A stretch of DNA of 64,000 bases, from contig OX419760.1 in assembly GCA_948567375.1 (NCBI GenBank), forward strand, positions 64,290,911 to 64,354,910. The letters are read 5' to 3'. Source of the DNA: Lunularia cruciata (Eukaryota; Streptophyta; Marchantiopsida; Lunulariales; Lunulariaceae). Made by a program: the position numbers and the translations under genes. The notes below the pieces were generated by a model that worked only from the letters and a program-made list of their open reading frames with translations, had not been told where the DNA came from and did not search any database. Position 1 is the first letter of the stretch; every line of letters begins with the position of its first letter. Of this stretch, positions 1 to 64,000 are shown piece after piece.

Positions 1-189
1 GGCAAACAATCTAGTAGTAGAGATCACAATGAATCCAGAATTTTGGCCAAGGAGTCTTGTTACAAAAACTAACTCACGGATTGTAGGAGCTCATTCATCC
101 AAAGGCATCACCAATACCTAGGAACTCACCTTTTGTGATGGTTAAGTTATGGATCCCAAATTCCATAGACATAAGAACCATCATCTTAG

Positions 190-1373
190 CAAAATATCAT
201 GATTTTGCCATTGCAATTCATGTTGGAGTGGATAAGACATTAGATGCAATCAAATGCCATTATTATGGCCCAAGATAAGAATCTATATGATATAATACAT
301 TCAAAGTTATCTACTCTATCAAAAAATAAAGCTTCTAATCAAGCTCCTATATGACTCCTCAATCCTTCTCTACTCCTCCGCAATGTTGGGAACTGGTAAG
401 TATGGATCTAGTTTGTGAATTGCGCAAGACCACTCAAGGTTTGACTCCATTGTAGTCTTTTTTAACTGACTAAGAAAAATGATTCATATGCATCCTACCA
501 CCAAGGATGTGACTGCTCCACAATTAGCTCAATTTTACATAAATGTAGTCTTTTCTCACTATAGCTTGTCTTAAGGGCTCATCACCAATAGAGGCACTCA
601 ATTGACTAGTTTGTTTTGGAGAACACTCTTTGGTATCTTCAAAACCAAATAGGCCATGTCTACAGTTTTCCATCCATAGACCAATGGACAAATAGAGTGG
701 ACTAGTTTCACTATTGAGAACATGATCTTGAGCTGCATCTTAGATGAGCAAGAGAGGTGGGATACCTTACTTCCATAAGTGGAATTTACTGAATGCATCC
801 ATATAGGTCAAACCATTTTTCCTTGTGTATGGAGACCATCCTTTCACACCTTCAAGCTTGATGAAGATCCACCTGGTGGCTCCTAAGCTTGAGTTGTCAA
901 CACTTTTGTTTCTAGAATCCAACAAGGTGTAGAAAATGCCAAGCACATGTTGCAAATCACCCAAAATCAATAGAAATAATATGCATATGCACATCATTGG
1001 AACATGGATTTCAATGTTGGGGATGAAGTCTCATTGTCCACAACTAACCTCATGTTAGATGGCCCTCATTAGCTCAAATCTCATTTTATTGAGCCTTTTC
1101 CTATCTTTTGGCAAATTAGCACAATGGCCTATCACCTTGAGCTACCACCACACATGAAGATCCATCTCGTTTCCCATGTTTCCTTGCTACATAGATATGC
1201 ATCCCAACCACCCCACTTTCCTTCCATACAACACTCATTGATGGCACAAAGAAATATGAAGTCGAGCGTATTCTCCAAAAATGCATCTGTGGTATCCACC
1301 GTCTGCATGTGGAATATCTTGTACATTGGAAAGAGTATCCATTATATGAGGCAACATAGGAGCCCTTAGCCAA
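190..1373 (+). pseudogene. Ty3/gypsy integrase region, decayed
   Basis: This is the integrase end of a Ty3/gypsy retrotransposon, the enzyme that inserts element cDNA into the host genome. Translating across frames shows the zinc-binding N-terminal part near 190-290 (KYHDFAIAIHVGVDKTLDAI). The catalytic core follows: a VSMDLVCELRKTTQG block near 390-450, a TNRGTQLTSLFWRTLF block near 585-635 and a FHP-TNGQIEW block near 670-700. The C-terminal part, near 1120-1330, resembles the chromodomain-side tail (VSHVSLLHRY). Several in-frame stops, for example between FHP and TNGQ, make it inactive. The family is clear from the order of motifs. The upstream gag, protease and reverse transcriptase lie outside the window. 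Many stops are CAG/CAA-to-TAG/TAA changes, as expected for long-methylated DNA. Confidence 0.85.
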
Positions 1374-1444
1374 CTTGACCCATTCATTTGTGTTAGTGCA
1401 ATATTTTGAGGAACAACTTCACAATAAAGACATTATGTCTTCTT

Positions 1445-2264
1445 AAAAGGAGAGAGGTTTGTCATACCATTAGCTAGACATATTATCTAGAGATAAAATT
1501 GTTCTTAGTAACATCTAGAATGATGTTAAATATGATGGACTAAGTAGATTAGATAGAGGTGTCACCAAAATAATACTTCTACTAATAGGGTGGAAGCCAA
1601 AAACACCTTGAAAAGTTGAGAGCCAATTTCAAAAGCCTCAACGGAGGAATTAGGCCTTGAAAATGTGAAGAGTTGTCCACTCAAAAGAAAAGGCTATTCT
1701 TCTTTCCATACTCCCTTCTTTGTCTTATCAAGAGCTCTCCAATGGTACCTCATTCATGCAATTATTAGCTTCCTGTGGTAAGAGTCCCTAAAGATTCCCT
1801 CCAATCAAACTTACTTGACCAACCAAACATGACAAGAACCAACATGCCACCATCCATGCAACTAATCTAAGGGTGGAGCTTGCTGATATATCACCAATCC
1901 ATGTATCTGATCCAAGGATGGAGCTTTCTTTGAGAGAAGTATCTTTGCTATATAATAAAGACAAGGTGCTCCTTTGGTGCATCAAAGTATTGAGCGTGAA
2001 GCTTTATGTTTTTTCTCTTGTGTTTCTCTTGAGGATTCTTCTATCATCACAACACTATAGGTTATGAGACACTCTAGTTGTAACTCAATGTTTTTCTATC
2101 ATAGCAACAAATACTATAAAGAAAACTCATTCCCTCTATTGATGTAATGAGTATTGAATCCTATTCCAATTCATGAACCTATATTATATGTAAATTGATG
2201 CTCCTTTTTCTAATCATTGCATTCTTGTCTAGATCTTAAAGTGTCATATGCATTGCCCATAACA
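1445..2264 (+). mobile_element. Probable polypurine tract and 3' LTR of the gypsy element
   Basis: A purine run at 1445-1457 (AAAAGGAGAGAGG) lies just downstream of the integrase, where the polypurine tract that primes plus-strand DNA synthesis is expected. The sequence after it begins TGTCAT at 1460 and can be closed at ATAACA near 2264, giving an LTR of about 800 bases with TG...CA ends. A TATA-like box (CTATATAATAAAG, about 1948-1960) sits inside, as in an LTR promoter. The partner 5' LTR is outside the window, so both boundaries are inferred. Confidence 0.45.
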
Positions 2265-2572
2265 TTTCCTTTTGTTGCATTCTTGTCTAGATAAATTTCT
2301 AATGATGTAAGGCAAGTCTTAATTTGACTACTACAACTCCTTTGGCACAAACTCAAACATGGTTAGATTCTTTTGTAGCTTCAACCCTAATTTTGAAATC
2401 TCTAATTCAGACTTTGCTCCCAATTCTTGATAAGTTTTCTTTAAATTTTTAGCCCAAAAGTACAAATTATCCTCATAAACACTCCAACAACCTAAAATCT
2501 TCAATCATGATCACAATTGGAAGAATTGGCATTTAAATTTCTGTTAAGGTAGAAAAACTCCATTGAGCTTAT

Positions 2573-3037
2573 GAAAATATTTTCAGTAAATTTTGTTACC
2601 TTAGTTCTCATATCTATCAACATTGAGCCAAATTTTTTATAGTAGTTGCTTATGCTCTTGTCTAAACCTCAATAAAGTTTGAAGGCTTAACTCAACTCCA
2701 ATTCTTAGATGTTGAAAGAATCAAACTACTTAAGATCTCTTTTCATTGTACCTTTAGCGTCTAACTTTACTATCAATTGGATTAATTGAATCACTCAAGA
2801 AAAATTGCAAACTTATAGGTCAACAAGTATAAAGTCCAGTATAAAGTCCAGTTCATGCAATTGTATTATGTTGTCTCTCTTTTTCTTGCTATGATATAAA
2901 AAATATTTTCATTAAATTTTGCTACCTTAGTTCTCATATCTATCAACATTGAGCCAAATATTTTATAGTAGTTGCTTATGCTCTTGTCTAAACCTCAATT
3001 AAGTTAAAGACTTAACTCAACTCCAATTCTTAGATGT
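2573..3037. repeat. Direct repeat pair, about 140 bases each
   Basis: The segments 2573-2712 and 2899-3037 are near copies. Both run from an AAATATTTTCA start through a shared 'ttctcatatctatcaacat' stretch to a shared CTTAGATGT end. The spacer of about 185 bases is unrelated. The pair is a local duplication within repeat DNA. No coding frame is shared. Confidence 0.8.
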
Positions 3038-3039
3038 GC

Positions 3040-4739
3040 ATCAATTCCCAAGCTGGGCTAACTTTTGAGCTCTACAGACCTAGGTTTACTTGATCCGAGA
3101 CCCTAAATTCCATATTTGAGGAATTCACATGAAACCTTTTCAAAGAGGTGCAAGAATTAACCAAAAACAATACTGAAGATTTCACGAGCTGATTTGAACC
3201 AAAACTTGAGAGTTGACCAAAATCCCAATCTTTTCACAATCTTCTTTCCCAGCACCTCGATCTCTAAAGCTCCAACTTCAATTGATCAGATTTAATTTGA
3301 GATTGAATCAACTATAGAATTCCTTGAGCTTAGTACTACCAACACTCTATTTAATTTCTAATCCCACCAACAAATCATGGAAAAATTATAATAAACTCCC
3401 AAAATTCTCTAATTTGTACGCTAGTGTATGAATTTGATCCTCCTTGCTCCAATTGAGTGTACCCCCTTAGAATCTTATTAAAACTCTTGGTTTCTATCTT
3501 GAAATAATAGCTTATGAGCTCATCTCTCCAAACATTTTCTTCCCTCTCCCTTGAGCGTCACTCCCAAACTCCATCAATCCTCAAAAACCTTGAGACTTCC
3601 TTGTTGGGACCCAATCCTTTGTAATTTTGTCACTTAGCTTGTTCTTTTTGACAAATGGATCTCACAACTCCTCCTTGAAGCCCATGAACAAGATTAAGCT
3701 ATTCTCTTTCAATAGTAGTTTTTCAAGTCCAAGACTTGCTTATAGTATGCATAAAAGGAAAAATTGGATCCGCGCCTCCTATCACCAACTCGATGAATGC
3801 CATCCCAAATTACACTACCATCATGGTGTTGAGCATGATGTAGAATCTACAGCCTATAAGAAAAGGATTTGTGAATGGTAGATTAAGAGCATGAGACATG
3901 TCCTACTCAAGTACTTCCTTTGATGATCTAGCGCCATTGTTATGCTACAACTCTCACTCTCCACATCCTCCTCCAACTTGAGACTCTCAAACCTAAAAAT
4001 ACATATCTTTCTATCAAATCTTCACCACCTATAAACATCAAAGCCTTCAAAGAGTTCAAGACATACTTTGTGTGGCCAATTATATACATGTACATAGATT
4101 TCTTGCAATAGACTTATTGTGGGATTCATCATGCAATCTATTCCAATAATGTGGCAATAACTATACTAAACTCCTTTTTCACTATTTACACAAGCCACAA
4201 CACAAAATTGTGCCCTTAAAAATTTCTAATAGTTTGGGGAAGCACTAATTTCCATTTCTATAGGCCCATTATGGGGACTTTGCCCAAAGATCACTACAAG
4301 ATCTTTTGCACATAGTTGGTTCTAAAAATTTCTTCCAATAGTCTGAGATGGGATTTTCATGGACTTTTATACCTTGTAGCATCATGTACCCTTGCCTATG
4401 GGATTGGATTAACCAACCAACATGTACCAACCCTTGGTGGAAATTTCTAGCTAAGCTCACAACGTGTTGAAATTCCGGCGGTACTTCTGAATGAGTGCTA
4501 GTGGGATACTTGACACTTGGGCCTTTAAGCGCTTGACTTGTTAGAACTTCAAGAGCTTATCTTCCTACTAGCACTTGTTTTTATCTTACATCCCTATGAG
4601 TTCTTCTCATCCCATCTTCTATAACACCACACAAAGTGCCACCTCTATTTGGGCAATTCCATTAGTAACTACTGATCTCCATGGCATTTCTCTAGCACTA
4701 AAGCATAATTTGATCAACAAAAGAAAATTTTGAAGAAAT
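3040..4739. other. AT-rich repeat-derived DNA, no gene seen
   Basis: No reading frame longer than about 85 codons and no recognisable protein motif. Composition matches the flanking decayed element DNA. Confidence 0.6.
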
Positions 4740-5240
4740 GGAAGCACCAAAATAACACTTCAATTGTAGCAACATGGAGCAAGTATGAGGATGAAATCAG
4801 GAAGCAACATGAGCAAGGAAACATGAGCATTTTCTAGCTCAAGCAAAATCAAAAGCAGCAAAAGTTTGAAGAACAACTAAGAGCTCAAGAGGAAGTAGCT
4901 AGCATCCAAAGCAAATTGGATATAGCTAATGTGAATGTAGGAATAGTGAAAGGATAGTACATTGGAGCAAGTATGAAGAAGAAATCAGGAAGCTGTAAAG
5001 AGAGATGAATTTTCTCTAGCTAGAGTAGAACCAAAAGCAACAAAAGTTTGAAGAAAAATTGAGAGCTCAAATGAAGAAGTAGCTAGCATCCAAAGCAAAT
5101 AGGATACAACTAATGTGAATGCGGGAATGATTGAAGTATATATGTGTGTTTCAATTCAAAAGGCTGCAAGATGAATTGAAGAAGAAAGAAGAGTAGAATG
5201 AGGCTGACCAAGGCTAGAGGAGGAGTTAGTAGTCAAAGTA
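4740..5240 (+). pseudogene. Coiled-coil retroelement ORF fragment with internal duplication
   Basis: Two consecutive copies of about 180 bases (about 4778-4959 and 4964-5137) encode the same charged helix-rich peptide, seen as NQKQQKFEE-LRAQ followed by VASIQSKLD in the first copy. Stops interrupt both copies. The composition (Lys, Glu, Gln heptads) and the style of sequence match the longer coiled-coil reading frame on the minus strand at 53-56 kb, so I read this as a remnant of the same or a related family. The assignment to that family is inferred. Confidence 0.5.
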
Positions 5241-5639
5241 TAGGCAACTTGTGCTAGCCTAAAAGAGGAGAAGACAAAGATCCTCCAACAAATAGAGGAG
5301 GTAAGAGATTAATTGGTGGGCCTTGTGGAGAAGATAATCCAAGTCAAGCCACACTAAACCAAGCTCCAAAGGTAGTTCTTTGTAGTGGGATAGCCAAAGA
5401 CCTTTGTTGTTAAAGACCTTCAAGTTGTTTGTTGAATATAGCCAAAGGCATAGTAAGTGTAGATATTTTAAATATAAAAGATATATGTAATGAAAGACAC
5501 TTTTGATGTGGAATAGACCTTTGGCTTGGAGCATCTTTGTAGGAGTAGGAAATTTTTGTAGCCAAAGACCTTTAAGGTCATAAGCTTGAAGATGCACAAA
5601 TAATACAAGGGTTCTCTGATACATTCCTTTAGATGTGGA

Positions 5640-8600
5640 AGAAGCCTAATGAATCCACATTAAGTAAGATAAGATAAGGAGTTAAGATTAGTCATAGATG
5701 ATGTAGATGTCATAGAAGATTTCTAGTATTCCATTTAGTCATGGATCTCTTTGGTGAGAAATAGGCAATTGTATATAGCACATTTGCATAATGTGTTTCA
5801 AGTTCACTTTTTGGTATTTAGACAAAATTAGCAAAAGGGACTTTCTAAACTCTCTATCACTTGATGCACCAATTTAATATTGACTGGATGACTTTTTTGA
5901 GTAATGGTGCAGAACATCAAAGTAGGAAAAAATTTCACTTATCTGAGATGTTTGAAGCAAGGTAGTGTATGCAAGGGTTTTGGATTAATTGGAGTGTTGA
6001 AAGTACCACAAAAAAGGCAAGTCATATAATCAATACAAAGACTCCTCAAGAGGCCCACCTTTAGAGCCTTGCTTTTGGCAAATTGGATAGCCTTTGGAGT
6101 GGTAATCTTTAGTGTGAAGTGAGATATTACTTTCATGAATAATTTGGAATAGATTTGAAGTTAAAGTGATTTTTGTTTTACCTTTTTGTATTGCACTAGA
6201 GGTGATTATGCTTCCTTTCTTGGGAGAAGTTTTTCCCAAGAGGTAAATTATGCATAATAAAGATGGAATGGATATGAAACTTATCTTCATTATAGCTAAT
6301 GTTGACCCATTTCCTTGAGTGAATGATATGTTCTTACCATTTTTATTATTAGTACTTAGACATTCAGCTATTATAATTTCCAAAGTTGATTTTGGGTCTC
6401 AAACCAACCTTGGAGATATAAGATCTTATATGGTCTTGGATAACTTGAGACCCCACTCTTTTTTTTTCAAAATTATACCCTAATCCAAACAGTAAAACCC
6501 AAGTGATCTTATTTATATGAGTTTAGATCAAAATTTGTACTGTTGGAAAGAGGTTCAAAAAGCACTTACTTTTGGAATCATGATCTCAGTTTTTGATACT
6601 ACACATGCTTGTGCATCAACATTTAGTCATGGGAACTCAATTCTCAATTTTGAGGCATTAAAATAAGTTTGTGCACCAACTCACAAAATGCTCTCTCTAC
6701 TTGTATGTTGTAGTGATCTTGATCTTATTAGAAGCTTCTGAAGATAAATTTAATATTGCTAGAAAATTCATCCCAATCACACATTTACTTTAGGATACAC
6801 ATCTCCAAATGTGAGCTCACCTCCCCAACTTAAGGAGTTTCTTATTTGGCTAATTGGTGCCAATTGCCATAACTCTTGGTTATGCAAAAACTTTTGACAC
6901 TTATTCTTGTTAAACCATCTTGATAAGGCTTTCTTACAAAAGAAAGATAATGGAAAACTCCTTTTTACCCAAGGAAAGATTTCCACAAGATATAAAGACC
7001 ATTGCGTTTTATGTCTTACTTGAGATATGTTATCCAAAATGAGCCCTGAGACTCCAACCCGCCAGTTTCCATCTCAAATTGACTAGTATCAATTTTCCAA
7101 GGTCTTTTTTTATGCAAATAATATGTTGTGGCTACAAAATAAAGCTATGTCTCCCCTTTTCAAGTCTTTTTATAATGACTTGAGTGCCTTCGTAATGGAA
7201 TGAGATTTTAAAGATGGAATGAGATTTTCAAAAGGTGATGACTTAAGGTACCAAGTTCAGGACTTGAGTGTATCCAGTCATACCTTTAGAGAGTGCAGTG
7301 CAAGACCAAATCTAAACATAAAGGTATGCATGGTGTTAGGCATAGTATGATATTCCGTGATGGGCAAGTGAAACTACCAAAGTTCCTTAACTTTCTAAGC
7401 TTATACTATTGCTAACTAAGAGGGTTACATGATTATAGATGTTTAAAGAACAAGATCAAGATCAAGAGGGAAGTTCTAGCTAGCTTATTATTAGATATTT
7501 AAGATCCATGTATAAGTTTTAACTACAAGGATATTCAAGAGAAATGTTTAAGTTCTTCCTTTGTCCAACCATTTTTTAACAAAATAAGTCTTTAAGTAAA
7601 CTTCCAATTCCTCTAAAAATAAGAAGGTCCATCTTCCTACCTTGGTATAAGAACCTAAACCATGGACTTGAAATTTTACAAAGAATGATTATGGTAAAAT
7701 ATAAATTTTGAATTGTTGTGAAATATGAGCTTTAAAGTCACTTAATAAACTCTTTTTCAGAAATATAGACATAATATAAGAAAAACTATGTAGTTGATGT
7801 ATCAATTCAATCTATTATTGGTTATCAATATATTCATAATTCAAGAAAAATGTTAATCCTAAGTTGATACAGACCACTTTGTTTGGATTGAACCTAACTT
7901 CTAAAACACTTCTATTAGCTACAACCTTTCCATTGTAAACAGATGATTATGTAATTGATATTGTATATAAAGAGAAGCCTATCCACAAGGCCACTAAAAG
8001 CAATGAATTATTCAACCAATTATAACTACCATTTGTATGCTGCCTATAAGCATTACCATATATGCAACACAAATCAAGCCTTTAATGACTTAACTAATTC
8101 CTATTACTCAAATATATTCAAATTTTGTAATAGAGTCAAAAATGGCACATCTAACTAAGCATCCTACACATGGATGTCTATGGAGCTCTTGAATGAATCC
8201 ACACTAGAAAAAATGTGAACCAAGCAGTGAGCATCCACAACCTCCTTTTAGGATGCACCAATGTGAATTGTCTTTGTTTGGAAGATCCTTTGAGAAGTAA
8301 TCATGAAGAGAACCCTTAGGAAGGTTTGTTGGGATGAGCTTTTGGGGTGGATCCTCAAGAAAGCCCTTTTGAAGGAGCCTTGAGAACTTCCTTTACAAGA
8401 ATCATTTGATAGTAGATGGTAGATTCTAATGCATCAATGTTGGCAAAGTCATACAAGAACTTGCTTGTTGGCTCCAAAAAAGAACATCATGCCAATTAAA
8501 TTATGCTAGCAAACACAATTGATATTTAAGTTGCTCCTAAGAAGATCTAATAAGATCTACTTTAATTTACTTAAAGATATTAGCTTTCTTGCATAGGTCT

Positions 8601-10470
8601 TTGTTTGCTAAAAAAAGAAAACATAAACTTAAAAAAGAAAGTTAGAGTTTACAACAACTAATCATTGAAGTTAATATAGTATATTTTGGTGTAATTTTAG
8701 AACTAGTTTTCATAATCTAAAAATCTGTTTATATGGTTCAGGAATCTATTAGTGTGGTATTTCTATCCCTAATGAGCAAAAGATGTTTGCAAATGCTTTA
8801 TTTGAACCTATAATCCCTGAGTTATTCATAAGTTCCCTCTTAAACTAGCTATGCAAGCTTATGTGTAAGGATTCAAATAGTAAAGTACTATAGAGGTATT
8901 TCAATCCCTATTGTACCTAATTGGTGGTTATTGGTCTTGAAGATATGACTTGAGATTTGCTCTATAATAATGATGAACTTTTTTTTTTACCATGGGAGTG
9001 TGAACTGCTCACATTTCCAAGATGGTGTTTATTATTTGTCTTCCATTGAGATCAAATGCCTTACTAAGCTTGTCTCTTTTTGCTTGATTATTATTAATTT
9101 CCCTTGTGCAAGGATGGAATGTGGAATAATGCATTTACAAGCATAATGCAATACATCAATAAGAAAAAGGTCAATCTTGTGTCAGGATATGGTTCACAAA
9201 TAAACAAATGCAAAGGAAGGAAATTATCATAATATAGTTCTTTACAATTGCATATTTAACCTCTTGTGCAGAAACCAATTCTAGAAGAAGGTAATATCAC
9301 CAATAAAGATGCACTACAGGAAGATACAAAGAAAAGTCGCAATCATACAAAAAATTAAGTCAAAATAAAATCCAAAAATTGATATTTTAGTACACTATGA
9401 GTGTGCTACTTCCATACAAAAATTGTCTCAAAGAATTGGATTCTATCCTTCCCAAAAGGTATGCATTCCTCCAAAAAATCTACTCTAGAGTGACAAGTCT
9501 TCATCTTTGATTTTTTTTGAGTACTATCAATGCTACAACTTCCGTCAAAGAATTGCTTCTAGATGATTGTAATAACATCAAGGATTAGATAAACATGGCA
9601 TCTTAAAACATTTACTATAAAGATTCATCAACAAAACAAAAGTGAAAAAATTGACTATACATTGAAGAATTAAGCATAATGATACAGAGATTTTGCTCTA
9701 TCACTATTGAATGAAAATCAATTTGGATGCAGTACTTTAGTAGCTTAGTGACACAAATAAGTTATAAAAGCTAAAAATTGTCTAACTTCTAACTCTTATC
9801 AATTACAAAGATAATTTCCCGCTTAGCTTCCACTTAGAAAATGTAATTGCTCTAACTTCTCATCTTCCTTTGTTATAGATATTTTTCTCTACTTCCCTAA
9901 ATCCTAAAACTTAGTCTATTTAACACTAAAATTTACAATTGCTTGCTAAAAATCCTTAGGTGACTACTTCCCAATTTTGTGTGTTCCTTTTTCTATTATG
10001 CTTTCATTCCTTCAATCTGAATTGGTTTAATTCAAGAAGCAAGAAAATTGACTCCATAGTCATGCACTTCTCCTTATATCTCTCTATATCCATCCTTAAC
10101 TTGACAATCTTGTGGTTCATTTTATGATTTTTTTGTTATGCAACTTTTGCTTCAATATATTTGCTAGTTGGAGTGTACTAAATTTTTTTTGCAGATGTTG
10201 CAGTTGCTATGTGTGAGAACTCACCATTGCCACTTTCAATCCTATGTCTTTCTTTAATCTGTGATTTGTGTGCATCAACTTGTTCACCCATTGATGTTCT
10301 TTGTAATACAATTTCATGCTCCCTCTTTGTGATATCCAACTTTGCCATTGTATCTTGCTCATTTACATGCATCTTATTAGAAAGCTTTGTGTAATCCTTC
10401 AAGCCTAGCCACATCTCTTGGTATGCAAGCAAAAGTGTTTATAGATATTTGAAGAGAAGGTACAATATAT
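5640..10470. other. Gene-poor AT-rich stretch
   Basis: Both strands were scanned. Only short frames with no recognised motif were found. CpG is scarce, as in the rest of the old repeat fraction. Nothing here can be supported as a gene. Confidence 0.6.
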
Positions 10471-11099
10471 CCTCAAAAAACAAATCTAGATCCATCATGT
10501 CTACTCCTTGTTCTTCATTCAAAATGAGTCCTCTGGGTTGTTGTCTTTGGATAACAAAGATTCAGTCATTTGGCTTTCCACACTCATCCTTCATTCCTCC
10601 AAAACACATTCTTAAATGATTACCATCCCTCTTACCTTTTTCTTCTTCCTCTTGAGTTAGCAATCACTCAACTCCTTCTAGACTCTCCTAGAAGAAGATG
10701 ATTTGCATTTTTATATCAACCCAAAGAAAGCTACCTTGGGTCAGTAATTGCCAATACTTGGATCGGATCTGTCAGAGTTCAGCACGAAGTAGTGAAACTT
10801 TTGCCTTGGGGTGATTAACCCGATGCAAAGACAATGTAACAAATTTCCTTTGGGGTTGGAAATTCAAGATTGTGTTGCACACAAAAACAGCTAAGGCACA
10901 AGCGGGAAAAATTGACATTGACAAGAGAAGTGCATGCAAAAGGTGTGATTTCTTGGTAGACAAGCAGTCAAAGAATGACTGAGAAACATCAGATTATAAA
11001 GTCAGGTTTTGAATCAAGAAGGCAACAAATGACAAGTGAATTTCCTTTGCCTTTGCAAATTCATCCTAAGGGAGACCAGGGAGGAGGAGTGATAATGAG

Positions 11100-11420
11100 T
11101 GAAGTTTGGTGAATCTAGAGGGATTTAGAGCTGCACGCTCAAGGGACAAAAGAATTGTCTTGCAAAAGCATATCACAAAGGAGAGTAGAATGAAAGGAAT
11201 CAGGAAGTGCACTGCATTGGCAGTGACAAACCTAGTGATTAGGAGGTTATACATGATGGCTCACATCAAAGTTCTTAGTAAAATTTGTATTACTTTCCTT
11301 CCATGGAATTAGAACTTGAGCTTTCCCATTTTCATGGTAGAGATTGCGGCTAGTAAGTGTGTAGATGGGCCGGCAATGGTAAGAAAGAGAGGCAATCCGG
11401 CTAGTATAGGTATTCCATAT
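11100..11420 (+). pseudogene. Dispersed retroelement ORF fragment (IKVLSK family)
   Basis: The frame encodes IKVLSKICITFLPWN, a stop, then NLSFPIFMVEIAASKC and a KRGN block. The same peptide pattern appears on the minus strand at 56942-57136 as IKVLSKLWITFLAWN, NLSFPSF, EITANNC and KRGN. Two independent copies in opposite orientation with conserved protein sequence show a once-coding mobile family. The peptide itself matches no domain I can name. At 57 kb it lies upstream of the long coiled-coil region, so it is probably the N-terminal part of the same element protein. Confidence 0.6.
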
Positions 11421-12989
11421 GTGTTTGGAGAATTATCCATTCATTTTTTATTTCTTTGTAGAAGAGAAGTTTTGTTACTTGGGAGCAATTTAAGTCTTTA
11501 AGGTAACTTCATCCAAATCTAAGCACACTACAAAGACTCAACATGTGAGTCAAAGCTTAAGAAGGATAGCTAAAAGTAAAAGGATACTCCACTCTAAGGA
11601 CCCAAAGTAGAAAGCAAATTTTACAAAGGCATGTCAATTGCTCCAAAGACCAAAGAAATTCTACTCCAATGCCCAAAGTACAAATGCTTATCAATTGCTG
11701 CAAAGTCCAAAGTCCAAAGTTCAAAGATAAATACTTTGGGAAGATTACCATTGTTATTTACCAAAGATGCCAAACACGTGAGAAACCAATGTGCAGACAA
11801 CCAATTCATGAAATATCAAAGCCTTGTGCTATAAAATGGGTGTCCAGACCATAGAGGTTTTGTTGCTAGTTAGATTTAATCTTGAAAGATCTTGAGGAGG
11901 AATTAACTATAGAGAAGGGAGTAAACTTTGCAAGACCTTCAAGACTTGTGCACATTTCAGCCATTAGAGAAGCAAAAGGATCAACAACAATTGTATGGAC
12001 CTTTTGAGTGTTACATAGGAAGATCATTCACCAAGGGACAAGATTCTTAGACTAAAGAGACTTTATTAAGTTGGTGTGGCCCAGGCTTTATGGTAGCTCC
12101 CTTCCACCCTATATATTGAGTGTCCAAGGGGGGATAAGCATGTGGTGCAGCTGCCTTATCCTCCATTTGATAACAAGGGAGCTGCCTCCCTCGCAATACG
12201 GCCAAGTGATCAACTCAAAAAAGTCATCAACAAGTATATAGAATACACTCTTTCCAACTTTTACAAGAAAAAACTAAAGAAAATCAAGCTCTTTCTTGTA
12301 ATTAGAAGTCCAAAGAGGAGGTGGGAAGAGGTAGCAAATAGCAATGGAAAAAATAGTATAGAAAATTAGATAGAAAATTAGATAGAATAAAAATTAGAGT
12401 TATTGAATATCTCTAGTAGCTTAGAATTTACCATTGGTTCTTTTATTTGGAAGAGAATTTTGCAGTTAGGTCTCTTTGACTTGCCCTACAAGGCAATTAA
12501 TTCTATATTGTTGTTATTTAATTTTTCCATTTAGATTATTGATAATCATTAGGTAGTTTAATAATAATATAACCAATTGGAAGGAACTTGCTATTTGAGT
12601 TGTGTATCCAAAGCACTATGTATTCAGTTCATATAGAAGTTGACAAGTACAAGAGTGCAAGCTTGTTGATGCTACTTAAACTATTTATGAAGCTTCTTTC
12701 TCTTTATTTTATGCAAGTTCTAGTGAATCCTTATATTGGAGTTGTTGTTATTGTCCTTGGTGTTTGCATCAAGCTTTTGGAAGCAATGCCTTGATGGAAA
12801 TTTTGAGTGTTGTAGCATTGATTGTAGCCAAAGAATGTATATAAAAAGATTGAATCCTTGGATGAAGACCTCTTCGGAAGACATGTACCTTCAGTGAGGG
12901 GTAGAACATACATCTTTATAAAGATCATTGATGTTGTTCAAAAGAAATTATCTTCTTTAGACTAAATAATCATTGTTAGAATTTGAATG

Positions 12990-15900
12990 ATCTATTCTTT
13001 GTGATTGTGATTTTTCTTTTCACCTCTTATGTAATGTGTTTTTTTGGTGATGTTACTATTTTTTAGGATTAGTATTTGCCAAAGAGGTTAACATGTAACA
13101 ATAAAGAAGTATTTTGTGGCACTTTCCTTTATATTTATCTATTTCTAAACCATATCTTTGTAGGATTGACCTTTTTCTTATCAAAATACTGTAATTTGGT
13201 CATTATTAAGTTGTTACAACCCTCTTCAAGCTTTCTTCCTTGGGTTATCTAGAGCACTTATATATACTAGGGGCCTTATACCTTTATGCAACCTAATTGA
13301 GCTACAACCATTCTCCTTATTACTACAACTATCCTTGTAGATGATCAAGGTAGAGGTATTTCCTCTTGTACCTTATTAGCACTCCTTCATGAACATGGGC
13401 TTGTATTAAGAGACCACTTCTAGGATTCATACATTTTTTAAGGGAGATTTTTCATCCTTATGGGATAAGTATATTATATGTGCATAAGCAAAAGTAAGCA
13501 AGCTTGTAGAGTTTCCATAGTCCTATGCTCCACCTCCAAAGCATTTTTGTCTTCATTGTTCCTTGTTGTTTGCAAGTAAGTAATTAAATGTGAAGCTTAA
13601 ACACTATCACTTTCTAGACTTGCCCTCTTCTTTATAGATACTTTGACAATCTTATAGGGTTTTCATCTACTTACCACCTCAGACCATCCTTCTTTCTTCT
13701 ATGAATGTAACCTAATTCAATAGCCATAAGTTATATAGACTCTCTTTACTAATGTATTATTCTATTCTCCTTGTTTCTCCGTACGTGGATCATTGGGTTT
13801 GGTATTTGACATCTGTATGATTGTCTCCTACTATATGTATGGTTGTCTCTCACCAAAATAAGGAAGAAACTAGATTTTGGTGTCTCTTTTTTTGTTGCTT
13901 TTTTCCAACATATTACCTTTGCTGTAATACAACCTAAAGCTACAAACTTGCAAGCTACTTCTTGTTTCCTTACACTTTCAATGAAGAATTTTAAGGTTTG
14001 CTCCATTGTCATGGGAGGTGTATTTCTTTATTTAATCTTACATACTATTTCTTGAGAACTTCAGCTTTCCTTTTCATTATTATTATCCTTTATCAATTTT
14101 TTGTAGCTACTCTTGGAGGCTAGAAGATAATTATTACTTTCATTAGAGGATTCCATCTTAATAGGGCGGTTGTGCAAATAGATATCTCAAGTGCTTCCAA
14201 TACCATATCTTGACTGGCTTTGTTATGTCTTTTTTGATTTGCAAAGGAGTGACAATATTCCTGCATATTATGCATAATTTTTATGGCATAAAGTCATATG
14301 TATTATGTATCCATCATACTGCAATAGTGGATTACACATTTTTTTTCATTTTTAAGTGTACTAATTGAGGAGATTCTTTGGATGGACATTATTTGCCATA
14401 TCTCACTTCACTTCTTTGAGAGATAAAAATTCCTTTTCCTTATGCCTTGTCCCTTCACTTGTAGATGGTACCCATATATTGAGGCCTTTGGAGGATGTGA
14501 CTAGAGCTTTGTCTAATTTACATTTATTTATAGATCTTAGTTTTACAAGTCTAGACTCATAATTGCTAAGTTTGAACTCCACAAGCAATTCTTATTATCT
14601 CAAACTTCTCAATTTGGGGCTCCAATTTCAGATAGGAGGTTTGATGATTTTAGACTTGCTTGTCTCTTAGACTTCTCATTGGGTTCCAATCTGCAATAGG
14701 AGATTTGAGGATTTTGGGCTCTGCTCTCTCTTAGATTTCTCATTGAGGTTTTAATTTGCAATAGGAGGTTTGAGTGTTTTGGGCTCTCCTCTCTCGTAGA
14801 CTTCTCATTGGGTATCCAATTTCCATTGTGAGTTTGAGGTTTTGATCTCTCTTTTGAAAGAGCATGATTATTGATATTTTTTATCCAAGCCACAACTCAT
14901 GCTTATTTACTCTCTTGTTTGGAGAACACACAAGTGTCTTATTCCATTTTGATGAGATGTTATGTCCATGGAACTTCACATCTAATACATATTTACCAAT
15001 CCATAGATGTACTCATACATGTCTATGTATATTTGATAGTTCCACATGTCACATTTTTTCAAGGCCAAGTATATTCCCATAGCTCTTAGATGAGTGATAT
15101 AGGCTATAGAGATCTCTCCCTATAGTTTTGAGAGGATATGGTCTCACATCTTAAGAGATGACTGCATCATTAATTGTTTTTAGGGCATGGGTTGTGGTAA
15201 TCTCCTTAATAGAAAATAGGTTCTTCCAACATGGTAATCTATTTACTATGGCATTTAGTATGATAGTAGCTTTAAGAATATACAATTTCAAGTCATATCT
15301 TTGTTTTGCCCGTGATGCAATACCTATCCTTGATTTCATAGGATGTTTATCCCTAGACTCTAAGAACTTTCAAGTGGATCTTAGTGAGCATATGCATTTT
15401 CACATCCTTATCAATACTCCTCTACTTGATAGAGCTAAGATTCTCACTTACAAAAAGAGAGGTTAAATAGCTTGGCTGTATGCTTCCTTTTTATTGGAGA
15501 CTTTTCATATCTTCCAAGGTGTTTACTATGGCACTTGATTTATAGTTTGGTTTATCATGACCATCATTTTAGGTTTACTAGACCAATATGCTTATGGGTC
15601 CCCATGTGGTACCCAATATACATATGTGCTTTAGATGTTCTAGAGGCATGCTAGAGTTCATGATACCATCCAGGATACAATGGTACAATTCCTACAATTG
15701 ATGTGGTGATTGCCAACCCTATGAGTAGAGTCATTTGCAAGAGCAATCATCCAAGCAAGAGCAATATTGACGATGGCCACCAATAGCAAGAAGACAAGCA
15801 TACACCTCTGGTTACTCTTTCATGCCTTTGTACCTTTGGCTGATTTTTGGGTATTTTTACAATTATTTCAATAGTCTCCTTAGAGAAACAACATGAGGTC

Positions 15901-16000
15901 TTTGCAAGGAGAAGAGCTATGTCTGCTTTGCTTGCTATATTTACCTATTATGTTAGACACCAATCTCCATCACTCTACCAAACTCTAAGGTCGTGGATCT
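12990..16000 (+). mobile_element. Unclassified dispersed element, copy 1
   Basis: This stretch matches the minus strand of about 43.7-46 kb in several collinear places. One match is a peptide block at about 15340-15500 (LDSKNFQVDLSEHMHFHIL) against LDSKKIHVELNEHIHTHIL on the minus strand at about 43.85-43.96 kb. Others are a TACTAGACCAATA/GC nucleotide block and an ACATGT-rich block near 15000 against 44300. Many stops interrupt the frames. The coding potential is not recognisable, so the element class is open. Boundaries are approximate. Confidence 0.55.
14627..14845. repeat. Tandem repeat, unit about 64-65 bases, about 3.3 copies
   Basis: The anchor ATAGGAG recurs at 14632, 14696 and 14761, with a diverged fourth unit near 14824. 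Each unit also holds a TTAGA-TTCTCATTG block. The repeat lies inside the dispersed element copy and is partly echoed at 44.4-44.5 kb (CTAGTAGGAGGTTTGA). Confidence 0.8.
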
Positions 16001-16204
16001 TTGCAGACATTTTGTAAGACCCCTCATCATGTCTAGGACACTTTCTCCCCCTTTACCTATACTTTTAGAGGATCTATATCATAGAAGATTTAAATTATAA
16101 AATTCAGCCATAGCACACTTTGTTTCTTCCTGTCCATCGTCTAGCATTACTTTCTATCTCTTGCCTGGCGTTAGGGTCTTGATTTTGCTTAGGGTTTTGC
16201 AGAT

Positions 16205-16318
16205 CTCCCTTGGACCTATTGGGGCTTAGCCCCATGTTATCTTTTTTCTCTGCCTTGTACGGCTTGTTGGGGTCTTCCCATCTTTCGTTTTTCCTACGCG
16301 GTCGCCTTCTTCTCCTTG
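16205..16318 (+). mobile_element. Tail-only copy of the non-LTR family
   Basis: This is a 5'-truncated piece carrying only the conserved 3' tail. It has a hairpin around TGGGGC-TTA-GCCCCA (near 16223-16238), then CTTGTACGGCTTG, the GGGGTCTTCCC hairpin region and the terminal CCTACGCGGTCGCC at 16293-16306. No coding part remains. A short flank of unrelated DNA follows directly, with no poly(A). Confidence 0.8.
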
Positions 16319-17042
16319 GACCTGGATGTTCGTTTTTCCCCTTTGCTATTCTTCGAGCTTTGTATTCTTTTTCTTAGGCGGTATAGTATTTGGCTCCCTT
16401 TCCACGTGGAGGGTAGTCAAGTCCTCGTTTCTTCCTCGCGATTTATATGGTCTTCCTTCCTGGAAGTTGGCTGATCTTTACTTCGAACTGATGACCGAAG
16501 ATTTAATCGCATACAGCCAAAAGATCCGGGCACCTAATCTTAACTAACGTCACCAGTCACTTTATTAGTTGACGTCATGTCCACATCTAATGCGGTCTAT
16601 GTAACCTCCATAGATTGATTACCATGTACCGGGTGAAGTGGCATAGTGATCACCAATGACCTTCTCTACAGGTTCAAGAGTCCAAAATTCAAGGTCTGGA
16701 TTCTCGGGATCCCGCTTGTCCTGGACCAGGAGATTTGCGATCTCGAGTGAGGTCCTCATCTTTACAGGTCGGTGACATCGTGGGGCTCCAATCAAGGAGA
16801 TCCAATGAAGGAAGAAAATCAAAGGACATGGCACCATCTTTCTGCAGGGGACAACTTACTTATAGAAGACATGTAGAAGGACAAGATGAGAACCTAAAGT
16901 AGCTGAGAATGTTAATAATACTACAGGTTGATTTTCGTAAAGGTTCCCCTCGATGTCGTGTACAGTCGCTTCAGTTTGAACTCCAATCTTTTTCGGACCA
17001 GGAGTGATACTAGATGGTCCCCGTTTATAGCATCGCCAAGCG

Positions 17043-17316
17043 GTGTCCTCATCATCAGGTGTCACATTGGGTCCTTGGGTCCTCGTCAAAGGTGGTCGCA
17101 ATAGTTTAACCTTGTTAGGGTTCGTTATCAGGCGGTTGGTCATGAGAGTTTAATTTTGCAAGGTTAGAACTTCGCTTTTTGTGAATGTGTCCTCATCAAA
17201 ATCAGGCGGTCTTTGTCACATTGGATCCTCGTCAAAGGCGGGGGTGAGAATTTAACCTTGCGAGGGTTCGTTATCAGGCGGTTGGTCATGAGAGTTTAAT
17301 TTTGCAAGGATAGAAT
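17043..17316. repeat. Tandem duplication, about 150-base unit
   Basis: The units 17043-17166 and about 17187-17316 share 'tgtcctcatca', CACATTGG, 'cctcgtcaaagg' and a nearly identical block from 'agggttcgttatcaggcgg' to 'gttggtcatgagagtttaat'. The second unit differs mainly by small insertions near its start. CpG is retained, unlike the surrounding old repeats, so the duplication looks fairly recent. Confidence 0.85.
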
Positions 17317-18577
17317 TCCACATTACTAACAATACATTTTTTTATTTGAATATGAATTCTTGGTTTCCTCAAGTCTCATGATTAAATCTCTCTGTTCCTA
17401 ATTCTGCTACTAATGCTATAGCTGTCCTCCATAGTATGCAAATTTCACTCCACCATTTGTTGCCAGCCTTTGGATCTTACTGTTAACTCTAAAACTGGCA
17501 TGAACGTGTTTGCTATCACTCACGCTCACAGATACAATTAAACAACCTTGCAATGGAAAGCTCAAGATTCTTTTAGAACGCTAGCACCAGTAAGATCTAG
17601 AACTTACAAAGCGATGTCAAAGTGATGTCAAAGTGACGGGATCCTATCGAGATGTCATTGCTCTGACAAGTGCGGGTCTTACAAGCTCTCGACATCCGGC
17701 AGACAATTCCAAATTTCTATTATATCAAGAACAATAGAATGAGTTATATTTACAGTTGTCATCGACCAATAATAACAAATGGATATATAATAAGATTTAC
17801 ATTGAAACATGGTTTTAAATTCTTTTAATCGATGAAGCGTGAAAATTGTTCTCTCAAGTTATTCTCAGGTTCTTTCACGAGTTCTTCCGTGGTACTACTT
17901 TTGACTTAAACTGGGAGAAGTAGCTTAATTAACAATGTAAAGAATGTAGAGGCCATCAGAAAGATGCAACAAATCCCATCTAAGCTTAAGTTTGCAAAGT
18001 AAATCTGTTTGTCTACTTCATATAAGCTTCATGGAGCTTGTTTCGACTTCGGAAACGTAAGTTTTCAATGTCATAAACATGTCTAATGTGTCTTGATGAT
18101 CTACTGCTCTGATAAAACGAATGATATGACTACTCAAAATATATATTCATGTAATCAACCTTGGATTTGCCAGGTTCACCATTCTACCTACTATTGTTAT
18201 TTTATATATTACATATTGCTTGTACATTGTAGTATGTTTGGTTGGGAAGGATGTTACCGAGTACTGTGCATGATCCTACAACCACTGATCATTGATCCTT
18301 GAGCGCATGACCTGCCAAACATCTGGTTGTTGATAAGCACTCGATCACAATCAACAAGACCTGAAGTCCTAACTGTTTGGTCCTGCACCTATGGAAGGTG
18401 AACATGCAAGAGATCGAGGAGAATTCATTACTAACTGGAGGTGATGGAAAGGTAACTCTAAATCAAGTCCTGAATAGGGCCGGTGCTAAAATTTAAAACA
18501 ATCTTAGTGAAGTATCCGACTAAAAACCTATTCTTGAGACGGCCTAGACAGAAATAAGCACTCAATTTCCCTTTACA

Positions 18578-18880
18578 ATGCCCACATCAATCAAGGGAGA
18601 CATGTCTACATTCTCTTCGTCGCCAAAACATGAAACCGAGGTACCGCTTGTGACCAGGACAACCAGGCGAGATGACGAGGACAGGCTGGCGAAGACACGG
18701 TCTCGCGAGGAGATAAAGTTATTAGAAACGGCCTCCGGATACTATAGTATGTTACTTCTTTCATCAGCGGATCTACTCGTGGAGCTAAGACGCGCCACTA
18801 GGAGAACTGAGTCAGAGCAGCGGATATCGAACATCTTAGATACAATAAACGAATTTTTCATACAGATATTATTGGAGTTT
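18578..18880 (+). CDS. Hypothetical charged-helix ORF, low support
   Basis: An ATG-started frame encodes about 100 residues before it runs into a retroelement tail. The first 40 residues are Ser/Thr-rich. Residues about 28-90 are strongly charged and helix-like (RRDDEDRLAKTRSREEIKLL, then LLVELRRATRRTESEQRI). I do not recognise the family. The frame continues into the non-LTR tail at 18895 and ends at 18973, so any original C-terminus is lost. It could be the remnant of an element-encoded protein, a captured exon or a chance frame. No promoter or splice signal decides between these. Confidence 0.25.
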
Positions 18881-18894
18881 AGGTTGATTTTCCT

Positions 18895-18960
18895 CTTATG
18901 TTTTTATCCTTGTACGGGCTTCATAGGTCTTCCTATCCTTCTTGTTATCCTACGCGATGG
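18895..18960 (+). mobile_element. Diverged tail of the non-LTR family
   Basis: CCTTGTACGGGCTT is followed by a perfect hairpin ATAGG-TCTT-CCTAT (18923-18936) and then CCTACGCGATGGCC. The stem bases differ from the usual GATGGG/CCCATC, but both arms have changed together. Confidence 0.7.
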
Positions 18961-19710
18961 CCTTTCGTGTTAGCAGGAGCAGCCAAGCGTCTCCTCATCT
19001 TCCTCCCGTGGAAGACAGCTGCATGCCAGAGATGTGAGTGGGAGCGATTTCTGAGCCGTCTTCTTTCCTTGTGTTTTAAGGCACAAGACATCATCCGAAT
19101 CATGGGACTAGCTATTGGGATTTCTTGAAAATAACAAAGAAAAGATGCGGAGAGGGTGTCTCCTAACAGTGCCCTTTGCTCGCAAAACATAGGAGTATGA
19201 ATAGACGAATAGAGTAGAGTGGAGTCAGTAGAGGATGAGAGGTGCTACGATGCTTTGAAGATTATCATGCAATTTGGTTCGTAGTTGTTGAAGCACAAGC
19301 ACTATTCTGAATAGTACCGAGCACCAATAGGAAAATGCCGCAACCGTAGATAAACGGTAGACTTAAGTGAATAGGTCAAACCACACAATCTCATTCTTGC
19401 CTATTCTTGTTCATGATGACACATTCGGCCATCAACAATAAAACTTGTGGCAATTAAAGAGTTTAGTACGAATTAATATAGACTCATTTGTTCTTCTAAT
19501 CTTCCATGCGTTTTATTTCTGACAAAGTACCTCCTCTTGAAATTCATGAGATCGTGAACTGACTGAAATTGCTTCATCTCTCTTAGAAACGAACTAATGT
19601 CAACGGAAACAGTTACTGTGCCCTCCCGCTGAGACAATAACATCTCCTATACTTCGGATATGATTTTGATATCTTAGATGCTGTAGGGTAATTTACTCTT
19701 AACGATACCA

Positions 19711-19788
19711 TTGGGTTCTTAACCTATCTTACCCCTATGTCTTTTCCTTGTACGGCTTGAGACGATCTTCTCGTCCTACGCGGTCACC
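19711..19788 (+). mobile_element. Diverged tail of the non-LTR family
   Basis: The stretch begins with TTGGGTTCTTAACCTA, a first hairpin with stem GGGTT/AACCT that includes one G-T pair. It continues with CCTTGTACGGCTTGA, the hairpin GACGA-TCTTC-TCGTC (19761-19775) and CTACGCGGTCACC. Both hairpins are kept although their sequences differ from the main copies. Confidence 0.7.
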
Positions 19789-19799
19789 ATTTCTAGTAT

Positions 19800-21370
19800 G
19801 ATTCTCTACGATACTTGATTCACACTGGTGGCTGCTTTCCAATAGATTCGATCAATCCAGAGTGTGCCCTTCCGTTCGGTGGTTAAAGCTTACAAGGGAC
19901 TACACCCCTGAGTATAATAGATGCCACACATCACTAAGCTCAACCTCCAGCATGCGATGACGCAAAAAAATCAAGAATATGTTCGGCTGATGAAATGAAG
20001 TCGTCCACTTAAAACGCAAGTTCCGTGATGATACTACGCTGGTAAGATAGACTCCTACGTAAAACTACAAGTACCTACGGAGTTCATCTTGAGAATGGAA
20101 CAACGATGGATGCCATTGAGTAACATTCATCTCTGATAGGTAAGAACACGCATGCTCGGATGCCAGCTGTTACCGTATCAGAACGGAGCGTACATGCCGG
20201 GAACACGATGGTTAAGTCTACCCACGACGGTATCGGATAACAGGGGATGGCAGGCTGACCACGTCCAGCATACTCTACAGTCTACAGTGCAGTTCTGCCC
20301 TGCGTAAAAGTAGATTGCGTAGATGTGTTAAGGTCAGAAAAGTATAGCTTTATATATTCCAGAGAACGTAACGGAGCAGTTTAGCTCCAGATGTTTAAAG
20401 TATTACATTATCTAGAGAATTCAAGCTTTCTTTTGAATTATTCCCTTCCTTGATTGTCTAAATATCTTATGCATAAGAATTAAATAAATTAGGGTATAAA
20501 ATGTGGGTGAGATTTGGCTAGATACTATGAAATGATTTGGTTCTTGTACTACGTTGTAAAATTAGATACACTTATTTCCCTGGAACTCTTTGTCCTTGAT
20601 ATGTAATACTCTCTAATAAATAATACCTATTTAAGAAGAATTTTTAACACCCTAAAACGAACCATAGTACATTTAGAGTACTGGGTAATCACTGAAATAT
20701 TTCCCTGAAATTTGGTGTCCCTGGGAAATGTACCATGTCTTCTAATTCCTAGTCACCATTTAAAAGAATTATTATCACTCTAAGAAGATTTGTATATCTT
20801 AGAACTAGATACATGTTACATTGGAAAACATTTCACACAAGAATAAGACAATTTTTTTGAAGAGGAATCCAACATTAAAACTTTGCACATCATTTCTAAT
20901 CAAAAATTAATGAAGAGTATGAGGCAAAAGTCAGCTACCTCTTTCCACTCCTAACTTGGTTGTACATCTTCAAATTTTAAGTTACCTCCAACATATTGAA
21001 TAACATTTGATTGAAATTTCTAGTATTGAAATCTATATCCTGTTAATATCTAGATCTGGTTTCTTACAAACCTGCACATATAAATATGAGAAAAATGTGG
21101 GTCCAAGAATGTACTGGCTTGATTGTGCTTCCTTGATCGAACAAGAATTACTTCTTTTTTAGGAGGTACTACATTATTTGAGTATTTTTACTTTTGAATC
21201 ACTCTCAAGAACAAATATGTCAATGTGAACTTGATAACTATGGTGATGATACATAGGTATAAAAGTAACATAGAACTTTGAATTTAACATAGGCAGATTG
21301 GAAGAAGGAGGTTGGGAGAAAATTTCTTTTACTACAATTCCAATATAATCTTTTTGCTTGAAATTGCATT
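19800..21370. other. No gene seen
   Basis: The first part (to about 20400) is CpG-containing unique-looking DNA without a long frame. The rest is AT-rich. No motif, RNA gene or repeat was recognised. Confidence 0.5.
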
Positions 21371-21374
21371 TTAC

Positions 21375-22790
21375 ACTCACTCATTTACTGGTCCTTGGAA
21401 GCAAAGGGTTACTCGTCCTTGGAAAAGAGTATGTTTGGGAGAGAGGGAAATTAAATTATAATTAAATTTGATAATCATAATTTATAAATCATAAATTATT
21501 TGTACACTAATATTCACTCACCTACTCATTCTCAAAGAGGAGGTGTGATTCAAATACAACCGTTATTCTTAGGCTTCCTTCTACCTTCCTCATTCACTTA
21601 CTTACTCTTGAAGAAGAAAGGCAATTCAAATATAACCCTTGTTCTTAAGCCTTCCTTTACAACTCGCTCTTTCACTTGCTCACTTACTCCCTCATCCTTG
21701 GAACAAAGGTTGAGAGTGTGTGAAACTCAATTACAATTATTATACTTAATGCTACCTTATACTCCCTCTCACTTACTCATCCATGTAAATGAAGAGTAAT
21801 TCAAATATAACCCTTGTTCTTAAGGTTTCCTTCTACCCTCTCGCATTTAATCACTTACTTACTCATCTTTGCAGAGAAGTGAAGATAAGTGAGTGAACTT
21901 CAAACATAATTCTTAAGGCTTAATTAGTTTAATTAACTTACTCATCCATGTAAATGAAGAGTAATTCAAATATAACACTTGTTCTAAAGGTTTCCTTCTA
22001 CCCTCTCGCATTTAATCCCTTACTTACTCATCTTTGCAGAGGAGTGAAGATAAGTGAGTGAACTTCAAACATGATTCTTAAGGCTCCCTTCTGCCTTTAC
22101 TTCCATTTGGTCATCTAAGAGAAAGAAGTAGAGAAGAGAAAGTAGTACTCAGGACATGAGGGATGAGAGTGAGTTCACTTAACCTTGAGAGGGAAGAGTC
22201 TTCTACTCTCTATCATTTATCCTTGGATGAAAGAAGCAATTTCAAATATAACCCTTCTTAGAGGGACCTCCTACCCTCACTTATTCATTGAATTATGCAT
22301 TTTCAGAAAGGAATGTTGTTAGGAATAAGTGAAATCCATATATACTCCTTATTTTTGCTCTTATTTTGCCTTCTACTTCTCATTTAATCACCCACTCATC
22401 CTTGGAGTGGAGGGGGTTGAGATTGAGTTCACTTACTCATCAAGGAGTAGATTTGCTTTATTAACTCATTCTCCTTACTCATCACTCATCATTAGATGAG
22501 AATGTGTTTAAATGAGTTCAAATGAGCTTATCGGGAGTATATAAGGAGGGTTTGGACAAACTTACTTACTGATCCTTTGGGAAGGAGTATCTTTTACTCT
22601 ATTCCCCTCAATCATCCTTGGGAAGGAGTGCAATTAGGAGTAATTAAAGTAAGCTCCTTATAAGGAGGGTTTGGACAAACTTACTTACTCATCCTTTGGG
22701 AAGGAGTATCTTTTACTCTATTCCCCTCAATCATCCTTGGGAAGGAAGTGCAATTAGGAGTAATTAAAGTAAGCTCCTTGGATGATGAGA
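21375..22790. repeat. Degenerate tandem array (CTTACTCATCCTTGGAAGGAG type)
   Basis: The core CTTACTCATCCTTGG, followed by GGAG-rich and 'ttcaaatataacccttgtt' segments, returns about every 90-165 bases. Two sub-arrays are well preserved: 21776-21919 with 21941-22084 (period 165), and 22541-22659 with 22660-22779 (period 119, almost identical). Short reading frames across it are by-products of the periodicity. It looks like a satellite or minisatellite grown from an element segment by repeated unequal exchange. Confidence 0.85.
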
Positions 22791-23281
22791 GGACTCTTCC
22801 TTCTCACCAATAGAGCTCTTTCCTACATCCCTTATTTCAAATTTGCACTAAAAAGACAACTTTGCAAAATGATAAGTACTAAAAAAACATTTATTTGTGA
22901 TTTTGATTTCATAGTTTTTTACAACATCCTTGGAGTTCCTTCTTCGAGGATAACTTTCAAATTTGCACTAAAAGACAAAAACTTGAAAGAATATAAAATC
23001 CTCCAAAACTCAAAAACTACCTCAAATTCAAAATCTAAACTTATTCTTTCCTAATCACTTTCAGATCCAATTCCAAGACTAAAACTACAAAAATTTCATC
23101 AACTTCTTTGAAAATAGTTGCCAGATTTGATGCACAATCTATTCATAAGATTATATAATTCTCCATCTTACCTTGTAAATCTTCCAAATGCACAACAAAA
23201 TGAGAGGTTTATATACATGTGCTTTATGAAAACTGATAATTCACCTATTTATTGAAGGGTTGATATTCCTTAATTCACTGT

Positions 23282-23391
23282 CACCAAGAGGAAAACCTCT
23301 ATTGATGTGTTGATTTTATATAATTTATTTGCACCAAGAGATAAAACCTCTATTGATGTGTTGATTTTATATAATTTATTTGCACCAAGAG
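23282..23391. repeat. Tandem repeat, 50-base unit, about 2.2 copies
   Basis: CACCAAGAG recurs at 23282, 23332 and 23383. Between the anchors lies a shared 'cctctattgatgtgttg' block and an AT-rich tail. The copies are nearly identical. Confidence 0.85.
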
Positions 23392-24764
23392 ATAAAACAA
23401 CAAAACATAGTTTTCCAAGCAAAAGATAAACTATTGAATCTTTGTTAAAATTTTCTTTAAAAATTGAACATGCAATTATTAAATATTATAAATAATAAAT
23501 TTTATAAATCCTCTCATTCTACACTAGTCCTTTAAAATTTCAAAATTTAGTCAAGAATGCCAAATATTAGAATAAAAAAGCACATCAAAGAGTGCCTTAT
23601 ACAAACTAATAATTCACTCATATGTTGATTATTCAACATGTAACAATCTATTGGTATTTAGAGACAAATCATAATAAATTATTGCTTTCTTTGCACAAAA
23701 TATACCTTTTGGATCTTTGGTGTGATTTTTTTTGCATATTGAACTTGTCATTGATTTTATAAACTTTTTTTTACTAATGTTACATATGGTCTTGAATTAT
23801 TCATCACTATCTTATTTATTATCTATTGCATCATATACTTATTCTAACTATTACTCCACATCTTCTTAAGCTTTGCTACATAAAAATCATATGCTTTTAC
23901 TTTGTTGATAGTACCATGTGCAAAATTTGGATTGAAATCATCCCATATATGTAAAATCTTCTCATCTTTTGTAATATTCCAATGAGGTACATTATTGCCA
24001 CAAAAGATTGCTCTATATTTTGATCCTTAATTTATTGCTTTTGAACATGATATTCATTCAATTTTTCTTCTCGTATATGTTTGGTCATGAAATCAATAAT
24101 AAATATAAATAATATTATTTTTAACTTCTCAAATTAGATAGCATTTTCAGTTCTTCTAGATAATAAAAAAAAGTATCTCAATGTTGGTTTGTGGTTTCTT
24201 ACTAATCTCAAACCATTTTCATACCAATATCATCACAAACATATAGGCATATCTAATAAAATTCTAAGAACAAAGATTCAAGGCTTATCTTACTATAATA
24301 AACCAAGGAGAGAAATAATAAAATGGAAGATCATGTTGGAAAGCCTCAACTAAGCTTGGGCTTTTGATATTTGTAGGTAACTACGTACAAAAGTTTCCTT
24401 TCTTGGAATACAAGCTAAGGTAGTTGTTCACTTGGTATATATGCTAAGCTAATTGTTTACTTTGCACACAATTTACTAATCCTTTTGAAGTTTTAGAAGC
24501 TTCTCACCAAGAAGCTTTTTGGATGCTTCTAGAATAGTTTTAGAATTTCTAGATGTATGTTAGATCCAACTTCTTTTAGCTATACTTAGCTTCTACTAAC
24601 TCAATATTATTACATTTATTGTTTTTTACAAGATGAGAATATATTCATTATCAACTATATTCTCATCTAAAGGCATTAACCAAAACTCCATAACACAACT
24701 CCAAGATGAAATACATTTTCATTATATGTTTATTGGTACTCTCAAGAGTTATCATTTATATCCT

Positions 24765-25188
24765 TACCATGCTTGATGATGGAGTTATATGAAGCGATGA
24801 ATTTGGTGTTTGACAGCTATTTTAGGGAGTACACAAGGGAAAATTATTATAGACGTCAAGTATATCACTCTCACTTTCATATTTCACCGCATATTTTAGA
24901 CAATGTGTATCCATTGTTCTACAAAGAGCATTAGTTGGTGCAATCTATAAGAGAGCAATCACACTAGGTGATGCTTCTTTGGATGCTCCAATTGTTTGTT
25001 GACCATATGACTTGCATAGTTCAAATATCTTAGGTGCCATAGGGCAAATTCGTCTTACACTAAGATATTTGTAGTTCAAATTCCTCTTACCAATACTATT
25101 GAGGCTTAGCCCATTTTACCCCTTTTTTTTCCTTGTATGGCTTGATGTGGTCTTCCCATCCTTCTAGTTTTCACAAGCGGTCACATTA
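24765..25188 (+). mobile_element. Non-LTR retroelement copy, 3' part, decayed
   Basis: This copy corresponds to the C-terminal third of the frame at 29879-30634 plus the tail. It starts at GGAGTTATATGAAGCGATGA and carries the TTTTAGACAA-GTGT block, the GAGAGCAATCACA block and the GACTTGCATAGTTC block. It ends with the tail (TGTATGGCTTGATG, TCTTCCCATCC, GCGGTCAC). Stops and small insertions destroy the frame. It is more decayed than the 29.9-kb copy. Confidence 0.85.
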
Positions 25189-25604
25189 TTACATGCTTGA
25201 CCAATAATGTTGACTTTCTTCATGAATATATGTATCCAAGAATTAGATATATGTAAGGGAAAATGGGATGATTATAGTCTTGTATTGCTAGTTTTACCAT
25301 GGACTTCAATAATCAAGAAAAAGTATTTACCTTAACTTTTCTGAATTTGAAAATTCTCTTCAAAGCTCTCTAAAGCACTACAAAACCCATAGCTCTATTT
25401 GTTGGCCTTGAACAAACCATGCTTTCAAAAGCACTTCTCTGTTAATGCAAACTTGCAAACTTTCATAGACATAGAATTTGAGCGTGCAAGAATCAACAAA
25501 TTGTCATGGTCTAATAACAATCTCTACTCATTTAAGATTAATCTTATCTGACCTGCAATATGAACTTGGGGATTCACTATGTTTTGTTTTCCCAACATCT
25601 TCCC

Positions 25605-25915
25605 TCTTCATTTTCATTGGTAGCCTTATCTACAATAATCCATTTTGCAAGTTCTCTCGAATTTAGCAAAGATAACTAAACATGATGTTTTGTCCGTCTT
25701 TACCTTACCTTTTCAAGGCACTTCTTGATAATCCATCTTTTACTTAAATAACTAGATCTAAAAATCAAATCTTAAATAAATTCTCCTTTTTATAGGTAGC
25801 CTTATCTACAGTAACCCATTTCACAATTTTTCATATTTAGGAAAATATACTAAATAGGTGTTTAATCTGTTTTAATTTTCTCTTGTAAAGGTACTTTAGA
25901 ATTGATACCATATTT
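25605..25915. repeat. Diverged direct repeat, about 180-base period
   Basis: Two stretches beginning TAGGTAGCCTTATCTACA (about 25793) and TGGTAGCCTTATCTACAATA (about 25618) continue with matching ATCCATTT/ACCCATTT and later CTTTTCAAGGCACTT / CTTGTAAAGGTACTT blocks. Substitutions and gaps are many. No coding role seen. Confidence 0.6.
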
Positions 25916-26207
25916 TTTCCAAGTGAATAAATCTGAATATCAACTATAAGCTAACAGGACAAAAGGTAATGATAATCAATATTCTCTAAATGGTCAAGAA
26001 TTTGTTAGGCCGTTGGATAACCCCTTGCACAAATTATAAATTATTTTCAATATGCATGTAATATGTAACATTTTAAGATATTCATATACCTGATATAATG
26101 TGAAAATATTAAAAAAATATCTAATTCCTACCTTAATTAATAATTGTATCTATTTTCCATTCAAGACCTCTATAAAAGTAAACCACTAGTTCAATATTTA
26201 CACATAT

Positions 26208-26422
26208 TAATATGCTCTGCTATCTTAGGTGCGATAGAGTATATTTCTCATACAAACTTATTGGGACTTAGCTCCATGTTATTTTTTTTCTCTGTCTTGT
26301 ACGGATTGATGGGGGCTTTTGTCTCTCCCTAGTACGGATTGATGGGGGCTTTTGTCTCTCCCTAGTACGGATTGATGGGGTCTTTCCTCCTTCGTTTTTC
26401 TAACGCGGTCGCCTTTTTCTTT
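26208..26422 (+). mobile_element. Non-LTR tail copy with tandemly expanded segment
   Basis: The last codons and tail of the family are present from GCTCTGCTATCTTAGG through TTATTGGGACTTAGCTCC to CTAACGCGGTCGCC. The segment containing AGTACGGATTGATGGGGG has been multiplied about three times with a period of about 34 bases, so the hairpin-forming stretch is tandemly duplicated. The right hairpin arm in the last unit is altered (TCTTTCCTCC). Confidence 0.85.
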
Positions 26423-26832
26423 TTATTAATATCATTATACAAGTGAAAAGAGTGGAGATGAAACTCGATTGCCCGGAGGGGGCCACGTAAACCATCAGTC
26501 ACTCAAAAGTAGCATCACGCCACGTACAGTACTCAACCCGCAGAGCGAGAACTCCCGTCCGATAACCCTTTTGAACCCGGAGCAATTGACACGAGCAATG
26601 GAGATGCCACGCGAAACAGGACTCCGGGCGTACTCTCGACAGGAAAGAGCCGCTCCCCTCACTCCGACGTAAAGTCCCGTAAAGGTGGCCCGCAATTAGC
26701 GTGCTCGATTTTCTCTAGTGTGGGCGATGGCTTCCAAGAGGCCGAAAATTTCTCAAGCTATAGGAAATGACAGTCCGAAGAGTCCAGCATTACCACGCAG
26801 GCTCTATTCCGGGAGTTAGGGAAGGCGAGGAG

Positions 26833-26840
26833 TTTATATA
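26833..26840 (+). promoter_or_regulatory. TATA box of the secreted-protein gene
   Basis: TTTATATA lies 91 bases before the start codon at 26931, in a GC-richer stretch without repeats. A transcription start about 30 bases downstream (near 26865-26870) would give a 5' leader of about 60 bases. Confidence 0.6.
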
Positions 26841-26930
26841 TGTAGCCAGCAAAGGCAAGCTAGGGGTCTTTCATGCAGAGAGTTAGCAAGTCGGAAGAGC
26901 CGATAAGAGTAGAGAGAGATTTGACTGATT

Positions 26931-27788
26931 ATGGCAGAAATGGTGGGAAGAGGTAGGAATCTAGTTTTGCTGTGCGTGGTTTTGGCCTTGGCTGCAGCGT
27001 TGCCTCAGTGTCAATCATATGATACCACGAGGTTTAGTACTACAGAGTCTAAAAAGAAGAACAGGAGCGTGGATCTGAGGAGAGGATTTCGACCTCGCAG
27101 GGGTGGAAAATACCCTGATCGATTCTCACAAGGAGCGACTACTTTGGCAGGTGATGAGTTCACTACAAATATGCCTGCGGTGTACAGAAATCCTGAATTC
27201 GTGAACCATCATCGCGGGCTTATTGCCCGTAAGCAGAGAGTTCTTCAATCCGTGCAATCGCAGGAGTCAGGGATTGAAGCAAAGGCCTGGCCTACCGAGT
27301 TTACTATCAGCTTCAACACCAAATGGGGACATGTAACAGGATTTATGGCATATGACTGGGCTAATCAGCGACAGGCAGTATACCACGGGGCGAATTCCAC
27401 CTTCTGCCAGAACTTTGGCACTGATGAAGCCTGTCAAATGCTGGAGGTCCCTAGTGGAACTTACGTTTACATTCCTTCGAGGAAGGAATGCTCCTTGACG
27501 GTTGCAGGTGTTGGATCCTTGCCACCTGAATGGACCGTGCACTCTGAATACGCTGGGGAAGAACTAGTGCCGGAAATTGGACTTTGCAGGACATTCGCAT
27601 TTCCTCCTACCGCCCATGTCTGGGGCGAGACTGTGGTCGGAGCATTGCCTTGCATTTTCATTTTCCCCGATCCTTCTATGACTTACTACTTCAATCCACA
27701 AACATTTAAAGTTGGGACACCCGAGGAGAAATATTTTGACTTCCCCGATTATTGTTTTGAGCCCTCCGGTTCAGTGGAGTCACAGTAA
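26931..27788 (+). CDS. Secreted At4g14100-like protein, intronless
   Basis: A 285-residue intact frame with the best coding signal in the window. Residues 1-29 form a signal peptide: Arg-rich start, hydrophobic core LVLLCVVLALAAALP, and cleavage probably after CQS. Residues 40-105 are basic and probably disordered, with dibasic sites. Residues about 119-277 match the layout of the plant At4g14100-like family, sometimes labelled 'transferring glycosyl groups' without biochemical proof. The landmarks are WPTEFTISF, a YDWANQR block, W201, GLCRTF, VWGE and a terminal PDYCF. Six cysteines in the domain (159, 168, 187, 219, 241, 275) suggest disulfides. N44 and N155 are possible N-glycosylation sites. 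The basic N-terminal linker is longer than I expect for the family. The start is the first ATG after the TATA box. It is probably apoplastic or in the secretory pathway. The reaction is unknown. Confidence 0.85.
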   Translation: MAEMVGRGRNLVLLCVVLALAAALPQCQSYDTTRFSTTESKKKNRSVDLRRGFRPRRGGKYPDRFSQGATTLAGDEFTTNMPAVYRNPEFVNHHRGLIARKQRVLQSVQSQESGIEAKAWPTEFTISFNTKWGHVTGFMAYDWANQRQAVYHGANSTFCQNFGTDEACQMLEVPSGTYVYIPSRKECSLTVAGVGSLPPEWTVHSEYAGEELVPEIGLCRTFAFPPTAHVWGETVVGALPCIFIFPDPSMTYYFNPQTFKVGTPEEKYFDFPDYCFEPSGSVESQ

Positions 27789-29110
27789 GGGCGAAGAGTA
27801 TTTATCAATTTGTGGTTATGATATCACATACGTAAGCTTAACTAAGTGGACCTTACCTTGACATTTTTTCCAGGTTTCACACTTATCAATCACTTCCAGT
27901 TTCTAGTCGTTTAAGTTGGATACCATGGGGAAGTTCACGTTTAAGTGAGGGTGATTGTCGGTAATAGACTCCGCTGGTGTCTTCTGGATAACAAACACTG
28001 TATTCATTCTTCGTTGTAACTTGAATTAGGCTCGGGTGGGCCACATCTTGGCTCAGCTCAATAGTGAAGTGATCAATCTGTACTCTCTTGGTTCACATGC
28101 TTGATTGGTTGCAGGATTTTTGATGAATCTGCGTCATCCTGCGTGTGCTATTCCTCTGTATGTGTGCTATTCCTCTTCATTTGCCGTTCGGATGCTAGCT
28201 AGTGTTTGTGTGAATTTCGCAGTGCGAAATGTGACGACTTACTTTCATCCTTGGCACAAAGCATCATTCCACGGTCACAGCTGTCCCAGATTGCCTCGTT
28301 GTGATCTTGCACCATTGTTAACTTCGATGAATAAGATCGTTGGTTCAGCCTGAAACATTGTAAATTTGTGCGAAGTCAACAATTGTCTGCATTGTAATTG
28401 TATCTGGTCGCATCGATATACAGATCGGCCAATCAATTGTTGAATATCCAGTTTCTCGTTTGTTCTCTTCCCGGTGGTTCGTTGAACTGCATTTTGAGTC
28501 TCGAGCCTAAATTTCCGGGGTTTGCAGACGCACGATCTACTTTCGGCGGCAGGTTTAATTGCTGTAGTAGTCAAAACGCTTTAACGATGTCAAATGAAGC
28601 AAGGCTGGAAGACGTTGAAAATGTGGAAGGGATGTGGCTATTTTCACCGATTATCACCTACGTTCAAATATCTGGACTCGCAAACGAGTACTAATATGTC
28701 GCACGATTAAACTTCGTACTTGTACGTTTTCCGCACGACGGGAAGGAATTCAGCCATGAGGGAACTTCGGCGATTTCGACCATGTTTATCGAACGGTCAG
28801 CCGGAATTCTAGCGCGACATGCACTACGGTAAGGACATAGGACTACAACTGTATCCAGATATGTGCACACATTCATGCCAGGACGTGCGTAGATGCGTGA
28901 GAACATGTGCGAATGTAATTACGATAGAAAAGCGGCAAACGAGGGTATTAGTGGGTTTGAACTTGTACTTTCGGGTTATTTGTATGGACCCGTCCAACTT
29001 GGTTTAGTTGTTCTCGAAAGATTTTATGATGACCGTACTTTCACGGTTCCATTTTCACTTTCGCAAAGTGCTTGGCGTGTGCACTGTGGTATAATATACG
29101 ATCCCTAGAA
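27789..29110 (+). other. 3' flank of the secreted-protein gene
   Basis: GC and CpG stay higher than in the repeats for about 1.3 kb after the stop codon. No frame here carries a recognisable motif. TTGTAA- and TTGTATC-rich sequence near 28355-28410 could be part of a plant polyadenylation region, so part of the stretch may be 3' UTR. No canonical AATAAA was found in that position. The rest is unique-looking noncoding DNA. Confidence 0.4.
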
Positions 29111-30622
29111 TTACGTTGGTATTCTTGTGTTTTAAGCAATCAAATTAAATAACTTATATGTAGTAATCTCATATGTTTATTGATGCAATTTGTTTATCAC
29201 AAAGAGAAAAGAAGGGCGACCACCGCGTAGAAAACACGAAGGATGGGTTTATTTATCAATGTTTCATGAGTCATGTGTTATGCCATTTATATAATAATTC
29301 TTTTTTGATCATTCTCTCTCCCCAATCTCTTCTTTACTCTCAAATATTTTACTTTACAGTATTACTTGTCTTCGGTAGAGAAATATAAGAAGGTACTCAT
29401 ACAGAAAGACAATTACCTCCGTAGATTAGCTCTTGATGCATTTAGATATTTATCGCATGGAGGATGTACTAACATCGGATATAAGATTAAGATCAAACAT
29501 GTAAGATCCAATGACACTTGTTAGATCAAAGATTGAGAACTAAAATATTTATGAAATGATTCAAATGACCTTTTCATTATCATGATATAATGAAATCTGC
29601 CGAAATGAGACGTCAATGTTGATTTGTTCAAGTGCTAGAAGTGTCGAGGGATCTGAGAAGTAAATTTTAGAGATAATGAAAGATCATCCTTTAAATGAGA
29701 AGAAGTTGAGAAGTAGACGGATAGGAATAGACCTCTTCAATCCTTTTAGGGTTTTCCTCTTCTCCAAAATAACTTTCTTCTTCTCTTTTTCAAATACGAT
29801 TTGAAAAGTTTGCTTGCCTCTTCCCGAGCAAACCTCTTGTGAAAAGTTTCCAGCAAACTTTCCACAAGAAATCTACAAATGTCAATCCCTCACCAAACTA
29901 GCTACTTTCTCTACAGGATGAGGTTTAGCCTAGGTTTGGTCCACCCATCTACATCTTCATTACTCACTTGTGAGTGTGGTTCTACACTAGATGCAGCAGC
30001 GGTCCACATGACACGATGTCCTTTTGGAGGATAGAAGATAGCTACCCATGATGCCATTAGGGGCATAGTGTTTGTTATGGCACAAGAGAGTGGATACTTG
30101 GCTTGGAGAGAGCGTGCGTATGCTTTGCAGATGACACATGTCAAGGCAGACTTATATTTGGTTCGAGATGATCAGGTGACAGCAGCGGATGTCGTGGTTA
30201 TTGACCCTACGTGGGATACAGTTTTGGAGGGAGTGATTACACATCCCCCTGGATGGGCGGCGAGTGCAGCAGCATGTCGCAAGGTCTCCAAGTATAGGAG
30301 CATGCAACAAGGTCACCTCTTTGTTCCTCTAGCCTTGGAGTTATATGGAGCGATGGACACGGCATTTGACACATTTGTTAGGGAGTGTGTGAGAGCTTAT
30401 CGTGTTAGGCATCAGGGGGTACCACTCTCACTCTCATACTTTGTAGCATATTTTAGACAACGTGTGTCCATTGCTCTACAAAGTGCAGTGGCTGGTGCAA
30501 TCCATATGAGAGCAATCACATTAGGTGATGTTTCTTTGGATGCTCCAGTTGTGTGTAGACCGTACGACTTGCATAGCTCGGATATCTTCTGTGCGGTAGT
30601 GCAGATTTCTCATATAGACTCT

Positions 30623-30640
30623 ATTGGGACTTAGCCCAAT
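30623..30640 (+). other. Tail hairpin 1 of the non-LTR family
   Basis: ATTGGG-ACTTAG-CCCAAT is a perfect six-pair stem. The stop codon of the element frame (TAG, 30632-30634) lies in its loop. Related copies have TGGGGC-TTA-GCCCCA. Confidence 0.7.
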
Positions 30641-30672
30641 GTTACCTTTTTTGTCTCTCCCTTGTACGGCTT

Positions 30673-30689
30673 GATGGGGTCTTCCCATC
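30673..30689 (+). other. Tail hairpin 2 of the non-LTR family
   Basis: GATGGG-GTCTT-CCCATC is a perfect six-pair stem placed between CTTGTACGGCTT and the terminal CCTACGC. It is the structure kept by paired changes in the 18.9-kb and 19.7-kb tails. Confidence 0.75.
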
Positions 30690-30779
30690 CTCGTTTTTCC
30701 TACGCAATTGCCTTTTTCTCAACAAACCGCAGGGTTCCTAACCTACAATCAAGATTTAGTGATCAAGAAGCTTAGTGAG

Positions 30780-32560
30780 CAAAAATATATCTAGTGTCAA
30801 GAGAAGAATGATTTTCTTCTCTTGACAAAATGTCATTGGAAAATTGGCTAAAGCTCTTATTGGATGACTTTACAAAGCACTCTATGGATGTTCTCTTAGA
30901 AGCCTCATGGAGATACTTCATGAATAAAATTCCAATATGAGATCAATCGCTAAAGATAATGTATTATCTTTGAAAAGTTCCCTTATATGTGAAAAGGTAT
31001 ATCCTCTGTATCGTGATCATTTTCCAGCATCGAGGTGACAGTATTTAAGAGGAAGTCACAATGTCCTAGCATGCACGGTGGGATTATATTTATGATTGCT
31101 TAAATATCATCCATACAATAAAAGAACAGACAATTGATTACACCTTTGCGAGCTAAAGAAAAGAGAAATAACTTATATTCGATTGTTAACATAGTATCTC
31201 TTTGGCTAAAATTTTGCTCCAACAGTACAAATAAAAAATTAGTAATCCTAGAATTTTTAATAGCTACTTTAAGAGAAAGCTTTTGCTAAGTTAAGGTTTT
31301 ATGTCATAGTGCCAGTAGATGCTATGAAATAAACCTTACATAAGCAGTATCATTATGAAAGCCCATAGGTAATTAATTGGAGTTTAGCTTTCAAGCATTA
31401 TTGTATGCGCATGTTAAGACTTGTAAACATACTCGATGTTTCCAATAATAAAGGCATCTAAAAGATTTTTGGTGGTTCTCTTGGTGATTTAGACTAGTAT
31501 TTTCTTGCTTCATTTTCTAGCAACTAATAGTCTATAATTTGTCTTTTCTCTTCACTATTCAATCTTTTTTCTTTAGGAATGAACTTTGTAACAATTGGTA
31601 GTTAGGCTATTTGGCAAGATTATAAGTTGCCAAGCTTGACAAAGATGATCTAAAGTATTTATGATTAATTTTCTATGCGGTCGCCCTCTTTCTTAACTTA
31701 AATTATGATTGAACCTATATGCTAGACCTTCCCACTTGTTACTTGACTTGCATACTTAGACAAGTGATCCCAACCCATTTTCTATAATTTTGCGGAGGCA
31801 TTTGTAGAAATTAATTCCTTAAAAATCAATAATTACAACGGTTTACGAAATATAATCTGTATTAATAAGGTCATATGAGCAAAATTGCTTCTCGCTGAAT
31901 GATGATTATACAAAAGTTAGATCTCTTAAGAGGAACCTATAGAAGGGGATGCTCTTATCCATGAGAAATTTGACAGAAAGTACTTAGAACTCAAACCAGA
32001 GGGTACTGTAAGAATTCATTATTTGTGATGGCTTTTGAAATCTACTACTTACAACTTTATACACTTCCAATCCATAGTTATTGTTAATTTGTATTCTATT
32101 TTGATTGACTCGAAATAATGATATAACGTGCTATAACTTTTCACGTTTGATCAAGTATTAACCTAACTCGTTAAAATATTGACTACATCTTTTCACTCAT
32201 TTTCAATAAATAGAATCTTTTTATCAATAAAAAATAAGAGAGTATCATTGAAAGTAAAAGACAGTGGAAAGTCGTTTCAAATTTCAACAACGTGTATTTA
32301 TTTCCGAAATTTCACTTTGACAAGATTCGTTTATAACAAGATTGATGTAAGTTAGGAGAAAGTTTCCTAGTGCGCGAATTAATAAGGTAATAGCCTGACA
32401 ACAAGATCTAGATGCTTTTAGGCTCCGATGCGTTTCATCGATCAGAAGATCTATGCGATGGAATACCGAGGAAAAGGCGATAATAAGAATGATGGAAAAC
32501 CCCATCAAGCCATTCAATACAAGGATAAGATAAGGGGATTGTTAAATCGACCCTTTCTTA
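30780..32560. other. AT-rich, no gene seen
   Basis: Scanned on both strands, including for missing phytoene desaturase exons that should precede 32630. None was found. The only recognisable item is a minimal element tail at 31670. Confidence 0.5.
31670..31692 (+). mobile_element. Minimal remnant of the non-LTR tail end
   Basis: TTTTCTATGCGGTCGCCCTC matches the last bases of the tail (TTTTCCTACGCGGTCGCC). Neither hairpin is present. It is either an extreme 5' truncation or a recombined leftover. Confidence 0.5.
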
Positions 32561-32601
32561 TGTTAAATCGAACCAGCCCGTACATTCTGATGGTCCAATA
32601 A

Positions 32602-33014
<413 letters not shown>

Positions 33015-33121
33015 ATCAGTGTACTTTCTTGTCGTACCAACGGCGTGAGTACACGTGTACTAGAATGAGGCGTTTAATCAAAGAGGGGGTCGATTTACAA
33101 TTCCCTAACATAAAATGGAAA

Positions 33122-33661
33122 AAAGGCGACCGCATAGGAAAAACGAAGGATGGGAAGTCCGGAGGAAAAACGCATAGGAAAAGCGAAGGATGGGAAGACC
33201 CATTAAGCCGTACAAAGGAAAGACAAAAAAGGTAACATGGGGCTAAGCCCCAATAGAGTCTGTATGAGAAATTTGCCCTACCGCACCTAAGATAACCGAG
33301 CTATACAAGTCGTACAGTCTACGCACAATTGGAGCATCCGAAGAAACATCATCTAATGTGATTGCTCTCCTATGGATTGCACCAGCCACTGCCCTCTGTA
33401 GAACAATGGACACACGTTGTCTAAAATATGTTACAAAGTATGAGAATGAGAGTGGTACCTCTGACACCTAACATGATAAGCTCTCGTGCACTCCTTGACA
33501 AATGTGTCAAATGCCGTGTTCATCGCCTTGGAGTTATATGGAGATATAACTCCAAGGTTAGAGGAACAAAGAGATGACCTCGCTGCATGTACCTATACTT
33601 GGAGACCTTGCGACCTGCTGCTGCACTCGCCGCCCATCCAAGGGGATGGGTAATCACTCCT
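33122..33661 (-). mobile_element. Non-LTR retroelement copy, reverse orientation
   Basis: Read on the minus strand, this has the C-terminal coding part of the family (ends of the LFVPL-LELY block, VSIVLQRAVAGAI, LDDVSSDAP) and the full tail. Tail hairpin 1 is TGGGGC-TTA-GCCCCA (33238-33252) and hairpin 2 is ATGGG-TCTT-CCCAT (33190-33203). The tail end is partly duplicated (two GAAGGATGGGAAG blocks at about 33146 and 33186). The coding part is broken at 33526-33557 by a palindrome and by frameshifts. The 5' edge is near 33661, where another piece of the family begins. Confidence 0.9.
33526..33557. repeat. Perfect 14-base inverted repeat inside the element copy
   Basis: CCTTGGAGTTATAT, a four-base loop GGAG, then ATATAACTCCAAGG. 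The left arm is the sense version of element sequence (CCTTGGAGTTATATGGAG) in a copy that is otherwise antisense. A small piece has therefore been copied back in inverted orientation. Confidence 0.95.
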
Positions 33662-33689
33662 CCGAAACAAATAACAGAAGTAGAATGAA

Positions 33690-33842
33690 GGTAAGTCCCA
33701 GTAATATTTGTATGAAAAAATTGCATCACTACAACCTAAATGTTTGAACTATGCAAGTCGTATGATCTACATGTAACCAGGGTATTTGAAAGAAGTATCC
33801 CCTAAAGTGACTGATCTACTATAAAATGACCACTCCTTAAAG
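33690..33842 (-). mobile_element. Short, strongly decayed non-LTR piece, reverse orientation
   Basis: Read on the plus strand, TAAGTCCCAGTAATATTTGT through ATGCAAGTCGTATGATCTAC to AAGTGAC corresponds to the reverse complement of the last coding bases and hairpin 1 of the family. It lacks the rest of the tail and stands directly upstream (in element sense) of the 33.1-33.66-kb copy, in the same orientation. Confidence 0.7.
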
Positions 33843-34169
33843 TTTAGAGAATACCGAGATAGACTAGCTTATTGACCACTAAAATAATTGTTCGAACATA
33901 CCCCCGAATCCATATCGATTACCTGAACATGTAAATAGAGGATCTAGGACGGTTTGCATGGTTTCCGGTCAAAATTTTCTTTTCTTTTTCCTTTTCTTCC
34001 TTTTTTCCCGTTTGGAACCTCTGGGACACCTAGCTCTCTATCTAGTCTCGCCTTATTGGTATTTGGAACCATTGGGACTCAAGTTCTCTATCTCTTATTG
34101 TTCTCGTTGGATTAAATTTCTCTCTCTTATTGTCCTCGTTGGATTAAAGTTCTCTCTCTTATTGTCTCG

Positions 34170-34690
34170 TTGGTACTTTATTGACGAGATATGATCAAGT
34201 GATAATAATACATGTTGTGGAATGTATTTTGGAGAAAGTGATTAATCATCTTCCAAAATTATATAAAGGTATATAACAAAGTTATTTTTATTTTTTTAGC
34301 TTTAGAGTGATAATTAATGATGGATATGGTATTTTGCACATTTTTCGAGGTGTGTATAAGAGTATATTAGATGACAGATGAACTACTCTCGCTCTCCTGT
34401 CTCGTAATACATCGCACACTTGTGTGTTCATAGCTCTATAGAGAGCAATGGTTAGTGTCATATGTAGGAGAGTAATCACACTAGATGATACTCTTTTTGA
34501 ATGCTGCAGTACTTTATAGACCATATGATTTGTATAACTCAAAAATTATCTTAGAGCTAATACCGTAGATTTCTCCAACAAAAATTATTGGAACTTAGTT
34601 CCATTTTAGCCCTTATTTCTTATCTTTGATGTGTCTTCTCATACTTGTTATTTTCCCTTGTCTCTCTTTTTCTTATTGGTACCTTGTACT
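34170..34690 (+). mobile_element. Old non-LTR retroelement copy
   Basis: The copy begins near GAGATATGATCAAGTGATAA, equivalent to the GAGATGATCAGGTGACAG block of the main copy. It continues with TTTTGGAGAAAGTGATTA, GAGAGCAATGGTTAG, GAGAGTAATCACACTAGATG and a tail with TATTGGAACTTAGTTCC and TGATGTGTCTTCTCAT. It is heavily mutated. Its orientation is opposite to the neighbouring 33-kb copies. Confidence 0.75.
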
Positions 34691-34911
34691 TTCTTGTTCT
34701 TTTCCTTTTGGGCACTGTAACCATTTGGTAAATCCTCACTCTGAATATGAACAGAATCTGATCATCAGCGTAAGACAAGTTATTGATTTTTTATTTTATT
34801 TTTTATCATTATATTTTATTTTTTGCATTAAATTTATACATTTTAGTTTTCCAACTTCCAACCCTAAGTCCGCATTTAGTTGTCCAGGTCAAAGTGCGGA
34901 CCTAACCAAAC

Positions 34912-35020
34912 TGTTACTGTATTTTCTCCAAAGACGAGAAGAGTGCAGAGAAATACATCCTTTTTCTTTTCTTTGGGGCATTACTGTATAATATCTCCAA
35001 AGACGAGAGAAATGCGGAGA
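34912..35020. repeat. Short direct repeat
   Basis: ATCTCCAAAGACGAGAGAAA (second unit, 34991) and TTCTCCAAAGACGAGAAGAG (first unit, about 34923) recur with a period of about 69 bases, each followed by TGC-GAGAA. Origin unknown. Confidence 0.6.
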
Positions 35021-35312
35021 AGGACGAGGTACTGTACCTTTAGGTTGGTCCTCGATAGGTTCACCCTTTTCAAGAACCAGTGTTGAGCTTACGATAGAAT
35101 GAGTAATAAGATTGCTCAAGACATAATTTTTAATATGTCAGGGTATCGGTTTAACATCAAGATAACTCGTGGGAGTACGGATACTCTCAGTTTTAGTACG
35201 GTGAACTCTCAAACTCTTTCGCGTACTATTTGTATGTGTGACTTTGACATGTGGTGTAACGAAGAACGGCATTCCATCTCGCAATCGGACGGGCATACCG
35301 TATTGAGAAACA

Positions 35313-35358
35313 CTCATGGCCTCACAACACAAAGGCTCATGGCCTCACAACACAAAGG
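35313..35358. repeat. Two perfect 23-base tandem units
   Basis: CTCATGGCCTCACAACACAA plus AGG occurs twice without spacer. A partial third unit (CTCATGGTCACAAAATG) follows near 35384. The surrounding 35040-35560 stretch is CpG-rich, but no gene was recognised in it. Confidence 0.9.
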
Positions 35359-35613
35359 CACAGTAGAAACCATGAGGGACACTCATGGTCACAAAATGCA
35401 GCCGCACGGTTAATCTTTTCAATTTTGTGCCGTCAGTACAAACGCGAACGGGTGTACATAAGGTAGAGTGTTCTTGGTTCGAGAGGGTGAGGTGAGGGCG
35501 AATAATCATAAGCTTCGTAGTTGTAATTTAGGGTTTAAGGCAACTGCCACGATGACGGGAAGTAAGGACAACCCAGCAATGAGGATCAGCAATCATGTCA
35601 TATGATCTTCGAG

Positions 35614-35752
35614 TAAAAGGCGACCGCGTAAAAAAACGAAGGATGGGAAGACCCTATCAAACCGTACAAAGGAGAGAAAAAAGTAACATGGGGCTAAGCC
35701 CTAACAGAGTCTATATGAGAAATCTGCCCTCCGACAAAGATCATATGATCTA
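35614..35752 (-). mobile_element. Tail copy of the non-LTR family, reverse orientation
   Basis: AAAAGGCGACCGCGTA at the left edge is the end of the tail. It is followed by GAAGGATGGGAAGACCC, CCGTACAAAGGAGAG, CATGGGGCTAAGCCC and AGAGTCTATATGAGAAAT. Only the tail and the last few codons remain. Each hairpin carries one mispair here. Confidence 0.85.
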
Positions 35753-35839
35753 TGTCCCTCGACGTTTTCTGTTTCTACCGGGTTTGAGGATAATATCATA
35801 TATTCATATCATTGATCATATCATATTAACTTCGTAATT

Positions 35840-37880
35840 GCAATTTTTTATATTAGTTGGGTGTCCATGCAATGCATAGGATAGCTTGTTTTGTTCATCT
35901 TGGGGATTTCTCTAAATAGATTATATATAAACAGATCAAAAATATTTTATTCTATAAATATTTAATAGATATATTATTAAATTGTTTCTTAATTTGTTGT
36001 TTATATCTTAAAATCAATCAATTATTTGATCATGAAGTAAAATTTGAGCTCATAAGAATTGATTTTTTCTTTACATTTACTAATGTTACTATTGAAAAGT
36101 CAAAGAGTTAAAAAGTTAGATTATTGTAAGGAGGATATACTTTGATTTCATTATCTCTTAAAACTGTTTTAATTTTATTCTTTAATCTAATAAAGATAAG
36201 GGAATCTAATTTCTAATTTCTAATATCTATCTTTTGAGTTGATTTTATTTTTTAATGAGTTTTACACAGATGGAAAATTTTATTTATTGATCTTAGACTC
36301 ATATTAATGAATAAATTTTAGAATTTTTGGCTTATCCTCTTGGGCATGTTAGGAATTATACAAAAATTACTTATGTTGTTCTATAATATGAGTTTTTCAA
36401 GTTATATTAAGATAAAATTTGCAATCTACTATATTGTATGGAATGGATCAAATATTGACTTATCCTCAAGTGTAAAACAAGAATATTGTTGTATCTAGTT
36501 CATATTTCCAATTGGTAATATGGATCTGGTTACTAAAGTTATAGGGAAATTATTCTCTGAAACTTGAAGTAGTGAGAAAAAAATAAAATAAAATAAAATG
36601 GAGTTTTAACATAGTTTTATTTATAGTATATATTTGATAATAAGTAATTTTCTTAATTTTAATCAATAACTTGATTTGAACGTGAGTTGTATTTTATTGT
36701 TATATGGTTCTAATGTTGTTTTATTTTATTTTCCTAAAGATATTAACCATTTATAAATTATTATAAATCACCTTCACGAATTGCAATCTTGAACTGATTT
36801 TGAACTGCCAAATAAAATCGGCATGGAATATACTCTATGAGTTCTGATATAGTGGAAAGGTAAGACAACATACAAATAAATAGTTGTGAAATTGATGCAC
36901 TAATGCTTCTTTTCCTCATCCTTGACTTAATAAAATATTGTGGATTTTAGCTCCACTTATATGTCCTCTACTCTACTATACGTCCTCTTCTATTACTCTA
37001 ATATTTTGTTGCTTAATTGCTTAATGGGTGCTCATGGATTAAGATTGCATGTTTATAGGGCATGTAGATTATTTATGTAATAATTAAAACATGATTCCTC
37101 ACTAAATTTAAATTAATCCAATTATATTAATTCTCCATATATACGTAGTTCAAGTTTTAGACCACTTCACCAAAAATTGTTTTGGTTGTTTGTAGTCGAA
37201 TTGCTTGCTGGATTGGATGTCAACTTACAGAAGCACTTGGACAAATTACTTGTGGAGTAAACCTCCGCAACCTGCATATGTATCCTAAAATTTCTTTGCA
37301 ATGTAAGCATATGATTTCTTCATGTGTGCTATGGTGTATACTATTCGTTAGTTTCTTCATGTTAGTGAGCCATTGGCTGAAAGCTGCAAGCACAAAGCTA
37401 GCCACGAGCGCATAGCGACCTTCCGGGCCGCACAAACCAAAAGCCCCAATAATAAACATAGGTTATATATATAATACTATTTTAACTTTTACACATTGAA
37501 GAATATTCAAACTCATAAGTATTGACATATATAAGCTCCATTCACAAATTATTTTATATATTATTAAACATTGGGACAAATGAATAACATAACGTCTCAG
37601 AAAATATCTCCATTATGATGTTTTTATTTATGTATATATAAAAAATTGATTTTTTAAAATTTCCTTTTCAAAGTCTTTGGTACTGTTTTAAATTTTTAAA
37701 AATTAACTTATATTTTAGAGTTTTATGTTAGAATTTATGCCAAAAACACAAAGAGTAACTTAGATCTTTCTTCACAAACTTATAAGGTCATTAATAATTT
37801 AAATATATTACATATAATCATGCAAGGATATATTGAGATCAATAATTTGCTCTATATTGTGGATCTTGCAAGAAGTTTGT
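35840..37880. other. Very AT-rich stretch, no gene seen
   Basis: Frames are short and without motifs. A brief CpG-containing patch at about 37380-37440 stands out in composition but codes for nothing recognisable. Confidence 0.5.
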
Positions 37881-38249
37881 ACCCTGATTAGTCAAGCCTA
37901 GTGACAAGACAACTTACTTCACTACAAGAACCCTACCGTCCTCCCATACCGCAAGAGGATATATGCCATCCAATCTAAATCATTTGGCTTATTGAAAGAC
38001 ATTGTCTCTCTCCTTGGCACCAACTATGTCACTCACAACACAATGCAAAGATAGTTTATCACTAAGACACAATCATGGATGTCTTGTTGACCTATACCAA
38101 TACCTTCACTCTTTGAATCTAAGACCTCAACAACTCCTCTTGTATATATAGAGAGAGATATCACTAAAATCTCAATCAACATACACAAAAGGCAAATGCA
38201 TGCCAACCTAGCACTATCTTCTCATCCATCTCACAATGCCAACATGTTT

Positions 38250-39400
38250 TGGTCTGACCTTATTGATTAGTACACGAGTTTCTACTCAACCCATATGCAT
38301 CACGGTTCACCACTCCAAGTGTATGAATAACCATGAAATTATACTCTTGGAAAATCAAAGCCTATTGTGCACGCTTCCTTGAAAGCTTGTTGGATTCCAT
38401 CAACCACTTTAATGGTTGATGATCAATGATGAGAGTGAAAAGATTACCAAATATATAACATTGGAAATATGCTAGTGTACATATTATTGCCAAGCACTCT
38501 CCCTCATATGAACTATACTTCACCTCTACTAAATTTTTGGAACAACCAGCATAGGCCACCACAAACTTCTCCTCATCATCTTGTTAGTTGAGCACTGCTC
38601 CAAGCACCAACGTAGTCCAATTAATATGAAATTGGAACGGGTGTCCTTTGATTGGTTCCCTAAGAATAAGGGTAAATATAAATCTCTCTATGAGCTCTAT
38701 AAAAGCTTCATATTGCTCATCTTCCCAACAACAATCATATGTAAGCTTGGTCAGCTTTATCAAGGCCTTGACAAATGGCACTAAATCCTCTAATAGATCC
38801 ATGATAAAATTTCACCAAGCCGAGGAATGCATGCACTCTATTCACATCCATAGGCCACAGAACAAGTGCAATAGCCTCCACCAAGGTAGATAGTGTGATA
38901 CAAATACTTAACCTACTTGTGGAAGAATCTACACTTCCCAAGATTTAATTTGAGTCCATGAGATCTCAATCTCTTAAACACCTCCAATAAATTTCTCTCA
39001 TGCTACTCCATAATTATAGACCAAAATGTCATCAATATAGCAACAAGTACAATCCAATCGCACTAAGATGTTGTCCATGACTCTCTAAAACTTGGCAAGA
39101 GCATTCTTAAATAGTAAGAATGGCCATCAATATAAAACATCCTAACCATGGTGATCAATAGCCTTAAATGATATCTTGGATTTGTCCTCCTCCTTGATTG
39201 GCAATTGATGATATCCTGCTCAAAAATCCAAAGTACTAAGATATTTTTATGCCCAATTGCATCAAAGATCTCCTTTGATGAAGGCATGATATATAAATCA
39301 ACCCTAGTTTTATTAGTTAATAAGATAATAATATCCACATATTTGCCTATTTGTGTAATTGCCATGCATATCCTTCTTGGATGACATTATTGTAGCTGAA
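38250..39400 (-). pseudogene. Ty3/gypsy reverse transcriptase and RNase H relic
   Basis: On the minus strand the reverse transcriptase starts with MPSSKEIFDAIGHKNILVL (about 39220-39290). It holds the catalytic YIDD at 39028-39039 (CCYIDDILVY) and continues through MDVNRVHAFLGLVKFYHG. RNase H lies at about 38365-38560 (KYSSYEGECLAIICTL, then DHQPLKWLMES). A short connection towards integrase follows (FQEYNFMVIHTLG). Numerous stops and frameshifts break it. The integrase and LTRs are not seen, so both ends are truncated. The protease region may extend to about 40 kb but is too decayed to place. Confidence 0.85.
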
Positions 39401-41396
39401 GCATACTCTTCATGTTAAATCTTCACCAAAGTAGCATCAAAAAGAACTCTAATTGCTCTAAATCAAAGTTCTTTCTATGTCACTATAAATCAATCAATCA
39501 AATTAAAAATTGGTGTATCACTAGTTAGCTCAATCCAAATACCAAGTCATTTTAGAGAACTTGAATCTTTCATATTAAAGGCACAACTACTTGTATGGCA
39601 AGAACCTCCAAACTCTATCTTTTGCCTCTTGTAGATTGGGTCCAATGTCTCGCTCCCAAGTACCTTCTATAAATAATGTAGAAGTGGAAGATGCACTAAC
39701 TAGTTTAAACACCAAGCCTTGGGAGCAATACCATCATGCCTTAATTGCTTGAAACCTTCTATTGTAGTTGTAAGCTCCACACGTCCTCTAGTTATGTTCC
39801 AAATAGACCAATGGTGTATCTCAAGTAGATCACACTTACTAGTTGTGTCCCAAGAATACTTTGGCCACTTGGTACATTGCCCCTAACATGTGCTTGAATA
39901 ATCTTGATAGGCATAAAGCTCACAAGAGTCTGAATGGTGATGCTTATCAAGTGTATCTTATGTTGCTTGGCCAATTTAGGTCAAATAGTTCAAATCCATA
40001 GCCCAACCTAACACTTGATGCTTGGATGCCTCTAACATTTCTAACACAATGATAATACTTATATGGAAACTCAATTCCCACTCCCTTTCATTGGTGTTGG
40101 GCTCCACCAATTGCTGTAATTGTGAGTCCAAAATAAATCAAAGACCTCTCTCCCTTTAAGCATGAAAGGCTAAGAAACTCATGAGTGTAGGTAAAGCAAC
40201 TCTAAATTACCCAACAAGGTTCACCACTACCATGGATGACCTATCAACCACTTCTACCATCTAAGACTAGTATCCAATATCCAAAAATATCACTAATAAT
40301 CAATTGTGCTAGTAGTTGAATCCCAACATAGGCACATTGTAAAATCTCTTTAGATACGAGGTTTGTCTACCAAAGGCAAAGACTATGTGCGCAAGATCTA
40401 ACTCTAGCTACATCCAACAATATTCCAAGGCCAATTTAAGACCAAACCTTATGTGTACTTACCACCACCAATGTGTGAGAATCATCCATCAAAGGAATGT
40501 TCTCCAAAATATATGTTGGAGAAACTGCTTGATGAAATTGGAAATTTTATATACATAGTATCTCCCCAAACAGACCAAAATGGGGATCATTTAGACCTTG
40601 ACCTTGTCTAGCACATGTATATCTTTGACATGGCCATCCAAAAATCATCAAATTAATGGTACCATTTCTTTGTAGATTTTGTGCTCCCAACAAGGAAATG
40701 TTTGATGGTAGGATCTTGTGATATTCCTTGATTATTGATATTGGTAATAACTCTGGATACTGATAAGCCAACTGTGCTACATGATATAGAGAGAATAATC
40801 AGTAGTCTCTTCTCTCTCTACATACAAGTACCTTTGAACATGTATGCATGTATGCAATATCACAATTATCCCATCACCATCCCATCAAACAAATCCAATA
40901 AGCATATTCCTTCCATTGGATACTGCCAAACAATAGGTGTGGTATCCTAAACCACTCTAGAAATTAAAAGTCACATAAGAGAGTACATAGGACCAAGAAA
41001 ACACTCTCTAGTAGGGGAGAAGATGGATCTTTGATCTTTGTAGATGTTTGCAAATGCGGAAATATAGATGAAGAAAAATGTACAAAGAATCTATGTTTTG
41101 CAAATACACTTTTCAAATGTAAAGATCAGCTAAGAATCTACATAAGAGTACATGGTGGTAAGGGGTAATGAGGCTTTGTTGTGGAGTACATATATTGATT
41201 TTAGAGGGTGGTGTTATAGAAGCCATTTTCCTCAATATGCCATGTTTGAGCGCAAGGCATGAGTTGACATATGAGATAAAAGAAAGAGATGTGGGCTGAT
41301 TTTTCAATGTGAAGTTGAATTTGACATCATAGATTTTGATGGTATGGATGAAGATGGAAATAGTTTTCACATTAAAAAATATGCTATATTCTTAAG

Positions 41397-42060
41397 TTGG
41401 TGGGACTTTGCCCATACCCCTTTCTATTTGGTGGACCAAACCATTGCATATTACCCTACCAAATTTATTACTATGCTCTTCAAAAATCAGATCCAATTCC
41501 TTTTATAAAAATTAATGAGGATGGATGTAATTCATTTTATACATTTCTTGCTTTAGTTAAAAATCATGAGGTGTTTAATGAGGAAAACCAAGGAAGGAAG
41601 CAGACACTTATGTGGATCCAGCTTGTTGTAGCCTTGGACAGATTTGGTCATAATGGGAATGGGGCATGTATAGCTAGAGGCACCAACTTGTGGGGTATTA
41701 GTGTTGGGTCCACTACACGTTTCATTGATAGAGTAATCATTGCAATTATAACAAATCTAGTAGAGAGGTTGAGTGGCTTGATATGGAGGAAAGAGAAAGG
41801 ATCTGACAACTATTTGGAGCAAAAGGATTCCTTGGCTGTGTGGGATTGGTTGATTAAACACTTTTCACATTGGTTCAAAGACCAAAAATTGATAGTGAAA
41901 CTTATTTTAGTATGAAAGGATCTTACTCTATCAATGGATAAGTAATCTTTGGTGATATGAGGAGAATAATTGACTTCTCTAGGGGTAAGGATACATTTAG
42001 TGTGGTATAATTTAGTGTGGATGCTGTCATTGGTGTTCACTAGATTGCATCAACATTCAA
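41397..42060 (+). pseudogene. PIF/Harbinger-like transposase relic
   Basis: A 172-codon frame carries VALDRFGHNGNGACIARGTN, LWGISVGSTTRFIDRVIIAI and a WDWLI-KHF region. This resembles the helix-turn-helix segment before the DDE domain of PIF/Harbinger-type transposases (G.NGN..SI....GVS.G). After a frameshift near 41895, the next frame gives ETYFSMKGSYSING, a stop, then VIFGDMRRIIDFSRG. That fits the 'YFSRKG-YSIN-Q-V-D-R-I' part of the catalytic domain in these proteins. The catalytic acidic residues cannot be placed with confidence. Terminal inverted repeats were not found. It is dead, probably old. Confidence 0.6.
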
Positions 42061-42325
42061 TTGCTAAGATTATTGCATGCTCCATTGTGAGTTCCTTCAC
42101 AAGTTCATGAGTTCAGTATTTATTCTCACACTTTCATTTGGATAAAATATGCAAGAATGCCTGGCTCTTGCCATGATATGACTTGTCTAAAAAGATCAAG
42201 ATTGATTTGAATACCTTATGGAGTGATTTGAATGCAAGTGGAGCTAACAAGTCCTTTGGTCTACATCAGTATCTTTGACATGTTGGATTTTCCTTGACAA
42301 ATTATCAACCTTATAGTTCTCTAAC

Positions 42326-42655
42326 GTGTGGTCATTCTTCAATTGATCCTCAATTGAACGCATGACTTATTCTTGTCACTCAAATTTATCCTAATCATGA
42401 AGTAGCCATTTTTGTTGAATGTACCTTCTTGATTGGTATGGCCCAAGTGAAAGTTGTTAAGGTGTCTTTGAATTGGGTTGATCATTCCAATGCAAAGTAC
42501 CCTTACTTTGGATATACTATCCTTGCAATCCAATCTGAGTCCTTCTTCCTTTGACACAAAGTTGACTTCCTTGGGTCAGATCCAAACACACAATTCTACT
42601 CTTCTTTCTTTCATGTGGCTTTAATTTAGCTTCAATAGTTCACTTCTTCTCTTGA
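42326..42655 (+). repeat. Dispersed repeat, copy A
   Basis: This matches 57327-57850 in the same orientation. Shared blocks include GTCATTCTTCAATTGATC, a CAAAGTTGTTAAGG-like block, GGTTGATCATTCCAATG and TTGGGTCAGATCCAAACACA (TTGGGTCGGATCC in the other). The two copies have different internal deletions. Confidence 0.8.
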
Positions 42656-43699
42656 AAAAAAAAAAAGAAGATACCAGAATGGGAACACTCCATCAAGTAG
42701 CACAAGGAAATGTCATAAAGGTTACAATAAGGCTAACTTGCAACACACACTTGCTAATATAGGTTTAAGGTTCTGTAATATTCCATATAGTATAAGAGCT
42801 TTGTCTACTATCCTTATCCTTTCACAACTAACATGTCTCTCTCATCTCTATTTTTTACTAGTCAGATCACATGTTCTCAAATTTAAATGGCCCAGTAAAT
42901 GCCCCAAAGAAAAGGGAGAAATGGAATAAAAGCACACCAAAAAGTGTTAAGGAGAAGGAAGAGCTGAAAAATCTAGGAAAGTGGTAGAAAGGCTAGAGAA
43001 CTAAGCCCTATGTTGCTGTTGTGCCAAGTAACAAACACAAGAAATATGTAAAAAGAGTGATATGAGAACCTATAATTGAATGGTGTGGTAGAGATCTTCT
43101 AAGGGTATGTTTGGCAATTGAAAGGAGAGTGCCATTGATGGAATGGAAGCACCCACTACTGGTGCTTGTTGATGAAGACTTAGAGCCTATGATCTTTGTA
43201 GTGTGACAAAGACCTCCTTTTGTAAATAAGAGATAAACATGCAGGTAAGAAAGCCAATGCGCCTCTCCTTTATACTGAGCCCTATGCTGCCTCTCAAAAG
43301 AGACTATCAAATTGATGATGAAGATGGCCAAAGATATCCATTGTTAGGGGAACAAAGGTATTGGAGGTAAGTTGTGGGAGAATGATTTTCGCATCTCATG
43401 TCTAGATGCTAGCTTGTGCCAAAGCCTTTGGTTGAAGCATATTTTCCATCATTACATCATACAACATATGTCGGCCATCCCTAAAAGAGAAAATATTAAT
43501 GCACACTCTCTAGTGAGGTGGGCATAGTAGGACCTTTTCCATCACTCAATTTAAACCTATAAGAAAGTAGATGGTAGGATTTGGGCCATACATCTCTAAT
43601 AGCACCATGGACTCTTGTATGCTCTCCTCTTATGGCACAGTAGGATATGGATGCCTTCAACATGAAGTGTAGAACTAGGGGGCATTGGTCTAGTATGCC

Positions 43700-46000
43700 C
43701 AAGAGTGTTGGATATGGTAGACCTAGCCAAATTCAGAGCCACGGTGAACTCTTTTGATGTGAATTAAAAGTCCTCAATTAAAGGGGAGGCATGAAGCCAA
43801 GCTCTGGCACTCTTCCTACCACAAGAGAAGATCCTAGTTTTGTTGGGTAAAGGCATGTTATTGAGCATGCTAGAAAGGATGTGAGTGTGTATATGCTCAT
43901 TAAGCTCTACGTGAATCTTCTTAGAGTCTAAGAAAATAAAGTCTAAAAAGAGATGAAGTGTTGTATGTGATGGTCTTAAGAATAAATCATGAGCCAATCA
44001 AAGAGATGGCTAGAAATCATAAGTGCTTCAATCAATTGCTATGATGGGTAGCAATAAAAATGAGTGCTCCTCATATAAGAACCTATTTGCCAAAAAAGGA
44101 AGCCTCAAGTGCCTAAGCTTGTAAGTAAGTTGTTGGTGCAATATGATAAGTTGTTGGTGATATGATATCACATCCTCCTATGGTTATGGGAGGAACTATC
44201 TACAATTGACACTAGTCCTCTAATAATTTTAAGAGCATACATGGCCCTAAGAGTGTGGAGAAGGTGTGGTACATGTGATTATTGAAAGACATAGATGTGG
44301 TAGGAAAACCATTGTGGGAAGATATGTATGTGCTAATATGATGTCTTTGAGACATAACATTGCAAAAAGAGAGAGTAGGCTACTCATGTATTCCCCAACC
44401 TAGGGAATAGGTGGGCATGAGAAGAAGCCTAAATCAAGGTATTTGAGATATATGATCTAAAAAAATCCTCAAATTCCAAGAGAAGAACCCAATATCTTCA
44501 AACCTCCTAGTAGGAGGTTTGAAGAAACCTGCATTTATGAGTCTGAACTCATAAATCCAAGGTCTTGAGATTAAGTGTGAAAGCTTACACTACTCAAACT
44601 ACATTCTCCACGAGGCCCAAGATGTAGCTATCATTTGATACAGATGGAAAAAGATACGTGGGAAACATGACTGCCACCAATCACAAACTTATGTAGTGAG
44701 CTATGGCAAATAAGCCCCCCCCCCCTTCCAAAGGATCTCCTTGGCATGTATCCTTTGCAAATGCTAATTGAGGGAAATTTCTTGTGATAATATAGTGTTT
44801 GTACAACAATGGTTTCTCAATGCCATTCAAAGAATGCACAAAGAGAGGATCTATTCCCATGCAACACCAAGAGCTCAAAACAATGCTAGATGAGAATGAT
44901 ATTGAATTCATTTGAGACATCCAATCAGATGACTACCTAGTCAAGATGGAGGTCCAAAGGAAGCTCTAATGCCAGTAAGAACTGCCTAACAACTCCTTGG
45001 CATGACTATTGCATATTGATGAGGAGACAAGAAAGATAAAAGAAGTGGAAAAGTTTTAGACAAATAGTGTGTGACAATAAATGCAAGAAGACATCTCCTA
45101 TGGCTATGGAGTGCATATTAGATGTCTCTCTAGATAGAACAAGGAGATGAGATGCACCAAAAAAACAAGCCATACCCAAGGGCACCAAACTTGAAGCAAG
45201 ATGCTAGCAGGAAGCAAAGAGAAGAGAGAAGCTTGAGTCTGGCAAGTCAAGGAAGAGACAATCCCCCAAATGTTCAAAAACTAATCTTGAAGGACCACTT
45301 GCCAAGTTTAAACATGGAGAGTGCAATAAAGTGTGGGCAAAGAAGGACTTTGTAAGCTATAACTCCTCATTTGGGTAGTAATCATGGATAAAAGAAGGAA
45401 GTTCATAAGTGGTCAATGGGTGGAGATCCTATAAAGTTGAGGGAGTATCAATAGAAAAGGGTGTTAGTCTAGAGGTAAGGAATCCTGGACTACTTGCCAA
45501 TACTTCCTTACCTACCCTATATCAACAAAAAACATAAAATATGATGCTTTGGAGGTGGAGGATAAGCCTATGGGAACTTGATGATTTGTATGGCTACCAC
45601 TTGTGCTTGGATAGTGTACTCTTCTTGTAAAATGGGCCAATCTCCTTGTAGAAACCAATGAATCCAAGAGGCATTCTTGTGGTGTTTGGATGCATCCCTA
45701 TGAGCAAGAAGAAGCAAAGTCCATTGAGTGAAGAGAGCTAGTAGCATCCAAGTAGAAGCATCTGGTTCTTGATCATATGCCAAGATGGCACATAGGAGTA
45801 TGGAAAGCATGGAACCACTAGATATCAAAGGAGCATTGAGAACCTAGTGTGCATGCAAGGATAAGGTAGGAATGGGAGTAGAGCCTAAAGGAGGTCCAAG
45901 AAGTGTAAGCCAAAAGTAAGATTGTGGTGGAGTGAGAGAGTTGAGGTGTGAAGAAAGTCTAGGGAAGGAGGTGGCAAAGTGACCTCTACTCTCATCTATA
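43700..46000 (-). mobile_element. Unclassified dispersed element, copy 2
   Basis: This is the inverted partner of 12990-16000. The minus strand encodes LDSKKIHVELNEHIHTHIL near 43.85-43.96 kb, then ARAWLHASPLIEDF, against IAWLYASFLLETF in copy 1. It also has the ACTAGACCAATGCC block near 43.69 kb. A 12-base poly(C) run sits at about 44707. The element type is not recognised. Confidence 0.5.
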
Positions 46001-46418
46001 AGCATCTAGTTTTCTCTTGATGTTGTACCAAGCCAACCTATACCTATGGGCAATCAAGACAAGACTACATAGATCACTAGTGGAGTAGGATGTAACGGAG
46101 TGCTAAGGGTACTAGAAGAGAGATGGTGGTTAATGTGGAGGGATCAAAACAAGTGGAGGTGGTGGTGGATCTAAGAAGCAAGGAGGAAAGGCCATGGAGG
46201 ACAAGGAGGCCCAAAGGAGATAATTGGTGGAGGATCCTCCAAAAGAGAATCAACCAAAGTAGGTTCCTCGCCGTGGATGGTAGAGGATGTGGCAAAGGAG
46301 GAGAAGCAGCTCCATCCAAGGGAACATGGGCTCCTATAGGTGGTGCTTAAATCTATGTCTTAGATGCATGTATGGAGTATGTGCTATATGTATGTGTGCT
46401 ATATGTATGGAGTATGCT

Positions 46419-46446
46419 CTCCTCATCTAGCACCCTAGATGAGGAG
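46419..46446. repeat. Perfect 12-pair hairpin next to the copia element
   Basis: CTCCTCATCTAG, loop CACC, CTAGATGAGGAG. It ends ten bases before the left LTR. It is preceded by repeats of GTGCTATATGTATG and ATGTATGGAGTATG. Confidence 0.9.
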
Positions 46447-46456
46447 TGTTGTCTTT

Positions 46457-46874
46457 TGTTAGAAAATACAGTCCCAAGGACCTCTCGCTATAGCACATCA
46501 TAAGGCACATTAAACTTAAATGAAAGGACTAATAGGAAATAATGTGGTTCACTCCCTATCCCAAAAGCTACCTCCATTGCTGAAACATGCTCACACCAGC
46601 CTTTGAACCTTTATTTCTCATTGCACATAGATAAATACACACACCAACAGAGATAGTCCCTCAGCATTGTTATCCAATTGAACTCCTGAATATTGACTTG
46701 TGGGACTTCATGAGTATTGACCACTCAAGATATCTAGTCATTTTAATACTTAGCCTAAGTATGATTGAACATATCTAGACAAGTGATTGTCCTTGTCCTT
46801 ACTGCTTGTTTCATCAATCAAGTTTTCTCTTGCTCTTGATTGATCAAGTCATTGATAACAAGCCAAACATAACA
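46457..46874 (-). mobile_element. 3' LTR of the Ty1/copia element
   Basis: In element sense the LTR starts TGTTATGTTTGGC and ends TTTTCTAACA. It matches 51016-51428 along its whole length with scattered substitutions and small indels. The element lies on the minus strand, so this is the downstream LTR. Confidence 0.95.
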
Positions 46875-46890
46875 ATCCTCACCTTTTGCT
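46875..46890 (-). other. Polypurine tract of the copia element
   Basis: In element sense AAAAGGTGAGGAT directly precedes the 3' LTR, the place where plus-strand DNA synthesis is primed. Confidence 0.7.
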
Positions 46891-46894
46891 TGTA

Positions 46895-49800
46895 TCCACC
46901 ATATCATCTCAAAGAGCAACATTGAACGTTGAGCAAGTTCATGCAAAACTTGAACTTCTCAACAAGAACAAGTTTAGTCAACATATCAGCTGCATTTACC
47001 TTTGTGGAAATCTTTTGCAAATTGATCTCACCATTTGTCACAACTTCCTTAATAAAATGATGTCTTAAATCAATATGCTTTGTCCTTGAATGATATAGTT
47101 GATTCTTGGCCAAGTGAATAGCGCATTGGCTATCACAAAAAAGTGTGGAATTCATGTTAGGGAGTCCTACATCCTTGGCTAATCTTTGTAGCCATATTGC
47201 CTCTTTGGCAGCCTCAATTGTTGCCATATATTCTGCCTCTATAGTAGAAAGAGCAATAGTAGATTAGAGAGTAGACTTCTAACTTACTGCACCATCAACA
47301 AGTGTAAAAACAAATCTTGTTGTAGACCTTCTCTTATCCAAGTCTCCAGAAAAATCCAAATCTACATACCCTATAATTCATCTTTCTCGGTCCTTCTCCA
47401 CATCAAAGGTCATGCCAATATTTATAGTCCCTTTCAAGTAACAAAGTATCCACTTCACAACTTCCCAGTATTGTTTCCATGGATTTGCCATGTATCTACT
47501 CACCATGTCCATAGCATATGAGATGTCTGGTCTAGTGCAAACCATAGTATACATTCAATTCCCAACAGCACTAGCATAAGGAATATTTGACATTACTTTT
47601 CTCTCCTCATTTGATGGACATTGCTCTTATGATATCCTAAAATGACTTGCCATTGGAGTGTTTATTGGTTTTGCTTTCTGCATGCCAAATAAAGCAAGTA
47701 ATTTTTCCAAATATCTTCTTTGAGATACCCTTAACTTTCCCTTGCTCCTCCTATCTTGGTGGATTTCAATCCCAAGCACCATCTTTGAAGAACCAAAGTC
47801 CTTCATATCAAACTCCTTACCAAGTTGTGCTTTTAATTTCCACCTCAACCATATTGTACGCAGCAATCAACATATCATCCACATATAGTACCAAGATGAT
47901 TAAATCAAATATATTAGGTCCATGTAGCTTCTTGAGGTACACACAAAAATCTGATTCACTTTTGTTATATACATGCCTCAACATGAAAGCATCAGATTTC
48001 ATGTACCAAAGTCTTGAGCTTTGCTTTAGTCCATATCAAGACTTTGTAACATGCAAACTAAGTTCTGGTTCCTTGGTACCACAAAACCTTCATGTTGATG
48101 CATGTAAGTCTCCTCCTCCAATTCTCCATGTATAAAACCAGTTGTAACATTTAGTTGCTCCAACTCCAAGTTATGCAATGCAACTATTGCCAATATTTCA
48201 CAAATTGAAGAGATTTTTACCAATGGTGTAAAAATCTCATTGAAGTCAATACTTTCTTTTTGGCTATAACCCATTGCTACAAGCCTTGCTTTGTATTGAT
48301 CTCCACCTGATTTTGGAAGTCCTTCCTTCCTCTGGAATATCCATCTACAACCAATTCCTTCTTTCCCATAGGCAATTTTTCAAGTCTCCAAGTTTGGTTC
48401 TTGGCGAGAGACTTCATCTCCTCTTCCATTGCACAATGTCACTTTTGACACTCTTGATCTTTCATTGCCTCTTCATATGAAGAAGGCTCACCATTCTCTG
48501 TAAGAATTGCATAAGCAACAAACAAATCATCAAATCTCTTTGGAGGCCTTCTATCACTATTTGGATATCTACACTCATGAATCACTTTTGGACTTTGCTC
48601 TTCTAATTGTTCACTTGGTAGATCTATAAGAGGTGAAATGTCTTCATTTCAAAAATAAATATCTATTTTTAACAAAATCTGACTGAATTTGTTTTTTCTT
48701 TTCTTTTGCTACACAAATAGTCTTCATTGTACTAGTCTCATTAAAAACTACATCCTTACTAACAACCAGACAATACCTATCTAGATCCCATAATCTATAT
48801 CCCTTTGTATCCTTCTCATATCCCAAGAATATACATTTTCTAGATTTAGGATCTAACTTTGTCCTTTGTTCTTGTTGAATATGAACATAAGCTATGCATC
48901 CAAATACTCTAAGTGAAGAGTAATCGACATGCCTATCTGTCCATTTTTCCATAGGTGTCTTACACTCAATAGCAGTAGAGGGAGAAATGTTTACCAAATG
49001 ACAAGCCATATTTATAGCTTCTGCCCAAAAATTCTTCTCCAATCCGGCATTGCTTAACATACTTCTTGCTTTCTCCAAGAGTGTACAATTTATCCACTCT
49101 AGCATACACCATAATGTTGAGGAGTACATGGTAAAGTGATGAATTATTTCTTCACTCTTACAATATCTATCAAACTCTCCAAATTTTTATCCTCCACCAT
49201 TATCAGATCTCAAACACTTCAATTTTCTTCCAGTTTGTTTCTCCATCATCACCTTCCATTGTTTAAAGATAGAGAAGACCTCTGATTATGCTTCATGTTG
49301 TAGACCCATACTCTCCTTGAGTAATCACCAACCAAAGATACAAAATATAATGCTCCAGATTTTTGAGCTATAGGTCCCAAACATCAAAATGCACATAGGC
49401 TAAAATTCCCTTTGTGCAATGAACTCCTGTGGAAAAGCTTACCCTCCATTGCTTTCCTATTACACAATGCTCACAAAATTTTAACTTACAACTTTGGTAG
49501 TTGTTGCTTGGACAATTAACTTAGACCCCTTTCACTCATATGACCCAAATGTAGGTGCTTTAACTGAGTAAGATCTTTGGGATCTTCATTTTCAGAAATA
49601 GTACTTGCCACTCCTCTAGTGGTGGTCTCTCCAACCAGCTCATAAAGATTTCATATCTTCTTGCTCTTCATTACAACCAATGCTCCTTTTGTTACCTTGA
49701 GTGTTCCATTTTCTGCTTCCCACCTCCAACCATTTGAGTCCAAAGTGCCTAGTGATATCAAATTCTTCCTTAACTCAAGAACATGCCTCACATTAGCAAG

Positions 49801-50199
49801 AGTCCTCACAATACCATAAAACACCTTAATGAGTATTGTACCAGTGCCAATAGCTTTACAAGCCATGTTGTTCCCCATTAATACAGATCCTCCATTGAAT
49901 GGTTTGTACTTATGAAACTACTCCTTATTTGGACACATATGGTAAGAGCAACCTGAGTCCAATATCCATGACTCTTCAAATTGATCTTTGTCTTGGGTAA
50001 CACATAGAACATCATCCACACATCAGATCACTAAACAATACTTGCTTGATCTGAAAGTTGAACTTTATCCTTGTTGGACTCAAGTGTCTTGTTGTTACAA
50101 TCCTTCTTGAAATGTCCAAACTTCCCACAAATCCACCACTTTCCTTTGAAACCTCTAGTTCTAGACTTGGATCTTGATTTACTCTTGATCTGATTTCTC

Positions 50200-50281
<82 letters not shown>

Positions 50282-50930
50282 CCTTCCTTTGATAAATAGA
50301 GCCTTTGAATTTGTCTTTTCTTGGTTGGGTGGTCTTTTTTGCATCTAATTAGACAATAATGCTAAAGTGACCTCCTCACAGTTTATATCATCCTTCCCAT
50401 GTAGAAGAGTTGTGATCAGATGCTCATATGATGGAGAAATTGAAGTCAATAATAGCAATGCCTTGTGCTCCTCTTCTAACTTAACCTCTATGCTCATCAA
50501 CTCACAAAGGATTTTGTTGAAAGCATTGAGGTGCTCCATTATACTTTGGCGTTCCTTCATCTGCAACATATACAACTTCTGTTTAAGAAACAGTCTATTT
50601 GTCCTTAAGAAACAATCTTTATATGACTTGGTCATATAAAGATTCTCCAGTTTGGCCCATAGTTTTGGTGCAGATTCCTCATTCATAATGTTGTATAGCA
50701 CTTCATCAGCAAGGTTCAACCTAATAGTGCTAATAGCTATGAGATCTGCATCTTCATCTTCCTCTTCCTCATCACTTTTGTCCTCCTTTTTCTTTGTTAG
50801 TGCTCAATGCAGTCCTAGCTGGACAAGAAGGTCCTTCATCTTTAGTTGCCAAAGTCCAAATTGTTTTTCCCATCAAACTTCTCCATTGCAAATTTAGCAT
50901 TTGATATGGATATCACTCTTGCCATTGCTT
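46895..50930 (-). pseudogene. Ty1/copia gag-pol polyprotein, inactivated
   Basis: Domains follow copia order on the minus strand. Gag (about 50926-50345) starts MARVISISNAKFAMEKFDG and has the UBN2-type block with LAFNKILCEL-like and LLLTSISPSYEHLI parts. The CCHC knuckle (about 50098-50144) reads WWICGKFGHFKKDC, with its first Cys replaced by Trp. The protease has WILDSG (49951-49965), followed by a stop at 49918-49920. Integrase lies at about 49500-48644 (FWAEAINMACHLVNISPS, RVFGCIAYVH). The reverse transcriptase (about 48274-47627) carries YVDD at 47875-47886. RNase H (about 47227-46904) has CDSQCAIHLAKN and TKHIDLRHHFIKE. Together they would copy and insert the element. Several stops and frameshifts make it non-functional. 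A (GA)n expansion interrupts gag just before the knuckle. Confidence 0.95.
50206..50278. repeat. (CT)n/(GA)n microsatellite, 73 bases
   Basis: An uninterrupted run of about 36 dinucleotides, with a short interrupted CT stretch to its left. On the copia coding strand it reads as alternating Glu-Arg codons in the basic region before the zinc knuckle, so it probably grew from Arg-rich gag coding sequence. Confidence 0.98.
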
Positions 50931-51001
50931 TGTTGTGGACTTGCTTTTGGACCTACTTCCCTGCACCGTCATATCTCAAGACCCTCTTCAAGACCAACAA
51001 A

Positions 51002-51013
51002 GCTCTGATACCA
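51002..51013 (-). other. Primer-binding site of the copia element (initiator tRNA-Met)
   Basis: In element sense TGGTATCAGAGC lies two bases inside the 5' LTR. This is the standard plant copia site complementary to the 3' end of initiator tRNA-Met, which primes minus-strand DNA synthesis. Confidence 0.9.
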
Positions 51014-51015
51014 AT

Positions 51016-51428
51016 TGTTAGAAAATAAAATTCTAAGGACCTCTCGCTATAGCACATCATAAGGCCCATTGAACATAAATTAGATGACTAATATGAAATA
51101 ACTTGGTTCACTTCCTGTCTTGGAAGCTACTTCCATGGCTAAAACAAGCTCACACAAGCCTTTGAACCTTTATTTCTCATTGCACATAGATAAATATACA
51201 CACAAACAAATATAGTCCCTTTGCCATCTGATTGAACTCCTGAATATTGACTTGCGTGCTTCATGAGTATTGACCACTCAAGATGTCTTGTCACTTTAAT
51301 GCTTAGCCTTAGTAATGACTGAACATATCCAGACAAGTGATTGTCCTTGTCCTCACTGCATGTTTCATCAATCAAGTTTGCTCTTGCTCTTGATGAATCA
51401 AGTCACTGATAACAAGCCAAACATAATA
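51016..51428 (-). mobile_element. 5' LTR of the Ty1/copia element
   Basis: This is the partner of 46457-46874. Its outer end is mutated to TATTATG instead of TGTTATG. By eye roughly one position in eight differs between the LTRs, so the insertion is old. Possible target-site remnants are GTCTT (46451-46455) and GTCTA (51429-51433). Confidence 0.95.
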
Positions 51429-52163
51429 GTCTATGGTAGTAGTTCTAGCTACACATACTAAAGAATGAAGTATAAACATCATGAAATTGAGTACTAAAGA
51501 ATCTCCCAAATCCTAGGAGATATAATCCAATGTATGATCAGAAAAGTACACATCCAAAACCCATACTAGCAAATTATACCCAAATGATGTATACACTCAA
51601 GAACAAACGACATATATAAACAAAACTGGAAGGAAATTGAAAAATGAAAAAATGAACAAAAATGAAAACCAAGACATGGAGGAAAAGAGCCTATTGAAGA
51701 AGAATCTCTATTTCCTAAGCTTTGCTTGGTATAGAACAATTTGGTAAAAGAACCTTGTGGTACAAGAAGCCAATTTGACAAAATCCCTACTTTTTTTCCC
51801 ATAAAATTTTCCCTGGTTTGCTTGTTGCTCTGATGGTGATCAAAATATTGTTAACAAATCAAGAGTACTTACATCAATCAAGAAAACATTAGAAATGAAC
51901 CCTCTGCCCATAAAATTTGCCAAAATTGAGGACCTAGTTGCTTCTTGAGTTTATTGGTGTCTCCAATACCATCTTGAATAGTGTTGAAACTCACCCAACT
52001 AGAGAACCTTTTAATTCTTTTTGGTGCATGTTATATATCTACATTTCTAACCCATTGCTCTCACATGATGCTTTGCAATGGTGTGTCATTCCACAATACA
52101 CATGTCTTGGGAAAATTTGACAATGTTAAAAGGAATATCTATAAAGCAAGCCCAAATGTGACA

Positions 52164-55100
52164 ACCCAACAAGTATCACTTTTGAAATTGTAATTGTTCA
52201 TTCTCACAGATATAGAAGTCAAGAATTTTCAAATATGAAGTAAATAGTAACAAGGCATTTCTTCTTGGTTGTGTCTTAGGACCCTGGGTAGAAACCACAC
52301 CCAAAAGAGACTAAGAAGCATTAACTCATAGTCTTGTCACAAATTACAACACCCATGAATCACAATTCTCCAAACCTCTCTCAATTGAGATTGATTGTGA
52401 TGATTAAGTTGCTTAAAAGAAGGCTACTTCACCAAAAGTGACTTTGCCTTGGAATTGTATTCCACCTCTTCATTGAAGGTACAAATTCCTCAATCCAAAT
52501 TTTTTTGTATCAATATAATATCACACTCACAAATGCAAAATACTACCAACACTACAATTCCTCACAAATTTTTCAAGGCATTGTTTCAATTGCACTCCAC
52601 TTAGTATCAAACACACAAAACTGAAATTAGAGTTGTAGAATTTAATATCTAACACTCTTTAATTGCAATTCAAAATTCCCCAAACACACACATAGATTGA
52701 TACTTGGAATTAAGATAAAATGACAAGCATTGAGTGTCAACGCTTTGCTTTACTTAACATCAAAACTGAATATTAAATACAATGCACTATGAATGATTTC
52801 TTTGAATAGATAGAGATCTCAATAGTTCAAAAAATATCTAAACCACTTTAATTGCTTCTTACAAATCTCTAGATCCAATATAACACTCTATTATTTCAAA
52901 TCTACAACTTCATATCTCAAAATTATTACTCTTAATCCAATTCAACTTCTACTTTGGCTTCTACATCCAAATTACCTACAAGCGCCTCTTGCATTTTGGA
53001 TTCATCTACTACTTCTACATCTTCTTCTATTTCTGTCATGTCTTCAGTCAGAACTAAAAACTAAAGTCATAATCCTCCTTATTATAGTCTCATTTTCTTT
53101 CATAACTACTCCAACAACTCAAGTAACTCACCCAAAGTCATCTGCACTCCTACTTCATCTACTTCACACTTTCCTTCAAACTACTACAAAGTTCACATAA
53201 GTCTATTCTAACTAAATCTAATTTGGGACAAACACTATCTCCTACTTCAATTATAGTCCTATCTACTCTATCTCTAAGACAAACCAATAAATTATTCATA
53301 TCCATATCCTCTGCCTTTCCCTTTTGAGTTTCCTACACAAGCAACTTCCACTTCTGTAATTGCACCTCCTCCATCCTTTCACTGGCCTTAATGCTAAACA
53401 TTGCCTTCACTCTTCCCACAATTTCCTCCATTTATCCCAATGTCTTCTCTAACTCTGACTCATCCCGAGTCCTTTGTCCTTCCAATTTCTTCCAAATTAA
53501 CTTCAATTCCTCCGCAGGATTTGCTTCCAACCTCTTCCACATAGTGAACAAGCTGAACTTTTGCACTTTTACATTCTTGACTAGGTCTTGCAGTCTTTCT
53601 TCTTCACAATCTTGACTTGCCAGTTCCCTTTCTAGACCAAATTCTTCTCTGCTGCAACCGATATCAATTTCTCCAACTCTTGCTTGCTTACTATTGCAAT
53701 GGCCTTGGAATGTATTACCTTGAGTTGAGCGTCATTGAATTCCACCTTCAGTCTCTCAAATGTCACGTTCTACTCCTTCAATTCTTCTTTAAGATGTTTC
53801 AGATCAATTGCAATTCACACCTTATCACTCTCAAATTTATCCTACTCCTGAAGTAGTTTTTTTTATGACTATACCTTCTTGATTTGTTTGCTCAAGTGTA
53901 AGTATGACAATTCAACAAGTATCACTTTTGCAATAATCAGTAAGTAATTGTTTTTTCCAATAGAGATAATGGTCAAAAATGGTCAAATACAATTAAAAAA
54001 TAACAACTCAATTATTCTTGATTACCTCTTTAATCTCTTGGGTAGAAACCACACCCAAAAGAGAGTATAAGTGCTAGATTGCAATCTTGTCACAAATCAC
54101 AACACCCATAATCACAATTCTTCAAATCTTTCCAAATAAATCTTGATTGTGATGATTCAATTCTTGCAAAGAAGTGTACTTCATCCTAAAACAAATTTGC
54201 CTTGGAATTGTGTTCCACCTCTCATTGAAGGCACAACTTCCTCAATTGAAGTTGCTTTGCATCAATCCAAAGTTGCACTCACAAATGCAAAATACTACAA
54301 AAACTATAATTCTTCATAGGTTCGTCAAGGTATTGCCTTGATTGTCACAAGATCAAACACAGAGAATGGAATCAGATCTATAGAATCCAACATCTCACAA
54401 AATCAGACTTGCAATTTGAACTTCTCTAAGCACTCACAAACACACACACATGATGATACTCAAAATTTAGCTAAAATGATGAGCACTAAGTTACAACACT
54501 TTGCTTTACTCAACTTCAAAAATATGAATATTGAACTAAACAAAATAACACTAGAAATGCCTCCTTTAAATAGAAAAAGCACTCCAAAAATTATCTAACT
54601 ACATACCATTTCAACTACTACTTTACCAACCTATAGATCCAAAATGACATTCCACTCCTTCATATTTACCTGTTCAATCTCAAAAATTTTATTACTCCAA
54701 TTTGATGTTTACTTCTACTTTGGCTTCTACACCCAAATTACCTTCAATTGATTCCTCTACTTCAATTTTAACTACAATCTCTTCTATTTCTATCCTATCC
54801 TCAATCTAAACTAAAACTGAAGTCATCACTATTCTATCTACTTCTTGTTCTCTCCTCTAACGTCTTTAGTGAACTCAAGTAACTCACCCAAAGACACTTG
54901 CACTCCTACCTTTGCTACTTTGCATCAGTTTCCTACTTTCTCCTACTTCCAAGCTCAACTAATTTGGATCCCACTAAACCTAATCTAGAACAAACATTAT
55001 CTCATGTCTCTAACATCTTCCTATCTACTTTCTCTCTTAAGTGAATCAACCATTTATTTATATCTGTGTCCTTTGATTTCCTCTTCTTCATCTCTTGCAC

Positions 55101-55870
55101 TAACAACTTCAACTTGTGCAGTCTTGCTTCTTCCATTCTAACTTTGGCTTCAATAATCAACATCACCTTTACTCTCCCAATGATTTCTCCTATCTATTCC
55201 AATGTACTCCTTGGAACTATCTTCTCACAATTCCGCTCTACCTCCAACTCATTTTGATACATCTTTAACTCATCCTCAAATTTGGCTTTCATTGCTTTTT
55301 TCTTCTGCACGTATTGGTCAAGTTGGGTCTCCACACTTCTGATCATTCCTTGCAACCTCTCCACCTCTCAATTTCTATCTGTCAAGTCATGCGGCCAAGC
55401 CCAATCCTTCTCCTCTATAACCTTCCTCAAGCTCTCCAACTCTTGCTCCATCACAACCGCCATTGCCTTTGAATATATTGCCTCCAACCATGCATTAGTA
55501 AATCCACCCTTCAGCTTCTCAAATGTTGCCTTCTAATCCTTCATTTCTTCAGCTTGTCGTTCAAGTTCATTGCCATGCTTCACAAAACTCTCTTGCAGAT
55601 TATCAAAGCTCTTCCTCCAAAGAACAACATCCAGCCAAAGTTCTTTGGCTTCTTCCTCTCCTCAGGTTAACTTTGTCCTTAACTTTGAGACTTCTTCATT
55701 CAAGTACTTCACTACTTCTAGCTCATCCTTCACTTCAAGATGATCTCTCTTTAGATCCTCCTTCTTCCTCTACAATTGCAATAACAAAGTACAGACAATC
55801 TTTGATAGATATGCTACTTCATTGAACTCTTCATCATCTCCTCTTTCTTCAACTTTAGTTGGTGCTTCTT
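52164..55870. repeat. Direct repeat, about 1.74-kb period
   Basis: The unit starting CAACAAGTATCACTTTTG at about 52168 recurs at about 53912. Shared blocks follow in order: GGGTAGAAACCACACCCAAA, 'gattgtgatgatt', 'tgccttggaattgt', 'ttgaaggyaca', then a matching stretch of coiled-coil coding sequence (about 53160-53450 against 54930-55205). Divergence is considerable and the second unit runs on into the main coding region. Confidence 0.8.
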
Positions 55871-57180
55871 CAATTCCAGCCAGCACTTCTTCAGCTGGTG
55901 CCTTACCTTGAAGTCTTGATCTTCTCACCTGCAAAGTCATCTCTTCCAAGCTTTCTTCTTCTTCCTCGGCTTTACTTGGTCCTATAGCTACAACCTTCAA
56001 ACTTCACTTTGATCTTGCTCCTCTTGGAAACACCAAGGCTGGCTCCTCTTCTCTTTCCTCAAGAACGATACCTTGGCCAACTCCATGTATTGATTATCTC
56101 CTCCTTCCATGCGTGGAATTTGTGCATGGAATTCCCAATTGTCATCTTTAGTTGCTTCTTCCATCGATTGCTAGACTTTGGGCTCTCCCTCACTCTCACT
56201 ACTAGACTCCTTACTTTGCAAAGTGAGCTCTTCTTCTTCTCTCAAGTCTTCACACTCAGACTTAGCTTATCCTTCCAATTCTTCACTTGATGAGAGATTC
56301 CTCACCATCACCATCTCTTGCTTTGGGTTCATCCTCCTCATCTTTTGTAGCTAAATTGGCAGCACTCTTTCTTTGGATCAACTCTGCTTTCTTGGCCTTG
56401 AGATATCTACCAAGACTATCATCTCTTTCCTTGTCCTAGTGAAGTATTCATCACTTTTACGGACTTTCCTTATGAAGTATTGTTTGTCTGTATTTGCAAC
56501 TCAATGTCAATCAAGTTGAAAGTGTAACACCATCCTTCTTTCCTCCTATAAGCTAAGTAAGTTTAGTCCCAAATAGAAATGGGCTGCAAAGGGTACAAAG
56601 TAATGGGGTGGTAGGTCCATTCTCCAATATTAATCATATGACCTACTCTCTAGTGAAACACTTTGCACAATTCACCGCTTCTCCTACAAACATCTGGTGA
56701 AAAACACAGCCTGTGGCTTCATAACATTGGTGGTTCCTTTTGGCTTCAACATTGCCATAAGAGCACCAACTATACCCCTTCATATCAAGTCTTTATAGCT
56801 ATCCACCTTGTACTTGTTCTTGGTGCAAGGAGCACTAAAAGACTTCCTCATCTTTGCAATCTCCTCCAAAGAATCATACTTCTAACAGAAGGTGACTCCT
56901 CCTACTTCTCCCACTTTTCTCCCCAAGACCAATCTCTAATTCTACTCAGTCCATTGAGCCAAGTTACCTCTTTTCCCTTTTGTTATGACACCATCTTTGC
57001 AATTATTGGCAGTGATTTCTGCCGTGAAACTTGGAAAACTTAGGTTCCAATTCCATGCCAAAAAGGTGATCCAAAGTTTGCTCAAGACTTTGATCCTTGC
57101 TACTACATCTAGTCTCCAAATTGCAAGACTCCTCACCAGCTTTGTTTATTACCCTTTGGTGGCGTTGTGTGTTTTCTAAC
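52980..57180 (-). pseudogene. Retroelement-like unit coding for a long coiled-coil protein
   Basis: The minus strand reads almost continuously with few stops. At the N-terminal side (57136-56942) is the IKVLSKLWITFLAWN block. A middle section has GHMINIGEWTYHPITLYPLQ (about 56580-56640). An acidic section follows (SKAEEEEESLEEMTLQVRRS, about 55910-55980), then a long charged helix region, for example SFDNLQESFVKHGNELERQA, EKLKGGFTNAWLEAIYSKAM and EQELESLRKVIEEKDW (55400-55610). Part of the coiled coil is repeated at 53.1-53.6 kb through the 1.74-kb direct repeat. I do not recognise a named domain. No polymerase is visible, so it may be the gag-like part of a non-autonomous element or a multicopy gene spread with one. 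Related fragments are at 11.1 kb and probably 4.7-5.2 kb. Confidence 0.5.
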
Positions 57181-57326
57181 ACTCAGTCTCTAAAAGATGA
57201 AACCCTCCCCAAACCTCAAGATTCTAATTCCTTCAACAACTATTGAGAGGCATATGATATTGTTGTGAAATTTCAGAACTTCCTTGATGAAGCCCCAATC
57301 TCATAATATTTTGTTGCACGGTCATT

Positions 57327-57850
57327 CTTCAATTGATCTTCAATTGATACACAAATTTTTTTGTGTCTATTTTTTGTCACTCTCAAGGTCATCTTGATCC
57401 CAAAGTAGTCGTTCTCTTTGCCCATACTCTCTTGATTTGCAAGGCACAAAGAAAACTTGTTACAAGTTCTTTGGATCGGGTGGTGCATCTTGATGCAAGT
57501 AATCTTACTTCAAATCTATCCTTTTGTAAGTCTGACCCAAGTTCTTTTATTCCTAACACATGATTCTCCTCTTTTCTTCTTCATTAAGCTGTGACTCCAC
57601 TTCAATAATACACTCCTTCTTTAAAACTTGCCCAAAAAATAATTTGTGGGTACCACAAAAAGTTGTTAAGGTTTCTTTGGATCAGGTTGATCATTCCAAT
57701 GTGAAGTCTTGTTACTTTGTGTCTACCTCCCTTCAAGTCCAATCCAAGTCTTCCTTCCTTCCGACACAAATTCAACTTCCTTGGGTCGGATCCAAACACA
57801 CAATTCTTCTCTTCTTTTCTCCACTTGGCTTCAATTTGGCTTCAAAAATA
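57327..57850 (+). repeat. Dispersed repeat, copy B
   Basis: Partner of 42326-42655, in the same orientation. This copy is longer and holds an internal duplication: CTTTGGATCGGGTGGTGCATCTTGATG near 57470 and 'ctttggatcaggttgatcat' near 57675 are related. Confidence 0.8.
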
Positions 57851-57899
57851 CACTTCTTTAAACTCATAAAAAACAACAAATGGAGACATAAACTTTTTA

Positions 57900-59640
57900 G
57901 ATCTTTTAATTTGATCCTTAGCTTTGTTAAACTTGAAGCTCAAATATGATTTAGAATAGAGATTCTTTACTCTCATCTTATCAACATACTCTAGACTTAC
58001 TTACTTGAAGGCAATTGCTTCCTTTTCTTTGTCCTTTCTTATTATATGGTATGCATTTACCTGCCATAGGATCTTGTTTCCTGCATACATAAGATAAGTA
58101 TCTAAAGCTTCAACCATCATTATTTTCATAGTCATTCTATCTTCTTCTCGATCAAATCAAATCAACTTATGAAATCACATTGTAAAATTCTCAAAAGATA
58201 AAGAGAAAAATGACTTAGCATCAAAATCATCTCTTCATAGAACCACTTGAAAATTTTACTACTTTACATCATGTTGGAGCTTATACTTTGTATGTTACTC
58301 CTTTGTAAAGACTCATTCCCTTAAAACCACATCAAATTTGTACTACTCATATAACATTAGAACTTTTATGTTGGAATGTGATATTGCTCATTTTTTAAGA
58401 CTCTTTTTCTCTTGTGTTTACTTCACTCATTGTCTAATCCACCAATAGCTTAGATGTAGCTCCAAGTGCTTGCAACTATTATTCTTCCTTGTTTCCCCTT
58501 GTTTGCCTTTACAACCTCCTACTTATATTCTTCATCTCTCTTCCTTTTCTCTACATTCAATGCTTTAAATTCATCAATTCTCTTATACAAAGAATGCTTT
58601 AATATCATAATATCAATATGAACATCCTAATAGCTTTTCATAATTCACATCTTTTTACCCCTCTTATCGTAATCTCTCTTGAAAAATCTATCTCTTTATT
58701 CTTAACTTGAGCCACTAGAAGTGAGTTCATTCTCATTCTAAAAATTCTATGACTTCATTCCCAATTTGAGCCACTAGAAGGGAGTCCACTCTCATTCTTG
58801 AAAACTCAATCACGTCATTTCTAACTTGAGCCACTTGAATCCACTCTCATTGCAAAATATTTGGAAGTGACCACACTTGTTAGAACAACACTTCACTTCT
58901 TGAGGACCTTTTTTGTCTCCTCTAACAAAGTTTAGGTTAAAAGAAATCACCATCGATTATGAAAAAAATTAGATCTTTTCATCCCTAAAATTATCAATCC
59001 CACTCGTAAGTATTTTGGAGAACTACTTATATTGATGCTTAATCCTATCAAACCATAGATCCCCTCACAAAGGCTTGATTGTGTGAGTAGCATTGGTAGC
59101 ACCAAAAACCCTTTTTATCTATTGAGTCATCTGTATTCTTAAGAAAATCGTCAAGAGACTAGTCCTTAGCGTTAGTTTAGGGAGTTTGAGGTGAAAGGCC
59201 ATAGATACCCTTCTTTTGAACACTCTAATCCTAGTTTTGTTCCTCAATTGCTCGGTGATAGCTCTCTCACACGGGTTTTTGGGGTTTGATTGGGTGGAGT
59301 GACATTTTAAACACCAAAACCCTTTTTTCTCAATTGAGTCATCTATATTCTTAAGAAATCGTCAAGATACTTATCCTCAACGTTAGTTCTTGAAGTTTGA
59401 GGTGATAAGTCCATAGGTACCCTTATTTTGAACACCATACTTCTACTTTTGCTCCTCAATTGCTCGGTGGTAGCTTTGTCTACCTTTCTCTAAGTTTTAC
59501 TGAAGCCTCTTGCCACTCCTTTCTCAACCAAAATGATAAAACGCTTGTTTGCAAGATCTCACAAGAGCCCAAAAGTTAAGTCTTCTCCCAACTAAGAGTA
59601 GCATTTCGGAAGGAGTAAGGTTTTCCCGAACTCCCATACT
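57900..59640. other. Repeat-derived DNA, no gene seen
   Basis: It contains local duplications such as TTGAGCCACTAGAAGGGAGT (about 58768) with a variant at about 58708, and GTTCCTCAATTGCTCGGTG near 59240 and 59450. No coding motif was recognised. Confidence 0.5.
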
Positions 59641-60260
59641 GCTGTTTTACCGGTAAATCCCAAGGCCAATTTAGGAGCTACACTCCCCATTCTCTGGAAA
59701 GTTATGTTCGTTTGTATGACATCTCGCCCGGGCCGGAAGTCTGAACTTGTCCATCACGCTTCATCTCCAGGCCGAGCCGAATACCATCTCCAGCTCGAAA
59801 GTTTGAATTGCTCTTTCTAATTGGCCTCAAATCCGGCCGCCGCTTCGAACCGAATTTCTCGTTCATTTTAAGTGAATCTAACATCGTCCGATTGAGATGC
59901 AGTCTTGGCTCGACTTCGGGGTGAATACTTAGTCCGAATCGACTTAATAAGATTGCAAGATGAACGAAGAATCCAGATTGAATCTAATTTCCTTCGATTC
60001 GGGCTAAACTCCGATCCGAAACATTTGTTTAACTACTGTTTCAGACATTTACAATTTCGCCCGCCCTACAAACATTCCGCCCATAGCCGGACATAGACGA
60101 TTCGTCCATGTTCTAAGCAAACCATTTGCCCTAAGCTTACCCATTTCTAAGAATATATCATGCATCGTTCTCAAGAAGATTGATTACAGGAATGCAGTCG
60201 GTTTCCGAATTGTCACGAAGAATAAAGGTGACCGGCCATGTTCTAATGTGAAATAAATCC
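59640..60260. other. CpG-rich island without a recognised gene
   Basis: Composition changes sharply near 59640: CCGG, CGAA and GGCC become common. Frames of 60 to 63 codons on both strands carry no motif I know. It may be a regulatory or 5' region, or a piece of an unrecognised element. Confidence 0.35.
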
Positions 60261-60272
60261 AGATGGGCATAA

Positions 60273-60294
60273 GGAGAAAAGGCGACCGCGTAGG
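60273..60294 (-). mobile_element. Minimal remnant of the non-LTR tail end
   Basis: GGAGAAAAGGCGACCGCGTA and the following GG are the reverse complement of the tail terminus seen at 16293-16316. Nothing else of the element is present. Confidence 0.6.
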
Positions 60295-60374
60295 GTATTA
60301 CAAGGACATGGTCTAGTTGTCAATAAAATTAGATGCCAAGAAGGATTAATGTGTCACATCAAGCAAGAAGAGGT

Positions 60375-60883
60375 GCTAAAAGTTTTCTTTGCCAACTTGG
60401 GGTACCGTTACGTCGATGTGCCAAAGTTTCGGGTACTGTCAAGTCCATCTCTGCAGAAAGAGCATACTTTGCGCGAGACATAATCCGAGGTTTGCGGACA
60501 TAACGTCGACCAACATCCACACGCACAACTCAAACCATACATTTGAGGAAGACCTCGTTCCAAGGAGAATTAGGGAAGGCAAAAAAATTTCTTGATTCCT
60601 GACACGTGACGCATGACGAGAAGGACATACCGCTCACATCACGTCTTAAGACGTGATGTAAGAGCGATTGATCTCGCTCTTACACAACGCATGGCGTTTT
60701 GTGTTTGATTGCAAGATCTCCAAAGAATATCCGTATAAGGTTCCTGGATGGAAGAAAATCGAGCGTCTGCTTCCTGCAGACTCTTCCACGGATATAACTC
60801 TCATATTCAGAGTCACTCATCCTGTTGGTGATAATCCGACCATTTGCTCAATCAAAGAGGCACGAGTCGATCTGAGTCCCTAG
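60375..60883 (+). CDS. Candidate gene fragment converging on PRMT10
   Basis: Two stretches look coding. At about 60370-60480 one frame reads VLKVFFANLGYRYVDVPKFR. At 60692-60883 another reads WRFVFDCKISKEYPYKVPGW, then LLPADSSTDITLIFRVTH and PTICSIKEARVDLSP, and stops at 60881-60883. The second is balanced in composition and ends in a beta-rich pattern such as is found in carbohydrate-binding-like sandwich domains, but I cannot name the family. No splice junction linking the two could be proved. Two palindromes lie between them. The stop is only 19 bases from the PRMT10 stop on the other strand, so transcripts would overlap if this is expressed. It may equally be a pseudogene remnant. Confidence 0.35.
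60636..60684. repeat. Two overlapping perfect palindromes
   Basis: ACATCACGTCTT-AAGACGTGATGT (60636-60659) has no spacer. TGTAAGAGCGA-TTGATC-TCGCTCTTACA (60657-60684) has an 11-pair stem. They share the bases TGT. The first can be lengthened with CGCTC/GAGCG around a two-base bulge, which would compete with the second. Confidence 0.97.
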
Positions 60884-60902
60884 TAAACTGTCCCTGAGTC
60901 GA

Positions 60903-63152
<2,250 letters not shown>

Positions 63153-64000
63153 CTTCATCACACACAGAGGCACTGATATCACAATGCATGAACCTCTAAA
63201 AAGTCAGCCACGACACCAGAATGAGCTGAGCAAAAAGCAATCGCAACAAAGATCTTGTCTAGTAGAAACCAGTGCAGCAGTGACGGAGAGTGAATGTTTT
63301 GACAAACATGAGGCACCCTAAGAATGAGCAGAGAACCGGCCCGATAATCTCTCTTGTTTTGTTCAATCAACCCTAAGGTACCGGAGTACACCTTACAGAT
63401 GAATGACTTGACTGAATCGCTAGAGAGAAACTGCTCAAAACTTAAAGGGTGGTGAGAAGGAGGTGTTTGGTGCAGCGCATCATATCTCTATGCGAGAAAG
63501 GGCACCACCTCCACATTAAATAATTGAGCTAATGTTGGAGTCTTCACCATCTTTCACTTACATCTACTTCTCGTGAAGAAAGACCTAGTGCCCAGAACTG
63601 CAACGCAGTTGAGTGAACCCTGATGTACGCTCCTACAAGATCCGGAGTATCATCTTTACGTGCTGAGAAGCGTCTTCTTCAGCACCAAGGGGAGAACAGA
63701 GGCAAAGACTGGAAGATGAGGCTTTAAGTTTCACTATCCACAGGGCAAAATGGCCATGTATAGAAGACAAGCAGGGGTAAGTGTGTTGTGAGCAAAATCT
63801 TGCCTTCTGATCAGCAGCTATGCCCGTGAGCTTTAGGCTAAGATAAAAGTGGGGTTAACTTGGAACATCACTTGAGATTACACTCCAAACGAACAAAAAC
63901 AGCGCGAGATAAATCAACATCATGTAAAATTGCAGAAATTAAAGACATTGCTCGATCAGCTCGGGCACACTGTCCACCTCCACAATTTCTCAGACGCAAA
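63153..64000 (-). other. Probable first visible intron of PRMT10
   Basis: CpG-containing sequence upstream of the TVLDVG exon. The acceptor is ...GATGAAG just before 63152. Neither strand shows the N-terminal PRMT10 helix or any other known motif. A 70-codon minus-strand frame near 63179-63391 has no recognisable similarity. Confidence 0.5.

Follow-up and report, generated by a model that had tools for sequence, protein, structure and literature searches.

A two-hairpin 3′ tail as the probable recognition tag of an R2-like non-LTR retrotransposon in the land plant Lunularia cruciata

The R2 protein binds the structured 3′ untranslated region (UTR) of its RNA and starts copying at its end (PMC10499050, PMC12222951). 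For R2Tg, the last 67 nt of the 3′ UTR were described as sufficient for integration, and sequence changes in the second stem were tolerated if the structure was kept (PMC12222951). At the protein level, a PD-(D/E)XK ... KX2KY pattern has been described for R2-type endonucleases, and a CCHC knuckle (CX2-3CX7-8HX4C) lies before the endonuclease in R2-group elements (PMC5678591). Reports of R2 come from six animal phyla and those of Utopia from three supergroups of eukaryotes (PMC4640811). In a 2022 review, plant LINEs comprise only L1 and RTE (PMC9033089), and among the top matches listed from the open-access literature, we found no R2-like element in land plants.

Here, we analysed a 64,000-nt stretch of the Lunularia cruciata genome (contig OX419760.1, positions 64,290,911 to 64,354,910; hereafter the window), in which a first-pass annotation had marked a two-hairpin tail. 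Every hairpin that it quoted was found in the sequence where it had been placed (Table 1); in GGGTT-CTT-AACCT the first pair is G-T. The tail totals about 95 nt, and the nhmmer tail model matches 30603-30716 at the marked copy. A search of the whole window on both strands gave 16 tail matches above the inclusion threshold, some of which are pieces of one tail, and the reversed window gave none at E up to 1. The tail is thus a dense repeat in the window. The double tail on the minus strand, read from 33300 to 33121, possibly reflects template jumping or a nested insertion. In another copy, a 33-nt unit repeated 3.1 times (26284-26385) covers the region from GTACGG to hairpin 2. The window also holds a 287-aa stop-to-stop ORF starting with LIMAEMVGRG (26925-27788), for which Pfam gave nothing up to E 1, and on the minus strand an ORF (48644-49186) with a retroviral polymerase SH3-like domain (PF25597, E 1.7e-31), presumably as in Copia-type elements.

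Table 1. Tail copies in the window and parts of the marked element (window coordinates)
Feature	Position	Strand	Description and basis
Last 199 codons of the element's only ORF	30035-30634	+	ORF list, protein matches, alignment with 5 full-length copies
Hairpin 1	30623-30640	+	ATTGGG-ACTTAG-CCCAAT in the window copy; sequence, shuffles, predicted fold
Linker	30641-30672	+	Family-specific T/C-rich part and conserved CTTGTACGGCTT; family consensus comparison
Hairpin 2	30673-30689	+	GATGGG-GTCTT-CCCATC; stem identical in 3/3 family consensuses
3′ terminal tract	30690-30716	+	Element end, without poly-A; copies diverge beyond, nhmmer
Tail copy	16214-16310	+	nhmmer
Diverged tail copy, first-pass example	18853-18965	+	ATAGG-TCTT-CCTAT at 18923-18936; sequence, nhmmer
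Diverged tail copy, first-pass example	19693-19791	+	GGGTT-CTT-AACCT at 19713-19725, GACGA-TCTTC-TCGTC at 19761-19775; shorter beyond hairpin 2; sequence, nhmmer
Diverged tail copy	25079-25187	+	nhmmer tail model
Tail copy with tandem repeat	26243-26417	+	nhmmer
Very short, weak tail-end match	29219-29247	-	nhmmer E 0.0029
Tail copy, then directly a second partial tail	33121-33300	-	nhmmer
Tail copy	35615-35725	-	nhmmer

Both hairpins are real and conserved. With a perfect hairpin defined by a stem of at least 6 and a loop of 3-6, the marked tail forms two that do not overlap, and none of 5000 dinucleotide shuffles gave two, for the main tail and the window tail alike; one perfect hairpin arose in 1.5% and 2.2% of the shuffles, respectively. 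In the window background, 3 of 633 tiles of 101 bases contained two perfect hairpins. This signal is local, since the folding energy of the whole tail is ordinary (z -1.25, -1.14, -0.39 and -0.66 for four tails). The minimum-energy structure of 18870-18975 contains neither hairpin 1 nor the hairpin 2 quoted for that copy, and the consensus fold of 33 tails (RNAalifold) predicts the core of hairpin 1 and lacks hairpin 2. Across copies, hairpin 1 commonly takes the form TGGGGC-TTA-GCCCCA, from which the marked tail departs by two uncompensated changes, pairing only in a shifted register. The TCTT core of the loop is well kept, as had been claimed, with mismatch frequencies of 0.02, 0.10, 0.02 and 0.04 in 83 old copies. 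A long-range closing helix joining the ORF end and the 3′ end, seen in the fold of the full-length copy L061, was considered and rejected; judged by eye, its strands lose complementarity in old families.

We compared the consensuses of three tail families, built from 49 main, 40 B and 39 A copies. Their non-stem columns differ at 16 of 70 positions and their stem columns at 1 of 24 (Fisher p 0.06), the sole differing stem column being a gap from the shorter hairpin 2 loop of family A. This loop is one base shorter and its stem is kept. Our argument for a function of the tail is based on this retention of the stems while the linkers diverge, and not on covariation. The sequence itself also seems to matter, as is suggested by the conservation of the non-stem CTTGTACGGCTT (identical in all three consensuses), of TCTT and of the CGCGGTCGCC end.

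The tail belongs to a non-LTR retrotransposon, as the first-pass annotation had proposed. The element is 3.7 kb long with a single ORF, and the copy in the window is 5′-truncated. Six full-length copies (L061-L066), picked for long open frames and fetched with about 8 kb each, are 98.8-99.6% identical pairwise, and in every one of them the frame measures 1100-1111 aa from stop to stop; counted from the likely first Met, the L061 ORF has about 1055 aa. Pfam detects a reverse transcriptase in this ORF (RVT_1, E 7.8e-15), with no match to an AP endonuclease family or a zinc finger at E up to 1. By eye, a zinc finger-like CPVCHRRFTSQGVKTHVGRMH stands near the N-terminus. Among PDB sequences, the three best matches to the element's reverse transcriptase are R2 sequences (E 5.6e-09 to 7.3e-07). 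The C-terminus carries ADLYL, DVVVTDP and KVSKY in this order, which resembles the PD-(D/E)XK ... KX2KY order of R2-type endonucleases with P replaced by A. The alignment of this part with R2 scores 3.8 bits only, and a PDB profile search with the C-terminus alone returned no nuclease at E up to 10. Cysteines and a histidine also occur in the order C, C, H, C, with the deviating spacing C-x1-C-x9-H-x3-C (found by eye; one pattern search was unmatched). We describe the C-terminal motifs as R2-type endonuclease-like, and the endonuclease activity as putative. The class first assigned to the element appears right in outline, and probably more interesting than first claimed.

In the genome (566 Mb, 74 contigs), the element is very abundant. 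The C-terminal protein piece of the window gave 16,136 first-look candidates, which are unverified as copies, and from them 150 scored matches including itself; its identity to the 149 others is 86-89%. Three mutually exclusive exact tail patterns occur at 1218, 377 and 150 places. Local duplications are suggested by the first 100 places listed, among which tail variants return unchanged 12 times at intervals of 36-82 kb on contig C1 (12.66-13.41 Mb) and 4 times at intervals of about 230 kb on contig C2 (2.79-3.47 Mb). Chlorophyll-binding and LOB-domain genes identify the genome as that of a green plant, most likely a land plant since LOB genes are specific to plants. As a separate observation, 43 of the 59 LOB-domain matches in the genome lie on contig C8 between 42 and 64.5 Mb, many in a dense series.

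Copies share the 3′ end and diverge beyond it, with flanks that differ from copy to copy. The tail is conserved at the 3′ terminus of separately inserted copies. We examined 39 relatives of the tail found at 18.9 kb in the window; a target duplication of at least 7 nt lies within reach in 20 of them, compared with 3.65 expected from mispaired flanks; three of the duplication-bearing tails (L104, L106 and L122) are doubtful by position. In the six full-length copies, where duplications were counted without a control, they measure 13, 14 and 10 nt in L063, L064 and L066 (located upstream of the aligned 5′ end by 53, 18 and 12 nt) and 7 and 10 nt in L062 and L065, with none in L061. For 14 of the 39 tails (L087, L098, L100-L103, L105, L111-L114, L116, L121 and L123), the 5′ duplicate, located by eye, ends inside hairpin 1 or within about 20 nt of it, and the insert is therefore roughly tail-sized. 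Insertion is thus dispersed, with short target duplications, and is not confined to a single 28S rDNA site; site specificity is absent among the copies examined. At L062, an older relative, about 82% identical, carries a main-family element within its hairpin 1. This insertion has a 7-bp duplication, and downstream of it lie two further segments of tail. Self-targeted tandem insertion was considered for this locus and dropped; the copy lies inside the hairpin 1 of the older element, flanked by its duplication.

We propose that an R2-like non-LTR retrotransposon probably uses the marked region as its 3′ recognition tag. The first-pass annotation had drawn an analogy with the structured 3′ end that is bound by the R2 reverse transcriptase, and the analogy appears apt, as the closest solved relatives of the reverse transcriptase found here are R2 proteins. 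The one ORF provides a zinc finger-like N-terminus, the reverse transcriptase and the C-terminal endonuclease-like motifs, and by this analogy the reverse transcriptase would bind the tail of its own RNA, with its two hairpins, conserved GUACGG linker and fixed 3′ end. The protein would then nick DNA at weakly specified sites, and cDNA synthesis would be primed from the nick at the 3′ end of the tail. The expected outcome is 5′-truncated copies with short target duplications, some of them little more than the tail. We infer that the folded form is important for this recognition.

The tail could also be recognised mainly by its primary sequence, with the hairpins being secondary, a reading that is partly compatible with a recognition tag and that we consider rather unlikely in itself. 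Sequence conservation alone could explain the tail, because no covariation exceeds the controls (see below) and the consensus fold misses hairpin 2; the stems, like the non-stem CTTGTACGGCTT, are identical between family consensuses. Moreover, the ORF stop TAG (30632-30634) sits inside the hairpin 1 loop, and coding constraint explains part of hairpin 1 since this hairpin overlaps the last codons and the stop. Against this stand the improbability of two perfect hairpins by chance and the family A loop, which lost one base while its stem was kept.

A role of the tail in the formation or stability of the RNA 3′ end, and not in recognition by the reverse transcriptase, seems improbable. It would agree with the lack of poly-A and with the fixed 3′ end of the element, where other copies end in CCTACGCGGTCGCC followed by a pyrimidine run that varies between copies, but R2 proteins are known to bind such a structured 3′ end (PMC12222951, PMC10499050).

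The first-pass annotation had gone further and read the compensatory changes in diverged tails as evidence of selection on folding. That folding selection is proven in this way we consider very improbable. Single examples can be found, namely L069 and, in the window, the tails at 18.9 and 19.7 kb, but those of the window are most easily seen as independent C-to-T and G-to-A decay of dead copies. Caution is needed here, since double decay of a G-C pair (G-to-A and C-to-T) yields A-U, and the changes of decaying copies on G-C stem arms thereby mimic compensation without selection.

For the covariation tests, 168 tails were collected. Two with gaps were dropped, as were 21 that showed no difference from another tail in the region used, leaving 145 distinct copies. 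Under a tree-based null, a simplified version of R-scape in which substitutions are redistributed on the tree, no stem pair was significant in these copies (best E 79; all hairpin 2 pairs E >1000); this test is conservative, as the strongest column pair of any kind reached only E 0.22. With column shuffling, which ignores relatedness, hairpin 1 had 15 paired double changes versus 5.8 expected in the 145 copies (reached by 0 of 1000 shuffles) and 15 versus 9.4 in the 83 old copies (26 of 1000). When 11 of these 83 were dropped as upstream-truncated, the remaining 72 had 12 versus 7.9 (136 of 2000 shuffles). In the same 72 copies, 68 of 2000 shuffles attained the observed share of paired cells in hairpin 1, while an excess was present for double changes of any kind (25 versus 14; 1 of 2000). 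The filter is crude: it kept some copies that look truncated (L087, L088, L115, L119 and L122) and dropped some with an intact hairpin 1 (L110, L114, L116 and L123). In the predicted hairpin 1 core of the RNAalifold consensus (33 copies), 4 of 5 pairs show a double change. Hairpin 2 had no excess by column shuffling, with 2 paired double changes versus 2.6 expected.

In a stricter test, exact patterns were searched in the whole genome with one arm fixed to the changed base and the other arm free, the hairpin 1 counts resting on the first 100 of 377, 1218 and 150 places in chromosome order. In hairpin 2, a change of G93 to A is carried by 89 copies, all of which were listed; CCC was unchanged in 62 and the compensating T stood alone in 5, while T alone occurred in 9/89 at a neighbouring non-partner and in 1/89 at another; the compensating base is thus no commoner than the same change at a non-partner. 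For hairpin 1 with A45, the partner T53 was the sole T in 12 copies, versus 1, 3 and 4 at other positions (from the first 100 places listed, of which 14 were collapsed as two local duplication groups; and uncollapsed T53 alone counts 15). In the control with A44, whose partner is 54, T53 was again the commonest (10/21 versus 12/20 for A45, p 0.54), and the true partner T54 was not enriched (4/21 versus 8/27). T53 therefore looks like a common variant of older lineages. There may nevertheless be a small real compensation effect at pair 45-53, given that T53 occurs in 12/20 copies with A45 and 8/27 with G45 (p 0.07; duplicates were left uncollapsed for G45 and A44, and the G45 pattern covered only the TTTTA context, the A45 and A44 patterns GTTA as well). 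Counted by eye among 100 listed places, the T47-A51 pair of hairpin 1 and the broken C47-A51 are equally common, with about 7 and about 8 cases.

Altogether, the larger alignment yields no excess of covariation for hairpin 2 and, with relatedness and position effects taken into account, none for hairpin 1, the outcome that the first-pass annotation had named as refuting its claim; selection on folding is thus not borne out by compensatory changes, as the signals of hairpin 1 also appear at a non-partner control. The power of these tests is limited because the copies are mostly dead insertions that decay individually. A lack of covariation does not imply a lack of folded function, since dead copies are unselected and the source families kept their stems unchanged.

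Finally, the element could be a plant L1 or RTE of the ordinary kind that has a stem-loop in its tail, like one L1 lineage of monocots. This would fit the review of plant LINEs as L1 and RTE only (PMC9033089) and the UCU that the loop here shares with the plant L1 3′ stem-loop (PMC3747384), but is very unlikely given the R2 proteins as best PDB matches, the C-terminal endonuclease-like motifs, and the lack of both poly-A and an AP-endonuclease match at E up to 1.

Returning to the R2-like recognition tag, we consider an R2-like LINE in a land plant a more interesting and more surprising result than the claimed covariation of its hairpins, as the R2 type is best known from animals. Tentatively, and with real reservation, we suggest that an R2-group LINE with a restriction-like endonuclease has multiplied in a land plant genome, where it would now number thousands of dispersed copies and use a compact two-hairpin RNA tag of about 95 nt, with some insertions being little more than this tag. 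If the R2-group placement is true, the lineage became established in land plants, lost strict site specificity and kept a compact 3′ tag. Plants would then offer a natural system for studying how reverse transcriptases of this kind locate their RNA and select DNA sites, a question that is current since tools for gene insertion are being made from R2 proteins (PMC12222951).

Among known systems, R2 (R2Tg, R2Bm) shares with the L. cruciata element a single ORF, the reverse transcriptase similarity, the order of endonuclease-like motifs and the lack of poly-A. The 3′ end of R2Tg is likewise compact, with two double-stranded regions and a linker (PMC12222951). The likeness of the tails is in their general plan only (stem, linker, stem, single-stranded end), and our RNA-level comparison with R2 tails consisted of a search of Rfam 15, with no match at the gathering score within the window. 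While R2 uses one 28S rDNA site, the element described here is dispersed. The Utopia, NeSL, R4 and HERO clades have a restriction-like endonuclease, of which the element here has a putative counterpart, and HERO includes non-specific elements (PMC4640811). Dualen/RandI of Chlamydomonas is another element of the green lineage with a restriction-like endonuclease (PMC4640811, PMC3747384), which here is putative, from motifs; its host is a green alga and it also has an AP endonuclease, whereas none was found here. Structured tails of plant LINEs are not new as such, as a plant L1 3′ stem-loop is known: in a monocot L1 lineage (LINE1-1_ZM, ZmSINE2), a conserved 3′-terminal hairpin has a UCU loop as here, but these elements belong to the L1 clade and compensatory changes were reported for them (PMC3747384), which is not borne out in L. 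cruciata. BLAG of the German cockroach has an R2-like protein and a dispersed, non-site-specific insertion, as here (PMC7650587), but it resides at low copy number in an animal, whereas the element described here has thousands of candidate copies in a plant.
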